Origin: Natronolimnobius sp. AArcel1
GTDB lineage: Archaea > Halobacteriota > Halobacteria > Halobacteriales > Natrialbaceae
DNA length: 64,000 nucleotides
Direction: 5' to 3'
Assembly: GCF_011043775.1 (NCBI RefSeq)
Contig: NZ_JAAKXY010000004.1
Span: 496,001 to 560,000 of the forward strand
Shown here one piece after another: positions 1-64,000 of this stretch. Under the pieces are notes generated by a model. It saw only the letters and a program-made list of their open reading frames with translations. It made no database searches and had not been told where the DNA came from. How positions within the stretch are numbered: the stretch's first letter is position 1; every line of letters starts with the position of its first letter. The position numbers and the translations under genes were made by a program.

Positions 1-107
1 TACAATTCGCTCCATATTTTGCAGTGGCCTGGCAAGCTACCGAATACCAGTTCAGAGATGCCGTACGATATGGCAATGGTGACAAATACTCTGTGGGAGT
101 GTCATAG
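1..107 (+). CDS. C-terminal fragment of an unknown protein (runs off the left edge)
   Basis: The frame starting at base 3 is open from the window edge to a TAG at 105-107 and would encode about 34 residues rich in Phe, Tyr and Trp, ending in GDKYSVGVS. No start codon is visible, so if real this is the tail of a gene lying to the left. The competing frame is open slightly further but has less natural composition. No function can be assigned. It is in the lower-GC island, on the same strand as the restriction-modification gene. Confidence 0.35.
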   Translation, partial: QFAPYFAVAWQATEYQFRDAVRYGNGDKYSVGVS

Positions 108-231
108 AAAAGTTCGTATACCCACCCATCGGTTTTTCGCCGAACGGTAAGTACAGGAGATGCAGTGATTAGTTGGAGAAGACTCCATCTCCCTGTTAGA
201 TTCAAATGGTTTGGTGTGGTCAGAGATACGT

Positions 232-411
232 ATGGAGAAAGAGCGAAATTTCCTTGCTACTTGCGACCAATGCGGAAACGCATATTCAGCTACAATCACT
301 GATGATGGGGAAATTCTTCCGCTTGGGGCTCGAAATGGTTGCAGATGCGGTGGAGAATCGTTCTCCCGAGTAGACGAAGAAGATTTTGACGAAGCTACTG
401 ACGACGATTAA
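232..411 (+). CDS. Small zinc-finger-like acidic protein
   Basis: This is a 59-residue protein when started at the ATG at 232; an upstream ATG at 211 would add seven residues. It carries CDQCG near residue 13 and a second Cys pair, CRCGG, near residue 40, which is the spacing of a single zinc ribbon. The tail is Asp/Glu-rich (EEDFDEATDDD), typical of haloarchaea. It precedes the large restriction-modification gene by about 180 bases on the same strand and may be part of the same mobile island. Function is unknown; DNA or protein binding is only a guess from the zinc ribbon. Confidence 0.6.
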   Translation: MEKERNFLATCDQCGNAYSATITDDGEILPLGARNGCRCGGESFSRVDEEDFDEATDDD

Positions 412-589
412 TCAGTATGCACACGTAGTTACCGACTGCCCAATTCATTTTCAGTCGTAATTCTGAATAAAGAAACCGTGCTACTATCTACTGATAACCA
501 CAGGTCTCCTCCGAATCAGAGTTTAGAAGACTGGGCGTATTTGGTTCACTTTCCAGAGATTTATGGTCCCTTTGTGAATAAGAGAATGC

Positions 590-3500
590 ATGACATCTTC
601 ATCGGATCTCCAAGACGCTCTCCAGACGATTGACGACCGAATTTCTGATGAGATGAGTGAGCGCGACGTGGAGAATATCTTCCTTGAATCTGGGTTTTAC
701 GATGTCCTGGGCTATGAGGGTACGGGAACCGACATCCGAAGTGAATTCACGTTGCCCGACAACCGTCGGCCGGACTATATCACACTGGATACCAACGAGT
801 CTGTAACTGGCGTTTTTGAATTCAAGAAACCGAACCGAGATCTCAGTGGACACGAGGATCAACTCTTCCACTACATGGACGAGCTCCGGGCGAAATATGG
901 GGTACTGACGAATGGCGTAGAACTTCGTGTATACACCGCTGAGCAAAACTTCGTCATTCCAGCGAAAGCCCTCAGCACGATTACTGACTCCGAAGCAAGA
1001 AATCTCTCTAGCATACTCCGGAAGCGCGAATTTGACCTCACGAATCCCGACCATGTAAACCGCTTCCTCTCTGATTTAGATCCGATTCCGCTCGACAAAC
1101 AGGCTAAACTTGGCCAGGAACACTTCTTCGATACCTTCCGGCTAGAGAAAGGCAGTCCGTTCGCTGACCTTGTGACGGCTATGATGGATCTTCTCCGGGA
1201 ACTCCGAGATGAACGCGAAGAGAAGTTCGTTAAAGGTGCGTACGACTTCTGGGAAGCCACGTACGCAAGCGAACCCGAAGAAGTCCCCTCTTCATGGCAG
1301 CCGTTCATCAACGGAAAACAGTCCCTCCGTGATTTTATGTTCTGCTTGGAAAGCGGGCACGCGCTCCTCGCCCGCCTGCTTTTAGCGAAAGCCACCGAAG
1401 ACCACGATTTCTTCGCTGGCACCGGATACAACGGGATGGATGACTACTTCCGCGGCCTCCAAGGATTCGGGATGAGCATCAACTTAGACGCCTTCCCAGT
1501 TGCCGCAGACAACCTTATCGACGATATGCAGGACCAACTTGTCGAAGGCCTATTCCAGGACGATATCTTTGTCTGGTGGACAGACGGCTACACCGAACAG
1601 CTATCTCGTGGGCACCATACTGGCGCAAATCAGTTCGAAGCTGTCGCGCGCGGAACTGGAGAAGTCGAGCGTATCAGTGAAGCCACTCGTGACCAGTTTA
1701 GTCGCGCCGTCGCAGAAGTGTTCTTCAACGTTCTCCGATTCGATTTCAGCGACGTCCAAGGCGACTTGCTCGGTGATCTCTACCAGCGGTACTTCGACCC
1801 GGAAACCCGGAAAGCGCTGGGTGAATTCTACACCCCGCAACCGGTCATCGATTACATAATGGACGGGGTCGGATACGATCGTGGCGTGTCGAATGAGCGC
1901 CTCATTGACCCGTCCTGCGGATCTGGAACGTTCCTTGTCGAGGGAGTCAAACGCTACGTCGAAGATGTCGAACGGTACAACGATAATCCGGACTGGGAAG
2001 AGCACTTGCGTGACCTGTGTACGCGACCACGGATCGTCGGGCTGGACATCCACCCCTTCGCTGTGCTCATGGCACAGATCCGTTTCGTCGTAGCGATCCT
2101 GCCTGCTTACCGGAAAGCTAAGCAGACGAACCCTGATTTCACAATCCGCCGTCTTCCGATCTACCGAACAGACACTCTTCGCAACGAGCGGGAGCTGACC
2201 GGTGTTGATCTCGGAAATGATGGTAGTCGACAGTTGACCTTCGACGCGATGACCGAGGACGAGCAGGATGTTCGGATTCCTGTGCCGCTCCCCGTTGAAG
2301 TGGATGAGAATGAAGTGTCCGAGACGGAGGACGGGTTCCTCGTACGGCGAGTTCGGATGCCGTTGTTCGACACGATTCAGTTGCAGACTAAGGTATCGAA
2401 CTTTGGGGAATACTTCGCCGCGTTGCAGGGCGTGCTTGACACGGTGAAAGACCACATGGCGCTCGCTGAAGAGTTCGGCGGTGATTTCGACTGGACATAC
2501 CAGAGCGGGCTTGAAGAGCGCATCAACCGCTACACACGCCAAGACTACGCGGGTGTTGAGGAGTTCTTCGAGCCATACGTAGATGACATGCTGGAGAACG
2601 TCCGTTACCTCAAAGAGGAACACAACGACGGACGGTTGTTCAAGATGTTCGAGGACACCGTACTCGCACTCGTTGTCAAGAACTACATGGAGTACGACTA
2701 CGTTGTGGGGAACCCGCCGTACGTCCGCACGCAGAACCTGCCTGATAGACAAAAGGAGATGATGGACCAGTTGTACGACTCGACAACCGGGAACTACGAT
2801 ATTTACTGTCCGTTCTACGAGCGCGGTCTTGATTGGCTGTGCGAGGGTACTGGAAAGCTCGGCTTCATCACGCCAAACCAGTTCATGGTAACGGACTACG
2901 GTGAGGGTCTGCGACGTGTCTTGCTCAATGAGGCCTGTATCGAGGAAGTATACGACTTCCGCGATTCTGGTGTGTTCGAAGACGCGAAGAACTACCCAGC
3001 AATCGTGATTCTCGAAGACGAATCAGATCCGGACGTACGTGAAGCGAACGAGATCCGGTGTGTCCGAGTGAAGGGTGATACGAAAGCCCCAACGAACCGC
3101 GATCTCGACACAGTAATCATCGAAGCGGTCCGCGACCACCGTGATGAGCCTGGCTATGAGGATGAGTTCATTAACGTGTTTGACTACCCGCAAGGAGATC
3201 TAGATGACGGGTATTGGTCGTTGATGCCACCGGAAGAGCTGGAGATCATTCACAAGATGGATGCGGCAAGTAACGCGACCGTGGGCGACGTGACGGACTC
3301 AGTGTTTGCTGGAACACAAACCAGTGCGAACGACGTGTTCCTCGTTACTCCGGTTGACGCTGACCGGATCTCTGCTGACGACACTGGTGATACAGTGACC
3401 GTTGTCCCGAAGGGGGAGGTCCGAGAGTACGAAATAGAGACAGATACACTCCGCCCGTGGTTACAGGGCCGTGACATCAGTCGGTGGCGTGGGGACTGGT

Positions 3501-4504
3501 CTGGAGAGCACGCAATCGTACCGTACACGCTTGAGTACGACGACGAAGAGAACCTCTCATCAAATCTTATCGACCAAGAGCGGTTGGAGAGGGAGTTACC
3601 GTTGACGTGGGCCTACTTTGAGGAGCACCGGGATACGTTAGAGAGCCGCGAAGGCGGCCGGTTCAAAGACCGTGACGACTGGTACGGATTTGGATACCCA
3701 AAGAGCATGACGCGGTTTGAAGACCCGAAACTTATCTGCCCTGAAATCGCAGCAGAAGCGACGTTTATGGTTGATGAAGTCGGGACGTGGTACTTCAAGT
3801 CCGCATACGGTATCCAACTTGAAGATGAGTTCAAAGATTGGACAGATACTTTCGCTGCACTCTTGAACTCGAACGCGCTGGACTTCTACCTCAAGCACTA
3901 CACGACACTGAAGGTAGATGGATACTATAAATACACCACGAACTACCTGACTCCGCTCCCGATTGTTTGGGGTAATAAAGATGACCGTGTTGAGGTACGG
4001 AATCATATCTCAATGATCACGAAAGCGTTGGATACGGAGAGTAAGATTGAGCGGTTCCCCGAGGCGTACCTTGGCGAGTATGATGGTGAGTTGGATTATA
4101 TCACATACGAATGGCAGACACGCCGCTATCCGGTGAATGCCAAGGTAGAGCAAGACGAGGATGGCGAATATACGGTACAGGCTGGTCGGTCGGATGTGAT
4201 CACCGACGCGGCAATGTACTCCCCTGATGAGGGCGTGAGGGAACGCCGAGCAACGTATGTCCGTGAAGCGGTCAGCGGGCGGAATGTGAAGAGTGGTGAG
4301 ATGATGACGATCCCGATTCCACGTAGCGATGAGGGTGTCGAGATACTGCTGGATGCCCTACGTTCTGATGAGGTGACTGTGGATGAGACCAATCTAGATG
4401 AGTTGGAAGATATGGTTAACGACGTGGTGTACGATATGTACGACATCAAATCTGAGGAGCAGGACGTGATTGAGGAATACTTGGAGACGTTCCGAGTGTA
4501 CTGA
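590..4504 (+). CDS. Fused restriction-modification protein (type IIG/Eco57I-like DNA methyltransferase with N-terminal nuclease domain)
   Basis: This 1304-residue protein looks like a single-chain restriction-modification enzyme. Residues 1-150 form an HsdR-N-like PD-(D/E)xK fold with RPD (D62) and FEFKKP (E77, K79). A helical region follows. The adenine-methyltransferase core has motif I DPSCGSGTFL at about residue 440 (S-adenosylmethionine binding) and the catalytic motif IV NPPY at about 708, followed by target-recognition sequence. Families of this type (Eco57I/type IIL) methylate adenine on one strand and cut at a distance. A TATA-like sequence (GATTTATGG, 558-566) lies about 28 bases before the ATG. 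Codon use is less GC-rich than the chromosome proper, which suggests transfer. The recognition sequence cannot be read from the protein. Confidence 0.88.
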   Translation: MTSSSDLQDALQTIDDRISDEMSERDVENIFLESGFYDVLGYEGTGTDIRSEFTLPDNRRPDYITLDTNESVTGVFEFKKPNRDLSGHEDQLFHYMDELRAKYGVLTNGVELRVYTAEQNFVIPAKALSTITDSEARNLSSILRKREFDLTNPDHVNRFLSDLDPIPLDKQAKLGQEHFFDTFRLEKGSPFADLVTAMMDLLRELRDEREEKFVKGAYDFWEATYASEPEEVPSSWQPFINGKQSLRDFMFCLESGHALLARLLLAKATEDHDFFAGTGYNGMDDYFRGLQGFGMSINLDAFPVAADNLIDDMQDQLVEGLFQDDIFVWWTDGYTEQLSRGHHTGANQFEAVARGTGEVERISEATRDQFSRAVAEVFFNVLRFDFSDVQGDLLGDLYQRYFDPETRKALGEFYTPQPVIDYIMDGVGYDRGVSNERLIDPSCGSGTFLVEGVKRYVEDVERYNDNPDWEEHLRDLCTRPRIVGLDIHPFAVLMAQIRFVVAILPAYRKAKQTNPDFTIRRLPIYRTDTLRNERELTGVDLGNDGSRQLTFDAMTEDEQDVRIPVPLPVEVDENEVSETEDGFLVRRVRMPLFDTIQLQTKVSNFGEYFAALQGVLDTVKDHMALAEEFGGDFDWTYQSGLEERINRYTRQDYAGVEEFFEPYVDDMLENVRYLKEEHNDGRLFKMFEDTVLALVVKNYMEYDYVVGNPPYVRTQNLPDRQKEMMDQLYDSTTGNYDIYCPFYERGLDWLCEGTGKLGFITPNQFMVTDYGEGLRRVLLNEACIEEVYDFRDSGVFEDAKNYPAIVILEDESDPDVREANEIRCVRVKGDTKAPTNRDLDTVIIEAVRDHRDEPGYEDEFINVFDYPQGDLDDGYWSLMPPEELEIIHKMDAASNATVGDVTDSVFAGTQTSANDVFLVTPVDADRISADDTGDTVTVVPKGEVREYEIETDTLRPWLQGRDISRWRGDWSGEHAIVPYTLEYDDEENLSSNLIDQERLERELPLTWAYFEEHRDTLESREGGRFKDRDDWYGFGYPKSMTRFEDPKLICPEIAAEATFMVDEVGTWYFKSAYGIQLEDEFKDWTDTFAALLNSNALDFYLKHYTTLKVDGYYKYTTNYLTPLPIVWGNKDDRVEVRNHISMITKALDTESKIERFPEAYLGEYDGELDYITYEWQTRRYPVNAKVEQDEDGEYTVQAGRSDVITDAAMYSPDEGVRERRATYVREAVSGRNVKSGEMMTIPIPRSDEGVEILLDALRSDEVTVDETNLDELEDMVNDVVYDMYDIKSEEQDVIEEYLETFRVY

Positions 4505-4686
4505 GGACGCCGTTGTTACCTGATATTGAGGACCGTCTCTTGCCGAGTATCATACCAACATGATTCTACGTTCACTAATGTTTGAGAAACAAATCAAATT
4601 AAGTAATGGGTGTAAAATGAGGTGGTGTGCACGCAGATTGTGAATGTGATCGACTGCGTGTTTTGTTCCCACTCCCAATATTCATA

Positions 4687-6531
4687 TTAGGGTGCGGTGA
4701 AAAAGTCGTCTCTTGACTCAAGGAATGAAACAAAATCAGGGTCGTTCGCTTGTTCTTCAGCGAATTCCGCCGTGCACTCCCACCCGTCTGAACGTGGGCA
4801 ATGATGCGGACATCCATCACAGTATTCGTGTTTGAACTCATCAAAGAGACGTGTGAGGCTAGGCCCCATCATCCCGCCGCCATACTGGCACCACAGTGTT
4901 TTGATCCCGATTGAGGTTGCGTTCGTTAATCGACCGAGATAACTCGGTTCATATGCCAAGTGCAGATGCTCGCAATAACGATAATACTCCTCTGGATCTG
5001 CATCTTCGATTCCATATTGGATCGCTGTTTGCATCGGGTCGTACGGGCCCTCCTCTGGATCGTAATCCGGATCAACCTCGTATCCTTGCAATTGGAGCGC
5101 CTCGCGTGTTAACTCCTCTAACCCGAGATCTTCTGCTTCATCTGACTCAGGTGTTTCAAACGGATCCGGCTGCTCTTCAATCCGTTCGATCAAATAGTCC
5201 GTATCTTCAATAAGCACAATGTCATCAAGTTCTTTCGCAAGCTCATGCGCGTCGGTGAGGTGCTCTTTGGCTTTTCCGTGGTTTTCAGCATGATAATGAT
5301 ATACGCCAACGCTTTTCCGCAAATTGAACTCTGTTTCCGGGTCTGGGATATAATCTGCGAGCTGAATCGCTTGATCGACTAATGGATGTTCTTCTAAATC
5401 GATTGGGTCTTCTCGTGGAGATAGTGCCTCAACTATTATTCGACTTGAAATGTAATCGAGGATACGGGGTAAGCACACCGCGTATGCATAGTACTGTTCG
5501 TTTTCGAGCAGTGTTGCCAACGTTCGGTTGATTTCTCCAGTAGCATGGAGTTCGTTCGTAAGCATTTCCCGAGACTCCATACCACGAAGATACTCGTAGT
5601 CCTTAACGCTATGCTCGCCAACTTCTTGCACTGTATCTGTGAACACCATCTCACGACGTTTTGAAAGTATCACGAACAGCCCTCCGACATGCATGTTTAC
5701 CGTTGCGATAAGCTCATCTGTCTCCATCTCAAGATCAGCAGCGAGTTCCTTCGCCTCATGCGCCAATTCTGCAATCTCGATAGCCTCATCTCCGTCTGCT
5801 GGGTTTCGACGAAGAATTTCGACAAATAAGGCTTTCACCGTAGCTTCGTCCGTGTGTTGAGAATTGATAATTTCGTGGATCTCTTTGTCTGCTTCGTCAA
5901 AATTACCGCGCTTCAAATGGTTCCGAGCTTTCATGAGCGTGAGCCCACGGTAACTTAACCGGTCGTTCCGGCGTTGCTGTTCCAGTTCAGTGAAATCATC
6001 AGGGGTGAAGTTAATCCCTTCACCAATATCCATGTTCCGCGAGCGGTGACGAACGATCCGGTTTTGCGTTCGCTGGACTGCTCGTTCTAAGCGATCGTAG
6101 TCGGTAAGTTTCTGTGAACGATTGATTCGGATACGGACTGTTGATTGTTCACGCCATGTTTTATTCTCGTGTAAGAGTTCATCCCAGACGAATTCTTGAA
6201 CGGCACGCCAGTAGATCTCCTCACGCTCATCGTCGTAGATCGCTAAAATCACTGGAATAGGCTTTTCCAAATAATCGGTGAGGTGGGTTGTGTTTAGATC
6301 AATGTGGACAGAGTCTTCGTTTTTGAACCCGGTCGAGGACTTTAGCTGTATGAAACAATGCTTTCCGGTGATTTCTCGGTACCCATCGTCATCGGGATCG
6401 TCGGTAAAGTTAACCTCAAAATCGATCCCGAAATCATTGTCATATTCGTTGACAACATACTGTTCGAGTTGGAGTTCGAGTCGGTTGACTCCTCGTGTAT
6501 CGACACGGTGTTTCTCACCACGCTTCGTCAT
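4687..6531 (-). CDS. DUF4365-type nuclease-like protein with helical repeats and C-terminal Cys cluster
   Basis: The 614-residue protein begins with a DUF4365-like domain (residues about 10-125). It shows DFGIDFEV (D33, D37, E39) and FIQLKSS (Q62, K64), which fit the Asp...Gln-x-Lys core of PD-(D/E)xK-related nucleases. Residues about 170-480 are predicted from their pattern to be helical, TPR-like, with paired acidic helices. Near the C-terminus lies a compact Cys/His cluster, CDGCPHHCPRSDGWEC, which could bind zinc or an Fe-S cluster. DUF4365 proteins are frequent in defence islands. It converges with the restriction-modification gene, and the 551-residue nuclease-like gene lies upstream on the same strand. 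A role in anti-phage defence is inferred from context. Confidence 0.72.
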   Translation of the reverse strand: MTKRGEKHRVDTRGVNRLELQLEQYVVNEYDNDFGIDFEVNFTDDPDDDGYREITGKHCFIQLKSSTGFKNEDSVHIDLNTTHLTDYLEKPIPVILAIYDDEREEIYWRAVQEFVWDELLHENKTWREQSTVRIRINRSQKLTDYDRLERAVQRTQNRIVRHRSRNMDIGEGINFTPDDFTELEQQRRNDRLSYRGLTLMKARNHLKRGNFDEADKEIHEIINSQHTDEATVKALFVEILRRNPADGDEAIEIAELAHEAKELAADLEMETDELIATVNMHVGGLFVILSKRREMVFTDTVQEVGEHSVKDYEYLRGMESREMLTNELHATGEINRTLATLLENEQYYAYAVCLPRILDYISSRIIVEALSPREDPIDLEEHPLVDQAIQLADYIPDPETEFNLRKSVGVYHYHAENHGKAKEHLTDAHELAKELDDIVLIEDTDYLIERIEEQPDPFETPESDEAEDLGLEELTREALQLQGYEVDPDYDPEEGPYDPMQTAIQYGIEDADPEEYYRYCEHLHLAYEPSYLGRLTNATSIGIKTLWCQYGGGMMGPSLTRLFDEFKHEYCDGCPHHCPRSDGWECTAEFAEEQANDPDFVSFLESRDDFFTAP

Positions 6532-6615
6532 GATCTTCTCCTCGCTTGGATAACGCCGATAGTGTGTTTCGTATTAGCATAGTGGGAAATTGAACACATG
6601 AGTATTTTCTGAGTG

Positions 6616-8271
6616 TTAATATCTTACTTCGTATAGTGTCCTGTCGCCTTCTAGGAACTCCAAAAACTCCATGTCGGTAAGGAACCGCACTCCCCGCTTC
6701 TCCACATAGGAGGGGGTCAAATTTGAGACCACTAGCTTCTCAGGGGTGAGGTTTAGCCAGTCACCTGAGAAACGGTGTTCTTCTCGGTCCCCGCTATCAG
6801 GACCAGTTTGAGATGTGAATTCGTCTCCGTCGCTCAAGCTTAACCATTCATCCACTTTTTCAGGGAACGGATCGCCGGTTGGCTCTCCAAGATATCCATC
6901 TTCATCGTTGAAGACTTTGAAGTCAAACTTCCTATTCAAGTTCTCAATTCCATCTGAGGTGTTCATGTCGGTCTCTGGTAAAATAAACTTGGCTTCGATA
7001 AACCAGAGTTCGTCTTCCGCTTCATTCACCAGTAAAACGTCTATCTCTTCTCGGTCAGATCCCCTGATTTCTGCGCTGTGATAGCATTCAAACCCTTGAG
7101 AATCCAAATACTCATACAAGTTCCTCTCGAACGATTCGCTTCGACGCTGGTTCTCTTCGGAAAGCAATTCATGGCCATTGGGTTGACTCCCGTTCTGCAA
7201 TAAGGGGAATAACTGGAAGAGGAGCAGCAAATCATAGAATCTGGGATAAATGATACGAGGCACTTCCCGAGTCAAAGGGTCACGACCTGGAAGTTCTTTA
7301 ATAACCTTCTCAACATCCATCTTGAAGAGCAGCGGATGGGCATCTAGGTTATCCTCGCTAATGATGATTTTTTCTTTCACCTCTGTCCATGAATCTCCAA
7401 AAATGTGTTCACCGATTGCCTCAACCTCTTCCTCAGACGCCATGCCCAGTGTGTGGTCTTGGAGAATCAGGGTTCCCTGAGGATCCTCGAATTGCTTGTT
7501 GACCCGTTCCAAGAACTCGTATAAGTCAAGAACAGATATTTCGTTAGGTAGTTCGGTGTAATAGATATTCCCTACAATATCATCGGCGGAGGCAATAAAA
7601 AGGAGTTGAACAATGAACTCAAAGCTGATTTTCACGAAGTTGTCTAGAGAGTCAAACATACTGCCATCCGGCGTGTCGAAATCTCTAAACTCTCTTTGAA
7701 CTTTGTCGAATAATTTCACATCCTTCTCTAGACCGCAGCCTAAGCTTCTCAAGCAACGATAGTACGCCCAGTTATACTCTGTACTGAAGAGATCGTATTC
7801 TCCGAAGAACGGTGTATCATCTGGAATGGGTCGAGGATAACAATAATTGAAACCGCCTTCAGAATGTTTTAAGTTCTTCACTAGTTTAGATTGGGTCTTA
7901 ATCAATACGTCAATACTATCGTCAAGTTCATCTCCTCTGTCCAGGTGGTTATCCCCGAAACCTGATCGTGGATAGATGATTTTAATCAAGTGGTTTAGAT
8001 AGGAGAATTCGGTTAGGTTGAGGCGGCGTGTATTTAGAAAATCATCGGCAACTTTGTTCAGCCGTTCTATCAGATAAAGAAGAAGGTTGCCTTTGCTGTA
8101 ATCCTCAATCACACCCATCAGACGTTCTTCCCGGAAATATTCAAGTCCATCTTCCACTTTCTGGTCTATGACCTCCTGGTCCTCAATATCAATGTCGGCA
8201 CAAAAAGGACATATAAGTTTCTCACGGCTATGATTGACCATGAGAAGGGATTCGCAGTTAGAACAGGGCAT
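6616..8271 (-). CDS. Zinc-ribbon protein with C-terminal PD-(D/E)xK nuclease-like domain
   Basis: This 551-residue protein starts with a CxxC...CxxC zinc ribbon (C3, C6, C21, C24). A long helical middle of about 350 residues has no recognisable family. A C-terminal domain carries EIDVLL and, about 14 residues later, WFIEAKF (roughly residues 405-430), the Asp...Glu-x-Lys arrangement of restriction-endonuclease-like folds. The protein is less acidic and the gene less GC-rich than its chromosomal neighbours. It lies 84 bases upstream of the DUF4365-type gene on the same strand and may be co-transcribed with it. I read it as an undescribed defence or mobile-element nuclease; substrate and partner are unknown. 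Confidence 0.65.
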   Translation of the reverse strand: MPCSNCESLLMVNHSREKLICPFCADIDIEDQEVIDQKVEDGLEYFREERLMGVIEDYSKGNLLLYLIERLNKVADDFLNTRRLNLTEFSYLNHLIKIIYPRSGFGDNHLDRGDELDDSIDVLIKTQSKLVKNLKHSEGGFNYCYPRPIPDDTPFFGEYDLFSTEYNWAYYRCLRSLGCGLEKDVKLFDKVQREFRDFDTPDGSMFDSLDNFVKISFEFIVQLLFIASADDIVGNIYYTELPNEISVLDLYEFLERVNKQFEDPQGTLILQDHTLGMASEEEVEAIGEHIFGDSWTEVKEKIIISEDNLDAHPLLFKMDVEKVIKELPGRDPLTREVPRIIYPRFYDLLLLFQLFPLLQNGSQPNGHELLSEENQRRSESFERNLYEYLDSQGFECYHSAEIRGSDREEIDVLLVNEAEDELWFIEAKFILPETDMNTSDGIENLNRKFDFKVFNDEDGYLGEPTGDPFPEKVDEWLSLSDGDEFTSQTGPDSGDREEHRFSGDWLNLTPEKLVVSNLTPSYVEKRGVRFLTDMEFLEFLEGDRTLYEVRY

Positions 8272-8274
8272 AAT

Positions 8275-8499
8275 TCAATTGAACCTGGTTTGACACCAGC
8301 CAAACCTATATTTTTCGATGAAATGTTCGGTACTCACGTAAGAACCCTCAGATCCAGTGTCGTGCCAGTCAAACGTCCTGATAGTTGTGAGGGTTGACCT
8401 ACCGACGGGATACGATTGTTTCCACGAACCCATAGATGTCAATGAGAGTAAGGAAACATTGAACATTCCACTCGCGTACGTATCCACCCAACTGTCCAA
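8275..8499 (-). CDS. Doubtful small reading frame upstream of the zinc-ribbon nuclease gene
   Basis: This 74-codon frame ends 3 bases before the start of the downstream gene, an operon-like spacing. The product is not acidic, has many Ser, Thr and Trp residues, and matches no family I know. It may instead be leader sequence for the 551-residue protein. I keep it only because of its position. Confidence 0.22.
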   Translation of the reverse strand: MDSWVDTYASGMFNVSLLSLTSMGSWKQSYPVGRSTLTTIRTFDWHDTGSEGSYVSTEHFIEKYRFGWCQTRFN

Positions 8500-8590
8500 C
8501 TCGGTTGGTGAATAATTTCAGGTGATGGAATAGTTCTTCTTTCTACCATCATTTGTAATCCCCCAAGATGCTTATATTCACTAAAGGAGA

Positions 8591-8872
8591 TCACCAAGAG
8601 TTGATAACGGGTACTAAATCTTGATGGCGAAATGAAATTGCAAGCTTTTCACCTGCTTCTATGTCTCGAAGAGTATACGAGTACGCGTCAGTGTACCGCC
8701 CTGTTTCTGTGTCAAGGTCATCTGTGAAAACCTCGTCAATCTCACAGACTAAACCATGATACCTGGAATCTGGGTCATCAGAACCGATATAAATCTGCAC
8801 CCGATCGCCAACTGAGTATGGATCACTCGCTGGCTGAGGGATATCCTCCATTGGTCCATAATAGACTGACAA
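8591..8872 (-). CDS. Conserved haloarchaeal small protein of unknown function
   Basis: The 93-residue acidic product contains SVGDRVQIYIGSDDPDSRYHG near residue 22 and ends with a Phe-Arg-His-x-Asp-Leu-Val-Pro segment. This looks like a compact SH3-like beta barrel of a kind seen repeatedly as small hypothetical proteins in haloarchaeal accessory regions. The start ATG at 8872 is the only good one. It sits between the nuclease genes and the recombinase, all on the minus strand. No catalytic residues are evident; it may be an adaptor or nucleic-acid binder, but that is inference. Confidence 0.65.
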   Translation of the reverse strand: MSVYYGPMEDIPQPASDPYSVGDRVQIYIGSDDPDSRYHGLVCEIDEVFTDDLDTETGRYTDAYSYTLRDIEAGEKLAISFRHQDLVPVINSW

Positions 8873-8947
8873 GCTGTATCAGTCCATCGCTACTTCACTC
8901 TCGACCTTAGCGTATCAGTCGCCATAGAAACGCTATACCGCTCTCCA

Positions 8948-9961
8948 CTAACTGTCTGGAAGGTATCGACGCCGTTGGCGCATTTTATCGACGCTTGACC
9001 TCTGGTCATAGTGCAGATCGATGACGTCAGGACTTACGTCCATGCGCGAGCTGACCACGGGCTCGGGTGTATCTTTTCGCAGATGGTACGTGATCGCCCC
9101 CCGTCGAATCGGATGTGGACTGAGAACTGATGGACAGGCATGAACATTTGAGGTAGGAATCGCTTCACAATCGTCGATATCACGATCATGAGGACATGTG
9201 TCGCTATAGACACACGGGCGAGTGTACTGGTACGCGATTGTTCGACCACGGTTACGACTCAATCGGTTCTGTCGAGTGACGAACAACGGCTCACGGCCAT
9301 GCTCGTCTACAAGGCCATTGTGGTTGACTTCCAGCCAGTCATCTAACACCGTGCAAACGTGATCTTGCAGTGCAATCACGCGCTCACTCCCTTTTCCGTT
9401 CTTCAGTGAAGTCCCCTGCTCTGGACGATGTTTGAGGATCAAATATTGCTCCTCTGAATTGTAATCGTCCGCATCAAGACCGACAGCAGCTCCTATTCGA
9501 ATACCAGTATGCCAGAGCACAGTCAAAAGTGCGTGTTCCAGCGTGGCGTACCGGAATTGTTCGAGGTGATCAAAGATGGCATCTGCGCGTTCTGGATCCA
9601 GCATTTCGACACGTGCATCTTCTTCGGTCAGAGTCGGGAGAATGATTTTCTCATCGAGTCCTGGTTTGACGCCATCGATGCTGGCTAAGAAGCGCAGGAA
9701 CGTTTTAAGGGTAGCGAGCTGACCTTTCATCGTCGCGGTAGCCAGCCCGTCCTCTTCTCGACGTTTCACCCTGTATCGATGGATATCTCGTCCCGAGAAG
9801 TCGTTGAGATTTTCGATGTCTTCCTCCTCACACCATAGGACGAATTGCTTCAGCCGGTACCGATGAGATTGGATGGTGGAGTCGGCAAGCTCGTGGCTCC
9901 GCGCGTCGAGGTACATTTGCTTCGCTGTGCGTGGATCGATTGGTTCGAGGTCGTCCGTCAT
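8948..9961 (-). CDS. Tyrosine recombinase / integrase of the left-hand island
   Basis: This 337-residue site-specific recombinase has an N-terminal SAM-like DNA-binding domain (residues about 10-100) and a catalytic domain. Catalytic residues are visible: Arg in WHTGIRIGAAVGL, the His-x-x-Arg box in SPHPIRRGAITYH, and the nucleophile Tyr in DLHYDQ. A Cys/His-rich insertion (CPHDRDIDDC) before the His box is common in haloarchaeal phage-type integrases. I chose the ATG at 9961 because upstream codons run into tRNA-derived repeat sequence. The gene abuts the tRNA-tail element at 10067-10211, the expected place for an attachment site. It probably mobilises the island to its left, which carries the nuclease genes. 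Confidence 0.9.
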   Translation of the reverse strand: MTDDLEPIDPRTAKQMYLDARSHELADSTIQSHRYRLKQFVLWCEEEDIENLNDFSGRDIHRYRVKRREEDGLATATMKGQLATLKTFLRFLASIDGVKPGLDEKIILPTLTEEDARVEMLDPERADAIFDHLEQFRYATLEHALLTVLWHTGIRIGAAVGLDADDYNSEEQYLILKHRPEQGTSLKNGKGSERVIALQDHVCTVLDDWLEVNHNGLVDEHGREPLFVTRQNRLSRNRGRTIAYQYTRPCVYSDTCPHDRDIDDCEAIPTSNVHACPSVLSPHPIRRGAITYHLRKDTPEPVVSSRMDVSPDVIDLHYDQRSSVDKMRQRRRYLPDS

Positions 9962-10066
9962 GGTTGATTGCTCCGAAGGCGATAAGCGAGCGTTTCTAAC
10001 CGGCCGTTCTGACGGCTGTATCCTGGTATAACGGATGGCTGGCGCTCCAGTGGATTCTGGACGAGC

Positions 10067-10211
10067 CCCGCCCGAGCCCATATTTCTGCCGCGAACAACT
10101 CGTGAGCGGCAGAAATCTGTCGCGAGCGGCGGGTTCGAACCAGACCAGTCGCAGCGGGCGAACGAAATGAGCCCGACCGTCTGGGCGAGGTTCGAACCCG
10201 CCCGAGCCCAC
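10067..10211 (+). repeat. Orphan tRNA-tail element beside the integrase (candidate attachment site)
   Basis: CCCGCCCGAGCCCA occurs at 10067-10080 and again at 10197-10210, 130 bases apart; both look like a tRNA acceptor end. Between them are two hairpins. Hairpin A has a perfect 10-bp stem (10083-10092 with 10106-10115) and the loop GAACAACTCGTGA. Hairpin B has a perfect 14-bp stem (10128-10141 with 10189-10202) whose 3' arm GGTTCGAACCCGCC leads straight into the second acceptor-like end. The layout matches the elements behind the three intact tRNA genes, but no complete tRNA is present here. This suggests the 5' tRNA part was displaced by integration of the element to the left. Confidence 0.7.
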
Positions 10212-10541
10212 CCAATTACACAGAACTACACTCCAAGAGAGTGAGCAAATGACTCTATCACACCTCGAGAACGGAGGACAGGCGCCTCGAGTCTGAATGA
10301 GCAGCGAGTAGCCTGTCCATTAGAAGTGTCCCGGTCAGTCTGTCACTACTGGTCGTTGCGGTGGAACGTCTCGCGTACAGAAATGACGAGTGGTTCCGAC
10401 GTGTGCTGGAAAGCGTAAGACGCCGCACTGGTGTGTCTGCCCGTAGATTGTGAGCGTGTCGCCGTGCCCGTTGAGTCTCGAGTCCAATTACCTGCGCTAA
10501 GCAGCCACTAGTTGGGAGGGCGAGTCACTCGTCGTGGGTAG
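10212..10541. other. Intergenic stretch without a supported gene
   Basis: No convincing gene is seen. A plus-strand frame of about 33 codons ending with TGA at 10451-10453 has protein-like composition (contains ERLAYRNDEWFRR) but is closed upstream by a stop and may be the tail of a decayed gene. CTCGAG reappears at 10262, marking the return to chromosome-like composition. Confidence 0.4.
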
Positions 10542-10988
10542 TCAGTGCTTGAGTCGGGCAACGTTCTCACGGATAGAGCTGAAGAAGCCGTCGTCGGCGT
10601 CAGCCTGTAAGGCGGCATGAAGCGTCGAGTTCTCCGGTTCGTCCTTGATGACGATTCGGAGATATGGCTCGAGTTGTTCGAACGCATCCGCGAGAACGAC
10701 GGTGTGGTTGTCCTCGTCGTGGTCGACAACGCCTGCGTCGGCCAATTTCGGGACGTGGCATTGCACGGATGAGACGTAGACACTCTTGTATTCGTTTTTC
10801 TCGACCTCGTCCGGATGCACGTTGTGTTCCCAGCCGGCGACCTGTTCAGCGAGCGTAGAGAGCTCGATTGGGTCTTCGCGGCCACGAAGCGCGTAGAGGA
10901 GGTAGCGCCGCCGCCGATTGGCGAGCAACTCGAGGATTGTGTCTGCTGACAGTTCCTGATCTGTCTGACTCGAGGTAAGGGCTTCCAT
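10542..10988 (-). CDS. Winged-helix transcriptional regulator (DUF7344-like)
   Basis: The 148-residue protein has the haloarchaeal winged-helix signature LLANRRRRYLLYALR (residues about 20-35), followed by LSTLAEQVAGWE and a recognition helix region HVPKLADAGVVDHDED, ending in a helical C-terminal part. This family is numerous in haloarchaea and its targets are usually unknown. It is monocistronic, with the ATG at 10988 downstream of an AT-poor region. Intact and in chromosome-like codon use, it appears to lie just outside the mobile island and could regulate neighbours on either side; its target is not evident. Confidence 0.78.
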   Translation of the reverse strand: MEALTSSQTDQELSADTILELLANRRRRYLLYALRGREDPIELSTLAEQVAGWEHNVHPDEVEKNEYKSVYVSSVQCHVPKLADAGVVDHDEDNHTVVLADAFEQLEPYLRIVIKDEPENSTLHAALQADADDGFFSSIRENVARLKH

Positions 10989-11179
10989 AACATGGTGTTA
11001 CTTCCCGGAGCGGAAAAGGGTGTCTTGAATATCCGTAAATCCGACAAGCGCTTGCTCCCCTCGAGAAATCAGAGCGTATGGGAGAGTATCACGGAGTTAC
11101 GCAACGCGCGAATACGTGATGTGTCGTGATATCATGCCTCTAAGAGACAGGGTCGAACGGCAGGTTTGATTCGAAATCC

Positions 11180-11190
11180 TTTTTTATATG
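11180..11190 (+). promoter_or_regulatory. TATA box of tRNA-Phe
   Basis: TTTTTTATATG lies 21-31 bases before the mature 5' end of tRNA-Phe, the expected archaeal BRE/TATA spacing. Confidence 0.6.
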
Positions 11191-11210
11191 ATCAACCGAG
11201 GTTTGGGTAA

Positions 11211-11284
11211 GCCGCCTTAGCTCAGACTGGGAGAGCACTCGACTGAAGATCGAGCTGTCCCCGGTTCAAATCCGGGAGGCGGCA
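11211..11284 (+). tRNA. tRNA-Phe (GAA)
   Basis: A 74-base cloverleaf: acceptor GCCGCCT pairs with AGGCGGC, discriminator A at 11284; anticodon stem CTCGA/TCGAG encloses CTGAAGA, giving anticodon GAA; T-arm CCCGG-TTCAAAT-CCGGG. No intron and no encoded CCA. It is followed immediately by two perfect copies of a 111-base unit that repeats its 3' end. Confidence 0.97.
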
Positions 11285-11506
11285 TTTCTGCCGCGAACAA
11301 CTCGTGAGTGACAGTAATGAGATTCGAGCGGATTTGAATTAGAGAACACCGAGCAACAGCGAGGTGTTCGCGTGGTTCAAATCCGGGAGGCGGCATTTCT
11401 GCCGCGAACAACTCGTGAGTGACAGTAATGAGATTCGAGCGGATTTGAATTAGAGAACACCGAGCAACAGCGAGGTGTTCGCGTGGTTCAAATCCGGGAG
11501 GCGGCA
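11285..11506 (+). repeat. Two tandem 111-bp tRNA-Phe tail elements
   Basis: Units 11285-11395 and 11396-11506 are identical. Each begins with hairpin A (CTGCCGC 11288-11294, loop GAACAACTCGTGA, GTGACAG 11308-11314; imperfect stem). Hairpin B follows, with GGATTTGAA (11330-11338) pairing with TTCAAATCC (11376-11384) and an inner GAACACC/GGTGTTC stem. Each unit ends in an exact copy of the tRNA-Phe 3' end, GGTTCAAATCCGGGAGGCGGCA read across two segments. The 5' arm of hairpin B is therefore complementary to the T-arm of the tRNA itself. Function is unknown. Confidence 0.95.
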
Positions 11507-11702
11507 TGTTTCAAACCGGTGAGCGGAGCGAACCGGTGCAAAAACTGACGCCGGACGGATTCTGAAGGATTTGAACGAGAGAGCTTTGCTCTCTCGAACC
11601 ACGAGCAGGTTCTCGGGCGTAGTGCACAATCCGGGAGACACTATCACGCTTTTACGCGAGACCCACTCGAGAAGCGACCGTGCTCGACTGAAGAGCAAGT
11701 TG
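11507..11702 (+). repeat. Degenerate third tRNA-Phe tail and tRNA fragment
   Basis: After the last perfect unit there is an ACCGGT stem pair around 11515-11539, a GGATTTGAA arm near 11567, and a decayed tRNA end AATCCGGGAGA at 11628-11638. CTCGACTGAAGA, the anticodon-arm sequence of tRNA-Phe, recurs near 11684. This reads as an older, decayed copy of the same element. Confidence 0.6.
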
Positions 11703-11722
11703 TGAGTGGAGCGAGTGAGTAG

Positions 11723-12409
11723 TCAGAGCCTGCCGTGGGCGTCAACCTCCACAGCGACCTCGTTGCGCCGGAGGAACGGCAGTGACCAGGGAGCGTCGTA
11801 CCCCATAAAAAACGGTTTGCCGGCGAGGGGGACGCTGGCAGCCTCGAGCGTCTCTCGCAACTGGTTGGCTTCGCGAGCAACGCGGGAGTCCGTGGCCCGC
11901 CACGTGAACCGCCTGACGGCGAGTGTTCGTTCGGGAACGTTGACAACCGACAGAGCGTCGTTGGTGGGCCGTGGAGCTGAATCTGCATCGTATTCCGTAG
12001 GGAGGTAGAATGCCATTCGGACCTTGTCAGAGCCGCGGATGCGGCCGGTTTCAACGGGCGCGGTCATCGGAATCGTCCGCTCAGTTGGCTCGACCTCGAC
12101 GGGCGCAGTCATTTCGAGCGACGTTCCGGGGCCGTCTACTTCGACCGGGGCGGTCATCGAAAGGTCCTCCCCACCGTCGTTCGCACCGCTGAGATACCGA
12201 AACAACCGACGGAACGCCGCGTTCTCGGAGGGAGCGACCGTCTCGACGACGGCCTGCTCAGGGTAACGCCGGAGTTCGACGTCGTCGATGTGAGCGACGG
12301 CCGTGTACGGAACGGTGTCGGTCGTGGTTCGCTGATAGAGCGTCCAAGCGCCGGCAGCGGCCAGCGCGCCCCCGACCACGCCCCCGACGATAGCGGAGTT
12401 TCGGACCAT
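11723..12409 (-). CDS. SOUL-family heme-binding-like protein
   Basis: The 228-residue protein opens with a hydrophobic segment (residues 5-22, NSAIVGGVVGGALAAAGAW), probably a membrane anchor, and continues with a SOUL domain: IDDVELRRYPEQAVVETV, RYLSGAND, then MTAPVEV and further family features up to the C-terminal FFMGYDAPW. SOUL proteins bind heme or porphyrins in eukaryotes and some prokaryotes; the archaeal role is untested. Unusually, the MTAPVE motif occurs three times in about 45 residues (near 85, 101 and 117), which suggests an internal duplication. It reads towards the tRNA-Phe tail region and has no operon partner. Confidence 0.85.
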   Translation of the reverse strand: MVRNSAIVGGVVGGALAAAGAWTLYQRTTTDTVPYTAVAHIDDVELRRYPEQAVVETVAPSENAAFRRLFRYLSGANDGGEDLSMTAPVEVDGPGTSLEMTAPVEVEPTERTIPMTAPVETGRIRGSDKVRMAFYLPTEYDADSAPRPTNDALSVVNVPERTLAVRRFTWRATDSRVAREANQLRETLEAASVPLAGKPFFMGYDAPWSLPFLRRNEVAVEVDAHGRL

Positions 12410-12558
12410 ACGAATAGTTCGGCTGGAACAGCCATAGCTCTTTTTTCAGGATGACAGTCGAACTCGTCGTGAGTCGGTCGATTCGTCTGTCCGTAACACC
12501 CGCGTGTCGTGTGGAGACCTCGAGCAGATCACCACCCAAACAGGACGAAACCGAGCAG

Positions 12559-13308
12559 TTATTCCTCGATTTCGAACGTCGTAATGACGGCCTCGTTGTC
12601 AGGAGTATCGTACCAGGCGGTCACGGCATACTTGCCCGGCCCCTCGACCGTACAGGAGTCACCGACCGCCTCGAGTGAGCCGTCACAGACGTCGGCAGTG
12701 TCCGGGCCAGTAACGGCAAAGTCGTCTGCGCGGTTGATTGCAACGAGCATAACCGTCGCTGTCTGGGCGTCTGAATCGATATCGACATCGAGGGCGGCCT
12801 GTGGCGTTGTGGCTGTCGTGTCCTGCTCGCCCTCGAGAGCCCACAGTCGCCATGCCTGTTCGTGTTGTCGAAGGGTAAGTTCGAGCGGAGTCTCCGCTGC
12901 GTGGTCACCGGTCGAGTCGTCTGTGACCGTCCAGACAGCCTCGAGAACGACTTCCTCGTCATCCTCCTCGAGAACATCCAGTTCGTGTGCGTCGATGCTG
13001 CCCGCCTTGATCGCGTCGCGGTCGAGGTCCTCGGCGATGGGTCCGTCCGGGTGTAACTGATCGCGTGCTGTGTCCACGTCGTCGTTCGCCACGGCGGTTA
13101 CAAACGCGTTGACGACTGCTGTCGGTGAGCCGGACTCACTCGAGTCTGTTGAGTCGTCTTCCCGTTCGGTGCTCGAGTCGCCATCGCTCGAGTTAGCTGC
13201 CTTGGTATCGTCAGTCGTGTCGGCAGGTTCGTCTGCCTGAGACTCGAGACAGCCGGCGAACGTGAGGGTGGCGGTGCCAGCCAGAGCCAGGAGGGTACGT
13301 CGCTTCAT
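12559..13308 (-). CDS. Secreted lipoprotein of unknown function
   Basis: The 249-residue product starts with MKRRTLLALAGTATLTFAGC, a lipoprotein signal with twin-arginine-like residues and a lipobox Cys at residue 20. A long Asp/Glu/Ser/Thr linker (residues about 25-65) follows, then a NTF2-like folded region beginning AVVNAFVTAVANDDVDTA. The C-terminal half is beta-rich with two Cys in the segment TADVCDGS...SCTVEG. I preferred the ATG at 13308 over 13320 because it starts the signal directly. It is expected outside the cell, anchored in the membrane. The ligand or partner is unknown. Confidence 0.75.
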   Translation of the reverse strand: MKRRTLLALAGTATLTFAGCLESQADEPADTTDDTKAANSSDGDSSTEREDDSTDSSESGSPTAVVNAFVTAVANDDVDTARDQLHPDGPIAEDLDRDAIKAGSIDAHELDVLEEDDEEVVLEAVWTVTDDSTGDHAAETPLELTLRQHEQAWRLWALEGEQDTTATTPQAALDVDIDSDAQTATVMLVAINRADDFAVTGPDTADVCDGSLEAVGDSCTVEGPGKYAVTAWYDTPDNEAVITTFEIEE

Positions 13309-13518
13309 ACTGACAGTCACAAATCACAAGTAGTGATTGTTTCGTTATTGTTGGTCTCGTAGACAACGGTGAGCGGTCAGATTCAGCGTAAGCGTGAGTC
13401 GACAGCGGGGGTCGGAACTGACACAGCGGGACAAGTATGGGAGGTGTGCTGAGAACCAACGGTGCAAACAAACGGTTAACAGCTATCCGACTGCCGTCCA
13501 TAGGTCTCCGTGTTCACA

Positions 13519-14367
13519 ATGGAAAACGAGAGTGACACGTTCGAGATCGGCGGAACGACGATTCATCGACTGGGCTTTGGTGCAATGCGTCTTTGTGGCG
13601 AGGAGATTATCGGCCCACCGGACGACGAGGACGCCGCACACGCTGTGCTCGAGCAGGCGGTCGAGTCCGGAATTGACTTCATTGATACCGCGGATTCGTA
13701 CGGCCCGGGAGTGAGCGAGCGACTCATCGGAGAAACACTGGGCGACCGAGATGATGTGCTGGTCGCGACGAAAGCAGGGTTACTCCGCAATCGCGGGGGC
13801 GAGTGGCTGGCTCACGGCGATCCGGACTACATCAGAAATCAAGTGCTGGCCTCGCTCGACCGGCTCCGAACCGACACCATTGACCTGTACCAGTTCCACC
13901 GGCCCGATGACGACGTCCCCTACGAGGACTCTATCCAGACGTTCGCCGAACTCCAGGATGACGGCCTCGTCGATCAGGTTGGCGTTAGCAACGTCTCCGT
14001 CGAGCAACTGGAGACCGCGCGCGACCACGTCGATGTCGCGACGGTCCAGAACCGATACAACATCGGCGATCGCTCGAGTGCGGACGTCCTCGAGGTCTGT
14101 GAGGAACACGACATCGGCTTCATCCCGTGGGCGCCGATCAACGGCGACGACCTCGACGAACACGGTGAGACGCTCGACGAGATTGCGGACACCCACGATG
14201 CGACGCGCCGGCAGGTCGGCCTTGCCTGGCTGCTTGCTCACTCAGATGTCGTCCTGCCGATTCCGGGCACCTCCGACCCGGACCATCTCGAGTCGAACAT
14301 CGCCGCCTCACAGCTCTCGCTCTCGGCTGATGAGGTCCAGCGAGTGACCGACCTCGAGTCCGAGTAG
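13519..14367 (+). CDS. Aldo/keto reductase
   Basis: A 282-residue (beta/alpha)8 oxidoreductase. Family marks are LGFGAMRLCG near residue 20, DTADSYGPGVSERLIGE (catalytic Asp and Tyr) near 58, VATKAG (catalytic Lys) near 85, YQFHRPD near 125, VGVSN near 160 and LPIPGTSDPDHLESN near 255 for NADPH binding. A GTG at 13510 could add three residues; the ATG at 13519 is the simpler choice. It converges with the metalloprotease-like gene, 11 bases between stops. It probably reduces small aldehydes or ketones with NADPH; the substrate is not predictable. Confidence 0.88.
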   Translation: MENESDTFEIGGTTIHRLGFGAMRLCGEEIIGPPDDEDAAHAVLEQAVESGIDFIDTADSYGPGVSERLIGETLGDRDDVLVATKAGLLRNRGGEWLAHGDPDYIRNQVLASLDRLRTDTIDLYQFHRPDDDVPYEDSIQTFAELQDDGLVDQVGVSNVSVEQLETARDHVDVATVQNRYNIGDRSSADVLEVCEEHDIGFIPWAPINGDDLDEHGETLDEIADTHDATRRQVGLAWLLAHSDVVLPIPGTSDPDHLESNIAASQLSLSADEVQRVTDLESE

Positions 14368-14378
14368 CGCGTACCCTG

Positions 14379-15236
14379 TTACTCGAGGCTGCGCAGGAGG
14401 TATTCGCGTACAAGACAGGGCCGAAGGGCGAAATCGTAGCCGGTCGTATCCCGAACGTTTGCGAGATTCGCTCGCAGGCGTTCCCATTCAGCATCCAATA
14501 GGTCGAGTTCATCGCCGGTCCCCATGACACCCGTATTTTCAGGATCGGTATCGTGTGGGAGCACGAGATGTGTGAGTTCGTGGAGAACGAGGCGTGCCTC
14601 TTCAAATCGATCGTGGCGGTTGGCGACGACGGCTCGGTTTCCAGCACTGAACCCGTTAACGTAGCCATCGATCCCAACGCCCAGTCGATCGAGCCAACGG
14701 CTATAGACTCGTTTGCGTTGGTCTGGGTCGACACTTGTGCCGGGAACGACGAACAACTGCAGCGCCGTATTTTTGAGGAACTCCTCGATTTCGTTGCTGT
14801 ACACGCTTCCAGATCGAAGCAACATGTCCTCGACTGACCGGCCATACGTCTCCGCGAGCACTCTCCGATTGTATCGCTGTGGATAATCGAGCCACTGGGC
14901 GTGAATGCCATGTTCGCGGAACCGGTCCACGACCAACTGCTTCGTCGTGGGGAATATCCGTGTAGCGCCAATGTACCGAACATCGATCAGCAATTCGGGC
15001 CGCCCAACCTCGAGCGACTCTACCTGTCCAGGTCCGTAGATCGACTCGAGTTGCTGGTGGAACGATGAGGACCGCTTTTTCCGGGTTGGTATTCCGTCGC
15101 CGTCGTCACCCATCCAGTCGGTCACTGAACCGCTGACGGAACCGATTATAGAAACGCTGCTGACGGCACCAACCGAACTGAGAAGCGCTCGACGAGATGA
15201 TTGGGGATCTGATTCACTGTGACAACGGTTCCCCAT
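14379..15236 (-). CDS. Tat-exported putative zinc metalloprotease
   Basis: The 285-residue protein has an N-terminal SSRRALLSSVGAV segment typical of a twin-arginine signal. The mature part carries VLHELTHLVLPHDTDPEN near residue 220, giving His-Glu-x-x-His plus a further His-Asp, then GVMG about 8 residues later, which resembles the Met-turn of metzincins. The spacing from the second to the third His is one residue shorter than the usual HExxHxxGxxH. A secreted zinc peptidase is likely, but the family is not certain. Two motifs earlier (SVEDMLLRSG, DPDQRKRVY) are unassigned. It is monocistronic, converging with the reductase. Confidence 0.62.
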   Translation of the reverse strand: MGNRCHSESDPQSSRRALLSSVGAVSSVSIIGSVSGSVTDWMGDDGDGIPTRKKRSSSFHQQLESIYGPGQVESLEVGRPELLIDVRYIGATRIFPTTKQLVVDRFREHGIHAQWLDYPQRYNRRVLAETYGRSVEDMLLRSGSVYSNEIEEFLKNTALQLFVVPGTSVDPDQRKRVYSRWLDRLGVGIDGYVNGFSAGNRAVVANRHDRFEEARLVLHELTHLVLPHDTDPENTGVMGTGDELDLLDAEWERLRANLANVRDTTGYDFALRPCLVREYLLRSLE

Positions 15237-15369
15237 CTCACCCGGACAGTGTGGGGATACTGAGTTAATAATTCGTCTGAACGATTTCGTGCTTTATGTC
15301 TCGCTGTATCGACTCGAGATTGGATGACGTCTCTGGGTGAGTTTGTTACTCAACAGTTGCTGTGAAACT

Positions 15370-15479
15370 GTCCGGGTGCGAGAATCGAACCACGGTCGTT
15401 CCGCTCGCGTTGCTCGCGTCACTCTCTGGTTCGATTCTCTGACGATTCCTTCGGCTCACGGATTTGTTCGCCGAAGGAA
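15370..15479 (-). repeat. tRNA-His tail element (110 bp)
   Basis: Directly behind tRNA-His on the minus strand. Hairpin A has a perfect 10-bp stem (15446-15455 with 15470-15479), its loop reading GAACAAATCCGTGA on the minus strand. Hairpin B has a perfect 13-bp stem (15380-15392 with 15427-15439). The unit ends in a 20-base copy of the tRNA-His 3' end at 15371-15390, exactly 110 bases from the original. The architecture equals that behind tRNA-Phe though the stem sequences differ. Confidence 0.9.
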
Positions 15480-15552
15480 GTCCGGGTGCGAGAATCGAAC
15501 CCGCGTCTCAGCCTCCACAAGGCTGAAGGATAACCACTACCCCAACCCGGAC
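15480..15552 (-). tRNA. tRNA-His (GTG)
   Basis: On the minus strand the acceptor TCCGGGT pairs with ACCCGGA. An encoded G-1 (complement of 15552) faces C73 (complement of 15480), the identity mark of tRNA-His. Anticodon stem CAGCC/GGCTG encloses TTGTGGA, anticodon GTG. A TATA-like TATTTTAGG lies about 30-38 bases upstream (complement of 15582-15590). Confidence 0.96.
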
Positions 15553-15713
15553 ACGCTTACGTGCTTATGTAGGTCCGGTCAACCTAAAATACGTTACGAC
15601 TCGAGGACGCCTCGCGTGTCTCACTGTCGCATACGACTCGAGCGCGTCGATCCGCCATCCGGAGTGTCGACCGGGACGTTTTTCGCCAACACGCTCGTAG
15701 GGACCACCAACGC

Positions 15714-16169
15714 GTGGCCATCACCGATAAGATCTACATCAAGAATCACCAGCAGTTGAGTTCCCAACTCGAGACCTCGATCCCGAAGGGGGCGTTCAAA
15801 GGCGCAACGCTGGACATCCTGTTTCAGGGCGAAGGCCTCGAGAAACTCGATGACGCAACCCAAGAACGGGTCCTCGACTTCTCGAGTGACTTCCTCGATT
15901 GTGGCTGTGACAACAATCCCTACTGTGGCTGCCCAGAGCGAAAGTTCATCCAGTATCTGCTCGAGTTGCGCGCACAGGGGATGGGCCCCGACGCAATCGT
16001 CGACGTGATGTCCGACGACTACATGGTGTATGCCTATCCCGGCGACGTACTCTCATTTCTCGATAACGGCGTCCGAACGCTCGAGGCGGCAGAAGGACTG
16101 GCAGGCGTTGATGGCGCAGACGACAAACAGGACGAAATTCGCCAGACAAAGCAGAATTTAGCGCGTTAG
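15714..16169 (+). CDS. Conserved haloarchaeal protein (DUF5814-like)
   Basis: A 151-residue protein starting at GTG 15714. It contains a Cys-rich motif DCGCDNNPYCGCPERK near residue 62, followed by FIQYLLELRAQG and DAIVDVMSDDYMVYAYPGD. I associate this set of features with the DUF5814-type conserved haloarchaeal family, whose function is not established; the Cys cluster (Cys-x-Cys, Cys-x-Cys) could bind zinc. The gene overlaps tail to tail by 4 bases with the RHH regulator on the other strand, so their 3' ends are tightly linked. There is no signal peptide, so it is expected in the cytoplasm. Confidence 0.72.
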   Translation: MAITDKIYIKNHQQLSSQLETSIPKGAFKGATLDILFQGEGLEKLDDATQERVLDFSSDFLDCGCDNNPYCGCPERKFIQYLLELRAQGMGPDAIVDVMSDDYMVYAYPGDVLSFLDNGVRTLEAAEGLAGVDGADDKQDEIRQTKQNLAR

Positions 16170-16582
16170 CGCAGTTGATAGGACTCGTCTTCTTCGTCTA
16201 AATCGTCGAGCAACAGGATTTCGTTCTGCTCGTCCTCGAGTCGGTCCTGTAACTCGGTGACGTAGGATTTGTACTCGTCCAACTGTTCGCGGAGATGGTC
16301 GGCCTCGAGTTCGAGGCGTTCGTGTTCGCGGATGAAACTCTTCGGCACTTCCACGGAGGGTGGAAACGCGATTTCTTCGCCCTCGCCGTCGTGTTCAATA
16401 GTTCCGCCACTGAGTTCGTCGTCGGGAACGACGGTTACCTGTCCGTCGTGGTCGACGAGCAGGTCGACGTAGTCTCGAAACACTGCAGAGAGGGAAATGT
16501 CACGCTCTTCGGCGATGTCTTGCAGTGACTCGAAGGCCTCCTCGCTGACGCGAAACGAGATCGTCTTGTTCTTGTTGCCCAT
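16166..16582 (-). CDS. Ribbon-helix-helix (CopG-like) regulator with coiled coil
   Basis: The 138-residue product starts with MGNKNKTISFRVSEEAFESL, a ribbon-helix-helix DNA-binding domain (residues 4-50). A linker follows (EGEEIAFPPSVEVPKSF), then a predicted coiled coil (residues about 90-128) of heptads rich in Glu, Leu and Arg, which probably drives oligomerisation. RHH proteins of this size in haloarchaea are stand-alone regulators; no toxin gene is adjacent, so I do not call it an antitoxin. It overlaps the convergent upstream neighbour by 4 bases at its 3' end. Target operators are not visible. Confidence 0.8.
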   Translation of the reverse strand: MGNKNKTISFRVSEEAFESLQDIAEERDISLSAVFRDYVDLLVDHDGQVTVVPDDELSGGTIEHDGEGEEIAFPPSVEVPKSFIREHERLELEADHLREQLDEYKSYVTELQDRLEDEQNEILLLDDLDEEDESYQLR

Positions 16583-16674
16583 TCGTCTCTCCCTGTTGGT
16601 GCGTGGTCCTGGTACTTAATCGTTCACGACGTGTTACGTGTTCCACGCGACGAGTGCACGCATTGTCGGGAGAC

Positions 16675-17142
16675 TCACAACTCGCTTGCGGCTCGAATTG
16701 CTTCACAGCCGAACGTCACGACATCGCGATCAAGAGAACTCTGACGGAGGTCTGCCTTCGAGTACCACGCCCACGCGTCTTCGCCGACCTCACCGTCGGC
16801 CGGTGAGAGATCACGACTCGAGACCGTCGCGTAGTAGATAAGATCGATGTGTTGGTGGCCGACTCGGCCGTCGTGGACGTTGATGTCATAGAGCATGTGG
16901 TGGCGTGGCTGGGGGAGCGCTCGTCCGGCGGGCGAATCGACCGTCTCGGGATCGTCGAAGAGCGTGGGCTCGAGGCCGGTTTCTTCTCGTACCTCTCGAA
17001 GAGCGGATTCGTGTGGGAGTTCGTCGCGGTCGATGTGGCCGCCAGGCGGAATCGTTATCCCCAATCGCTCGTGTTCGTGCAGCGCCGTTGCGCCATCGTT
17101 GACGATGTAGACAGTCGTGGTGAAGTGACGCGTCGTCTCCAT
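16675..17142 (-). CDS. NUDIX hydrolase
   Basis: A 155-residue NUDIX protein. The box runs from GGHIDRDELPHESALREV through REETGL (residues about 35-58), with the REEtGl glutamates that bind magnesium intact. It should hydrolyse a nucleoside diphosphate linked to another moiety; the substrate is not predictable. The ATG at 17142 was chosen because the 25 residues added by the longer frame are basic and unlike the rest. It lies 82 bases downstream of the 2-hydroxyacid dehydrogenase stop, on the same strand, so co-transcription is possible. Confidence 0.82.
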   Translation of the reverse strand: METTRHFTTTVYIVNDGATALHEHERLGITIPPGGHIDRDELPHESALREVREETGLEPTLFDDPETVDSPAGRALPQPRHHMLYDINVHDGRVGHQHIDLIYYATVSSRDLSPADGEVGEDAWAWYSKADLRQSSLDRDVVTFGCEAIRAASEL

Positions 17143-17224
17143 ACGGGTACACGTCGGGGACTGGTGTTCAAACCGAGCAAACCGGAGTGAAACTGGACAG
17201 GGTCGGGTCGTCCGCAACGATACG

Positions 17225-18154
17225 TCAAACCACGCGATTGTGGAACGCCTCGCCGGACTCGAGTCGGCTCACATTCTCACGAACCAGATCACCGATATCT
17301 CGGAAGTAGTCCTCGGTAAATGCGGCACAGTGTGGTGTGACAATTACCTCGTCCATCGACCACAGCGGCGACTCCTCGGGGAGCGGTTCGGACTCGAAGA
17401 CGTCCAGCGCCGCGCCCGCAATCGACCCGGACTCGAGGGCGTCGATCAACGCGGGTTCGTCAACGACCTGGCCGCGGCCGACGTTGACGAAGTAGGCGTC
17501 CGTGTCCATCGCCTCGAAAACGTCAACATCAATCAGATGCTCGGTCTCATCCGAGAGCGGCAGCGTCACGATCACGAACTCGGCGTTGGAAACGGCCTCG
17601 AGTAGGTCCTCGCTGGCGTAGATTTCCTCGAAACCAGGGACGGGGTCGGCGGAGCGACGAACACCGGTAACACGAACGCCGAGCGCACCGAGCACCTCGG
17701 CAACGCCGCTGCCGAGTGTGCCCGTGCCGACAACGCAAGCGGTCGTTCCGGGGAGGGTAAACGCCTCGTCCCACGCCGGGCGACCCCAGTGGTGCTCCTG
17801 CTGAGCGGCGACGTGTGTATGAAGCCGACGCGCAAACGCGAGCAGATAGCTCGCCACCGTCTCGCCGACAGATCGGTCGTGAATTCCCGTGCTATTGGTG
17901 AGCACAACATCGTGCTCGGCGAACGCCTCGAACGGGAAGCGGTCGACACCGGCCTGAATGGAGTGGACCCAGTCAACCTCGAGAACCTCCTCGCGGTGCT
18001 CGAGTGTGACAATTGCGTCACAGGCGGTGAGTTCGTCGTCGCCGACAACCTCGACTGCGACGGGTAATTCGGAAAGGTTCTCAACCAGTTCAGCGGGTGG
18101 AAAGACCAGCGAAACTGACTCGTGAACACCGATTCGCTCGAGGTCGAACTGCAT
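17225..18154 (-). CDS. D-isomer-specific 2-hydroxyacid dehydrogenase
   Basis: The 309-residue enzyme has the NAD-binding glycine motif VVGTGTLGSGVAEVLGALG (residues about 140-160) and the family signature VIVTLPLSDETEHLI. A catalytic Arg lies in FVNVGRGQVVDE, a Glu in the ALDVFESEPLPEES region, and the catalytic His in VIVTPHCAAF. It reduces 2-keto acids or oxidises D-2-hydroxy acids with NAD(P); the exact acid (glyoxylate, hydroxypyruvate, phosphoglycerate) is not resolved. At about 310 residues it lacks the extra ACT domain of SerA. Start ATG 18154 gives a natural N-terminus. The NUDIX gene follows it. Confidence 0.87.
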   Translation of the reverse strand: MQFDLERIGVHESVSLVFPPAELVENLSELPVAVEVVGDDELTACDAIVTLEHREEVLEVDWVHSIQAGVDRFPFEAFAEHDVVLTNSTGIHDRSVGETVASYLLAFARRLHTHVAAQQEHHWGRPAWDEAFTLPGTTACVVGTGTLGSGVAEVLGALGVRVTGVRRSADPVPGFEEIYASEDLLEAVSNAEFVIVTLPLSDETEHLIDVDVFEAMDTDAYFVNVGRGQVVDEPALIDALESGSIAGAALDVFESEPLPEESPLWSMDEVIVTPHCAAFTEDYFRDIGDLVRENVSRLESGEAFHNRVV

Positions 18155-18535
18155 AGTCGTCGATACGGCAGAGCTACGGTTGAACGTTTGTGTTCCCCAC
18201 CACGGTATCGCCAACCGGCCGGTTCAGTCGGAATCGAATAAGGGGTCACTACGTGCTCAGGTCAGTTCGCTGTACGGAATTCGTACTGACGGGCTCTCCC
18301 GGTGCGAATCAGCCAGTCGAGACTCGTTTTCGCTGGGGCGTGGGTGTAGCTTTCCAATACGAAGAGTTCGTCTATCGACTCGATCCACTGGTCGTTTCCG
18401 CCTCGAGTATCCGCATCGGACAGACTTTGTGTGTTTCAGGCGACAGGATTCAGTCTGCATTTACTCCGACGAGTCCGGTGCTTGTCTCTCAATAACAAGG
18501 ATACTGAATCGAGTTTCAGACTGATAGACATTCGT

Positions 18536-19852
18536 ATGAAACGGCGCTCCTATCTCACGACATCGGCACTCGCAGTCACCGCGTTTTCGGGCTGTATCGG
18601 CGACTCAGCACAGAGCACACAAGACGAACCCCCCACCGATGATGACGACCGAGACAATGCCGATGGCGGCGAGGATACTGCCGGTGAAGATGACCCCGGT
18701 GACGATAGTACAGATGAAGCGGTGGGGATACTGGGTACCTTCGATGACTTCGAGGACCTCGGACAGTGGGAAGCGGTTACCGGCGACCTCGAAGCGGACA
18801 CCGAGCGCACGTTTGAGGGTACGCAGTCCGCCCGCCTCCGATCGTCCGACGATGAAGAGCAGGTCATGATCAGACGGGCACTCTCGGAACCGATCGACAT
18901 CCGCGGGGCCGCCCCCGCACTCGCGCTCGCGAGCGACGAGATGGCGAATCCAGTGATCCACCTCCGGGACGAAAGCGGGGACACTCTTCAGTTCAAACAG
19001 AACGTCCGCGAGGGCTACCCGTTCATCAGGCGGAACTTCGGGCACACGGACGTCAACGGCGACCCCGACCTGAGTGCGATCACCGAGATCGCGGTATCTG
19101 ACTGGAGCGCCAGCCAGGCACGCGACGTCTGGATCGACGACCTCCACTTCGTCCCCCGGATCACCGAGGGCCGCGTGCTGCTCCAGTTCCAGGGCGGATA
19201 CGAGACGGACTACACGCACGCGTATCCGATCATCGAAGAGTACGACCTCGAGGCGTCGACGTTCGTCCCCACCGACAGGATTCGGCCGAACGACTCGGCC
19301 GAGGGCAACCGGCTAACCGAAGCGCAACTCGCCGACCTCGTCGACGCCGGCTGGTCGCTTGGCACCGTTGGCGCACGCCATCAGCACCTCCACGAGGTCG
19401 ACTCGGGCCGGCTCGAGTCGGACATTCTCTCCCCGCTCGAGTGGTTCGACGAGCGCGGCTACGACGATGCGCGATACTTCGCGTTCCCCGGCGGCCAGTT
19501 CGACCAGGAGATGCTCGATATCGTCGGCGACCACTACGACCTCGGCTTTTCGGGTCGCCACCGGGCTCAGGCGTACGCGACCAGCCCGCTTACCATCACT
19601 CGCATCTCGGGTGGCGTCGACCGGCGGAACCTCACCGCCGAGCAGATGATCGACGCAATCGACTGGACGGCGACCCACGGCGGACTCACAACGATCACGT
19701 TCTACGAGATGGACGACGACGACGCCGATGCGCTCGAGGAGACGGCTGCACACCTCTCAGAACTCATTGACGCGGGCGAGATCGAACTGATCACGCCGGC
19801 CGAAATCGCGGACGAGTTCGTCTATCGAGGGAGCGAGGAGACGGCGCCTTAG
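18536..19852 (+). CDS. Secreted lipoprotein with degenerate polysaccharide-deacetylase (NodB) fold
   Basis: This 438-residue protein starts MKRRSYLTTSALAVTAFSGC, a lipoprotein signal with the lipobox Cys at residue 20. An acidic linker (to about residue 60) is followed by a beta-sandwich, CBM-like part (FDDFEDLGQWEAVTGDL... to about 195). The C-terminal half is a NodB-like domain: VLLQFQGGYETDYTHAYPI, EYDLEASTFVPTDRI, LVDAGWSLGTVGARHQHLH, FAFPGGQFDQEML. In active enzymes the first motif is TFDDG and the second SHTxxH. Here both acidic residues are replaced (QFQGG) and the His motif is altered, so deacetylase activity is doubtful. It may bind polysaccharide on the cell surface. Confidence 0.8.
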   Translation: MKRRSYLTTSALAVTAFSGCIGDSAQSTQDEPPTDDDDRDNADGGEDTAGEDDPGDDSTDEAVGILGTFDDFEDLGQWEAVTGDLEADTERTFEGTQSARLRSSDDEEQVMIRRALSEPIDIRGAAPALALASDEMANPVIHLRDESGDTLQFKQNVREGYPFIRRNFGHTDVNGDPDLSAITEIAVSDWSASQARDVWIDDLHFVPRITEGRVLLQFQGGYETDYTHAYPIIEEYDLEASTFVPTDRIRPNDSAEGNRLTEAQLADLVDAGWSLGTVGARHQHLHEVDSGRLESDILSPLEWFDERGYDDARYFAFPGGQFDQEMLDIVGDHYDLGFSGRHRAQAYATSPLTITRISGGVDRRNLTAEQMIDAIDWTATHGGLTTITFYEMDDDDADALEETAAHLSELIDAGEIELITPAEIADEFVYRGSEETAP

Positions 19853-20065
19853 AAGCCTCGAGAACGCGGCTCGAGGGAAAGTGGTCGTCTCGAGGCGCTC
19901 GAAGCGGTGTCCACCATCTCGCACTCGTCCGTTTATGTTGTCTTGGTGAACAGAGGACGCGAATGTGGTGCGGAAGAGGAGTGAAGTCAGGGTTGTTGGG
20001 GCTGGTCAGCACAATGTGGCCACAGCGACAGAAAGATTACAAGAGAGCGTCTCTCAGCTTCACCA

Positions 20066-20500
20066 ATGACCCCCAGACACCAAGCAGGGACGTGGGTTGG
20101 TGTCGGTTTGATCGCCTTCGGTGCATATCTGCCTTGGGTTGCCTCAAATCCGTTTGCATCACCTGACGAACTTCTCTTCCGACCAGTCGGACTCGATCCG
20201 GGATTCGAGATATGGGGATTTTTACTGGTTCCCCTTGCTACGCTCGCCTGTCTTGGATTACTCTTTCAGGTCCCCTGGATCAATACGGGGATGTTCCGTG
20301 GTTTTGTGGGGGCCACTGCGATAGTATTAGCCACCTCGTTTCTCGTTGAGTGGGGAATTAAAGGCTATTTCATCGCTGGAATCGGGGTCTACCTGACAGT
20401 TATCGGTGGGATCATGCTGGGTATTAGTGAACTCGTTCGCATGACGGGATCGACCCTTCCGAAGAGGCTTCACACTCTAATCAGTGAGCAGTTCGTGTGA
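20066..20500 (+). CDS. Small integral membrane protein
   Basis: A 144-residue protein with four likely membrane helices: residues about 9-27 (GVGLIAFGAYLPWVA), 50-67 (GFLLVPLATLACLGLLF), 78-95 (FVGATAIVLATSFLVEW) and 100-122 (YFIAGIGVYLTVIGGIMLG). There are no conserved polar residues suggesting transport and I do not recognise a family. Codon use is less GC-rich than that of neighbours. It stands alone, with transposase debris starting about 140 bases downstream, so it may belong to a recently acquired stretch. Confidence 0.6.
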   Translation: MTPRHQAGTWVGVGLIAFGAYLPWVASNPFASPDELLFRPVGLDPGFEIWGFLLVPLATLACLGLLFQVPWINTGMFRGFVGATAIVLATSFLVEWGIKGYFIAGIGVYLTVIGGIMLGISELVRMTGSTLPKRLHTLISEQFV

Positions 20501-20637
20501 GTAGGCCATTCACCTAATCGGTATGAAAACAAACACCGATCCCGTACTGCACCTGTCCTCTGCATTCAGCAACCAATTCTTGACAATTATTGGGGGAATT
20601 GACTACTAATATGATTTTTCCTGATTAGTACTGCTCG

Positions 20638-20820
20638 TTAGAGGGCACGGTCGAAATTGTGGATGAGACACGCACCGGCGAGTTCACGAAACTGTTTCCA
20701 CCAGCGTCGTGACCGGACGAACGCACCGTCTCCTTGCGTAAGTCGAGAGCTCACCTTTCGCTCTGGCTCCGTTGGTCGCCGCGTTCAGTACCCAACCAAG
20801 CATCCCACGTGTTTTGCAGT
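20638..20820 (-). pseudogene. C-terminal remnant of a transposase
   Basis: On the minus strand a frame ending with TAA at 20638-20640 reads QGDGAFVRSRRWWKQF, then RELAGACLIHNFDRAL and stop. The run of Arg/Trp followed by FRELxxxCLxHNxxxAL is typical of the C-terminus of haloarchaeal DDE transposases. The frame is interrupted by an in-frame stop near 20787 and no upstream part or terminal inverted repeat is visible, so this is debris of an insertion sequence. The family cannot be settled from this fragment. Confidence 0.55.
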
Positions 20821-20905
20821 GATGAGACCTTACGATGGGAGATCAGCGGGCGAATCACTCCGGGACGGGCGAACCGCAGTTCCCGTCAAAAAATGTGACC
20901 CCGTG

Positions 20906-21019
20906 TTACTCGAGATCGAAGCGAACGTCTGGTGGGTCGGACGCCAGACTCGAGTTAGGGATGATTCGACAGCCACACGGGTTGGCGTAGGCATCGCCGG
21001 GGCCGAGGACGACGGTCAT
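20906..21019 (-). CDS. Doubtful 37-residue reading frame
   Basis: A minus-strand frame from ATG 21019 to TAA at 20906-20908 encodes MTVVLGPGDAYANPCGCRII and continues to an acidic end (DPPDVRFDLE). The composition is haloarchaeal and the frame stays open upstream of the ATG, so it may be the tail of a decayed larger gene. No family is recognised. Confidence 0.22.
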   Translation of the reverse strand: MTVVLGPGDAYANPCGCRIIPNSSLASDPPDVRFDLE

Positions 21020-21167
21020 CGCCCCTGCCTGGTCGTGGGGTGGCTGCGAGACTCGAGATGTGAGAGTCGCCTGTGATCGGCGACTGCGGTAGGTGGTGGT
21101 GTTAGTGCAACTCGACGGCCAGTTGACTGACCGGGGTAATTTTTATTATTCAGACGAAAGGAACGAT

Positions 21168-21689
21168 ATGCCCTCCACCCGACGAACCGTACTCGCCGCT
21201 CTCGGTAGCTCAGGAATTGTGCTCACTGCAGGATGTGTTAGGGATGAGAATCAACAGAACGACGAGGAGAGCACCGGGACCAACAACGGAGATGAAGATG
21301 ATGAACAGCCACAGTCTGTTGCAGAAGATGAAGCCAGCGACGAACACGATTGTGACCCGAGCGGCGACATTCAGGTGTTCCCGGCGATAACGGTCCCTGA
21401 TGGCGAGTCAACACTGGACGCAGAGGCTGATGGGCTTGTTGAGGTAGATTCAATTGACGGTGTTCTTGAGCAGGCATACGAAGCAGACAGCGAGGAGTTT
21501 CGGGATGAAATCAATCCGGCAGAGCAGACCCACCATGACAACAGGCTGGTTAATACGGCGACAGGGACTTACCCGACCAACATAGGTGTTGATGAAGAGG
21601 AAGTAGAGGCGAAAATTGATACGGGTGAGAATTTTGTACACTATCGTGGCCGAGACTACGTATTGGTGTATCGTGTAGCACTCTGCTAG
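21168..21689 (+). CDS. Secreted lipoprotein of unknown function
   Basis: The 173-residue product starts MPSTRRTVLAALGSSGIVLT followed by AGC, a twin-arginine-type lipoprotein signal with the lipobox Cys at about residue 23. An Asn/Asp/Glu/Thr-rich linker (residues 25-60) precedes a small folded domain with no motif I know. Start choice is supported by a TATA box, AATTTTTATTA at 21138-21148, placed 20-30 bases before the ATG, which implies a leaderless transcript. It is flanked on both sides by possible transposon debris and may be part of an acquired segment. Confidence 0.68.
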   Translation: MPSTRRTVLAALGSSGIVLTAGCVRDENQQNDEESTGTNNGDEDDEQPQSVAEDEASDEHDCDPSGDIQVFPAITVPDGESTLDAEADGLVEVDSIDGVLEQAYEADSEEFRDEINPAEQTHHDNRLVNTATGTYPTNIGVDEEEVEAKIDTGENFVHYRGRDYVLVYRVALC

Positions 21690-22028
21690 CCTGTCTCGTC
21701 TCAATGAACTGGGCGAGTATTATCGCTCAATACACAACGCTACCGATCAGCTGCTGCATCCGTGACAAGATAAAATCACGAAAAGTCAACTGCTGAATAT
21801 GGGACGCATAGTCAGCACGAAGACAGAGAGGCAGGATAGCGATGTACGAGTGGTTCTGTTATGCAATCTTGAGGAAACGCCATAACTAGTGATGAATGTA
21901 ATTAAAAGCCACTAGTAGCCGCGATTCGTTCATAGGCGGGAGTTTTTCGTTTAAAGAAGGCAATCACTGTCGTGATTCGCTGATTGAACCATAAGCCACT
22001 ATACTGAGCTTTTCACAATATTGTGGAT
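21690..22028. other. Intergenic stretch with a possible decayed coding remnant
   Basis: No intact gene is seen. On the minus strand a frame of about 40 codons ending with TGA at 21727-21729 contains LRADYASHIQQLTFRDF and looks protein-like, but is cut by a stop near 21865. It may be the end of a decayed transposase or another mobile gene. The stretch is AT-richer than its surroundings. Confidence 0.35.
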
Positions 22029-22436
22029 ATGGAAACAAATCGTACACCGACTCCCGAGTCGATTTTGAACCGTCCATCAAATCCGATCGGGTATCTCGCC
22101 ATTGTAATGGCACTCATAACGGGTGTACTACATCTGGTGGCATCGACGAACGCGATCGAAATGAGCCTGCTACTCGCTGTTCTCTTTATTCTCAACGGTC
22201 TCGGTTTTATCGGTGGAGCTATTCTTTATGTGACCCAATTCTGGCGACGCTGGTTGTTCATTGTCGCGGCTCTCTACGCGATTGTAACGATTGTGGCACT
22301 GTTCCCGGTCCAAGGATGGGGTGTGGAAGCCTTCTACATGCAAGGCAATCTCAATCCACTCGCAGTGATCACAAAAGCTGCTGAAGCGGTGCTTGCAGTC
22401 TGTGCGATCTATCTGTATTTGGCCAGTGGTGAATAA
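22029..22436 (+). CDS. Four-helix membrane protein, haloarchaeal conserved type
   Basis: A 135-residue protein with four predicted membrane helices: about 22-40 (IGYLAIVMALITGVLHLVA), 48-68, 74-95 (RRWLFIVAALYAIVTIVALF) and 112-132. A short N-terminal polar tail precedes the first helix. Proteins with this outline, including a His in helix 1 (GVLHLVA) and Gln-Gly-Trp-Gly between helices 3 and 4, are common hypothetical proteins in haloarchaea. A GTG at 22023 could add two residues. No neighbours suggest a role. Confidence 0.7.
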   Translation: METNRTPTPESILNRPSNPIGYLAIVMALITGVLHLVASTNAIEMSLLLAVLFILNGLGFIGGAILYVTQFWRRWLFIVAALYAIVTIVALFPVQGWGVEAFYMQGNLNPLAVITKAAEAVLAVCAIYLYLASGE

Positions 22437-22654
22437 TCAGCGATCCGCACGGGGCACCGTGTGACTCGCTTTTGCATTCTTGCTCTACAGTCAGCAGACA
22501 AGTAGATGGCTCTCTGTATAGCGGAACGATGGTGGCTCAGTGAAAGGTATCATCACAAGGGGCTAAGCGGGGGTAACTTTCGTCATCGCCACCTACCGGG
22601 AGTAAGCGTGTCGGACGCAAAAAGCTCACGGACGGGAAATCGCCGTCCCGGACG

Positions 22655-23965
22655 CTACCAACCCTCGAGGTCGCGCAACTCCTCGGCGAGCGAGTTGATC
22701 TCGTCGGCCTCGAGCGTGCCGCGTTCGGTTGCAAACTGGCTGACGCAGTCGGCCGGCGTCACGTCGAACGTCGGATTCAGCACGTCGATAGCGGCGTCGC
22801 CGTCGTACACCGCCGATCGGTCGCCGGACTCGAGGTTGAGTTCTTCTCGGGTCGAGACCTTGTCCGTCGCGGCGACGACCGTCACCGGAATCCCCTCTCG
22901 AGCGGCGGCGATAGCGGCGGCTCGCGTCCCCGTCTTGTTTACTACCGCGCCGTCTGCTCGGATGGTGTCCGCGCCGACCACGACGCGGTCGACAGACTCG
23001 GTCGCGAGGACGTGGGCCACAGCCGCATCGGTGTGAACCGAAATCGGACACTCGAGTTCCTCGTCTGCGGCCAGTTCCTCCGCGACGGCGACGCCCTCCC
23101 GTGCAGGCCGGGATTCAGCGACGAACACCCGCGATGGCTCACCCTGGCGCAACGCCTCGAGGACGGTGCCCGAGCGCGAAAGCGTCAGCACCGACCCGTC
23201 GATAGCGTCGGCTGCCGTTGCCGCCGCATCATCATCGGCCGCGAGCGCGCGCTCGATTCCGGTGTGGGCTGCCTCGAGAACGGCGGGTGACTCGAGCAAT
23301 CGGCTGGCGAGTTCGGCGAGTTCATCGCGCTCTCCGGCGGGGTCGGCGCTGGACTCACGGGTCCTCTGGTCGCCATTCCGAGGCGACTCCGTCGCCTCGC
23401 TCTCCTCGCGTTCTGCGACCAACAAGCCCGCGCGGTCGCGAAACACCTCGAGTGCGCGAACCGAGAGATACGCCGCGCCGTGGTCGTCGTCTGCGGTGAT
23501 CGAGCGAACCGTTGGCGCGACGCGCTCGTAGGCCGTCCAGAGTTCGGGGACAGTCGGAATATCGGGGTCGACGCCCTCGAGCGCCGCCGTCGGCGACACC
23601 CACTCGAACGCGTCGTGTTCGTCGCTCAGTTCGATTTCGGGGTCGTCGACGGTGACATCGAAGAGGTAGGGATGAACCACCCACTCGCGGCCGTCCTCGA
23701 GCGCGTCGTCTTCGAACCGGACTAGCCGCCCGGATCGGACGAGCGAGACGGCGTCGTCCTCGAGGCCAGTCTCTTCGCGGAGTTCAACGCGAACCTGTTC
23801 GTCGGGATTGCCCTCAGCGAAGCCCGAGACGCCGCCCCACTGGCCCTGATAGGTGCCGACGGCGTCGCTGCGACGCAAGAGCAGTACCTCACCGCGGTGG
23901 CGGCAGAAGGCGGTGACGACGTGCGTTTCGTCGCCCGCTCCCGCTGAATCGTGCGCATCGCTCAT
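22655..23965 (-). CDS. NUDIX hydrolase fused to eIF2B-like (ribose-1,5-bisphosphate isomerase type) domain
   Basis: This 436-residue fusion has an N-terminal NUDIX domain (residues about 10-135; box with GFAEGNPDEQVRVELREETGL) and, after a Glu/Ser-rich linker, an IF-2B-alpha-like domain (about 205-436). The latter shows the sugar-phosphate isomerase-type signature GADTIRADGAVVNKTGT and the Arg/Ser-rich loop SRPAREG. Such domains include ribose-1,5-bisphosphate isomerase of the archaeal AMP pathway and methylthioribose-1-phosphate isomerase. A coupled role in nucleotide-sugar turnover is inferred: the NUDIX part may release a sugar phosphate used by the second domain. Start ATG 23965 skips 33 unlikely residues. 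Single gene, GC-rich, native-looking. Confidence 0.83.
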   Translation of the reverse strand: MSDAHDSAGAGDETHVVTAFCRHRGEVLLLRRSDAVGTYQGQWGGVSGFAEGNPDEQVRVELREETGLEDDAVSLVRSGRLVRFEDDALEDGREWVVHPYLFDVTVDDPEIELSDEHDAFEWVSPTAALEGVDPDIPTVPELWTAYERVAPTVRSITADDDHGAAYLSVRALEVFRDRAGLLVAEREESEATESPRNGDQRTRESSADPAGERDELAELASRLLESPAVLEAAHTGIERALAADDDAAATAADAIDGSVLTLSRSGTVLEALRQGEPSRVFVAESRPAREGVAVAEELAADEELECPISVHTDAAVAHVLATESVDRVVVGADTIRADGAVVNKTGTRAAAIAAAREGIPVTVVAATDKVSTREELNLESGDRSAVYDGDAAIDVLNPTFDVTPADCVSQFATERGTLEADEINSLAEELRDLEGW

Positions 23966-24087
23966 ACGCCGACCGACGGCGGCCGCGGGGGAATCGCTTT
24001 CGGGATTCGCCAGTGATACGCGATGTTCGACTTGTCTCCAGTCAGTACTCGAGCCAGTCGTCAATCAGGCTCGAGACGGGCCATCGT

Positions 24088-24333
24088 CTACGTGTCGGTA
24101 CGTCGCTCGGCTCGAATCCAGTAGGGAAAACTCGGGAGCGCGAGGAGAAGCGCTGCGCCTGCAACAGGAAGTTGCCATTCGTCGGGAAACTCAGAGACGA
24201 ACAGAACGAGCAACAGAGAGACAGACGCTGCGCCAGACGCAATCGTAACCATTCGCGGCGCGCCGCGAATCAACACGAGAATCGGCACTGAACAAAGCGC
24301 CAACGCCGCTAGTATTCGTCCTAATTCGAACAT
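24088..24333 (-). CDS. Small two- or three-helix membrane protein
   Basis: An 81-residue protein starting MFELGRILAALALCSVPILV, with hydrophobic segments at about 5-22, 27-45 and 52-68 and a basic tail (WIRAERRTDT) likely inside the cell. It stands alone between the NUDIX fusion and the divergent hyuA gene. The ATG at 24333 was preferred to 24375 because the extra residues are not membrane-like. No family is recognised. Confidence 0.6.
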   Translation of the reverse strand: MFELGRILAALALCSVPILVLIRGAPRMVTIASGAASVSLLLVLFVSEFPDEWQLPVAGAALLLALPSFPYWIRAERRTDT

Positions 24334-24437
24334 ACGCGTTATACACCCATGAGTGAATATTAGATGGGCTGACACATATAGGTTCTCGAGACCGACAGTG
24401 CGTGAACTATACGCGGGTCGCGTTCGATGACCGAAGC

Positions 24438-26510
24438 ATGACCATCGACACCACCGCCACCGACGCCCGAATCGGCGTCGACGTCGGCGGCACGTTCACC
24501 GACGTGGCGCTCTCCGTTGGCGACCGACTCGTCACCGCGAAAGTGCCGACGACCGACCCCCAGCATCGCGGCGTCCTCGAGGGGATCGACAAGGCCTGTG
24601 CCGACGCCGGCATCGAGCCCCACGAGATCGAGGGGTTCGCCCACGCGATGACCGTCTCGGTCAACGCCCTCCTCGAGCGCGACGGCGCGAAGACCGCGCT
24701 CGTGACGACCGAGGGCTTCCGGGATGTCCTCGAGATCGGCCGCCAAAATCGGCCGCATCTGTACGATCTCGAGGCCGAAAAACCCGAGACGCTTGTTCCA
24801 CGTGAACGTCGGTTTGAACTCGACGAGCGGACGACGACCGACGGCCTCGAGCGCGCGGTCGATCCGGATGCGGTCCGCGACCTCGCAGCGACCATCCGCG
24901 AGCGCGATATCGAGTCCGTCGCCGTCTGTCTGCTGCACTCCTACGCCGACCCCGCGAACGAACAGGCCGTTGCCGAGGTTCTACGCGAGGAACTCGAAGT
25001 CCCGGTTTCGGCCTCCCACGAGGTGCTCGCGGAGTTTCGCGAGTTCGAACGCACGTCGACGACGGCGGTCGATGCCTACGTGCGACCGGCAATCGACGAC
25101 TACGTCGGCCGACTGGTCGAGCACGCACGCGAGGACGGACTGCCAGCCCCGCGAATTATGCAGGCAAACGGCGGCATCGCAGATCCCGAAACCGTCCGTG
25201 AACATGCCGTCACGACGGTTCTCTCCGGTCCCGCAGCAGGCGTCGTGGGCGCAGGAGCGACAGTCGACGCAGACGAGCGCGGTGCAGAGAGCAAGGATGG
25301 GGTCTCGCTCGAGGGGCTGGTCACCTTCGATATGGGCGGCACCTCGAGCGACGTGAGCCTCGTCCGCGACGGGCAGGCGGAACGGACCACGGACGCCGAA
25401 ATCGACGGCATTCCGATCCGAACGCCGATGGTCGACGTGAACACCGTCGGCGCGGGCGGTGGCTCGATTGCCTGGGTCGACGGCGGCGGCGCGCTCCGGG
25501 TTGGCCCCCGCTCTGCGGGTGCCGATCCGGGGCCAGTCTGCTACGGCAACGGCGGCACCGAGCCGACCGTCACCGACGCAAACGTCGTCCTCGGCTACAT
25601 CGGCCCCGAAACCGCACTGGGCGGTGAGATAACTCTCGACATCGACGCTGCCCGCGAGGCCCTCGAGCGACTCGCAGACGAAGCCGACTTAGACGGCGCG
25701 CTCGAGGCCGCCCGCGGCGTCTATCGCGTTGCGAACGCGACGATGACACGAACAATCCGCGCGGTGACGGTCGAACGCGGCCACGATCCGCGCGAGTTTG
25801 CGCTGGTGGGCTTCGGCGGCGCGGGGCCGATGCACGCCACAACGCTGGCCGATGCCCTCGAGATCGGGCGCGTCGTCGTCCCGCGACCCGGCGGCGTCCT
25901 CTCTGCGTTCGGTCTGCTGGCGGCCGACGAGAGCTACGACGCCGTTCGGACGGTCGGCTCACAACTGGATGCTGCAGAGTCAGAGACACTCGAGGCCGTC
26001 TACGACGACCTCGTCGCGGACGTGCTCACAGAGGCCTCGGACCCCGACGCCGCACAGGTCGAACGCGCTGCGGACTGTCGCTACGCCGGCCAGAGTTTCG
26101 AGTTGATCGTTTCCGTCGATGAGTCACTCGATCTCGAGACCGTCGCCGAGCGCTTCCATCAGGCTCACGAGCGCGCCTACGGCTATGCACTCGAGGAGGC
26201 AATGGAAATCGTCAACCTGCGCGCGACGGCAACGGTTCCGGGCGAGGAACCGACCATCCACCACGACGGCGCGGGCGACGCACGCGTCGGAACGCGCGAG
26301 GCGTACTTTCCGGAAACCGGCGACGACTCCCGAGAAACCGCGGTCTACGACCGTGATCGACTCGAGGCGGGAGCAACGCTCGCGGGGCCGGCAATTCTCG
26401 AGCAGGCCGAAAGTACGACCGTCGTCCCGCCGTCGTGGACGGGCGAACTGCTGGCCAACGGGACGCTCGTTTTGACTCGTGCGGACGAGACGGAGGTGGG
26501 CGACCGATGA
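24438..26510 (+). CDS. hyuA: Hydantoinase/oxoprolinase A subunit
   Basis: A 690-residue subunit of an ATP-dependent N-methylhydantoinase/5-oxoprolinase/acetone-carboxylase-type enzyme. The N-terminal ATP-grip is RIGVDVGGTFTDVALSVG; GFAHAMTVSVNALLERDGAKTALVTTEGF marks the hydantoinase_A N domain; TFDMGGTSSDVSLV, GAGGGSIAWVD and GPRSAGADPGPVCYG mark the central domain. It acts with HyuB to hydrolyse a cyclic amide with ATP; the substrate (5-oxoproline, a hydantoin or another lactam) is not settled. The 3' end overlaps hyuB by 4 bases (ATGA), indicating translational coupling. ATG 24438 is chosen over 24402 because it starts just before the conserved region. The gene is GC-rich and native. Confidence 0.92.
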   Translation: MTIDTTATDARIGVDVGGTFTDVALSVGDRLVTAKVPTTDPQHRGVLEGIDKACADAGIEPHEIEGFAHAMTVSVNALLERDGAKTALVTTEGFRDVLEIGRQNRPHLYDLEAEKPETLVPRERRFELDERTTTDGLERAVDPDAVRDLAATIRERDIESVAVCLLHSYADPANEQAVAEVLREELEVPVSASHEVLAEFREFERTSTTAVDAYVRPAIDDYVGRLVEHAREDGLPAPRIMQANGGIADPETVREHAVTTVLSGPAAGVVGAGATVDADERGAESKDGVSLEGLVTFDMGGTSSDVSLVRDGQAERTTDAEIDGIPIRTPMVDVNTVGAGGGSIAWVDGGGALRVGPRSAGADPGPVCYGNGGTEPTVTDANVVLGYIGPETALGGEITLDIDAAREALERLADEADLDGALEAARGVYRVANATMTRTIRAVTVERGHDPREFALVGFGGAGPMHATTLADALEIGRVVVPRPGGVLSAFGLLAADESYDAVRTVGSQLDAAESETLEAVYDDLVADVLTEASDPDAAQVERAADCRYAGQSFELIVSVDESLDLETVAERFHQAHERAYGYALEEAMEIVNLRATATVPGEEPTIHHDGAGDARVGTREAYFPETGDDSRETAVYDRDRLEAGATLAGPAILEQAESTTVVPPSWTGELLANGTLVLTRADETEVGDR

Positions 26511-28093
26511 CCGAACGCTCATCAATCGATCCGGTGACGCTCGAGGTCTTGCGAAACCAACTCGAGAGCGTCGCCGAGGAGATGGGCCAAACGCTCATCC
26601 GGGGTGCGTACTCGCCGAACATCAAGGAACGCCGGGACTGCTCGACGGCGCTGTTCGACGCCGAGGGCCGGATGATCGCCCAGGCCGAGCACATTCCGGT
26701 GCATCTGGGGGCGATGCCCGCGGCCGTCGACGCGGTCCTCAAGTGCGACCCCGAACCGGGCGACGTGTTCGTGCTCAACGACCCGTTCGCGGGTGGGACG
26801 CACCTGCCGGACGTGACGATGGTCTCGCCGCTGAGCGTCGGTACGGACGGCGAAGAAGGCGACGCGAGCGAAATCGTCGGCTACGCCGTCTCCCGCGCCC
26901 ACCACGCAGACGTTGGCGGGATGACCCCCGGAAGCATGCCCGCCGGCGCACAAGAGATCTACCAGGAGGGACTCCGATTGCCCCCAACGCGACTCGTCGC
27001 GGGTGGTGAGACACGCGAGGACGTACGCTCGCTGATCCTCGCGAACGTCCGCAATCCACGCGAGCGACGGGCCGACCTCAGAGCCCAGCGAGCCGCAAAC
27101 GAACGCGCCAGCGAGCGCCTCGAGAGCCTCATTTCCGAACACAGCCGCGAGACAGTTCTCGAGGGTTTTTCCGCCGTCATCGACTACTCGCGCGAGCGAA
27201 TCGAATCGGAACTCGAGGCACTGCCAGATGGCACCTATCGGGCGACCGACGTGCTCGAGGGCGACGGCGTCACCGACGAAGACATCGAAATATGCGCAGC
27301 GGTGACGGTCAACGGCGCGACACTCGAGGTCGATTTCACGGGCACGGCCGACCAGCTCGCGGGTAACTGTAACGCGCCACTCGCGGTCGCAACAAGCGCG
27401 GTCTACTTCGTCGTGCGCTGTCTCACAGATCCCGAAATCCCGCCGAACGAGGGGTGTTACGAGCCCGTTGACGTGCACGCACCCGAGGGAACTCTATTAA
27501 ATCCTGAGCCGCCAGCCGCCGTGGTCGGCGGCAACGTCGAAACCAGCCAGCGCGTGACGGACGTGGTCTTTGCCGCACTCGCACAGGCCGCACCCGACCG
27601 CGTGCCAGCGCAGGGCCAGGGAACCATGAACAACCTCACTATCGGCGGCCGTGACGGCTCGTTTACCTACTACGAGACCATCGGCGGCGGCTTCGGCGCA
27701 CGCCCCGACAAAGACGGCATGGATGGCGTGCAGGTCGGCATGACCAACACCCTGAACACGCCCGTCGAATCCCTCGAGGCCGAGTACCCACTTCGGGTCG
27801 AGCGCTACGCGCTGCGCGAGGGAAGTGGCGGCCGCGGCCGATTCCGTGGCGGGATGGGCATCGAGCGCAGCGTCACCCTCGAGTCAGATGCGACGGTTTC
27901 GTTGTTGACCGAGCGCCGCCGTCACGCACCGAAAGGCGTCGCGGGCGGCGAAGACGGCGCAGTCGGCGAGAATCTAATCGACGGCGAGTCCATGCCCGCG
28001 AAGACGACCGTCGACGTGGAGGCGGGGACCACAGTGACTGTGCGGACGCCCGGCGGCGGCGGACACGGAGAGCCTGAAACGGACGAGGAGTGA
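26507..28093 (+). CDS. hyuB: Hydantoinase/oxoprolinase B subunit
   Basis: The 528-residue partner of HyuA. Family marks include [20 protein letters not shown] at the start, [31 protein letters not shown] and [14 protein letters not shown]. The C-terminal half carries [27 protein letters not shown] and [20 protein letters not shown]. HyuB carries the hydrolytic site in this enzyme class, with metal ligands in the HHADVGG region by family analogy. It overlaps hyuA by 4 bases, so both subunits are made from one mRNA. No dedicated transporter is adjacent. Confidence 0.93.
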
Positions 28094-28121
28094 GGGCTCG
28101 AAGAGACGAGATTCGCGGCCG

Positions 28122-28454
28122 TTACGCCCGTAGGTACGTGACGAGTTGATCGACCGTTTCATCCAGCGGTCCAGAGTCGATGCGGCCAAACCACTCTCGA
28201 ATATCGCTGTGCGGTAGTGAGACGACTCCCCACGGGACGAGAAAGCTCTGCTTCGGGAGCCCACCCTCGAGAAAGTCGTCGTTGGTAACCGGAATCGTTT
28301 CGTCGTACCATGTTTGGGTTGTGAACGTTACTGCAACGTACTGTTCACCATCGAATGGATGCGCATCAGTGTTGAGTATGACGAAGGGACGGCTCGTTTT
28401 CTCCTCATTAAACGGATCGCCTGCCTCGACTACATCACCGCGTTCGTACTTCAT
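28122..28454 (-). CDS. PemK/MazF-type toxin-like protein
   Basis: A 110-residue SH3-like beta-barrel protein. It has KYERGDVVEAGDPFNEEKTS at the start, RPFVILNTDAHPF, YVAVTFTTQTWYDETIPV and PKQSFLVPWGVVSL, matching the PemK/MazF family of mRNA-cleaving toxins (Arg after the first strand, conserved Ser/Thr later). Its start overlaps the stop of the upstream winged-helix gene by 4 bases, the arrangement expected of a toxin-antitoxin operon with the antitoxin first. Ribonuclease activity is inferred from the fold. It converges with hyuB. Confidence 0.75.
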   Translation of the reverse strand: MKYERGDVVEAGDPFNEEKTSRPFVILNTDAHPFDGEQYVAVTFTTQTWYDETIPVTNDDFLEGGLPKQSFLVPWGVVSLPHSDIREWFGRIDSGPLDETVDQLVTYLRA

Positions 28455-28822
28455 TCCGTCTCGTCCTCACGCTCGGCCGGATGCGATCTATCAGCACTGG
28501 CGGCGCGCCATGCATCCATGTCCTCGGAACCGAGGGTATCGTTCAGTGTCTCGAGGCTGCGGCTGAAATCGACGGCCGACCGAATCCGTTCTTGATCACC
28601 GGCGGCCCAGTACGGTGGCTTGTGCCGGACGAGGTCGCGCTCTTTCAGTCGACTGAGTACTGCACTGACAGCATTTGGGTCGATATCCGTTGTGTCGGCT
28701 ATCTCTCGCCGACGAAACGCTTTATCATCGTTAGACAGGAGAAACGAGAGTATTTGCTCTGCGTTCGTCGTTCCAGAATCGAATTCAGACTCTCGTTCGA
28801 ACGTCTCGATATCGATCGGCAT
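28451..28822 (-). CDS. Winged-helix regulator, probable antitoxin
   Basis: The 123-residue protein has a MarR-like winged helix: AEQILSFLLSNDDKAFRRRE, IADTTDIDPNAVSAVLSRLK, then ERDLVRHKPPYWAAGD. A helical, acidic tail (residues about 85-123) could wrap around a toxin. It precedes the PemK/MazF-like gene and overlaps it by 4 bases. Usual MazE antitoxins are AbrB-like or RHH; a winged helix in this place is less common but recurs in haloarchaea. It likely represses its own promoter and neutralises the toxin, both by analogy. Confidence 0.75.
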   Translation of the reverse strand: MPIDIETFERESEFDSGTTNAEQILSFLLSNDDKAFRRREIADTTDIDPNAVSAVLSRLKERDLVRHKPPYWAAGDQERIRSAVDFSRSLETLNDTLGSEDMDAWRAASADRSHPAEREDETE

Positions 28823-28964
28823 GTATCAGTATACGTGTTTGGAACGTATGGCTGTTTTCCTGTTTTTGATGGTTGTCTCCTAGAGTGCCAACAGCAACTA
28901 GTCACACCTGTTCTGGAGATGCCGGTGACGGTGCCCTTTTGACGCCGCTCGCCCACCCTCCGGT

Positions 28965-29747
28965 ATGGAACTTACGCCAGTGACGGACCTGCCCGAGATC
29001 CGTCCCGGCGACGACCTCGCCGCACTGATCGCGGACCGGGCCGGCGACGACCTCGAGTCAGGCGACGTACTCACCGTCGCGAGCACAATCGTCTCGAAAG
29101 CCGAGGGGCGCGTGGCAGACCTCGAGGAGTACCCAGTCAGCGCGCGGGCACAGGAAATCGCGGATACAATTGGCGACCTCACGGACGAGGAGAAAGACCC
29201 GCGATTCGCCCAGGCGGTGCTCGAGGAGAGCACCGAACTCCTGATCGACTGTCCGTTCTTGCTCACCGAAACCCGGTTTGGCCATATCTGCGTCAACGCG
29301 GGGATCGACCAGTCGAACGTGCCGGGACACGACCTGTTGCTCCTGCCGAAGCGACCGGCGAAAAGCGCCGAGCGCATTCGCGAAGGACTCGCGGAACACG
29401 GCCACGACGATATCGCCGTAATCGTCACGGACACCTGCGGCCGCCCGTTCCGCCACGGCCAGCGTGGGGTTGCACTCGGCTGGGCAGGCATGCCCGCGAG
29501 CCGTGACTGGCGCGGCGAGGTGGACCGTGACGGCGACGAACTCGAGGTCACGGTTCAATCCGTGGTCGACGAACTCTCCTCGGCGGCGAATCTGGTAACT
29601 GGTGAGGGCGCAGACGGCGTACCCGCCGTCGTCGTCAGCGACTGGGAGTTCGGCGATCTCGAGGGCAGCGACGAACTGTTCCGCTCGGTTGAGGACGACC
29701 TCGTTCGGCAAGCGCTTCGTGAGTGGGACTGGAAGGGTGGTGCCTAA
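28965..29747 (+). CDS. cofE: Coenzyme F420-0:L-glutamate ligase
   Basis: A 260-residue enzyme that adds glutamate residues to F420-0 using GTP. Family features are the N-terminal LPEIRPGDDLAALIADRAGD, LTVASTIVSKAEGRVADLEE, ETRFGHICVNAGIDQSNV, then VIVTDTCGRPFRHGQRGVALG and the C-terminal DELSSAANLVTGEGADGVPAVVV. It lacks the bacterial C-terminal nitroreductase-like domain, as archaeal CofE does. Its stop overlaps the start of mer by one base (TAATG), so the two F420-related genes form a tight operon. Cytoplasmic. Native composition. Confidence 0.93.
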   Translation: MELTPVTDLPEIRPGDDLAALIADRAGDDLESGDVLTVASTIVSKAEGRVADLEEYPVSARAQEIADTIGDLTDEEKDPRFAQAVLEESTELLIDCPFLLTETRFGHICVNAGIDQSNVPGHDLLLLPKRPAKSAERIREGLAEHGHDDIAVIVTDTCGRPFRHGQRGVALGWAGMPASRDWRGEVDRDGDELEVTVQSVVDELSSAANLVTGEGADGVPAVVVSDWEFGDLEGSDELFRSVEDDLVRQALREWDWKGGA

Positions 29748-30766
29748 TGGCGGGCAAGAACACACAGACCGACGGCGACGCACCGACCTGGGGCATCGAA
29801 CTCACACCCGAGCATCCACTCGAGGAGATTGCCGAACTGGCCGCGCTCGCCGAAACGGAAGGGTTCGATCTGGCGCTCTCGAGCAGCCACTACTTCAATC
29901 GCGATCCGTTCGTTGCGCTCTCGCAGATGGCAAGTGCAACCGACGACATTCGGCTGGGTCCGGGTGTGGTCAACCCCTACGAGACCCATCCCGTACGACT
30001 CGCTGCACAGGCGGCGACGATTGACGAGGTCAGCGACGGGCGCGGCGTCTTCGGCATCGGCGCTGGCGACCGCTCCGCGCTATCGAATCTCGGCGTCGAG
30101 CACGACCGGCCACTCCGGCGCGTCCTCGAGACGTTCGATGTTGCACGGGACCTCTGGGCGGGCGAGACAGTCAGTCACGACGGTACTTTCACCGCAAAAG
30201 ACGCCTCGTTGAATCTCGAGGCGTGCGAACTGCCGGTCTACGTCGGCGCGCAGGGACCACACATGCTGCGGATGAGTGCGAAACACGCCGACGGCGTCCT
30301 GATCAACGCGGCGCATCCGCGCGATCTCGAGTGGGCGGCGGGTCAGATTGAGCAGGGACTCGAGGAGCGACCCGAAGAACACGGTGCGTTCGAATCACTC
30401 GCATTCGCGTCGGTCAGCGTTGCCGCCGCCGAAGACGAGGCACGCGAGGCAGCTCGCCCGCCCGTCGCCTTTATCGCGGGTGCAGCGGCCGAACCAGTAC
30501 TCGAGCGCCACGAAATCGACCGCGAAGCCGCCGAGGCAGTGAGCGACGCCTTGGAACGGGGCGAACTCGGCGAGGCGTTCGGCTGCGTCACACCCGAGAT
30601 GATCGACGCGTTCTGTATCGCGGGGACCACGGAGACGGTGGCCGAGCAGTTCGAAGCCGCCCTCGAGTTCGTCGACGGCATCGTCGTCGGCTCGCCGATT
30701 GGGCCGGACCTCGAGGACGGGATCAAACGCGCGAGCGAGGCGCTCGAGCGTGCAAACGAGCGATGA
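29747..30766 (+). CDS. mer: F420-dependent 5,10-methylenetetrahydromethanopterin reductase
   Basis: The 339-residue luciferase-like (beta/alpha)8 protein carries TWGIELTPEHPLEEIAELAA, SSSHYFNRDPFVALSQMA, GPGVVNPYETHPVRLAAQAA and GRGVFGIGAGDRSALSNLG, with LPVYVGAQGPHMLRMSAKHADG later. These are features of Mer, which uses reduced F420 to reduce a methylene-tetrahydropterin. In non-methanogenic haloarchaea it probably serves folate/C1 metabolism, and the pterin differs from that of methanogens. Translational coupling to cofE supports the F420 dependence. Other F420-dependent LLM-family oxidoreductases are the main alternative. Confidence 0.86.
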   Translation: MAGKNTQTDGDAPTWGIELTPEHPLEEIAELAALAETEGFDLALSSSHYFNRDPFVALSQMASATDDIRLGPGVVNPYETHPVRLAAQAATIDEVSDGRGVFGIGAGDRSALSNLGVEHDRPLRRVLETFDVARDLWAGETVSHDGTFTAKDASLNLEACELPVYVGAQGPHMLRMSAKHADGVLINAAHPRDLEWAAGQIEQGLEERPEEHGAFESLAFASVSVAAAEDEAREAARPPVAFIAGAAAEPVLERHEIDREAAEAVSDALERGELGEAFGCVTPEMIDAFCIAGTTETVAEQFEAALEFVDGIVVGSPIGPDLEDGIKRASEALERANER

Positions 30767-30784
30767 AAATCCGAGCGGTGGGCG

Positions 30785-30979
30785 TCAGTTCGACGTAAAG
30801 AGGCTGCCGACGGCACCGAGGGTCAACACGCCGAAGACGCCGAGCGAGAAGACGACAAGGAGCGTCCCAACGAGGACGAGCAGCGGTGCAAGGCCATCGC
30901 CCATTGCGACTTCCATGAAGTGTTCGTTCATCTCAATGATGTTGTCGATGATGACGTTGAGTGGAACGGTGGTGTCCAT
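30785..30979 (-). CDS. Small single-helix membrane protein
   Basis: A 64-residue protein starting MDTTVPLNVIIDNIIEMNEH, with an amphipathic first part and one or two strongly hydrophobic stretches (APLLVLVGTLLVVFSLGVFG) in the second half, ending GAVGSLFTSN. No family is recognised. It lies 19 bases from the end of mer on the opposite strand. The ATG at 30979 avoids a basic, unlikely extension. Confidence 0.55.
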   Translation of the reverse strand: MDTTVPLNVIIDNIIEMNEHFMEVAMGDGLAPLLVLVGTLLVVFSLGVFGVLTLGAVGSLFTSN

Positions 30980-31105
30980 GTGTAGAGGTTGCAAACGATG
31001 GTACTTGGCGGTGCCGGTCCAGACTCGAGGATGTGCCCGTGCACGCGCACCAGACGACCACGGCATGCCGGTGGTCCTAAACGCGATCCGTTCATCTGTG
31101 AGTGT

Positions 31106-31354
31106 ATGAGCGATGATGCACGACTCTCCGATTTCAGCCGTGAGCCAGCAGAGTCTGGAGACGACTCAGGCGAGGACGAAAACGAAAACGAGAGCGACGC
31201 GGAGCCGATGAGGTCATCAGTAGAGAGCGACTCGGCGAGTGCACTTGCGACGTACGCCTGGGGCGAGTACGTCTGTGCTCGCTGTGAGACGGACAGTGAG
31301 CGCGTCTGGAAAGACGATGACGTGTTCGTCTGCCCAGACTGCAAAGACTGGTAG
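31106..31354 (+). CDS. Acidic zinc-ribbon protein (DUF7573-like)
   Basis: An 82-residue protein whose first 50 residues are very rich in Glu, Asp and Ser (disordered), followed by ATYAWGEYVCARCETDSERV and VCPDCKDW, a CxxC...CxxC zinc ribbon at the C-terminus. Haloarchaea encode many such tail-end zinc ribbons; none has a firm function. ATG 31106 begins a natural acidic N-terminus; the longer frame is basic. It lies alone between the membrane protein and the mannonate dehydratase gene. Confidence 0.68.
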   Translation: MSDDARLSDFSREPAESGDDSGEDENENESDAEPMRSSVESDSASALATYAWGEYVCARCETDSERVWKDDDVFVCPDCKDW

Positions 31355-31390
31355 GAAGCGTCGAAACCGGGAGAAGTGACGCGGTCCGGC

Positions 31391-32362
31391 TTAGTTCTCG
31401 AGGGCCTGACTGCCTTCGCGAAGGCCGCGCATGTAGCCGATGGCGAACAGCCGACCGAGCATGTGGTAGCCAGGGTTCGAGTTGTCCTCGCCGGCCATCG
31501 TCGGGACGTGGTCGGGACGCATCGGCACGTCGTCATCGACGTGGGTCTCGTAGGCGTGCATGGCGGCGAACATGTCCGTCGGGCCGTCATCGTGCCAGGT
31601 TTCAACAAAGCGGTCGCGGTCACCCTCCACGTCGCGGAAGTGGATGAAGTTGATCTTCTCGCCGAAGCGTTCGATCGTCTCAGGGATGTCGACGCCCATC
31701 GCAGCGAAGTTGCCCTGACAGAACGTGATCCCGTTGTGCTCGCTGTCGTAGCTATCGACCACGCGCTGGTAGGCCTCAGGGCTGTTGATGATGCGTGGCA
31801 TGTCGCCAAGCGATTCGCGGGGCGGGTCATCAGGATGGAGCCCGAGTTTGACGCCGGCTTCTTCGGCGACTGGCGTGACCTCCTCGAGGAAGTACTCGAG
31901 GGCCTCCCAGAGCTGGTCGGCGGTGACGTCGGCGGCCTCGCGGTGGTCGGGTGAGCCGAGTTTGTCGTTGTCGAAGCCGGTGACGTAGGAGCCGCCGCGG
32001 GACTCGAGGTGGGCTTCGGTGCGCGCCCAGCGGGTGCCGGCCATCCAGTCGTAGCAAACGACTGGGATGCCGACGTCGCCACAGTCCCGCAGGAACTGTT
32101 TGAACACCTCGATGTCTGCATCGCGGCCCTCCTCGCCGAGGCGGACGCGATCCGGGATCGGGACGCTGCCTTCGATGACGTCGATGGTGAGGCCGGCGTC
32201 GACGAACCAGTTTTGCATCGCTCGAAGTTCGTCGTATGTCCACTGACTCTGGTTGTCGCCGATTTCGAGAGTGTGGACGACGACGCTGTCGACGCCGAGT
32301 TGTTTGGCCTGCTGCCAGCGCTCGTCTGGCTGGCGCGGCAGAATAAGGGATGGTGTGACCAT
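31391..32362 (-). CDS. uxuA: Mannonate dehydratase
   Basis: A 323-residue TIM-barrel dehydratase that converts D-mannonate to 2-keto-3-deoxygluconate. Features are VVHTLEIGDN, VVCYDWMAGTRW near residue 105, GLHPDDPP (His metal ligand), TFCQGNFAAMGVD (Cys ligand) and FIHFRDVEGDRDRFVETWHDDG, and near the end RPDHVPTMAGEDNSNPGY. It is shorter than the roughly 390-residue bacterial UxuA and fits the short archaeal and Gram-positive branch. A TATA box, complement of TTGTATATATC (32383-32393), lies about 25 bases upstream of the ATG at 32362. With the nearby D-lyxose isomerase it suggests sugar-acid or mannose-related metabolism, though the two genes are not one operon. Confidence 0.88.
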   Translation of the reverse strand: MVTPSLILPRQPDERWQQAKQLGVDSVVVHTLEIGDNQSQWTYDELRAMQNWFVDAGLTIDVIEGSVPIPDRVRLGEEGRDADIEVFKQFLRDCGDVGIPVVCYDWMAGTRWARTEAHLESRGGSYVTGFDNDKLGSPDHREAADVTADQLWEALEYFLEEVTPVAEEAGVKLGLHPDDPPRESLGDMPRIINSPEAYQRVVDSYDSEHNGITFCQGNFAAMGVDIPETIERFGEKINFIHFRDVEGDRDRFVETWHDDGPTDMFAAMHAYETHVDDDVPMRPDHVPTMAGEDNSNPGYHMLGRLFAIGYMRGLREGSQALEN

Positions 32363-32382
32363 AGCGAGCGATTTGAGTCCGC

Positions 32383-32393
32383 TTGTATATATC
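32383..32393 (-). promoter_or_regulatory. TATA box of the mannonate dehydratase gene
   Basis: TTGTATATATC on the plus strand gives GATATATACAA on the coding strand, 21-31 bases before the ATG at 32362, consistent with a nearly leaderless transcript. Confidence 0.6.
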
Positions 32394-32502
32394 TTACCAA
32401 GCGCGAGAGTCGCTGAGTGAAGCAAGCCGTCTCTGCGACAGCACCGTAGGTGACTAGATGTGTAGGGACCAGCGTTTTTTCCGACACGCAATTGTACACG
32501 GT

Positions 32503-33588
32503 ATGGACTTTCGGGAGCCGGAAACGCTCATTCCAGCGGCCGTCGAAACACTCCCGATCAATTTTGCCATCCTCGATAGCGATGGGACGATCCTGTACAC
32601 GAACGACGCCTGGCAAGCGTTCGGCGAGGCTAACGACATCGACATTCGGCCCGATACAATCGGGACTAACTATCTCGAGATCACCAGACAGGCGGAGACA
32701 GAGACGGCACAAACGGCAGCCGCCGGGTTAGCCGAGATTCTATCGGGCGAGCGAGAACTCTTCGAACTCGAGTATCCGTGTCACTCGCCCGAAACGCAGC
32801 GGTGGTTTCTCATGCGGGCAGCGCAGTTCACCGAGGATGGGCAGCGATTCGTCGCTGTCGCACACTTCGATATCACTGATCGCTACCAGTACCAGCGGCA
32901 GTTAGAAGCGTCCAACGAGCGCCTCCAGCAGTTCGCCTACGTCGCCTCCCACGACTTACAGGAGCCACTCCGGATGGTCACGAGTTACCTGCAACTGCTC
33001 GAGCAGCGGTACGCCGACGAACTCGACGAGGATGCCGAGGAATTCATTGAGTTCGCCGTCGACGGTGCCCGACGGATGGAAGCTATGATCGAGGGACTGC
33101 TTGCCTACTCCAGAGTTGAAACGCAGGGGGCATCCTTCGATTCGGTTGCGCTCGAGGCCGTGTTGGACGATGTACTGACCGATCTCGAGATTCAGATCGA
33201 AGAAACCGATGTTGAAATCACTGCCGAGTCGTTGCCGACCGTCAACGGAGACCCCAGCCAACTTCGTCAACTCTTCCAGAACCTGTTAGATAACGCCATC
33301 ACGTACAGTGGTGAGCAGACGCCACAGGTGTCGATTAGCGCCCACCGTGAAGGAGACGAGTGGGTCATTTCGATCAGTGACGAGGGAATTGGTATTGATC
33401 CGGACGAGACGGACCGGGTGTTTGAGGTGTTCCAGCGACTCCACAGCCACGAGGAGTACAACGGGACAGGAATCGGCCTCGCACTCTGTAAACGGATCGT
33501 CGAACGACACGGGGGCGAGATCTGGGTTTCCTCTGCCCTCGGCGACGGCTCGACGTTCTCGTTTACGCTGCCAGCGGCGGACGCGTGA
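32503..33588 (+). CDS. PAS-domain sensor histidine kinase
   Basis: The 361-residue kinase has an N-terminal PAS domain (residues about 12-120: PINFAILDSDGTILYTNDAW) and a HisKA dimerisation domain with the phosphorylated His in FAYVASHDLQEPLRMVTSYL (about 145-165). A HATPase domain (about 235-358) shows the N-box LFQNLLDNAITY, G1 ISDEGIGIDPDE, the F-box FEVFQRLH and G2 GTGIGLALCK. No membrane helix is present, so it senses an internal cue or protein partner. No response regulator is adjacent, as is usual for haloarchaeal orphan kinases. The ATG at 32503 was preferred over 32458 because it starts just before the PAS fold. Confidence 0.9.
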   Translation: MDFREPETLIPAAVETLPINFAILDSDGTILYTNDAWQAFGEANDIDIRPDTIGTNYLEITRQAETETAQTAAAGLAEILSGERELFELEYPCHSPETQRWFLMRAAQFTEDGQRFVAVAHFDITDRYQYQRQLEASNERLQQFAYVASHDLQEPLRMVTSYLQLLEQRYADELDEDAEEFIEFAVDGARRMEAMIEGLLAYSRVETQGASFDSVALEAVLDDVLTDLEIQIEETDVEITAESLPTVNGDPSQLRQLFQNLLDNAITYSGEQTPQVSISAHREGDEWVISISDEGIGIDPDETDRVFEVFQRLHSHEEYNGTGIGLALCKRIVERHGGEIWVSSALGDGSTFSFTLPAADA

Positions 33589-33619
33589 TCGCTGGCTTGA
33601 GGCCCGTTCCTGTCGCCTT

Positions 33620-34183
<564 letters not shown>

Positions 34184-34258
34184 TCACAAAAAAGCCGGCG
34201 GGTTCGCCTGCGTCAATTGTGGCGCGAACGATCCGAGCCCGTCACGTGTGCCCCGAAC

Positions 34259-34270
34259 ATTTATATTTTA
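34259..34270 (+). promoter_or_regulatory. TATA box of the cold-shock gene
   Basis: ATTTATATTTTA lies 23-34 bases before the ATG at 34293, implying a leaderless or near-leaderless mRNA. It is one of the strongest TATA matches in the window, fitting high expression. Confidence 0.7.
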
Positions 34271-34292
34271 GTCGTGGGTCTAGTGACATGCA

Positions 34293-34487
34293 ATGGCGAA
34301 AGGTACGGTCGCATTCTTCAACGACACTGGCGGTTACGGTTTCATCGAAAGCGAGGATTCGGACGACGACGTCTTCTTCCACATGGAAGACGTCGGCGGA
34401 CCCGATCTCGAGGAAGGCCAAGAAGTCGAGTTCGACATCGAGCAGGCCGATAAAGGCCCACGCGCGACGAACGTCGAACGACTGTAA
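34293..34487 (+). CDS. cspA: Cold-shock domain protein
   Basis: A 64-residue CspA-type OB-fold protein. The RNP1-like motif GGYGFIES and RNP2-like DVFFHMED carry the aromatic residues that stack on single-stranded RNA, and the C-terminal strand reads GPRATNVERL. Haloarchaeal Csps act as RNA chaperones and are often abundant. Strongly acidic, as expected for a cytoplasmic halophile protein. The gene stands alone behind a strong TATA box. Confidence 0.93.
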   Translation: MAKGTVAFFNDTGGYGFIESEDSDDDVFFHMEDVGGPDLEEGQEVEFDIEQADKGPRATNVERL

Positions 34488-34763
34488 GCTGAGTTAGTCG
34501 AGGTATCGTTTTCTGATCATTACGAACCCGCAGCATCAGCGTTCTACCGGTAGTTGACGGTGTGAAACGATACGAAGTGGCACATCGCTCTCACGCACTC
34601 GGTGACGAGTGGCTTGAATATATGGGTCGGCAATTGCAGCGTTCAAATACATAGGTTGACACAAGGCATATATTTACCAACCCCTGAAACGGAGACAGAC
34701 GACCAGTGTTATCGATGTGCCGTCTATCCAGCCGACCGCCCTCCTCGAGTTGGTACTGCGCCG

Positions 34764-35795
34764 ATGACTGACCCAGATCCGACACCTGCGTCGCCACACG
34801 CCGGGGCTGAGAGTGCAACCGCCGAGTTTCGCGGAGCGGAAGCCACTGACAGCGACGACCCGCTTTCGGTGGCCGAGGTTGCCGCGCTTCGTGACGACAT
34901 CGAAGCGAACGTTTCACAGGTTATTGTCGGCCACGAGGACGTCATCGAGCACGTTACAATCGCGTTGCTCGCGCGCGGACACGTCTTACTCGATGATGTT
35001 CCCGGCGTCGGCAAGACAATGCTCGCGCGAGCAATTGCGACCTCGATCGACTGTACGTTCCGGCGTGTGCAGTTTACACCCGATCTGTTACCCACGGACG
35101 TAACCGGCGTCAACGTTTTTAATCAGAAAGACCGCGAGTTCGAGTTCCAACCTGGTCCCGTCTTCGGCAACATCGTCCTTGGCGACGAGATCAATCGTGC
35201 GCCACCGAAGACACAATCCGCCTTACTCGAGGCCATGGAGGAACGCCAGGTCACCGTCGACGGCAACACACACCCGCTCCCGGATCCCTTTACTGTGATC
35301 GCGACACAGAACGCCGTCGAGCCGAATCAGACCTACGCGTTGCCACTGGCGGAACTCGATCGGTTCATGAAGAAGCTCCATCTCGGCTATCCGACGCCCG
35401 AGGAAGAAGCCGAGTTGCTCGGGCGAACCATCGGCGATCATCCGATCGACTCACTCGAGTCGGTTACTGACCGCGAGACGATCGTTCGCGCACGCGAGAC
35501 CGTTGCGAACGCCCGCGTCGCCCAACCGGTCAGAGAGTATGCGACGCGGCTCGTCGGCTACACGCGTGAACAGGCACGCATCGGTGTCAGTCCACGCGGA
35601 ACGATTGCGCTGCTGCGTGGCGCACAGGCTCGCGCTGTCACAGACGGCCGAGAGTACGTCCTCCCCGACGACGTTCAGGCCGAAGCGCCGGCCGTCCTGA
35701 GCCACCGGATTCGCGTCGATGACCACGACCGCGATGGGGCCACAATCGTCAGCGAGGCCCTCGAGCGCGTCGCCGTCGAGGCCCCCGACCAGTAA
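34764..35795 (+). CDS. MoxR-type AAA+ ATPase
   Basis: The 343-residue ATPase has a disordered N-terminus, an AAA_3 domain with Walker A DVPGVGKTML (about residue 80), Walker B VLGDEINRAPPKTQ (about 140) and sensor 1 FTVIATQNAVEPNQ, plus the lid domain GVSPRGTIALLRGAQARA. MoxR proteins work with DUF58 and transglutaminase-like proteins, here encoded directly downstream, probably as chaperones for a cell-surface or secreted complex. A TATA-like CATATATTTACC at 34669-34680 lies about 85 bases upstream of this ATG, so the mRNA would have a leader of roughly 60 bases. First gene of a three-gene operon. Confidence 0.92.
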   Translation: MTDPDPTPASPHAGAESATAEFRGAEATDSDDPLSVAEVAALRDDIEANVSQVIVGHEDVIEHVTIALLARGHVLLDDVPGVGKTMLARAIATSIDCTFRRVQFTPDLLPTDVTGVNVFNQKDREFEFQPGPVFGNIVLGDEINRAPPKTQSALLEAMEERQVTVDGNTHPLPDPFTVIATQNAVEPNQTYALPLAELDRFMKKLHLGYPTPEEEAELLGRTIGDHPIDSLESVTDRETIVRARETVANARVAQPVREYATRLVGYTREQARIGVSPRGTIALLRGAQARAVTDGREYVLPDDVQAEAPAVLSHRIRVDDHDRDGATIVSEALERVAVEAPDQ

Positions 35796-35812
35796 CAGTA
35801 CCGAGACCCACC

Positions 35813-36883
35813 ATGCGATTGACCTACAGAGGCTGGACCGTCCTCGCTGTCCTTGTCGGTGCGTTTGCGCTGAGTTGGCACCACGGGCCGCGGGCGTTAA
35901 ACGCCGTTGTCACCCCACTCGTGGTCGTTTTCGTGACTGGTGTGCTTTTGACGGTTCGCGTCGATCGCCCGGCCGTCCACCGACAGCGAGTCGCCGATGG
36001 CGCTGTCGGTGAAACCCGATCGGTCGCGTGTCGCCTCGAGTGTGGTGGCACTGTCTCTGCGGATATCGTCGAGACGGTCGGCGACGGGCTTTCGCTGGTA
36101 ACGAACGGCGATACTGCTGCCGGGACCAACGCTGACACCGTGTCAGTCTCAACAACGATCAACGGCACGGAGACCCTAACCTACGATATCGACCTCGAAG
36201 AACGCGGCGAGCGGGTTGTCGGTCCGATGACGATCACCGTCTCGGACGTCTTCGGGCTGATCACGCGCACGTTTGCATACACAGAGACGACGACAGTGCT
36301 CGTCTATCCCTACATTTACGACCTTCACAGCGAGACGACCGGCGATCTTCACGCCATCGAAAACGCCGCGGGCGCACCAGATCGCGAGGAGTTCGACCAC
36401 CTGCGTGAGTACGAACGCGGCGACTCGCTCCGAGACGTTCACTGGAAGTCTGCGGCCAAGCGCCCCGGCGATGACCTCGTTGTCACCGAGTATCGCGACG
36501 ACGGCGCGGCTGGGTCGATCACAATCGCTGCCGAGTGTGACGACCACTCTGAGCAGTTTGCCCGCGCCGTTGCCAGCGTTGCAGCTTACCTGCTCGAGCA
36601 CGACCGACAGGTTGGACTGACCGTCGATGGCACGCGACTGACGCCGGGGACGACTCACAGCCATCGACGCGAGCTACTGAGCGTCCTCGCGGTCGCGAGG
36701 GGCGAGGAACTGACGGATGGCGACCGAGAGGCCGCAGATATCCGCATTACCGGCGACTGGCGAGAGATTCGCGTCGAAACCGATGAGCGAACGATTCCGT
36801 TCCCACGATTGATACATCCACGCGAGCGCGACCGTGCTCCCGGCTCAACAGATCGCACTCGAGAATCGGGGGTGATCGCGTGA
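35813..36883 (+). CDS. DUF58 domain membrane protein
   Basis: A 356-residue protein with two N-terminal membrane helices (about residues 7-22 and 29-46), a beta-rich extracellular-like part, and the DUF58 signature FDHLREYERGDSLRDVHWKS followed by AAKRPGDDLVVTEY at about 195-230. DUF58 proteins contain a von Willebrand A-like domain and partner with MoxR ATPases. The start lies 17 bases after the moxR stop; the end overlaps the next gene by 4 bases (GTGA). It probably links the ATPase to the transglutaminase-like protein at the membrane. Confidence 0.9.
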   Translation: MRLTYRGWTVLAVLVGAFALSWHHGPRALNAVVTPLVVVFVTGVLLTVRVDRPAVHRQRVADGAVGETRSVACRLECGGTVSADIVETVGDGLSLVTNGDTAAGTNADTVSVSTTINGTETLTYDIDLEERGERVVGPMTITVSDVFGLITRTFAYTETTTVLVYPYIYDLHSETTGDLHAIENAAGAPDREEFDHLREYERGDSLRDVHWKSAAKRPGDDLVVTEYRDDGAAGSITIAAECDDHSEQFARAVASVAAYLLEHDRQVGLTVDGTRLTPGTTHSHRRELLSVLAVARGEELTDGDREAADIRITGDWREIRVETDERTIPFPRLIHPRERDRAPGSTDRTRESGVIA

Positions 36884-39273
36884 GTACCGAATCTGGGTCA
36901 CCAAGCACCAACTCGAGCGGGAGCGAGCGCTCGGTCACGATCGGAACGGACGGTGAAATTGAGGCCGAAACGTTCCGACTGCTTGCACTCGGCTGTGTGC
37001 TCGTGTTGACGGCAACGTACGTGAGCGTCTTGCGCGATGTCACGCGCGTCGTCGGCGGCACGCAGTCATTGTTCATGCTCGTCGCTGTCATGCTCGTCGT
37101 TGCAACAGTTCTCGCCCGGCTGATCCGCCCGCGAACGGCACTCCTTGCGGCGCTCATCGCGGCTGGGGCCGGCTTTGGCTACTATCTCGAGGCCAGCGGC
37201 GTCGGCGTGGGGGTGCTCACCGAGGCAACTGGCGACCTGCTTGGCGACGTGTTGTTGCTCGCGACCGGCCTCGAGATCATGCGGATGGTCGAGGCTGGTC
37301 TCTGGACGCTTGGCTTTGCGCCCGGCCCGGTCTTTCTCTCGTGGTATCTCGCCATGCGCGGCCGGTACGGCCTGAGTGTGCTTCCCGGTGGCTTTGCACT
37401 GCTATTTCTCGTGCTGACCGGCGATGCCGGGACGGGCGTGACGCTGCTCGGCGTGCTCGCTGCGATCGGTGCCGTCGGCTTCGGCGAACTCGAATCCCGC
37501 GGTGGGGCGATTGCACAGGCGGATCTGCTTGCGGTCCTGTTCGCAGTGATTATTGTCCTCTCGCTGTCGGTGACACTCGTTCCCGGCGGTGAGACGACGC
37601 CCGATGCGGTCAGTGGAAGCGGCGCTGAGACCGGACAGAGCACACTCGAGGGAACGATCGACTCCTCGCCCGAGCGCTCCGGGATCAGCGGGTCAGTCGA
37701 ACTCTCGCCCGAAGTTCGGTTTACCGTCGAATCACCACAGGAGTCGTACTGGCGAACCGGAGTCTATGACCGGTATACTGGTGACGAGTGGGTTCGCTCG
37801 GGCCAACAGTCACAGGACTTCGACAGCCTCGAACCACCAGCAGGGACGGCAACAGTAGTCCCCCACCGCGTCACCGCTGAGACAGAACTGGATGTCATGC
37901 CAGTCGCACCGCAGTTGGTTGGACTCGAAGACGAGGCCGCCCAATACGCTGACCTCTCTGAGCACGACCAGCCACATCCGTCCACGACGCTGCTCGAAGG
38001 CGACCAATACATCGCAGAAAGTGCAATCCCCAACGACGACCCGACGACGTTGAACGCTGCCGGAACTGCCTACCCCGAGGACGTGACAGATCACTATCTG
38101 CAGACACCTGAAACGCTCTCTGATGAGTTCCACGCATACACCGCCGACATCACAGCGGATGCTGAGACGCCGTACGAAACGGCGACGGCCATTGAACAGT
38201 ACCTGCGAACGTCGAAAGACTACTCACTCGAGGTCGATAGACCCGATGGCGATGTCGCCGATGAGTTCCTTCTCGAGATGGACGAGGGCTACTGTGTCTA
38301 CTTTGCGACGGCGATGACCCAGATGCTTCGCAGCGAGGACATCCCCGCACGATACGTCTCGGGCTATACGAGCGGCCAGGAGGTTTCAGAGAACGAGTAC
38401 GTTGTCCGCGGATTGGACGCCCACGCCTGGGTTGAGGTCTACTTCCCAGACCATGGCTGGGTCGAGTTCGAACCGACGCCACCAAGTGACCGAGACCAAA
38501 CCCACGACGCCGAGCTCGTAGACGCACGAAACACCGGACAAACCGATATCGACACTGACGAGAGCGAGGATGTCCCGATCACCGACGACGAAGACAGTCT
38601 CGAGGAGCCAAACGTGCCGGACGGCCAAGACGAGCACTCGGAAAACGAGTCCGAAACCGATCCTGATGACCCCGAATCAGAGGAGGAAGCGAACGAAACG
38701 GATCCCGAAACAGCACCGGAGGAGGAAGAAACTGAGGGTGAGAACACCTCACAAGAGGAATCCGAAGCTGGCAGCGGCGCTGCAGGCGAACACGGCAGTG
38801 CGACCGACACGGCCGATCACAGTTTGGCCGAGCGAATTTCACTGACACGCGAGACTGCCGCGCTCCTGGCCGTCATGCTGTTCGGGGTCGTCGCTGGTGT
38901 CCACCGCATCGATGCGACGACTCGGCTTCGACGCACCCTTGGCCTGTACTGGCACGGCCGCCGAACCGAGCCCACCCGTGACGCCGAGCGCGCGTTTGAC
39001 CGACTCGAGGGCTTACTCGCCCGCGACTATCGTCCGCGTCGGCCGTCAGAGTCACCGCGCCAGTACCTCACAGCGCTGTCAGCGACCGAGAATACTGACT
39101 CCACACTGGCCGACGATGAGCGGACTGCGAAGGTTCTCGAGTGTTACGAGCGAGCCGTCTACGGGGCTGGCATCACCCATGCAGAGGCGACCGCCGCGAT
39201 CGAGGCAGTCGACGGACTTGCTCGAGAACGGCTGCCCGGAATCGGCTCTCGGTCGCCCCCTCCGGACGAGTAA
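36880..39273 (+). CDS. Transglutaminase-like membrane protein (TgpA-type)
   Basis: A 797-residue protein starting at GTG 36880, overlapping the DUF58 gene. Residues about 25-245 contain several membrane helices, then an external segment. The transglutaminase core has catalytic Cys in EMDEGYCVYFATAMTQML, His in VRGLDAHAWVEVYF and Asp in PDHGWVEFEPTPPSD (about 470-540). An Asp/Glu/Thr-rich linker (about 545-655), one more helix (AALLAVMLFGVVAGVHR) and a C-terminal DUF4129-like part (SPRQYLTALS) follow. This protease- or crosslink-type enzyme, MoxR and DUF58 form a conserved operon of unknown physiological role. The linker should be extracellular. Confidence 0.9.
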   Translation: MSTESGSPSTNSSGSERSVTIGTDGEIEAETFRLLALGCVLVLTATYVSVLRDVTRVVGGTQSLFMLVAVMLVVATVLARLIRPRTALLAALIAAGAGFGYYLEASGVGVGVLTEATGDLLGDVLLLATGLEIMRMVEAGLWTLGFAPGPVFLSWYLAMRGRYGLSVLPGGFALLFLVLTGDAGTGVTLLGVLAAIGAVGFGELESRGGAIAQADLLAVLFAVIIVLSLSVTLVPGGETTPDAVSGSGAETGQSTLEGTIDSSPERSGISGSVELSPEVRFTVESPQESYWRTGVYDRYTGDEWVRSGQQSQDFDSLEPPAGTATVVPHRVTAETELDVMPVAPQLVGLEDEAAQYADLSEHDQPHPSTTLLEGDQYIAESAIPNDDPTTLNAAGTAYPEDVTDHYLQTPETLSDEFHAYTADITADAETPYETATAIEQYLRTSKDYSLEVDRPDGDVADEFLLEMDEGYCVYFATAMTQMLRSEDIPARYVSGYTSGQEVSENEYVVRGLDAHAWVEVYFPDHGWVEFEPTPPSDRDQTHDAELVDARNTGQTDIDTDESEDVPITDDEDSLEEPNVPDGQDEHSENESETDPDDPESEEEANETDPETAPEEEETEGENTSQEESEAGSGAAGEHGSATDTADHSLAERISLTRETAALLAVMLFGVVAGVHRIDATTRLRRTLGLYWHGRRTEPTRDAERAFDRLEGLLARDYRPRRPSESPRQYLTALSATENTDSTLADDERTAKVLECYERAVYGAGITHAEATAAIEAVDGLARERLPGIGSRSPPPDE

Positions 39274-39385
39274 CTCGCTCTCACCGCGCCGAGAGTGACA
39301 ATAGACTCCAGCGAGGACTCGAGGAACACCGTCGTGACGGATGGCTCATAACAGAACGCACTCGAGCGTGATCTTCCCGATAGTG

Positions 39386-39393
39386 TTTAATAT
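39386..39393 (+). promoter_or_regulatory. TATA box of the aIF1 gene
   Basis: TTTAATAT lies about 25-32 bases before the ATG at 39418, giving a leaderless or near-leaderless mRNA. Confidence 0.5.
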
Positions 39394-39417
39394 GTCCATT
39401 TCGTACCATGGAACGTA

Positions 39418-39711
39418 ATGTCGGAAGTCTGCTCGACGTGCGGGCTGCCCGAGGAACTCTGCGTCTGCGAGGACGTGGCCAAGGGGCAACAGCAACTCAA
39501 TATCCGCATTGACGAGCGCAGATACGGTAAAGAGGTAACGATCGTCGAAGGATTCGACCCGAAGGATGTCGATCTGGACAGTCTCTCGTCGGATCTCAAA
39601 TCAAAGTTCGCCTGTGGTGGCACCGTCGAGGACGGCCAAATCGAACTCCAAGGCAACCACACCGGCCGCATCGAAGAATTCCTTCGGGATCGCGGCTTCA
39701 ACGTTGCATGA
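39418..39711 (+). CDS. Translation initiation factor aIF1 (SUI1)
   Basis: The 97-residue protein has an N-terminal Cys motif, [15 protein letters not shown], as in most euryarchaeal aIF1, then the SUI1 fold with [37 protein letters not shown] and [17 protein letters not shown]. aIF1 binds the small ribosomal subunit near the P site and monitors start-codon pairing. Monocistronic with its own promoter. Length and motifs are standard. Confidence 0.95.
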
Positions 39712-39818
39712 GCCCGTGATGATCTGAGACGACTTCCGAACTCCAGATCGCGCCTCGACTCACTAACTACCGCGTTTTCACACACGCAATGCTCGAGTGA
39801 CAACCCTACCTGAACCGC

Positions 39819-40196
39819 TTAGAATGGGGATTCAGGACCCGACTCTGATGCTGCAGCGTCGTCTGCTGTGTCCTTGACGAGGCCATACTTCAACCCGTAC
39901 TCCTCGAGACCGCCAGCCATGCTCTCGACGGTGGCGTCGGCACTACCCTCATAGGAGCCGATCAACTGAGCGGCCTGAACGCTGGCTTTGCCGTGTGGGC
40001 AGACAGTGATGATTCGGTCTGCGTCTGCGAACTCATCGACGCGACTCGTGAGTTCCTGAAACGGGACGTTCTCGCTCCCAGGGATATGGCTGTGTGCAAA
40101 ACTCGTCTCATTGCGGATATCGACAATGCGAACGGACTCATCCGTCTCGGCCTCGAGCAGGTCGTTGACCTCGTCAGTGCTGATTTCGCCGTCCAT
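39819..40196 (-). CDS. Rhodanese-like sulfurtransferase
   Basis: A 125-residue single rhodanese domain: VRIVDIRNETSFAHSHIPGS near the start, and the active-site loop ITVCPHGKAS with the catalytic Cys at about residue 67. It transfers sulfur from thiosulfate or persulfide donors, or works in redox signalling. The C-terminus is a disordered acidic tail. A TATA-like CTTATTC (complement of 40224-40230) is 28-34 bases upstream, so it has its own promoter separate from the structured RNA candidate further upstream. Confidence 0.87.
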   Translation of the reverse strand: MDGEISTDEVNDLLEAETDESVRIVDIRNETSFAHSHIPGSENVPFQELTSRVDEFADADRIITVCPHGKASVQAAQLIGSYEGSADATVESMAGGLEEYGLKYGLVKDTADDAAASESGPESPF

Positions 40197-40272
40197 TTAG
40201 TCCGTCTTTGAACGCGGAGTGAATAAGCCCACGGGTCCCGCGCGGTCTCACAACTCTTTCAGTGACAACAGT

Positions 40273-40491
40273 AAAAGCCGGTGAAAAACCGGCAACTCCC
40301 CGACAGATGATCGGAGTTGGCAGGTGGTGTCGTGTCAGCGGCTGTCCACCGCTGAATCGGCCCGCACGGTGTCAGCGCCGAGAGAATCAATCCATCTCTC
40401 GGATACGCGTGACGACGGACCGCGTGTGTGGCGAGGATACGGCCGCGTGTCGAACGGTTGGGCAACGACAGCGGACCCCCATCCCTCGCCA
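40273..40491 (-). ncRNA. Candidate structured non-coding RNA
   Basis: Perfect hairpins follow one another through this 219-base stretch with no plausible protein. On plus-strand coordinates: 40277-40282 with 40288-40293 (GCCGGT/ACCGGC), 40294-40299 with 40313-40318 (AACTCC/GGAGTT), 40335-40341 with 40349-40355 (TCAGCGG/CCGCTGA), 40378-40385 with 40395-40402 (CCGAGAGA/TCTCTCGG), 40405-40409 with 40421-40425, and 40429-40436 with 40484-40491 (TGGCGAGG/CCTCGCCA). On the minus strand the last hairpin is followed by TTTT, like a terminator, and a TATA-like box sits just ahead of the first helix. I do not recognise SRP or RNase P RNA signatures. Strand and function are inferred. Confidence 0.5.
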
Positions 40492-40512
40492 GTACACGCT
40501 TTCGGACGTATC

Positions 40513-40522
40513 GGATTAAACC
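40513..40522 (-). promoter_or_regulatory. Putative TATA box of the structured RNA
   Basis: GGATTAAACC on the plus strand reads GGTTTAATCC on the minus strand, 22-31 bases upstream of the first helix of the candidate RNA (40491). Confidence 0.4.
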
Positions 40523-40600
40523 TGTTGGCCGCATTAGTAATACTGATCGCTTACCAGTATCAGAAATATCGCCAGGCGACAACGACCTAAGACAGGTCAC

Positions 40601-41212
40601 TCAAAGCAACTGGTCATTCTGTGCGAGTAACAGTGCCGAAACAGTCGAGTCGTTCGCCGGCTGGGCGCGAGCACGCTCGAGGGCGTCACTCACTGGCACA
40701 GTCCACACCTCGAGAAACTCGTTACTGTCGTGCTCTTGCTCGCCGAGTTCGAGTCCCTCAGCGTAGACGACGGCCCGATCATGGCGCAACAGCCCGGTGG
40801 CGACGGCGTACTCTTGAAGCAACGCCGTACTCGAGGGACGAAAGCCAGTCTCTTCCTCGAGTTCGCGCGCTGCTGCCTGCGTGTAGGACTCACCTTCTTC
40901 GACAACTCCCGCAGGTAACTCGAGGTGTGTTTCACGGATCGGTGGCCGAAACTGCTCGACGAACAGGAGGTGGTCTTCATCGGGGTCGACAGGGTCGGCG
41001 CGCCCCGTTCCGCCATCTGAGCCTGTCTTGACCGTTGCAACCTGGTCGCTCTCGAGGCGGGCAACGACGACCACAGCAGGCGGTAACGACGCCCAGTAGT
41101 AGCGCTTTTCAGAGCCATCAGGCTGCTCGTAGCGATCGTAGCCGCCGTCGTACCAAGAGGTCTCATACTCCGTGACTTCCTCGAGAAGCGCCCAGTCGTC
41201 TGGAAGAGCCAT
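40601..41212 (-). CDS. NUDIX hydrolase (ADP-ribose pyrophosphatase-like)
   Basis: A 203-residue NUDIX enzyme. The NUDIX box includes GVVEEGESYTQAAARELEEE followed by TGF (about residues 105-127), preceded by LLFVEQFRPPIRETHLELPA, a layout typical of ADP-sugar pyrophosphatases. The N-terminal DWALLEEVTEYETSWYDGGY fits the domain-swapped strand of this family. ATG 41212 was chosen because the upstream extension is Arg-rich. Cytoplasmic. It probably clears ADP-ribose or related nucleotide sugars. Confidence 0.85.
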   Translation of the reverse strand: MALPDDWALLEEVTEYETSWYDGGYDRYEQPDGSEKRYYWASLPPAVVVVARLESDQVATVKTGSDGGTGRADPVDPDEDHLLFVEQFRPPIRETHLELPAGVVEEGESYTQAAARELEEETGFRPSSTALLQEYAVATGLLRHDRAVVYAEGLELGEQEHDSNEFLEVWTVPVSDALERARAQPANDSTVSALLLAQNDQLL

Positions 41213-41295
41213 AGTAGTGTCATGGACTCGAGTCGATAATACGTGGCGGTCGCGGCGACAGCCACTGCTGGTTAGCCGTGCGCTATGAGCGGAGA

Positions 41296-41709
41296 TTATG
41301 CGACGAGGTCGCGATAGATGCGGCCAAACGCCTGTCGACGCAGGGTGGCAACGGCAGCGTCTTCTTCGTTCTGAAAGGTCGCTGCAACAGCAGTCCCGTC
41401 CGGACCAGCATGCCAAACGACGTTATCGACGTTTTCGTGACCGGCTTCAACAACCTCGCCCTCGTAGTCCGCATGCCACTGGTCGTACTCCGCACAAGTG
41501 CCGACATGCACCTCGAGTAAGCTCGCAAAGAGTGCGTCACGAGCGGTTTCGACGACATCACCCGTGACGCGGCTGGTGTACTCCTCGCGGTCGAACTCCA
41601 TCGCACGGGCGACTTCGCGGACGACAGTCTGAGCCGGCGCGCCGACGGTCTCATAGCGCTGTCGTGCATCCTCGGCCGAGGCTGGGGTGAACATTCCCAC
41701 GGTGTGCAT
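41296..41709 (-). CDS. DUF5809-like haloarchaeal protein
   Basis: The 137-residue protein begins MHTVGMFTPASAEDARQRYE and continues with VVREVARAMEFDREEYTSRV and DNVVWHAGPDGTAVAATF, features I associate with the haloarchaeal DUF5809 family. No function is known. The gene is followed, 83 bases on, by the NUDIX gene and preceded, 25 bases away, by the DUF5810-like gene on the same strand. These two families are commonly neighbours. A later ATG (41694) is possible, but the earlier one matches the family N-terminus. Confidence 0.8.
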   Translation of the reverse strand: MHTVGMFTPASAEDARQRYETVGAPAQTVVREVARAMEFDREEYTSRVTGDVVETARDALFASLLEVHVGTCAEYDQWHADYEGEVVEAGHENVDNVVWHAGPDGTAVAATFQNEEDAAVATLRRQAFGRIYRDLVA

Positions 41710-41734
41710 GGCTGGACGCACACCCGGCGAGCAG

Positions 41735-42133
41735 TTACGCGTTTTCGTTTGCGTCGCCGTCTGTGTCCCCATCGTCGGACTGCATCTGTCGCGTGAGTTC
41801 GTGGGCCTCCTGCAGAACGCTCTCCGCTTCGGCCGTCAACGAGCCGCGTCCCGGCTGTTGACTCTGTTGTGCCAGTCCCTCCTCGAGCCCGCCGGGTCGA
41901 CCATGATCGTGACCGTGGCCATGGTCGTCGAACTCCGGTGTCTCGATTTCGTCAGCATGCTGGCTGACGATCTCGCCGAGTTCCTCGGGTGTGCACTCGC
42001 CCCATGACGGTGCATGCTCCTCGAGCCACTCTCGGTGGTTGTCGCGGCCTAACGAGGCAGTGACGGCAAGGTGATTCGCGAGGTGTTTCGCGTCCGCCTG
42101 TTCGGCAGCACAGACCGGGCAGGCATATCCCAT
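41735..42133 (-). CDS. DUF5810-like haloarchaeal zinc-finger protein
   Basis: A 132-residue protein with MGYACPVCAAEQADAKHLAN at the start, a CxxC plus His combination like a C2H2-type finger (His residues 17 and 21). A His-rich segment DDHGHGHDHGRPGG near residue 72 could bind metal, and the C-terminus is helical and acidic. It resembles the DUF5810 family that sits beside DUF5809 in many haloarchaea. Function unknown. It overlaps no neighbour; rimI starts upstream on the same strand, so rimI, this gene and the DUF5809-like gene may be one operon. Confidence 0.8.
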   Translation of the reverse strand: MGYACPVCAAEQADAKHLANHLAVTASLGRDNHREWLEEHAPSWGECTPEELGEIVSQHADEIETPEFDDHGHGHDHGRPGGLEEGLAQQSQQPGRGSLTAEAESVLQEAHELTRQMQSDDGDTDGDANENA

Positions 42134-42167
42134 ACCAGACCAACGTCTCGCGTCGGTAAAAACGCAC

Positions 42168-42674
42168 TCACTCGAGTTTGTGGAGCATGATGATGGCATC
42201 CTCGCCATCCTCGTAATAACCGGGCACGCGTCGCAGTGGCTCGAAGCCAAACGAGCGATAGAGCCGTTTGGCTCCCTCGTTCGATCGGCGAACCTCGAGT
42301 TTGATAGTCTCAGCCCCGCGTGCGGCGAGGACGGCAATCGAGTGACGCAACAGTGCGGAACCGACGCCGCTCCCGCGGCGGTCAGGGTGGACAGCGATGT
42401 CTTTGACGTGTCCGAGTGTTCGCCCGTAGGTCACCGAGCTGTCGGAAACGATGTAGCCAAGGACACTAGCGTCTGAATCGGCCGGCGTCGCGACGAGAAA
42501 ACCGGGTTCGCCGAGAAAGCGCTCAAACGCGTCGTAGGGCCAGGGCTGTGCGAACGAGGCGTCCTCAATTCGGACGACCGCGAGCAAGTCAGCCCGTTCT
42601 GCCGGACGGATAACGGGCCCAACACGCTCGTCACCGCCATTGTTCGTCCGATCACTCGGACGCGAAGTAGTCAC
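42168..42674 (-). CDS. rimI: GNAT N-acetyltransferase (RimI-like)
   Basis: The 168-residue GNAT enzyme shows IRPAERADLLAVVRIEDASF, then VKDIAVHPDRRGSGVGSALL (acetyl-CoA-binding Arg/Gln-x-x-Gly-x-Gly/Ala loop, about 100-120) and KLEVRRSNEGAKRLYRSFGF, the C-terminal motif of RimI-type N-alpha-acetyltransferases. It would acetylate N-termini of ribosomal or other proteins. The first 20 residues, rich in Asn, Arg and Thr, may be disordered or a later start may be used. First gene of the probable operon with the DUF5810- and DUF5809-like genes. Confidence 0.86.
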   Translation of the reverse strand: MTTSRPSDRTNNGGDERVGPVIRPAERADLLAVVRIEDASFAQPWPYDAFERFLGEPGFLVATPADSDASVLGYIVSDSSVTYGRTLGHVKDIAVHPDRRGSGVGSALLRHSIAVLAARGAETIKLEVRRSNEGAKRLYRSFGFEPLRRVPGYYEDGEDAIIMLHKLE

Positions 42675-42777
42675 AGTAGGGAGTTAGCGTTCAGGCATTA
42701 AAAACGATGGGCAGCCAGCGCAGTGGGCGATCAGTCACCTCGCTTGCCGCTGGAGTACCCACCGATTCGAGCGAGCG

Positions 42778-43272
42778 TTACTCCGCCGGAATCGCGCTGA
42801 TTTCGAACTCCTCAGTCAGTTCTTTGAGTTCCTCGAGAGCGTCCTGTTCCTCGCGAAGGTTCTCCTCAAGGAGGTCTGCAGCGTCGTCCATCCCGAGTTG
42901 GTCTGCCAGCGGGATCAGGTTGCCATAGGCAGCGATTTCGTAGTGTTCGGTCTTTTCGGCGGCCGCCATGTTGTGATAGTCCATCACCTCCTGGGCAGGA
43001 TCCATCGATTCGAACTCCTCGTACTCCTCGATCAGTCCCTTGATTCCCTCACACTCTTCTTTCTCCGGTGGTTCACCGACCATCTCGAAGACCTCCTCGA
43101 GTCGCTCGATCTGATGTTCGGTCTCCGTGCGGTGTTCGGCGAACGCGCTCGCAATTTCCTCGTGTTCCGTGTTGTGCTCGAGATCCTCGAGCGCATCGAG
43201 CAGTTCGTGTTCAGCGTGGTAGATGTCTTCGAGACCGTGCTCAAACAGGTCGTGGATAGTGTCCATGCTCAT
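42778..43272 (-). CDS. Ferritin-like DUF892 (YciF-type) protein
   Basis: The 164-residue protein is an all-helical, very acidic DUF892/YciF-like member: MDTIHDLFEHGLEDIYHAEH, LLDALEDLEHNTEHEEIASA, FAEHRTETEHQIERLEEVFE and KTEHYEIAAYGNLIPLADQL. Glu and His residues in these helices (YHAEH, EHRTETEH, EKTEHYE) are positioned like a ferritin-type di-metal site. The family is linked to stress responses in bacteria and archaea. Monocistronic, convergent with nothing close. ATG 43272 starts MSMDTI. Confidence 0.85.
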   Translation of the reverse strand: MSMDTIHDLFEHGLEDIYHAEHELLDALEDLEHNTEHEEIASAFAEHRTETEHQIERLEEVFEMVGEPPEKEECEGIKGLIEEYEEFESMDPAQEVMDYHNMAAAEKTEHYEIAAYGNLIPLADQLGMDDAADLLEENLREEQDALEELKELTEEFEISAIPAE

Positions 43273-43426
43273 GGTTGCTCCAAGACAGTCGTTCACCAGT
43301 GAGGCGAAAAAGTCGCCAGCCTGCGACGGCAGGTGTCAGTCCTCTCACCAAGAGATCGGGCGCGGTACGCACTCTGTGACCAGAATTGTCTCTTTCAGCC
43401 GAAACAGGACTCTCGTGAAACTGCGG

Positions 43427-43717
43427 CTATGCAGACTCATCGGTCATAGACTCAACGTGGTCTGCATGCGCCTCGAGGTCCGCTGCCAGCGTCCGTGCTT
43501 GTGACGGCGTCAACTCGAGTTCGACCAGATGCTGTGGAAAATGGGTCTCGTTTACGTTGTCCAGTTCAGTCTGCAGTCGAACGCAGTCGGGATTTGTTCG
43601 GTCCGTCGTCGCGTTGACGACGGCGATAGAGTCCCAGTCGAACGATTCTCCAGTCGCACTCGCAGTCACGTAATCAAGCGTCGTGCTGGCGGTGACCGAA
43701 ATAAATCGGTTTGACAT
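43427..43717 (-). CDS. Small haloarchaeal protein (DUF6360-like)
   Basis: A 96-residue protein with a beta-rich N-terminal half (MSNRFISVTASTTLDYVTAS) and a short helix region LTPSQARTLAADLEAHADHV near the end. I associate this with a small conserved haloarchaeal family of unknown function (DUF6360-like, moderate trust). The ATG at 43717 is chosen; the longer frame adds a Cys/Arg-rich part that looks non-coding. It stands alone. Confidence 0.65.
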   Translation of the reverse strand: MSNRFISVTASTTLDYVTASATGESFDWDSIAVVNATTDRTNPDCVRLQTELDNVNETHFPQHLVELELTPSQARTLAADLEAHADHVESMTDESA

Positions 43718-44383
43718 ACTCGAGATGGACAACCCGAAGTCGTATATACGAACGGATGGCACGCAATTCTGATGCAACCACAACTGTCTGTGGTCGCACC
43801 GACAGCACACGGAGCTGCCTCTGGCCCCGAAAGGCACACTCGAGTTGTGAAATAAACACTTTCAGCGTGCCATCTACCGGAGAATATTGCCCCATATACT
43901 GCTGCCAGCTCGAGGAGAGACGTTCACCGAAGCGTGAAAATCCCACCAAAACACACGTGAGATGGCGAGAGAGGACTGAAACAAGCGCACAGCGATCCGC
44001 TCGCTCGAGAAACTCTCGACGTTCAGGCCACCAGAGACTGGATTGCTATTCGTCGACGCCAAAGCGCAGGCTCACGGCAACGGGACACAGTGGCCTCGAG
44101 CGTACCGACAACAGCAGGGACACTGGCTGGCTGTCGACAACCATCTCGTCAATTGCGTCTGTCTATCCGGAGTGACGGGGTGCGCTGTTCATAAATCTCG
44201 AGACACGCGTCTCACAGCCTAATTGCTGTCAGTGGGCCAGAGCACTCACAGTACACGACAGTAGTCAATTTCTCGGCGAATCGAACGGACCGAGATAGAG
44301 GCATATCTATCCGTTATGGCAGAGCCAGGGTATTGTTTGCAGGCGAGGAGATGGTTAAGAAGCTAGCGTTCGTATGGATTTTC
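43718..44383. other. Long intergenic stretch with no supported gene
   Basis: About 660 bases in which both strands give only Arg/Ser-rich frames with non-haloarchaeal composition. No tRNA, no clear inverted-repeat ends and no transposase motif were found. A TATA-like GGTTAAGA near 44352 probably belongs to the small gene at 44384. Confidence 0.5.
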
Positions 44384-44533
44384 ATGACTGACGCGGCTGA
44401 ACGGAACGCGGAACGACCACTGGAAGACGAGGAATCGGAACGCGATGATGCCCATCTCGAGGATATCGAGGAGGGGGCAGGCTGCACGGAGATCTGGGAG
44501 CACCTCTCGGAAAAGCGTGCGGAGAACCGCTAA
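44384..44533 (+). CDS. Small acidic haloarchaeal protein
   Basis: A 49-residue protein, mostly Glu, Asp, Arg and Ala, with the motif EEGAGCTEIWEHLSEKRAEN at the C-terminus, a signature I recognise from short conserved proteins of many haloarchaea. The single Cys in GAGCTEIWEHLSE is conserved in those I recall. The ATG at 44384 lies about 30 bases after a TATA-like GGTTAAGA, fitting a leaderless mRNA; the longer frame from 44333 adds a hydrophobic start and is less likely. Function unknown. Confidence 0.65.
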   Translation: MTDAAERNAERPLEDEESERDDAHLEDIEEGAGCTEIWEHLSEKRAENR

Positions 44534-44628
44534 GCCGCCACGCATCTTGCCCGAAGTGACAGTAGGGAACGGATTGACGCTCCGTTTCCAGAGCGAGGTT
44601 TTTAACATCCACACACGTAACCACACCT

Positions 44629-45345
44629 ATGGCTGATAATCGGTCCGGAGACCGTTCCCGCAAGAGCGACGGGACGGGGCCGGCTACATCTCGCGATCGC
44701 TCAATACCAACGGACCGAGAGTCTCCTGTCGGGGCGCCGGTTATCCGAGGCGATGAATCGGTTGCTGGGAGCCGTGCTCGCGAAGCCGTCCAGTTCGATC
44801 CTGACGACCCGGAGAGTCTCGCAGCGGCCGCTGACACTGTTCGTGATTTTGCGGGTGGCAAAACCGGTGACGATCACTTGTTTATGCTCCGCGGTGCAGC
44901 CGCCTGTGCAGCGCTCGTCCGTGGCGAGGGCTCCTACAAAGCTGCCGCGGAACGGGCTGGCGACGACGCGACCGTCTCGTTTATCCGCAAATGGGCACGC
45001 GTACACGACTTACCACGCTCCGTCCGAAAACAGGTCGCAATCGGCAAGATCGCGCCGACCGCTGCCAAGCACATTGCCCGCGTCGCCGGTGAAGCCCGAC
45101 TCCTGCTCGCCTGGGCGGCAATCGACGGTGACCTGACCGTTCGCGAGGTACGCAGCGTCGCCAGCGCCGTCAACGACGGCACGCCAATCGAAGCGGCCCT
45201 CATCGACCACGGCGTCGTCCTCGGCGAGTTTACCGTGCGACTCTCCCCGGCGACGTACCGCGATCTGCGCCAACAGGCTTCGATCGAGGATATCGAACCC
45301 GGATCGATCGTCACAGACGCCCTCGAGACGCATTTCGAGGAGTAA
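44629..45345 (+). CDS. Conserved haloarchaeal DNA-binding-like protein (DUF7119-like)
   Basis: The 238-residue protein has a disordered, Arg/Ser-rich first 45 residues. A helical core follows with AAAERAGDDATVSFIRKWAR, VHDLPRSVRKQVAIGKIAPT and AAKHIARVAGEARLLLAWAA, which resembles the helix-turn-helix of ParB/KorB-type proteins. The remaining part (LTVREVRSVASAVNDGTPIE, LSPATYRDLRQQAS) contains an RHH- or wing-like strand. It is broadly kept in haloarchaea; a role in DNA binding is inference from the HTH-like section. It lies 68 bases ahead of tRNA-Lys. Confidence 0.72.
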   Translation: MADNRSGDRSRKSDGTGPATSRDRSIPTDRESPVGAPVIRGDESVAGSRAREAVQFDPDDPESLAAAADTVRDFAGGKTGDDHLFMLRGAAACAALVRGEGSYKAAAERAGDDATVSFIRKWARVHDLPRSVRKQVAIGKIAPTAAKHIARVAGEARLLLAWAAIDGDLTVREVRSVASAVNDGTPIEAALIDHGVVLGEFTVRLSPATYRDLRQQASIEDIEPGSIVTDALETHFEE

Positions 45346-45413
45346 GTCACACACTCACAGCGGGCGTGACGAAAGAAAACGTTTAACCACTTCTCACCAA
45401 AAGTAGCACGTGA

Positions 45414-45487
<74 letters not shown>

Positions 45488-45615
45488 CTTTTGCGACGAA
45501 CACACGTGAGGAGTAAAGCGGCCACCGCGATTTGAACTAGACGAGTCGCAGCCCGTGAGCGAGCGCAGCGAGCGAACTGGAACGTCTCTGCGTAGTTCAT
45601 AATCGCGCCCGGCCC
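45488..45615 (+). repeat. tRNA-Lys tail element
   Basis: Downstream of tRNA-Lys: hairpin A with a weak stem (GCTTT 45487-45491 with AAAGC 45515-45519) and loop core GAACACACGTGA (45498-45509); hairpin B with CGCGATTTGAACTA (45526-45539) pairing, with one bulge, to TAGTTCATAATCGCG (45593-45607). The unit ends with AATCGCGCCCGGCCC, a copy of the tRNA-Lys 3' end, 129 bases after the original. It has the same plan as the Phe and His tails but is more diverged. Confidence 0.85.
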
Positions 45616-45767
45616 ACCTTAGCACCGAATAGGTCTGCAAGAACCACTGCCGCCAGAACCATTGGTGCCGCTCGCTACGGTCTCACTCGAGCACACCGAT
45701 ATTTCACCATCTCTCGAGCAAAAAATTCAATAGAGCGTGCTGGTGATCTTACGAAGTGATTGCGTAA

Positions 45768-46958
45768 ATGTATTCAGTACTCGCGACGGCGACACATCAT
45801 CCCGAAGAGCTGAACCCGTACTCCGGGCTGTGGAACGCCCGGTCGTTCGAGGCGTTCTGCAAGCGGGATGTCGGCTTCAACGTCGTCTCACCGCGACCGT
45901 TCGCACCACCGGTCGGGCCGTACTCCAACTATCGCAAGATTCCACGTGTGGAGTCGTTCGACGGCTACGACGTCCATCGACCGCGATTCTTCTATGGCAT
46001 CCCGAAGCGCCTGTTCTACGGGACTTCGGGAAACTCGTTTGCGAAACGCGTGCCGGCCTACGCCGAGCAGACGTTCGGCGTCCCCGACGTAATCCATGCC
46101 TGCCACATCTACATCGACGGCTACGGCTTCCTCGAGTACTCGCGCGACCACGATATTCCGCTGTTCGTCGTCGCCCATGGCTCGATTCTCAACGAGTACG
46201 ACGAGTTCACCAGCGGCGTGCAAGCGAAGATTCGCGAGACGATCAGTCACGCTGAGCAGGTTCTCTGTGTGAGCCACGCACTCGAGGAGCGAGCCACGGA
46301 GATCGTCCCTAAAGCCGAGACGACGCTCTTTCCGATTGGGGCGGACCCGGAGAACTTCCCGACGACGCGAGCAGAGTCGTTGCGTCGCGAAAACGGTATT
46401 CCGACCGACGAGCCGTTCGTCCTCTTCTGTGGCCTGTTTATCGAGCGCAAAGGCCTCGAAGAGATCATGGACGTACTCCCAACACTCGAGGACGAAACAG
46501 CGCATTTCGCGTTTGTCGGCCATCAAGGCGAGTTGCGGAATGACCTCGAGGAGACAGTCGCCGATGCCGGACTCGAGGATCGCGTCGAGATCCATCAGGG
46601 ACTGTCGACCGACGCGCTCAGGGAGTACTTCGCGATGGCGGATCTGTTGTTACTCCCGAGCCATGCGGAGGGGCGACCAACGGTCATCTACGAGGCGATG
46701 GCTGCAGAGACCGCCGTTCTGTCGACGACAGTCGGTGGCATCCCCGAGCAAGTCGTCGACGGCGAAACGGGCACGCTCATCCCGCCACGCGACGTCGATG
46801 CGCTTCGGGACGCACTCATAGAACTCCTCGCAGACAGAGACCGACTACGTGAATTGGGTGAACACGGCAGGCAGCGACTGCAAACAGAGGGCTGGACCTG
46901 GGCGGCTCACGCCGAACGAATGGAACGACTCCACCGCGCCGCACTCGAGGACGGATAG
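45768..46958 (+). CDS. Glycosyltransferase family 4
   Basis: A 396-residue GT-B glycosyltransferase. The N-terminal domain has DVIHACHIYIDGYGFLEYSR and VVAHGSILNEYDEF; the C-terminal nucleotide-sugar domain shows FVLFCGLFIERKGLEEIMDV, ADLLLLPSHAEGRPTVIYEA (Glu of the E-x7-E motif) and VVDGETGTLIPP. It transfers a sugar, probably from a nucleotide-sugar, during cell-surface glycan assembly; specificity unknown. It heads a run of three same-strand glycosyltransferase genes, with the next starting at the base after its stop. An AT-rich AAAAATTCAA (45722-45731) may be its promoter. Confidence 0.9.
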   Translation: MYSVLATATHHPEELNPYSGLWNARSFEAFCKRDVGFNVVSPRPFAPPVGPYSNYRKIPRVESFDGYDVHRPRFFYGIPKRLFYGTSGNSFAKRVPAYAEQTFGVPDVIHACHIYIDGYGFLEYSRDHDIPLFVVAHGSILNEYDEFTSGVQAKIRETISHAEQVLCVSHALEERATEIVPKAETTLFPIGADPENFPTTRAESLRRENGIPTDEPFVLFCGLFIERKGLEEIMDVLPTLEDETAHFAFVGHQGELRNDLEETVADAGLEDRVEIHQGLSTDALREYFAMADLLLLPSHAEGRPTVIYEAMAAETAVLSTTVGGIPEQVVDGETGTLIPPRDVDALRDALIELLADRDRLRELGEHGRQRLQTEGWTWAAHAERMERLHRAALEDG

Positions 46959-48038
46959 ATGCACCCACTCGTCGTGACTGCGCGTCGACCCTGGGAGGTA
47001 ATTGAGCCACTCGAAGCTGTCGGGGCCTCGTTTTCGACGGTTCGAGTTGATCCGTCTGCTAGTGTCGGTCATCGGTTCGTCGATACATACCGGCGGGTCC
47101 ATCAGGCGATTGCAACGGCATCTGCCGATATCGTCGTGATCGACGTGTACGATGTTCCCGGTCTGGCCGCCTGGGCCGCCGCGAAGCGTGCCGGAACGTC
47201 GATTCTCGTCAGGCTTGTCGGCGACAAAATCGGCGATGTCGTTGACGATCAGGTTGCGAGTAACCGAACTGTCGGGTCAATTGCGGGGCAAATGAGTCAC
47301 CGAGTAACAAACGTGATGAACAGACGAATCATCTCGGCTGCGACGGGCGCAATCATGGTTTCCAGCGAACTCAAGACCCGCTACTGCGAGCGTGGCCTCT
47401 TCGGCGCCCATGAGGTCGCTGTTGTTCCCGTTCCGTTCCGGCCGGACGCGTTCACGGCGACGCCAGCAAACGCATCGGACGGCGAACTAATCCTCTCGGT
47501 CACGAATCTTGCGTTCAAGCGCAAGTTCGACGGTATTTGTGATGCACTCGAGGGCATCCAAACCGTTCTCGAGCGCCGCCAGTCGGCCCGATACGTCATC
47601 GCAGGCGGCGGGCGGTTTGAAGCGCCGCTCCGACAGTACGTCGAGCGACACTGTGATCCTGCGCTCCGCGAGCGCATTACCGTCGCCGGATTTGTTGATG
47701 ATATTGCCAGTCTCTACGCCAACGCAGACGTGCTCGTTTACATCTCGTATCTCGATGGCTACCCGAACGTCGTCCTCGAGGCACAGGGCTGTGGACTCCC
47801 AGTCGTCGCGAACGACGCTCTTGGCATGCGCGATCAGATTACTGACGGCGAAACCGGGCGGTTGATCGATCCTACAGCTGATGGCCAGCTCACACACGCA
47901 GTGATCGAACTGCTCGAGGATGAACACACACGAGAGCAACTCGGTACAAACGCCAGAGAACGCGTCGAACGGGAGAATGCTCGATCAGTTATTGGAGCAC
48001 AACTTCAAGACGCATTCACGAAACTTTCCTCGGAGTGA
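46959..48038 (+). CDS. Glycosyltransferase family 4
   Basis: The 359-residue GT-B enzyme begins the base after the previous stop, so the two are co-transcribed. It has the Rossmann-type start VVTARRPWEVIEPLEAVGAS, a central VVPVPFRPDAFTATPA, then LSVTNLAFKRKFDGICDALE, ADVLVYISYLDGYPNVVLEA (with the E-x7-E glutamate) and QITDGETGRLIDPTADGQL. The sugar donor and acceptor are unknown. The N-terminal domain lacks a membrane segment, so it acts at the cytoplasmic face, probably on lipid-linked oligosaccharide. Confidence 0.88.
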   Translation: MHPLVVTARRPWEVIEPLEAVGASFSTVRVDPSASVGHRFVDTYRRVHQAIATASADIVVIDVYDVPGLAAWAAAKRAGTSILVRLVGDKIGDVVDDQVASNRTVGSIAGQMSHRVTNVMNRRIISAATGAIMVSSELKTRYCERGLFGAHEVAVVPVPFRPDAFTATPANASDGELILSVTNLAFKRKFDGICDALEGIQTVLERRQSARYVIAGGGRFEAPLRQYVERHCDPALRERITVAGFVDDIASLYANADVLVYISYLDGYPNVVLEAQGCGLPVVANDALGMRDQITDGETGRLIDPTADGQLTHAVIELLEDEHTREQLGTNARERVERENARSVIGAQLQDAFTKLSSE

Positions 48039-48138
48039 CAGCGTGCTGGGACCAGAGATATGCCCGAGGAACGACGCGCTCGAATGCCGGTGTTCGAAAA
48101 ATGAACAACGTCTTAGGGACTTATTATAATATCCATAT

Positions 48139-48966
48139 ATGGATCAACTATCTGTACTTGTTCGAACATACAAGGGAGATGATCCGGATGCACTTGCTGC
48201 CTCGATTCAGAGTTTGCTCGAGCAGACGCGCCTCCCAGACGAAATCGTCGTCGTCGAAGATGGGCCGTTGACAGCGACACTCGAAGAGACCCTGACAACG
48301 CTCGAACGCGACACAGCGGTCCCGATCAAACGCGTCCGGCACGCGGACAACCAGGGCAATGGTGCGGCCTGTCGCACTGGCATCAAAGCCGCCAGTTACG
48401 AGCTCGTTGCGATTCAAGATGCCGATGATCTGGCGGTTCCACGGCGACTCGAGTGGTCACTCGAGTTGCTACGTGCGACGGGCGCAGATCTGGTTGGCGG
48501 CTGTATCGAGGAGTTTGAGACCGACCCCGACCGACCACACAGCCGGCGGAGTGTCCCCTGTGATCCAGCAGCAATCGTCCAGACGGCAAAACTTCGAAAT
48601 CCGATTAACCACACGACGGTGTTGGCCCGTCGCCAGCCGATTCTTGAAGTCGGCAACTACCGACAGCTACGGCTTGGCGAAGACTACGAACTGTGGGCAC
48701 GATTGCTGGCTGCGGGGTACACAGCCGTCAACAGCCCACGCGTGCTGGCGAAAGTCAGAGCAGGGCCACAGATGTATCGGCGGCGTGGCGGCCTCGAGCA
48801 CGTCTACGGTGAGTTCGACCTGCAGCGGCGGTTGGCGTCAACAGGATTCGTCTCACGGCCACGGGCAGCAGCCAACTTCGTCGTTCGGTCGGCACCGAAA
48901 CTAGCACCGAACGCCGTCCGAGGAAAGATCATCACGACGCTGTTGCGCGACCCACAGCCGAACTAA
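48139..48966 (+). CDS. Glycosyltransferase family 2
   Basis: A 275-residue GT-A enzyme. It has LSVLVRTYKGDDPDALAASI, EIVVVEDGPL, the nucleotide-sugar region NQGNGAACRTGIKAASYELV, the metal-binding Asp-x-Asp AIQDADDLAVPRRLEW (about residue 95) and RLGEDYELWARLLAAGY (the ED motif near 182). This resembles family 2 enzymes that build O-antigen-like glycans. It is about 100 bases after the family 4 pair and probably part of the same glycan locus. It converges with the large polytopic glycosyltransferase gene, 16 bases between stops. Confidence 0.88.
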   Translation: MDQLSVLVRTYKGDDPDALAASIQSLLEQTRLPDEIVVVEDGPLTATLEETLTTLERDTAVPIKRVRHADNQGNGAACRTGIKAASYELVAIQDADDLAVPRRLEWSLELLRATGADLVGGCIEEFETDPDRPHSRRSVPCDPAAIVQTAKLRNPINHTTVLARRQPILEVGNYRQLRLGEDYELWARLLAAGYTAVNSPRVLAKVRAGPQMYRRRGGLEHVYGEFDLQRRLASTGFVSRPRAAANFVVRSAPKLAPNAVRGKIITTLLRDPQPN

Positions 48967-48982
48967 TTAACGCGTAGGAAAA

Positions 48983-50326
48983 CTAGTATCTGACTGGCGT
49001 GGTTTCTGCCATTCGTCTCGAGTGTTTGTTGAGCGAGTGTAAGACGATCGAGGTGAAACACGCGAAGATTCCGGCCAGCGTGAAAAAGATCGAGACGAGT
49101 GCGAGTCCCAGCGGGAACGTGCCGCTGTCGATGTAGTTTGCGATTGTCAGATACGCAAAGCCAATGCCGCAGGCAGCACTCAACAGGCCGGGAATCCCGA
49201 GACTCGAGATCGGACGTTCTTCTTCGACTGTTCGGAGGATGTTCGTGACGAGGTGGATGCCGTGTGAAATCGGGTTCTGGCTGCTGGCGTTGTCGACGTC
49301 ATACGAGACAGTTGTTCCGACTTCGTCTATGGTAAACGATTGGTGGTGTGCGTGATGGAGGATGTCCGTACTTGCCCCCATCTCGTCACCAATGGTGTTG
49401 TCGGTAGCGAGCGACTCGATTGCAGTGCGGTCGTACGCTCGAAAGCCGCTCTGGGTATCGCCGACCCACCCACTTGGGCGGACAATTCCCAGCCCAAGGT
49501 TCGTGAGTGTGTTAACGACGAACAGGCCCGCGCGCCGGTACAGCGGAAACGTCGTCTCCGATTCCGGCTCGAACCGACTGCCGATGACCAGTTCGGCTTC
49601 GCACTCGCACTGCGTCTCAACGAGTGTCTGAATATCAGCGGGATCGTGTTGGCCATCGCCGTCTAAGATGACGAGATGGTCCGCATGCGCGCGTTCTGCT
49701 TCGCGAAAGATCGTCTTCAGCGAGCCGCCGTAGCCGCTGTTTTGCTCGTGCTCGAGGACGGTTGCACCGGCCTCGCGAGCGATGTCGGCGGTCTCGTCGG
49801 TACTGCCGTCGTCGACGACGAGAACCTCGTCTGCGTGCTCGAGTGCGCCGGTGACAACGTCGTCAATCGATGTGGCTTCATTGTACGCCGGTATTGCAGC
49901 TAGGATCTGAGGTGTTGCCTCGACGGCTGGCGTCGTGGCCGCCTCAACCATGTATCGATCGGTGTCTATGGCGTGGCGATAGCTCTGATTGTAATCGATC
50001 GGGCACCCGGGATCGCGGTGGGCGATTAGACCGGGGAAGCCGGCGGCACGCGCTTCGGTCGTCAGTTGATCCCAGGGGTCAACACGCTGTGGTTGACTCT
50101 CAGTTGGTTCTACCGTTCGAACGTCGAGTTCGGTGGCAAGTTGGTAACCAGATACTGCGTCGTCGACAGCAGTCACGATTACGTCGAACCCGTGTCGTTT
50201 GGCCTGTAACACGGCTGTCGGGATTGATTCGCTGTTTGCTGGCGTCGCAACAACGCCCACGGCAGGGACGTCTGTCGACACCGTTCGCTGCTTGCGTGCT
50301 TGCTCGTCGTGTATTGTTTTCGACAT
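48983..50326 (-). CDS. Family 2 glycosyltransferase with extra N-terminal domain and C-terminal membrane helices
   Basis: This 447-residue protein has an unusual N-terminal part (residues about 20-140, VGVVATPANSESIPTAVLQA and FPGLIAHRDPGCPIDYN) ahead of a polyprenyl-phosphate sugar transferase domain: ILAAIPAYNEATSIDDVVTG, VVDDGSTDETADIAREAG and VILDGDGQHDPADIQTLV with the Asp-x-Asp. Two membrane helices follow near residues 375-425. The catalytic part resembles dolichol-phosphate glucose/mannose synthases such as the archaeal AglJ/AglD group. It probably charges or extends a dolichol-linked glycan. Its promoter (TATATAATAT, 50351-50360) faces the divergent membrane-protein gene. Confidence 0.87.
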   Translation of the reverse strand: MSKTIHDEQARKQRTVSTDVPAVGVVATPANSESIPTAVLQAKRHGFDVIVTAVDDAVSGYQLATELDVRTVEPTESQPQRVDPWDQLTTEARAAGFPGLIAHRDPGCPIDYNQSYRHAIDTDRYMVEAATTPAVEATPQILAAIPAYNEATSIDDVVTGALEHADEVLVVDDGSTDETADIAREAGATVLEHEQNSGYGGSLKTIFREAERAHADHLVILDGDGQHDPADIQTLVETQCECEAELVIGSRFEPESETTFPLYRRAGLFVVNTLTNLGLGIVRPSGWVGDTQSGFRAYDRTAIESLATDNTIGDEMGASTDILHHAHHQSFTIDEVGTTVSYDVDNASSQNPISHGIHLVTNILRTVEEERPISSLGIPGLLSAACGIGFAYLTIANYIDSGTFPLGLALVSIFFTLAGIFACFTSIVLHSLNKHSRRMAETTPVRY

Positions 50327-50350
50327 CCTCTCGTTCCAGCACCCAGTATC

Positions 50351-50360
50351 TATATAATAT
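50351..50360 (-). promoter_or_regulatory. TATA box of the polytopic glycosyltransferase gene
   Basis: TATATAATAT lies 25-34 bases upstream of the ATG at 50326 on the minus strand. The surrounding 50330-50400 is strikingly AT-rich relative to the region. Confidence 0.6.
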
Positions 50361-50580
50361 TATTTAGACGTCTAATAAAATTATCTACTTTGGGCAACGG
50401 TTACTGGGAGAATGAATCGCCACTGGTGAAAAGAAACGACTCGCTCAGCGAACCAAAGCAGGGACCCTAATTCACAATTATACAGCACCTCAATAGAGCA
50501 TATAATTTGAAAAATCAATGTGGAAAAGCGTAAGACAAATCCAGCCAAACCTGTGAGTATCTGCAGTTGAGTGAAGACGG

Positions 50581-52389
50581 ATGACACGACGACCCGAGAT
50601 GCCCACTGGAGACATGTTCGCCTCGAGAGTGACAAAGCTCTGTCTCGTCGCAACCGCTCTCTGGCTCAGTTATGTTGCGTTGCTCCCCCCGGCACCAAGC
50701 TACGAAATCTCGCTGCTCGAGGTCGTCCACCCGGCCGCTCGTGCCGTCTTCATCGTAGTGCTTCTCACCAGCGCACTCGTGGTCGTTCAGGCAGCAATAA
50801 CAGAGGTCCGATCGAGATTCTGGCTTGCTAGTGCTGGCTGCAGTATCGCTGCTTACGTCGGCTACTTCGCGTTACCGCTTGCCCGCGAATATGTCGTCTA
50901 CGGGCGGTTCAGCTACGACGTGCTCGTCCACCTCGGACTCATCGATGACATTCTCGAGACAGGGGCGTTGTCGGATCTACTGTACCCAGCGACGCATCTC
51001 CTGAGCGTTGCAGCTACGTTTTTGGCAGGGATGCAGCCGGAATCGACCGTTGCGCTACTTGGATTCTGGTTCAAAGTGATACTGATCGGCGGACTTGTCC
51101 TGCTCGTGCGCTCACAGTCCGGTGAACAGTCGCTTGCGCTGTTAACGTTCGTCGCCGCGTTGCCGATTTTCTTTACGAGCAACCGCTTTTCGCTTGCCCC
51201 CTGGCTGTTCGGGCTGACGTTGCTTCCATTTGTCGTGTACGTCGTCCACCGATTTGCGAGCGACAATGTCCAACGCACAGCGTACCCCTTCAGCGTGCTC
51301 GCCGTTGGCCTAATCCTGTACCATCCGATTTCAGCGTTCTATGCGTTTACCGCAGCAGCCGTGCTCCTGGTGATCATCGGACTCACAGATCGGTCGACCA
51401 CTCGAACCACTCGAGCCACACTGCCCGATCTTCGGGGCGTTGGCCTCGTCTGTAGCGGATTCGCTGGGCTGCTAGGTTGGCACGTTCATCACGAAACCGT
51501 CGATGGGAACGTTCGCTCGTCGATACTATCGCTGTTAACAATGGAAGCTGGTGGCGGTACCGAGACTGCAACCAGAGCCACAGAGGTGAACTACACGCTC
51601 GAGCAACTCCTGTTTACGTTCGTTATTCCGAACTGGGGTGTGCTCATGTTGTATTTCGGGCTCGCCGGCCTCGCGACGCTTGCCATCGGCTATCGACTGC
51701 TGCGTCGCCAAGCCACACTGTTCGAGAATCACGTCGCCGTCCAGACTATCTTCGGTGGCATCCTCGCGATTGCGTTTCTGGGCATCCAGTTGTACGGCAG
51801 CAGCATTATCCGGGCCGCACAATACCTGATTCTGTTTGCCATTCCGGCCGTCGCGATCGGCTGTTGGTACCTCTCCGAGATGCGCCATCGGCGGGTGATT
51901 GCAAGCATCGTGCTCGTGATAGTTCTCGCCTCAATAGGCGGAGCAATCGTCTATTCGACATCAACTGCTTACTCCGAGAATACGCACCTGACGGCTGCGA
52001 GCTCGACGGGGTACAGCTGGCACCTCGAGACGAAAGATCGGTCGGAACCGACGTACACTGACATGAGCCGAGATGTCTTTGCCTACTACGAGTACGGCTA
52101 CGACGAGGCTGACGAGTTGATCCGCTCTGACGAGTACGTCACTGCAACTCCACACCTCTCGCCGCATCTGGGCTATCACGAAACGCCAACAGTTCGGTCG
52201 TGGCTACCAACGGATGGCTACGTCGTCATCCGAACGGAAGATCTGGTCTGGCACGAAGCCGAACCCGAGTGGCGCCACGATGACCTCGTGCGAATTACTG
52301 GGGAAGACTACGACACATTGGCTCAGGACCGTACTGCGAATCGAATCTACTCGAACGGTGAGGTTCGAATCTGGCAGACAAGACACTGA
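50581..52389 (+). CDS. Large polytopic membrane protein of the glycan locus
   Basis: A 602-residue protein with about ten to twelve membrane helices between residues about 15 and 465 (for example LCLVATALWLSYVALLPPAP, VFIVVLLTSALVVVQAA, FWFKVILIGGLVLLV, FSVLAVGLILYHPISAFYAF) and a C-terminal external domain of about 130 residues with acidic and aromatic residues. The layout, with a YHPISAFYAF loop and an external tail, is like haloarchaeal glycan-locus proteins of the GT-C/polymerase type, though no catalytic signature is visible. It overlaps the FkbM gene by one base (TGATG), so they are translationally coupled. Role in polymerising or transferring the glycan is inference. Confidence 0.7.
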   Translation: MTRRPEMPTGDMFASRVTKLCLVATALWLSYVALLPPAPSYEISLLEVVHPAARAVFIVVLLTSALVVVQAAITEVRSRFWLASAGCSIAAYVGYFALPLAREYVVYGRFSYDVLVHLGLIDDILETGALSDLLYPATHLLSVAATFLAGMQPESTVALLGFWFKVILIGGLVLLVRSQSGEQSLALLTFVAALPIFFTSNRFSLAPWLFGLTLLPFVVYVVHRFASDNVQRTAYPFSVLAVGLILYHPISAFYAFTAAAVLLVIIGLTDRSTTRTTRATLPDLRGVGLVCSGFAGLLGWHVHHETVDGNVRSSILSLLTMEAGGGTETATRATEVNYTLEQLLFTFVIPNWGVLMLYFGLAGLATLAIGYRLLRRQATLFENHVAVQTIFGGILAIAFLGIQLYGSSIIRAAQYLILFAIPAVAIGCWYLSEMRHRRVIASIVLVIVLASIGGAIVYSTSTAYSENTHLTAASSTGYSWHLETKDRSEPTYTDMSRDVFAYYEYGYDEADELIRSDEYVTATPHLSPHLGYHETPTVRSWLPTDGYVVIRTEDLVWHEAEPEWRHDDLVRITGEDYDTLAQDRTANRIYSNGEVRIWQTRH

Positions 52390-53381
52390 TGATCCGAAAA
52401 CTATACCGTCTCTACGCCGACCCGACCGGCGCACGATACTACCTCCGACGCAAAGGCGCTGAAATCGCACTGTTGGTTCGCCGATGGCGAGTGTTTACCG
52501 CACTGTTGCTCGCAACCAAAGTCGTGACCGGGTACGACTACTTCGAGCGCTATGTCGACCGAAAGCTACGTACCCGAGACGATTCCGCTGTCGTTGAACT
52601 CGAGGATGGGACCCTCACGCTTGACCTATCTGACCGCGGCATCTCACGGGACCTCTACCTGTTTCGAACCCGCGAAGCGCACACGACGGCGATCTACCGT
52701 CGTGAACTCGAGCGCGTTGAACACGCTCACGACGGATCGATGTGTATCCTCGATATTGGCGCGAACATTGGCTACTTCGCACTCACCGAGTTAGCCACGA
52801 CCAGTGCGGACACATCAGTGTTGGCGTTCGAACCCGACGAGGAGACGATCCAGTTACTCGAAGAGAACATTGCAGACAACGGGTATCAGGACCGGGTGAC
52901 GCTCGAGTGCGCAGCGGTTGGTCCCGAACACACAACTGCGACGCTCGAGCAGGCAACCCACTCGAATCTCAATCAGATTCAGACCGATACGATCGACCGA
53001 CACCATGCGACGGTCGAATCGACGACGACAGTCTCGATGTGGTCACTCGATAGCTACCTCGAGGCGAACGACCTCGATCCCGAATCGATTGGCGTCATCC
53101 GGATGGACGTCGAAGGCTATGAAGTCGAGATTTTCGAGGGGATGGAGACAGTGTTAGCAGCCGAGACACCCCTGTTGGTCTTTCTGGAGATGCACCCCCA
53201 TCTACTCGCAGACGAGCAAACAACCGATCTGCTCGAGCAGTTCGCGGCTGCTGGGTTCGAAATCGTCTCCGTCTCAATCGAAGGGAGTATTTCGATTCTG
53301 GGATACGACGAGCGCCAGGACGTGACGTACGACGATCTCAACGAGATTGAACACGGTTATCGATTGTTTTTGCGCCGGTAG
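52389..53381 (+). CDS. FkbM-family methyltransferase
   Basis: The 330-residue protein contains a SAM-dependent methyltransferase fold: motif I CILDIGANIGYFALTELATT (about residue 118), VLAFEPDEETIQLLEENIAD, then the FkbM-type VSMWSLDSYLEANDLDPESI and IGVIRMDVEGYEVEIFEGME. FkbM enzymes O-methylate sugars or polyketides, so it probably methylates a sugar of the surface glycan. Translational coupling to the membrane protein supports that. Residues 1-100 are a family-variable N-terminal extension. It converges with the fusion gene, 5 bases between stops. Confidence 0.87.
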   Translation: MIRKLYRLYADPTGARYYLRRKGAEIALLVRRWRVFTALLLATKVVTGYDYFERYVDRKLRTRDDSAVVELEDGTLTLDLSDRGISRDLYLFRTREAHTTAIYRRELERVEHAHDGSMCILDIGANIGYFALTELATTSADTSVLAFEPDEETIQLLEENIADNGYQDRVTLECAAVGPEHTTATLEQATHSNLNQIQTDTIDRHHATVESTTTVSMWSLDSYLEANDLDPESIGVIRMDVEGYEVEIFEGMETVLAAETPLLVFLEMHPHLLADEQTTDLLEQFAAAGFEIVSVSIEGSISILGYDERQDVTYDDLNEIEHGYRLFLRR

Positions 53382-53386
53382 GTGAC

Positions 53387-55309
53387 TCACCGCGATTCCA
53401 CGAGGATGCGTGTCTCATCGAGCAGGTCCCAGAGTCGCTCGATGCGTTCGAGTCGTTCCTCGAGTTTCCCAGTATAACAGGTAATTGAACGAGTAGCCCA
53501 ATCGAGCGCGATGCGATGGATGTAGCCGAGTGGGAGCAATCGATAGATCGTCTCGAGAGAGAGCCCAACGGCATCACCGTATTCCTGCATAACGTCCGCA
53601 GTGATCCGGGCGTACTCGGTGTCGCGACAGAACAGTGTCTCAACAGCGGCTTCGACACTGCCGAAACAGGCTGTTCCGACGTGTATTGGGAACAGTCCAG
53701 CATCGACGAGTGGAGAGCCCTCTGGAGTGCCGTATTCCCAGTCAGTTACGGTTATACCCTCTGTTCCATCGAGTCCGTTCTGGACGTAGATGTTCTCAGG
53801 ATGGAGATCACCGTGAACCGGTGTCGAAAACGTCTGAATTGGGTGTGAAATAGCCCACGCAGGTGGCGACAGATCGAGTGATGGAATCGTCAGCGCACGC
53901 TCGAGTTCTGCCGGACGAACGAGTCGGTGTTCGTCGCCAAAGGCGACCTGAAAGTCGCGTACCCACTCGACCCCTGTCGAGAGAACTCGTCGAAACGCCT
54001 CGGGGGTACACTCAAGTGTTGCAGAGAGCGCTGTGCCATCGAGTGGGCGTTCTGTTCGAACCGGCCCGACTCGTGTTTCGGTAAGGTGGCCCTCAGGAAG
54101 CGTCTCAGCAATCGGCGATCCCGTTTCCGTTTCACGCAATGACTCGAGAAGTCGTGTTTCGCGGCGGATAATCGGCGTGTGAGCCGACTTGTTCGGAATT
54201 TTCGAGACACCACAGATCGTGTCATCGTCGTACTCGAGGACGACTGACCGGGTTCGACCGGAGACGAGTAATGGCGATGAAAACGACAGCGCCGAACTCG
54301 GTGACGGAGTCGGCCCGCGGCTGGCAACGAGACAGTAGCTCGGATACAACGGCTCGAGCAGTCCAGTTTGGGCTAAATGCGCCCCAGCATGAGTTCCAAG
54401 CGTGGCTCTGAGGTTATCGCCAGACTCAGCGCCGAGCATCGACACGAGTGACCGGGCGGTGTCCGTCGCCGTCGCGTCCAAGACGAATCGAACGTTCTGT
54501 GCGGTCGGGAATAGCGCTAGGACGTTGACGGCGTCGAATCCACACGATTGGAGCACGGACCGGTAACCGGCGGCCGTTGCACGGCCGACCGATGGCCGCT
54601 GACTGTCTCTCTGTGTTTGCTCAAGGCCGAGGCGTTCAGGAAGGCCGAGGTGCCGTGTGATGCCATCAGCCAGTACGACGAGTGACCCGTTTGTCGTCAG
54701 GAACTGCTCGAGAGAGTGAAGGTGGGCGGTGACGGTTCGATAGGAACAGCCGGTCAGATCGGCAACGATCGTGTCGAACTGCGACCTCGCAACAGGAAGC
54801 GTCTCAACCGATGCGTGGATGGGGGTAATGGACGCCTCGTCGTCGATATCCTCGCGTGCCGCAAGGACGCGAAGTTTCGATCGATCAGGGTCGACAGCGT
54901 AGACGTCATCGACGAGGTCAGCGAGGACCGCCGACCGGCGACCGTATCCCGCGTTCACCTCGAGACAGCGCCCACGAAGGTGCGCCGATACGAGCAAGCG
55001 CCAATCGTCCCGACGAACGTCGAACAACTCTGAGCGCAGCGATGCCAGGTGTTCCTCGTCCGTACTGACGGCCTGAACGGCGTCACGAATCGATTGCTGT
55101 TCCGTTATCGCAGCAAGTTGCCGTCGCTGAGACGGTGTTGGCCGCACATCGTCAGTACTCGAGTGAGACGGTTCGTCTGACTGGTCTGTCAACGGAGCAG
55201 TGGCAAGTGGTTCTACCTGTATCAATTCACAGTCACATGTCGAACTGGACGCTGAACCGATCACCGTTTTTTCGCAGTGTCGACACTGATGAGATCCTAA
55301 TGGTATCAT
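53387..55309 (-). CDS. Methyltransferase fused to aminoglycoside-phosphotransferase-like kinase
   Basis: This 640-residue protein starts with a small zinc ribbon (CRHCEKTVIG, CDCEL). A degraded-looking SAM-binding domain follows (CLEVNAGYGRRSAVLADLVD near residue 115, VYAVDPDRSK), then a C-terminal kinase of the APH/choline-kinase type. The kinase has the catalytic loop STPVHGDLHPENIYV (Asp and Asn in HGDxxxxN, about residue 530) and the metal site TVTDWEYGTPEGSP. It may phosphorylate a sugar, lipid head group or small molecule and methylate it. The gene starts 4 bases after the flippase stop, so the pair is an operon within the glycan locus. The substrate is not known. Confidence 0.75.
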   Translation of the reverse strand: MIPLGSHQCRHCEKTVIGSASSSTCDCELIQVEPLATAPLTDQSDEPSHSSTDDVRPTPSQRRQLAAITEQQSIRDAVQAVSTDEEHLASLRSELFDVRRDDWRLLVSAHLRGRCLEVNAGYGRRSAVLADLVDDVYAVDPDRSKLRVLAAREDIDDEASITPIHASVETLPVARSQFDTIVADLTGCSYRTVTAHLHSLEQFLTTNGSLVVLADGITRHLGLPERLGLEQTQRDSQRPSVGRATAAGYRSVLQSCGFDAVNVLALFPTAQNVRFVLDATATDTARSLVSMLGAESGDNLRATLGTHAGAHLAQTGLLEPLYPSYCLVASRGPTPSPSSALSFSSPLLVSGRTRSVVLEYDDDTICGVSKIPNKSAHTPIIRRETRLLESLRETETGSPIAETLPEGHLTETRVGPVRTERPLDGTALSATLECTPEAFRRVLSTGVEWVRDFQVAFGDEHRLVRPAELERALTIPSLDLSPPAWAISHPIQTFSTPVHGDLHPENIYVQNGLDGTEGITVTDWEYGTPEGSPLVDAGLFPIHVGTACFGSVEAAVETLFCRDTEYARITADVMQEYGDAVGLSLETIYRLLPLGYIHRIALDWATRSITCYTGKLEERLERIERLWDLLDETRILVESR

Positions 55310-55313
55310 GGTA

Positions 55314-56780
55314 TCAAGCGAGGAGGTGGGACCGAACCGCCTGCAGGTCGAGTAATCCGGTAAGGACGGCCGAGAGTGCCCAGACGAAGACACCGACAGC
55401 GATGACTGAAATAAGCGTCAGCCAGCCCTGAATAGCGCCTGCGATAGTTGCAACAGCGACGGACATCACGAGCGTTACAAAGACGATCCCGACGCTGTGA
55501 CGGAGGATGTACAGCACTCGGAGGTTGAACTCCTGATTAATGATATAGAGATTTGCGAGCGTGTACAGTGAATGCGTGATGACCGTCGCAACGGCCGCGC
55601 CAATAACGCCATACTGCGGGATCAACAGGATGTTCAACCCGACGTTACAAACCGAGGTGACTCCTTTTGCCACCGCGCGCGCTCGTGCCCGACCGAGGTA
55701 ATCGAGGCCGTTACTGGTGATGTTTGTAATCGCTAGCAACACCGCATACAGTGCAAACACCTGCAACACCGGAACGGCCTCGAGATAGTCCGCCCCAAAG
55801 ACCAGTTCGACGAACGGTTCAGCCACCAACACGAGGCCGGCCGCTGCGGGGACGTAGACGAGCAATCCGTTCGTGAGTGCTGCCTCGTAGATCCGTGCTG
55901 CCGTCTCTGTATTCCCCTGTTCTTTCTGGACCTCGTAGGTCGGCGCGAGTGTAAAGCCAAGCGAGGCCATCGGTGCTTCAACGGACTCGATCACCTGTTT
56001 TGCAACCGTATAAAAACCAACCGCAGCGGGCGTGAGAAAGAACCCGATCAGGATCGTATCGACCTGTTTATCGAGGACGTTTGCCGTACTCGTCGCGGTG
56101 ATCGGAATCGAGTATTCTCCGATTCGACGACGAAGACCCGCCTCACGGGGCGCTCGAGGTGACGAACGATAGTAGCGCCAGTAGATGATGACGCCACCAA
56201 GGGCTGCAGCGAGTCCCAGACTCAATGCATAGCCAAGGAGCGCGCCAAGCGCCTCGTAGCCGAGGACAACCAGTGCAATGACGAACAGCAGTTTCGAACT
56301 CGCGTCGACGATTTTGACGAGGGCTGCCGTTTTAATGTCTTCAAAGCCCTGCAGAACCTTTCGAACGAACGTCTTCAGCGTCCCACAGAGAACGAACAGG
56401 ACACCGACGAGCAACAGCGGCTCGAGGTCGGGTTCACCGGCGAGGGAAGCGATTTCGGCGGCGAACATGAATAGGCCGAGACAGGTGAGTGCAATCGTGG
56501 CGAGATTGGCAAGTAAGCCAAACTCGAGGATGTGTCGGAGTTGCCCGCGATCGCTCGTGTTGTACTTCGCGACGTATCGGCCGGTCGACTTGCCGAGGCC
56601 AAGTTTGCTGACCATCTTTGCAGCCCCGAGAATCGAGAGTGCGAAAAAGAGCAAGCCGTAGCCGTCGGGTTCGAGCAGGCGCGCGAGGATGACGGTGAGG
56701 ATCATCCCGGAACAGATCGCGGCGATTCGGCTGATGAGTTCGATCTTGAACCGGTTGCCGAGTTCTGTCTGGAGGCTCAT
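55314..56780 (-). CDS. Polysaccharide flippase (Wzx/MATE-like)
   Basis: A 488-residue MOP-superfamily membrane protein with about 12-14 helices, among them RIAAICSGMILTVILARLLE and YGLLFFALSILGAAKMVSKLG at the start and FVTLVMSVAVATIAGAIQG near the end. Conserved points include GLGKSTGRYVAKYNTSDRGQ and SIPITATSTANVLDKQVDTIL. It flips a lipid-linked oligosaccharide from the inner to the outer leaflet, as AglR and Wzx proteins do. It begins an operon with the methyltransferase-kinase fusion downstream. The assembled glycan of this locus is the probable cargo. Confidence 0.9.
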   Translation of the reverse strand: MSLQTELGNRFKIELISRIAAICSGMILTVILARLLEPDGYGLLFFALSILGAAKMVSKLGLGKSTGRYVAKYNTSDRGQLRHILEFGLLANLATIALTCLGLFMFAAEIASLAGEPDLEPLLLVGVLFVLCGTLKTFVRKVLQGFEDIKTAALVKIVDASSKLLFVIALVVLGYEALGALLGYALSLGLAAALGGVIIYWRYYRSSPRAPREAGLRRRIGEYSIPITATSTANVLDKQVDTILIGFFLTPAAVGFYTVAKQVIESVEAPMASLGFTLAPTYEVQKEQGNTETAARIYEAALTNGLLVYVPAAAGLVLVAEPFVELVFGADYLEAVPVLQVFALYAVLLAITNITSNGLDYLGRARARAVAKGVTSVCNVGLNILLIPQYGVIGAAVATVITHSLYTLANLYIINQEFNLRVLYILRHSVGIVFVTLVMSVAVATIAGAIQGWLTLISVIAVGVFVWALSAVLTGLLDLQAVRSHLLA

Positions 56781-56818
56781 GAAGTGAGGTTAGTGGAAAT
56801 TGACTCGAGCGAAGGCGT

Positions 56819-57664
56819 TCATCGACGGTGTTCGAGGAGGTCAGTGAGGTCGGGATGCTCGAGGTGATCCCGGTCGACTGCATCGAGCGAGTCGGGGTCG
56901 GCCGTCTCGGCAAGTCTGTTGCGAAGGCGTTGCCACTCGAGGTGGCGTATTCCGATTCGAACGGTGATCTCGTCAATCTCGAGCAGTTTTGACAGTGCAA
57001 GACGGTGATTCCCGTCGTTGAAGTGAAGCAGTTCGCCGTCGCGCCCGATGCTGATGACGGGGTCTCGAAGCGGGAACTTGTCGTGGCCGCGGGCGACGAG
57101 TTCACGCTGTGAGACGTAGCCCTGGTGACGCATCGTCTCGTAGAGGCGGTCGACGTGGTCGCACTGTTCGCGCAGTTCGTCCCGTGAGCCACAGCCCCAC
57201 TTTCGACCACCGGAATCGATCACCTCGAGTGCGTTCTGGTACCAGGGGGTGTCACGCCAGTCGTCGCCCTGTTCGTAGACGGCGGCGATCGACCGGTAGA
57301 AGATCCGGTCGGTGATACGGACGCGGTTGTGATCCCACGCGCCGTTGCTCACCAGTCCCCTGTATCGGTGGCGGTCGATGCTGGTGTTCTCGTCGGAGGC
57401 AAAGCGATAGGTGATCGCAGACGGTGAGACGGTAAGACGCTTGGACGGGTCGGCGTCGGTGTAGCGCTCCGGTGCCCGACGGTGTCTGTGTTGCTGATAG
57501 CGGTTTCGAAGACCATGCCAGCGGTCCCACGTTCCGAGCGCGAGACGGGGAGAGATACCGAGCAAGACGTGGTTGTACGTCGTTCGGTGAACGCCCTTTG
57601 TGATGAGGCTCCAGGTCCCTTCCTCGCGTCTGACTGCGGCCGCAGTTGTGAGTGGTTCGATCAT
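56819..57664 (-). CDS. ParB-fold protein of the glycan locus
   Basis: The 281-residue protein is basic at the N-terminus and has a C-terminal segment VISIGRDGELLHFNDGNHRL followed by ALSKLLEIDEITVRIGIRH (about residues 205-245). That matches the ParB/sulfiredoxin-like fold with its Gly-x-His-Arg motif (DGNHRLA) that can bind nucleotides. Related haloarchaeal proteins occur in polysaccharide clusters, function unproven. It lies 38 bases ahead of the flippase on the same strand, so it probably leads that operon. A nucleotide-binding or kinase-like role is a hypothesis. Confidence 0.65.
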   Translation of the reverse strand: MIEPLTTAAAVRREEGTWSLITKGVHRTTYNHVLLGISPRLALGTWDRWHGLRNRYQQHRHRRAPERYTDADPSKRLTVSPSAITYRFASDENTSIDRHRYRGLVSNGAWDHNRVRITDRIFYRSIAAVYEQGDDWRDTPWYQNALEVIDSGGRKWGCGSRDELREQCDHVDRLYETMRHQGYVSQRELVARGHDKFPLRDPVISIGRDGELLHFNDGNHRLALSKLLEIDEITVRIGIRHLEWQRLRNRLAETADPDSLDAVDRDHLEHPDLTDLLEHRR

Positions 57665-57936
57665 CGACTCACCCGTGTCTCCGTTGCTGTCTCGCGACGT
57701 TGTGCATATGCTCTCCAGTAACCACGGACGACCCCACGAACGCCGACACTAGCCGTGCCTCGAGTGCGCGCATGCGTTCGCTCCCGTCGATGCAGTGCGA
57801 CATTTCGTCTCTTGTTCGTATCGCAGTTTCATTCAGTAATATATGTATTGGTTTTGTTGTATTCGAATGTAGTTTTATGAGCGAACTGGTGAGAGTAGCA
57901 CGTATTCGCTTCGCTCACCGAATGCGTAGATCGGCA

Positions 57937-58875
57937 TTAGGCGACCGGTGGCTGGTGCTCGAGTTCCGTAATCAATTCTGCGGTTGCGCGTCGAACGGCC
58001 TGGTCGCTCTCGAGCGTGGGCTCCCAGCCGAGGTCACACAGATTGTCGATTGCAAGGCGCATCTTCGGCACGTCGCCGACCCAGCCGCGGTCTCCGCCGG
58101 TGTACTCGTAGGCTGGCTCGAGGCCAAGTTCATCGCTGACGATGCCGGCTATCTGGGTGACTGAGGTCGTTGTCTGGGTACCGAGGTTGAACGTATTCAT
58201 CGGCTCGTTAGTGGATTCGACGACGGTGAGAAGCGCGTCAATACAGTCTGAGACGTGCATGTAGGACTTTTGCTGACGACCATCACCGAGGATGGTTAGC
58301 GTCGTTGGATCCGCACGAAGTTTGTCGATGAAATCTGGGATCACGGCACCCCGGAGACGTGGACCGACGATGTTTGCGAACCGGACGTTCCAGACCGTCA
58401 TATCGTGTGAGTACGCATACGTCGAGAGCAGTCCTTCATCGGCGAGTTTGCTCGCGCCGTACATGCTAATCGGCTCGAGTGGGGAGTGATCTTCCGGTGT
58501 TGGCCGTGGTGCTTCGCCGTAGACCGTTGATGAAGAGGTGTACGCCAGTTCTGAGACGCCGGCATCATGCATCGCCTGCAAGACGGTTGCAGTCAGTTGC
58601 GTGTTCCGGCGAAACTGCTCGTGTGGTGTCTCAGTATCAACTGCTTTCGACGCCGCGAGATGGAAGACGCGGTCAATATCAGCCGTAAGGACTCCCTCGA
58701 GTGCACCGGGGTCGGTGAGATCGCGTTCAACAAGCGTGGCGTCGTCGGCAACCCACTCGCGACGGCCGCTCGAGAAATCATCGACGACGACGACCTCGTC
58801 ACCGCGCTCGAGCAACTGTTCGGTCAACTGTGAGCCAATAAACCCTGCACCACCCGTGACGAGCGTTCGAGCCAT
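57937..58875 (-). CDS. NAD-dependent sugar epimerase/dehydratase
   Basis: A 312-residue extended SDR enzyme. The NAD-binding motif is ARTLVTGGAGFIGSQLTEQL (residues 2-21), the catalytic Ser/Thr lies in AYTSSSTVYGEAP, and the Tyr-x-x-x-Lys is SMYGASKLADE (about 145-150). RFANIVGPRLRGAVIPDFI is the substrate loop. It resembles UDP-glucose 4-epimerases and dTDP-sugar dehydratases and supplies nucleotide-sugars for the locus; which sugar is not clear. Its TATA box is at 58900-58911. It is divergent from the second epimerase gene. ATG 58875 avoids an unlikely six-residue prefix. Confidence 0.87.
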   Translation of the reverse strand: MARTLVTGGAGFIGSQLTEQLLERGDEVVVVDDFSSGRREWVADDATLVERDLTDPGALEGVLTADIDRVFHLAASKAVDTETPHEQFRRNTQLTATVLQAMHDAGVSELAYTSSSTVYGEAPRPTPEDHSPLEPISMYGASKLADEGLLSTYAYSHDMTVWNVRFANIVGPRLRGAVIPDFIDKLRADPTTLTILGDGRQQKSYMHVSDCIDALLTVVESTNEPMNTFNLGTQTTTSVTQIAGIVSDELGLEPAYEYTGGDRGWVGDVPKMRLAIDNLCDLGWEPTLESDQAVRRATAELITELEHQPPVA

Positions 58876-58899
58876 TCGTTCAGACCGAACAGACACGAC

Positions 58900-58911
58900 A
58901 TAAAATATATT
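58900..58911 (-). promoter_or_regulatory. TATA box of the minus-strand epimerase gene
   Basis: ATAAAATATATT lies 25-36 bases upstream of the ATG at 58875 on the minus strand, in a short AT-rich divergent region. Confidence 0.6.
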
Positions 58912-59021
58912 CCGATAATGCCGAGTATATTTTTAACGGACACAATGGAATTTGTATATAGATGTTTCTATACAGCATCCGTTCAGAGAATTCATATTAT
59001 CTCTATTCAATATGAAATTAG

Positions 59022-59255
59022 ATGAGTACACGAGCGCCGCTCGAGCGAATCGACTGTCCAGAGTGCCCAGAACTGACGTATGGGACGTACAAAGGCTACG
59101 AGGCGATAGTCTGTTCAGAAACCGAGACACCGCACATCGTCCTCTGGGAGTCACAGTCTGAACTCTCGTTGCGGTCACAGCAATCACCAGTTGCAGCCAC
59201 ACCCGCGCCAACGGAGCGTTCGTCGACAACATCACCAACGAACAACGACCCATGA
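59022..59255 (+). CDS. Small Cys-containing protein coupled to the epimerase gene
   Basis: The 77-residue product has IDCPECPELTYGTYKGYEAI followed by VCSETETPHIVLWES (Cys-x-x-Cys plus a later Cys and His), then a Ser/Thr/Pro-rich disordered tail. This looks like a partial zinc finger, perhaps a regulatory or scaffold protein. Its stop overlaps the epimerase start by 4 bases (ATGA), so the two are translationally coupled. A TATA-like TTCATATTATC (58991-59001) lies 21-31 bases upstream, fitting a leaderless mRNA. Confidence 0.62.
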   Translation: MSTRAPLERIDCPECPELTYGTYKGYEAIVCSETETPHIVLWESQSELSLRSQQSPVAATPAPTERSSTTSPTNNDP

Positions 59256-60199
59256 CTGCAACTGCACTCACGGGAAAACGGATCCTCATCACCGGTGGTG
59301 CAGGGTTCATCGGGAGCCATCTGGCACGAACGCTCGTGGCCGAAAACGAGGTGGTGATCCTCGATGCACTGACGACTGGCTCACGGTCGAACGTCCCTGA
59401 CGGCGCGACGTTCATCGAGGGCGATATCCGCGATGACGCCGCCCTCGAGCGCGCGATCGACGGCGTCGACGTGATCTTTCACGAGGCAGCGCTCGTCAGC
59501 GTCGAGCGAGCGATCGACGATCCACCACTGAGTCACGCGATCAACGTCGGTGCAACGCTCTCGCTTCTCGAGGCTGCCAGAGACCACGACGTTCGGGTCG
59601 TACTCGCCTCGAGTGCAGCAATTTATGGCCACCCAGAATCAGTTCCCATCGACGAAGCCGAGCCGAAAACCCCTGCCTCACCCTACGGCATCGACAAGCA
59701 CAGCATCGACCAGTACGCACGCCAGTATCACGACCAGTACGGACTCGAGGTCGTTGCGCTGCGCTATTTCAACGTCTTCGGCCCGGGACAGGTCGCTGGC
59801 CCCTACAGCGGCGTCATCAGCATTTTTCTCGAGCAGGCACTGGCGGGCGAGTCTATCACTGTTGAAGGAGACGGCAGTCAGACCCGTGATTTCGTCTATA
59901 TCGACGATGTCGTCCAGGCAAACTGCCTCGCAGCAACGAGTGCCACGAGCGGGCACGCATTCAATATCGGAACCGGCCAAGCGGTGACCATCCGCGAGGT
60001 CGCTGAACAAATACAAGAACAGACGGGAACGGACGCAGCAATCGTCCATACCGAACCGCGAGCGGGTGATATCGACCACTCGAGAGCCGACATCTCGGCT
60101 GCGAAGGCGGCGTTAGGATACGAACCAACGGTCTCGTTTGAAGACGGCCTCGAGCACACCCTCGAGTGGTATCGAACACACCAGCAACCGACACCCTGA
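59252..60199 (+). CDS. NAD-dependent sugar epimerase (UDP-glucose 4-epimerase-like)
   Basis: A 315-residue extended SDR. RILITGGAGFIGSHLARTLV binds NAD, VVLASSAAIYGHPESVPIDE carries the catalytic Ser, SPYGIDKHSIDQYARQY holds the Tyr-x-x-x-Lys, and VALRYFNVFGPGQVAGPYSG and DFVYIDDVVQANCLAATSAT complete the family pattern. It resembles GalE and related epimerases acting on UDP- or dTDP-sugars. With the divergent epimerase it supplies the sugar donors of the surface-glycan locus. It follows the small Cys protein with a 4-base overlap. Confidence 0.9.
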   Translation: MTATALTGKRILITGGAGFIGSHLARTLVAENEVVILDALTTGSRSNVPDGATFIEGDIRDDAALERAIDGVDVIFHEAALVSVERAIDDPPLSHAINVGATLSLLEAARDHDVRVVLASSAAIYGHPESVPIDEAEPKTPASPYGIDKHSIDQYARQYHDQYGLEVVALRYFNVFGPGQVAGPYSGVISIFLEQALAGESITVEGDGSQTRDFVYIDDVVQANCLAATSATSGHAFNIGTGQAVTIREVAEQIQEQTGTDAAIVHTEPRAGDIDHSRADISAAKAALGYEPTVSFEDGLEHTLEWYRTHQQPTP

Positions 60200-60250
60200 G
60201 TAGAGTTGCTCTCTCGTGACAGCACAAAAGTTACTCAGTGAGAGTTAGTC

Positions 60251-60260
60251 AAATTTATAC
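60251..60260 (+). promoter_or_regulatory. TATA box of the nucleotidyltransferase operon
   Basis: AAATTTATAC lies 27-36 bases before the ATG at 60287, consistent with a leaderless mRNA starting the nucleotidyltransferase-ABC operon. Confidence 0.6.
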
Positions 60261-60286
60261 ACTACCTACCCGAGTATTAGTCAAGA

Positions 60287-61642
60287 ATGGGGGAAATACA
60301 CCCACCGGAAGGGGTTTTCGTCCGGCGCTGTCTCCAAGCGTGGCAGCGTGGGACCGCGATTTCCGTTGCGGATATCCCGGAGACAGCGTCGTTCGAGTGG
60401 GAAGCGGTACTCGAGTTCACGAGCCAACATTCGGTTGGTCCACAGGTAGCCGCAGCGATCCACGATACAGCACCTGAACAGCCACTGACAGCCGGCTCGA
60501 CCGCGCCAGCAACCTCGCAGTCGACAGCAACGCTTGAGTCTTCGACAGAGTCTGGGACAGGACCGACAACAGTGCCCGAACGCGCCGGTGTGACGCCTGT
60601 TTCCGAACAGATTCCAGACTGGGTGATCGACCGGCTACGCGAGCGACGTGCGTTCGTTGCCAGGCGAAATTTACAGCAGTTCCAAGAGCTCGCATCGTTG
60701 TCAGCCACGTTTCAGGCGACGGGAATTCGAGCGATTCCGTACCGGGGACCTGTGATGGCACAGGTCGGCTACGGTGACGTTGGCCAGCGAGAGTTCGGTG
60801 ACTTAGACTTTCTCGTCGACCGCGAAGAGATCCCAGTCATCAAATCGATCCTGCTCGAGCACGGGTACGAGCCGGCGTACGTCCTCGACTCGACCGAGGA
60901 GTTGACCGTCGCCCAGGAACGGTGGTACCGTCGATTCGGTCGCGAATACACGTTTAGACACACCGACAGCGAGATTGAAGTCGAGTTACATTGGCGCGTC
61001 TTAGCAAGACGATTTCCGACAGGATTTACCCTCGAGTCAGTCTGGGACCGACGCGACCAACTGACGATTGCCGGTACATCCGTTCCCGTCCTGTCCCAGG
61101 AAGACCGGTTGCTGCTGTGTTGTGTCCATGGGACGCGCCACCGCTGGGAACGCCTGCACTGGTGGTGTGACGTTGCCCGCTGTCTCGATCTCGAGGACGT
61201 GACCCTTGATTGGGATGCAATTGTTCGGCGCGCGCGTGCACAGAACTGCGAGCGACAGTTCCTGGTCGGGCTGGCGGTCGTCGACTCACTGTTTGGGCTG
61301 GCGCTGCCTGACTGGATCGAGCGCATGATCGAGGACGACCCAGCTCTCGAGGGGCTTTCTCGCCACGTCGATGCCCGACTGTTCGACGAGACACCCTACT
61401 GGCTGCTCGACGAACGCCAGTATCAGGCCCGGACACTGGACCGGCCCCGAGAGAGGGTTGCGTTCTGGCTCTCATGGCTCTGCAGTCCGAACCGCTCGGA
61501 CATCGAGGCAATCGCGATCCCGTGGCCGCTGACGCCACTGTATCACCTCGTCAGGCCGATCCGACTTGCGAGTGGTATCCTCGAGCGATTCCGGCCAGGG
61601 TCACGTCCACCGACGGAGTTGCGATGGTCAGATAATGAGTGA
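60287..61642 (+). CDS. Nucleotidyltransferase of the NTP_transf_5 type
   Basis: A 451-residue protein with an N-terminal helical part (residues 1-140, including a low-complexity Thr/Ser/Ala region) and a core nucleotidyltransferase: YRGPVMAQVGYGDVGQREFG, then DLDFLVDREEIPVIKSILLE with the metal-binding Asp-x-Asp (about residues 165-185), EVELHWRVLARRFP, and LCCVHGTRHRWERLHWWCDV with ARCLD. These match the uncharacterised nucleotidyltransferase family found beside ABC exporters and HPr-kinase-like proteins in lasso-peptide clusters. It overlaps the ABC gene by 8 bases. It may modify the peptide or a partner; the activity is unproven here. Confidence 0.84.
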   Translation: MGEIHPPEGVFVRRCLQAWQRGTAISVADIPETASFEWEAVLEFTSQHSVGPQVAAAIHDTAPEQPLTAGSTAPATSQSTATLESSTESGTGPTTVPERAGVTPVSEQIPDWVIDRLRERRAFVARRNLQQFQELASLSATFQATGIRAIPYRGPVMAQVGYGDVGQREFGDLDFLVDREEIPVIKSILLEHGYEPAYVLDSTEELTVAQERWYRRFGREYTFRHTDSEIEVELHWRVLARRFPTGFTLESVWDRRDQLTIAGTSVPVLSQEDRLLLCCVHGTRHRWERLHWWCDVARCLDLEDVTLDWDAIVRRARAQNCERQFLVGLAVVDSLFGLALPDWIERMIEDDPALEGLSRHVDARLFDETPYWLLDERQYQARTLDRPRERVAFWLSWLCSPNRSDIEAIAIPWPLTPLYHLVRPIRLASGILERFRPGSRPPTELRWSDNE

Positions 61643-63521
61643 GGTGACCCAATCAGCCGGCCGGGAAACAGCCGACGCAGAAGCCGATGGTGACGTCGTA
61701 CCGACCATCGACTCGAGCGAACCCACGTTCCGCGAGAAACTCGAGGCGCTGTGGACGGTCGTCCGCTTTCGGCCGTGGACGATCGGGCTAATTCTTGCCC
61801 TCAAGGCCGTAGCAGCGCTATTTGAAGGTGTTGGACTGACCTTTTTGCTTCCGATCATCGAGGTTGCACAGGATGGCGGGACACTACAGGAGGATGCAAC
61901 GGGTCCAGTCACGTACTTCGTCGAGGCGTACGAGCTGATCGGGGTTACGGCAACGTTCGAAACGTTGTTGGTCGGGCTAGCCGCGATTATGACGCTTCGG
62001 TACGGCGTGAGCTTTCTTATTGGCTGGATACAGGCAGCAGTGACACAGGCGTATATGGCTTCGCTCAGGCGGGATGCGTACGAGTCGTTGCTGGCTGCCG
62101 AAGTTGGCTACCTCGATCACGCAGATGGCGACGAAATTACGAATACGATCATCACCGAGGCACGCACCTCTGCACGACTGATCGGTGATATCCTTTCGGT
62201 TATCGAGAAAGGGTTGTTTGCCGCCGTCTACGCGACGGTCGCACTGGTACTCTCACCGACGTTGACGCTCCTCTCAATCTTCGTCCTCGGGACGGTGGTG
62301 GTGTTGAGTCGGTATGCCCTCGCGCCGGGTTACGAGATCGGTGACCGCGTCGCAGCGGCAAACGAGCGGATTCAGTCACTCGTCAACGCGGGAACGCGCG
62401 GGCTGTACGAAGTAAAACTGTTCACGATGCAACCGACGCTTGCGACCGAGTACGATCGTGCTCACAACCGTCTCGTTGATACCTTCGTTACGCTCGAGCG
62501 CAATCAGGTTGCTCTCAGTGCGCTCACCAAACTCCTCAACGCCTTCGTGATCTTCGCGCTTGTCTATCTTGCGATTGCCTACCTGACGCTGTCGTTTGCC
62601 GCCCTGGGGGTGTTCCTGTTCGCGATGTTCCGACTGTCGCCGCTGATTAGCGGCCTCAACAACACGCTGTACTCGATCGATGGCGCGCTTCCACATCTTG
62701 TGCGCACGCAACGACTCATCGCGGCGTTTGACCGTCACACCGAATCGAGTGGGACCGTCCCAGCGCCCAACCCGACGACCACACTCAAGATGGACGACGT
62801 GACGTTTCAGTACGACCAAGACGACGCCGGGACAGCCATTACTGACGTGTCGTTGCATCTCGAGCGTGGCGAAACGATCGCATTGGCTGGCCCTTCGGGG
62901 GCCGGGAAGTCGACGGTCGTCTCCCTGCTGGCAGGGTTATACGAACCTGATGAGGGGACAATTCGAGCAAACGGAACCGACCTGTCGACGCTTGATCGAC
63001 ACTCGTGGTATGAACGAGTTACTGTTGTCCCACAGCAACCGTTCCTGTTCACCGGGACACTCCGGTACAACGTCGCAATCGCTGACCCGGCAGCGAGCGA
63101 CGACGCAATCAAGCACGCCTGCGAACTCAGCCAGGTCAGCGCATTTCTCGAGACGCTGCCGAACGGACTGGATACCGAACTCGGTGACGACGGTGTTCGG
63201 CTTTCAGGCGGCCAGCGCCAACGCATTGCCATCGCTCGAGCACTCCTTACCGATGCGGACATCCTCATCCTCGATGAGGCGACGAGCGAACTCGACTCGC
63301 CGACTGAAACCGCGATTCTCGACGCACTCGAGGCGACGGATCGAGCGTACGCGACGATCGTGATCGGCCACTGGTTATCGACAGTCAGAGATGCCGACCG
63401 GATTTACACGGTCGTCGACGGTGAAATCGTTGAATCGGGCACACATCGTGAACTGATAGCCAGGGAAACACACTATGCGACCCTCTACGAGCCACAGGTC
63501 GAACCGACGCACTCACCGTAG
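61635..63521 (+). CDS. ABC transporter, fused permease and ATPase (exporter type)
   Basis: A 628-residue half-transporter. Residues about 40-340 hold six membrane helices (for instance VVALFEGVGLTFLLPII-like and IFALVYLAIAYLTLSFAALG), and the ATPase domain has Walker A ALAGPSGAGKSTVVSLLAG, signature VRLSGGQRQRIAIARALL, Walker B ILILDEATSELDSP and the His-loop VIGHWLS. It is the exporter type that carries peptides or lipids out of cells. Translational overlap with the nucleotidyltransferase gene, and the HPr-kinase-like gene downstream, make a RiPP exporter plausible; a lipid or glycan exporter is the alternative. Confidence 0.93.
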   Translation: MSEVTQSAGRETADAEADGDVVPTIDSSEPTFREKLEALWTVVRFRPWTIGLILALKAVAALFEGVGLTFLLPIIEVAQDGGTLQEDATGPVTYFVEAYELIGVTATFETLLVGLAAIMTLRYGVSFLIGWIQAAVTQAYMASLRRDAYESLLAAEVGYLDHADGDEITNTIITEARTSARLIGDILSVIEKGLFAAVYATVALVLSPTLTLLSIFVLGTVVVLSRYALAPGYEIGDRVAAANERIQSLVNAGTRGLYEVKLFTMQPTLATEYDRAHNRLVDTFVTLERNQVALSALTKLLNAFVIFALVYLAIAYLTLSFAALGVFLFAMFRLSPLISGLNNTLYSIDGALPHLVRTQRLIAAFDRHTESSGTVPAPNPTTTLKMDDVTFQYDQDDAGTAITDVSLHLERGETIALAGPSGAGKSTVVSLLAGLYEPDEGTIRANGTDLSTLDRHSWYERVTVVPQQPFLFTGTLRYNVAIADPAASDDAIKHACELSQVSAFLETLPNGLDTELGDDGVRLSGGQRQRIAIARALLTDADILILDEATSELDSPTETAILDALEATDRAYATIVIGHWLSTVRDADRIYTVVDGEIVESGTHRELIARETHYATLYEPQVEPTHSP

Positions 63522-63560
63522 TCATCTCGCTCCCGAGACGGTGTTGCCAATATACTACTC

Positions 63561-63570
63561 GTTTTTAATC
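63561..63570 (+). promoter_or_regulatory. Possible TATA box of the kinase-like gene
   Basis: GTTTTTAATC lies 36-45 bases before the ATG at 63606, so this gene may have its own promoter in addition to read-through from the operon. Confidence 0.4.
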
Positions 63571-63605
63571 GTTAGTACAAAGTGCCAGAACGAGAAATTA
63601 GTAGC

Positions 63606-64000
63606 ATGTATCGGTACGCTGCATACGGGCTCGAGATCAAGTCATCGATTCGGTTACCGGAATTTCCACAATCAGACGGGGCCGCGTCGGCAGTCGATGC
63701 AGTATTTCGCCGCGAGACGCTCGAGCCTGTTTCGGAATCCGTTCCCGGTGTCGGCCGACGGCGGATCGCTGCCGAACCTGGCCGATGTCGGTTCAGCTAC
63801 GATGGTATTGGTTCGTTTCTTGTCGAAAACGGCGACCAAATCACGTTCGATCTAGCTGTAGACCCGACTCCCGAAGAGATCCCGCGCAAGGTTGTTCGTC
63901 GCCTCTTTGCAAACGAACTTATCAGTATGCTCGTTCACCAGCGAGGCGAGTTAGTCTTACACGCGAGTGCCGTTGCTGTTGGCGACGAGGCGGCGATCTT
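63606..64000 (+). CDS. HPr-kinase/PEPCK-fold-like serine kinase, N-terminal part (runs off the right edge)
   Basis: An open frame from ATG 63606 to the window end (131 complete codons). The N-terminus YRYAAYGLEIKSSIRLPEFP, with LELP-type and strand patterns, resembles the N-terminal domain of HPr-kinase-like proteins. Near the edge comes LISMLVHQRGELVLHASAVA followed by VGDEAAIF, the sequence that precedes the P-loop in this family (LHAS-x-V). Members in lasso-peptide-type clusters phosphorylate the precursor's C-terminal residue. The P-loop and the rest lie outside the window, so activity cannot be judged. It is 84 bases after the ABC gene, same strand. Confidence 0.68.
   Translation, partial: MYRYAAYGLEIKSSIRLPEFPQSDGAASAVDAVFRRETLEPVSESVPGVGRRRIAAEPGRCRFSYDGIGSFLVENGDQITFDLAVDPTPEEIPRKVVRRLFANELISMLVHQRGELVLHASAVAVGDEAAI

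What the first reader, a model, noticed from the sequence alone, without database searches (positions are those of the whole stretch)
11285..11506. Two-hairpin element attached to tRNA-Phe, repeated twice perfectly and ending in copies of the tRNA's own 3' end
Two identical 111-base units directly follow tRNA-Phe. Each contains hairpin A (loop GAACAACTCGTGA) and hairpin B, whose 3' arm plus tail exactly copies the tRNA 3' end and whose 5' arm is antisense to it. The antisense arm could pair with the T-arm of the tRNA and form an alternative fold. Perfect identity of the two copies suggests a recent duplication. This arrangement is seen at tRNA-Phe, tRNA-His and tRNA-Lys, always with the matching tRNA end, so it is a family rather than chance. 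I know of no named function. Possible roles are tRNA 3' processing, transcription termination, or a mobile unit that captures tRNA ends.
Basis: seen in the sequence. Interest (0 to 1): 0.82.

Follow-up and report, generated by a model that had tools for sequence, protein, structure and literature searches.

The report
Hairpin units piled behind haloarchaeal tRNAs
In salt-loving archaea, many tRNA genes are followed by one or more short non-coding two-hairpin units that each end in a fresh copy of that tRNA's own 3' end and carry a matching antisense arm; this looks like an undescribed, class-wide family of elements that keep entering directly behind tRNA genes.

Summary
Two identical 111-bp units follow tRNA-Phe (11285-11506). 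Related units follow 30 of 43 tRNAs in this genome (upstream control 1 of 43), 26 of 41 in a same-genus genome, and tRNAs throughout the haloarchaea. A hairpin-B pattern occurs in 7 of 7 sampled haloarchaeal genomes and 0 of 53 other genomes of the phylum.

Hairpins A and B both show two-sided compensatory changes (0 of 500 shuffles as high). The antisense arm covaries with the host tRNA: at tRNAs with variant T-loops it fits its own tRNA better than the consensus in 44 units, worse in 8, tie 10. Units differ by exact presence or absence between relatives, starting directly after the tRNA. One older remnant behind tRNA-Phe has no unit before it in some genomes and different single units in others, so repeated gains are likely. 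Hairpin A is tied to the tRNA species; hairpin-B loops are shared between tRNAs.

Best reading: short non-coding cassettes that accumulate at tRNA 3' ends by recombination at the T-arm/3'-end sequence. Enzyme, intermediate and any RNA role are unproven. No Rfam family, phage, plasmid or described family matched.

The parts
11211..11284 (+). tRNA-Phe(GAA), intact; its last 22 nt (11263-11284) are the 'core' that is copied downstream
   Evidence: ARAGORN; Rfam RF00005 65.5 bits
11285..11395 (+). Unit 1, 111 bp: hairpin A 11285-11329 (tip GAACAACTCGTGA, stem partly decayed), antisense T-arm 11330-11338 (GGATTTGAA), hairpin-B loop 11339-11373, copy of the tRNA 3' end 11374-11395
11396..11506 (+). 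Unit 2, identical to unit 1: hairpin A 11396-11440, arm 11441-11449, hairpin-B loop 11450-11484, tRNA-end copy 11485-11506
11507..11641 (+). Third, decayed unit: different hairpin A (ACCGGTGAGCGGAGCGAACCGGT), arm GGATTTGAACGAGAG, decayed copy CACAATCCGGGAG. Shows that the array was built from different units
   Evidence: sequence; the repeat finder D3; the same hairpin-A type starts unit 1 behind tRNA-Phe in G064 (L223)
11683..11703 (+). Remnant of an older, longer tRNA-Phe 3'-half copy (anticodon region), 86% identical to 11238-11258
   Evidence: the repeat finder D4
15370..15479 (-). Unit behind tRNA-His (tRNA 15552-15480): hairpin A TTCCTTCGGC/GCCGAAGGAA, host-matched arm GAGAATCGAACC, hairpin-B loop, exact copy GGTTCGATTCTCGCACCCGGAC
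45488..45616 (+). Unit behind tRNA-Lys(TTT) (tRNA 45414-45487): hairpin A with tip CGAACACACGTGAG, arm CGCGATTTGAAC, hairpin-B loop, imperfect copy AGTTCATAATCGCGCCCGGCCC

Best explanation
These are members of a haloarchaea-specific family of short (median 129 bp) non-coding cassettes that accumulate directly behind tRNA genes. A unit reads: hairpin A, antisense T-arm, hairpin-B loop, copy of tRNA positions about 53-73. SHOWN: units start right after tRNA position 73; relatives differ by exactly one or more whole units; extra units mostly sit next to the tRNA and older ones lie further away behind a displaced, slowly decaying copy of the tRNA end; hairpin A descends with a given tRNA, while hairpin-B loops are exchanged between tRNAs with junctions in the T-arm sequence; both hairpins keep their pairing by compensatory change, in a fixed strand orientation. 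INFERRED: gain occurs by recombination at the tRNA T-arm/3' end, which serves as an attachment-like core, so that the tRNA stays intact and its old end becomes the copy. The agent may be a T-arm-targeting tyrosine recombinase acting in trans, perhaps on a folded single strand as with integron attC, or homologous exchange between the highly conserved tRNA genes of different cells. Tandem duplication and loss then occur between the 22-bp cores. The hairpins are kept either because they are the recombining substrate or because the transcribed trailer must not disturb tRNA folding; the data do not choose.
For: Unit copies behind 30 of 43 tRNAs, controls 1 of 43 and 0 of 43; 26 of 41 in the same-genus genome G062. 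Empty-site pairs: Ala-ggc (own position 129 onwards = G062 position 1 onwards), Leu-caa (own 113 = G062 1), the reverse for Ala-cgc, and extra tRNA-proximal units at Lys-ttt, Asp and Ser-cga. tRNA-Phe in the family: L224 equals L210 plus two units placed exactly at the tRNA end (94%); one shared older remnant lies directly at the tRNA in L231, L232 and L259 but behind different single units in L194, L218, L227 and L229. Modularity: hairpin-A parts at least 85% alike in 107/2627 same-tRNA pairs and 17/34501 different-tRNA pairs; hairpin-B parts 145/2627 and 388/34501. A 100-nt hairpin-B part is identical behind Lys-ctt and Lys-ttt of G062 with different hairpin A, and an Ile chimera joins A of one unit to B of another. 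Displaced copies match the host tRNA at positions 57 and 62-70 but not at 52; arm complementarity to its own tRNA ends at the T-stem border, 65/66. Arm covaries with variant T-loops 44 to 8. Stem covariation; strand bias of tips, 262 sense to 4 antisense.
Against: No recombinase, circular form or free intermediate was found; no phage or plasmid record in the searched sets carries a unit. Single presence/absence pairs could be losses by deletion between the 22-bp cores, a process proposed for haloarchaea (PMC3119063). A 111-bp double-stranded circle would be unusual. Covarying arms and stems could partly come from quasi-palindrome correction or gene conversion; displaced Ala cores evolve in concert with their own tRNA.
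Confidence: 0.5

Rival explanations
1. Functional RNA trailer: the units are transcribed with the tRNA and kept because hairpins A and B help 3'-end maturation, termination or correct folding (hairpin B hides the extra T-arm copy). Arrays are a by-product of recombination.
For: Two-sided covariation in both hairpins; fixed sense-strand structure, sense folding better than antisense in 233 of 272; units sit at position +1 behind the tRNA; T runs of 4 or more within 15 nt in 20/56 unit starts against 4/28 tRNAs without units; one MGE carries the unit together with the tRNA end (G032).
Against: About a third of tRNAs here, and most tRNAs of some other haloarchaeal genomes, lack units, so the role cannot be essential. 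The copied acceptor strand has no obvious RNA role. Scrambling the arm changed the predicted tRNA fold only slightly and inconsistently. G.T over A.C mismatches inside helices are only 104:59 and 12:9.
Confidence: 0.27
2. Scars of ordinary integrase elements: leftover attachment sites of proviruses or plasmids integrated in tRNA genes.
For: Archaeal integrases favour tRNA 3' ends and leave a duplicated 3' part (review PMC8371274); integrase elements occur at the same tRNAs (L184, L221).
Against: An integrase element in tRNA-Phe (L221) has a 33-bp att core and no hairpins at its ends. Units are compact, structured and of constant plan, which deletion scars would not be. Nearly all hairpin-B pattern matches lie within 30-410 bp behind a tRNA on the same or opposite strand, with no element body between.
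Confidence: 0.1
3. Passive repeat dynamics: the tRNA end and its flank were duplicated by slippage or unequal exchange, and the hairpins are by-products of quasi-palindrome correction and gene conversion, with no element and no function.
For: Tandem A-B-A-B duplications (G281) and the identical Phe pair; concerted evolution of Ala cores.
Against: Adjacent units in one array usually have unrelated hairpin A and B sequences; the plan is conserved across the class and absent from 53 other genomes of the phylum; tips of type GCGNAGC are 192 sense to 15 antisense and about 20 times denser than in the window.
Confidence: 0.13

Closest known systems
tRNA-targeted tyrosine-integrase elements and their att sites (for example SNJ2, SSV1, pNOB8 types)
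   Same: Use of the tRNA 3' end as insertion point; intact tRNA regenerated; displaced copy of the 3' end; tandem accretion at one tRNA
   Different: Units have no genes, are about 110-150 bp, have two structured hairpins and a host-matched antisense arm. An integrase element in tRNA-Phe lacks these hairpins
Integron attC sites and cassette arrays
   Same: Hairpin with paired outer arms, unpaired spacer and variable tip; strand-specific fold; arrays that grow at one end (analogy only)
   Different: No IntI gene or attI was tested for or found; outer arms are tRNA T-arm sequence; units carry no gene (one array holds an ATPase gene, L222)
REP/BIME and MITE repeats
   Same: Short, non-coding, palindromic, multicopy, inferred to be moved in trans
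   Different: Found behind tRNA genes or displaced tRNA ends, in tRNA orientation; duplicate the tRNA end; arms differ by host tRNA
CRISPR or casposon-type insertion with target duplication at tRNA 3' ends (from memory)
   Same: New unit enters next to a fixed leader and duplicates a repeat of about 22 bp
   Different: Inserted segments are a conserved structured family, not arbitrary spacers or cas1 elements; not tested further
Partial tRNA duplications and repeat-mediated deletions in Haloquadratum (PMC3119063)
   Same: 22- and 43-bp tRNA-end duplications linked to prophage integration and deletable
   Different: The passages read describe no hairpin units, no host-matched arm and no class-wide family

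Membership tests
Tyrosine-integrase attP/attB element | Encodes or flanks an integrase gene | tested here: not met
   Units analysed have interiors of 60-190 bp with no gene; collection loci show units directly behind tRNAs. An integrase gene lies 1.1 kb upstream of tRNA-Phe (8948-10081, minus), not in the unit
Tyrosine-integrase attP/attB element | Direct repeat of the target core at both ends | tested here: met
   22-nt tRNA-end copy, 0.86-1.00 identity to host at positions 53-73
Tyrosine-integrase attP/attB element | attP of known elements at the same tRNA has the same ends | tested here: not met
   L221 element: 33-bp core, no hairpins A or B
Integron cassette array | IntI integrase and attI next to the array | not tested
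   No IntI-specific profile was run; no integrase borders the window array on its 3' side
Integron cassette array | attC-like fold with covarying arms | tested here: met
   8 of 28 hairpin-B pairs with two-sided changes, 0/500 shuffles; this shows similar architecture only
MITE | Terminal inverted repeats at the insertion boundaries and a fixed short target duplication | tested here: not met
   The inverted pair (arm/core) lies inside the unit; boundaries are +1 of hairpin A and the end of the tRNA copy
Known RNA family (Rfam 15) | Match to a covariance model | tested here: not met
   Only tRNA models hit 10900-15700, plus a sub-threshold hit on the tRNA antisense strand
Transcription terminator of haloarchaea (T5C) | Run of 5 T followed by C | tested here: inconclusive
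   T>=5 within 15 nt in 3 of 56 unit starts, T>=4 in 20 of 56; T5C motif from PMC7237163

The most novel reading that the evidence does not exclude
A class-wide family of gene-free, host-tailored cassettes that specifically enter haloarchaeal tRNA 3' ends, with an antisense arm matched to each tRNA, recombining as folded single strands by a tRNA T-arm-directed recombination system not yet described (an integron-like array system whose attachment site is the tRNA gene).
Probability: 0.3. Interest if true: 0.92.

Novelty: new variant of a known kind. Interest (0 to 1): 0.8.

Why it matters
Behind a large share of tRNA genes of many haloarchaea lies a structured element that the searched libraries and papers do not describe. 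If it moves, it is a very small mobile cassette with tRNA-specific targeting and would show how tRNA genes become insertion hot spots. If it acts as RNA, it is an unknown trailer of pre-tRNAs. Either way it can be tested in Haloferax volcanii, and it will confuse annotation of tRNAs, att sites and genomic islands until recognised.

Tried and rejected
Ordinary attP scar: rejected from the hairpin-free ends of the L221 element. Virus origin: the IMG/VR scan gave 14 hits, none of them haloarchaeal units; five are prophage-type palindromes and the rest look like coding sequence. Plasmid or phage carriers: only tRNA-gene matches. Chance: upstream, reversed-core and swapped-core controls (swapped cores still hit 13% because T-arms are shared and the units themselves are present). 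RNA versus DNA by wobble use: the first count (G.T 194, A.C 6) is inflated because two partners are nearly fixed as G; the count inside helices is modest (104:59 and 12:9), so not decided. Shielding of tRNA folding by the arm: inconsistent and sensitive to multiloop parameters. Literature: eight completed full-text searches found no description (a ninth was on DNA minihairpins); most subscription papers are not held, and the SNJ2 integrase paper could not be read.

Full report
CHECK OF THE OBSERVATION. tRNA-Phe (11211-11284) is followed by two identical 111-bp units, 11285-11395 and 11396-11506, and the last 22-23 nt of the tRNA occur three times at a spacing of 111. Each unit has the order hairpin A, antisense T-arm GGATTTGAA, hairpin-B loop, copy of the tRNA 3' end; the fold has z = -3.4. 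A third, decayed unit of another type follows (11507-11641), and a remnant of a longer tRNA-Phe copy lies at 11683-11703. Units with their own tRNA ends follow tRNA-His and tRNA-Lys.

HOW COMMON. All 43 tRNAs of the genome were fetched. 30 of 43 have a downstream copy of their own 3' end, against 1 of 43 upstream and none with the reversed core. A same-genus genome has 26 of 41. A collection scan with a hairpin-B pattern stopped at its limit; all 80 listed matches are in haloarchaeal records (one is titled only 'Euryarchaeota archaeon'), nearly all just behind a tRNA on one strand or the other. The strict pattern occurs in 112 of 292 haloarchaeal genomes and 50 of 77 genera, reversed control 0. 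A looser pattern occurs in 7 of 7 haloarchaeal genomes and 0 of 53 other genomes of the phylum. In three genomes of other families 6/30, 11/31 and 10/30 sampled tRNAs have copies, with upstream controls 3, 0 and 2, so the true excess there is about 3 to 11. At tRNA-Phe of the same family, 53 of 70 fetched loci (a few of them overlapping) have a unit.

STRUCTURE. On 20 distinct tRNA-Phe hairpin-A sequences, 7 of 12 pairs show changes on both sides, 96.7% of cells pair, covariation score 0.415 against 0.211, 0/500 shuffles. On 20 hairpin-B sequences, 8 of 28 pairs have two-sided changes, 0/500. Related sequences can exceed shuffles without structure, as the tool warns, but the slid controls are also far lower. 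Both hairpins share a tip of the form C-GA-xy-loop-yx-GA-G, found 262 times in sense and 4 times in antisense in 273 units; GCGNAGC is 192 to 15. So one strand, the tRNA sense strand, is the structured one. Whether RNA or single-stranded DNA is meant was not resolved.

MATCH TO THE HOST tRNA. Displaced copies agree with the host tRNA at positions 57 and 62-70 above background but hardly at 52, so the copy begins near the T-loop. The antisense arm is complementary to its own tRNA above background up to position 65 and hardly at 66, the end of the T-stem. At tRNAs with unusual T-loops the arm fits its own tRNA better than the consensus in 44 units, worse in 8, tie in 10; units at ordinary tRNAs prefer the consensus 224 to 9.

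TURNOVER. Comparing the two same-genus genomes gives exact whole-unit differences starting at tRNA +1: Ala-ggc (128 bp present or absent), Leu-caa (112 bp), Ala-cgc (the reverse), Lys-ttt and Asp (an extra proximal unit in G062), Ser-cga (two extra proximal units here); a distal unit differs at Gly-gcc; order is swapped at Leu-taa. At tRNA-Phe, L224 equals L210 with two more proximal units. An older remnant lies directly at the tRNA in three genomes and behind different single units in others; explaining this by loss alone needs an ancestor holding all of them. Any single pair could still be a loss between cores.

MODULES. Hairpin-A parts are alike mostly within one tRNA species (107/2627 pairs against 17/34501 between species; many of the 17 come from sister isoacceptors or a neighbouring tRNA). 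Hairpin-B parts are also alike between tRNA species (388/34501). An identical 100-nt B part sits behind Lys-ctt and Lys-ttt of G062 with different A parts, and an Ile unit in G062 joins A and B parts that lie in two different units here. The junctions fall in the T-arm sequence.

RELATION TO OTHER ELEMENTS. An integrase element in tRNA-Phe of G301 (L221) uses a 33-bp core, has no hairpins at its ends, and has displaced an older unit downstream. A 3-kb integrase element at tRNA-Gly of G032 has a unit at both ends, so units can travel with such elements. One array holds an ATPase gene (PF01637) between units. No Rfam family, plasmid or phage carrier was found.

MECHANISM. Shown: placement, structure, host matching, whole-unit differences, proximal position of most extra units, modular exchange. 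Inferred: gain by recombination at the T-arm/3' end, either by a tyrosine recombinase in trans or by homologous exchange between conserved tRNA genes, followed by tandem duplication, deletion and gene conversion between cores. That archaeal integrases use tRNA T-stem loops and 3' ends is established (PMC8371274). The comparison with integron attC is an analogy of architecture only.

NOVELTY. No matching description was found in the open papers searched, but coverage is incomplete. I file it as a new variant of a known kind (small repeats and insertions aimed at tRNA 3' ends), because its host-matched arm and gene-free two-hairpin plan fail tested membership criteria for integrase att elements, MITEs and Rfam families.

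Noticed in passing
window 8948-10081 (-): Tyrosine integrase gene (PF00589 with SAM-like N-terminal domain) 1.1 kb upstream of tRNA-Phe; may mark an old integration next to the array.
   Followed up: partly
L184 1775-5000 (G032): 3-kb element with an integrase (PF00589) and a DUF7342 protein at tRNA-Gly; both ends carry tRNA 3' sequence plus a hairpin unit.
   Followed up: partly
L222 939-2339 (G207): A single archaeal ATPase gene (PF01637/DUF234) sits inside a unit array behind tRNA-Phe, like a gene cassette.
   Followed up: no
L006 and the G062 tRNA-Ala loci: tRNA-Ala T-stems differ by compensatory changes between two same-genus genomes, and displaced copies follow their own genome's version: concerted evolution of tRNA and copies.
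   Followed up: partly
L054, L056, L057, L058, L061: Prophage-type viral contigs, apparently bacterial, carry a near-perfect palindrome built from an inverted tRNA T-arm (GGATTTGAACC...GGTTCAAATCC); a lookalike that deserves its own check.
   Followed up: no
window 11512-11537 and other intergenic stretches: The same tandem-GA hairpin tip (GTGAGCGGAGCGAAC) occurs away from hairpins A and B of the intact units; 26 plus and 12 minus strand matches to the tip motif in the window.
   Followed up: no
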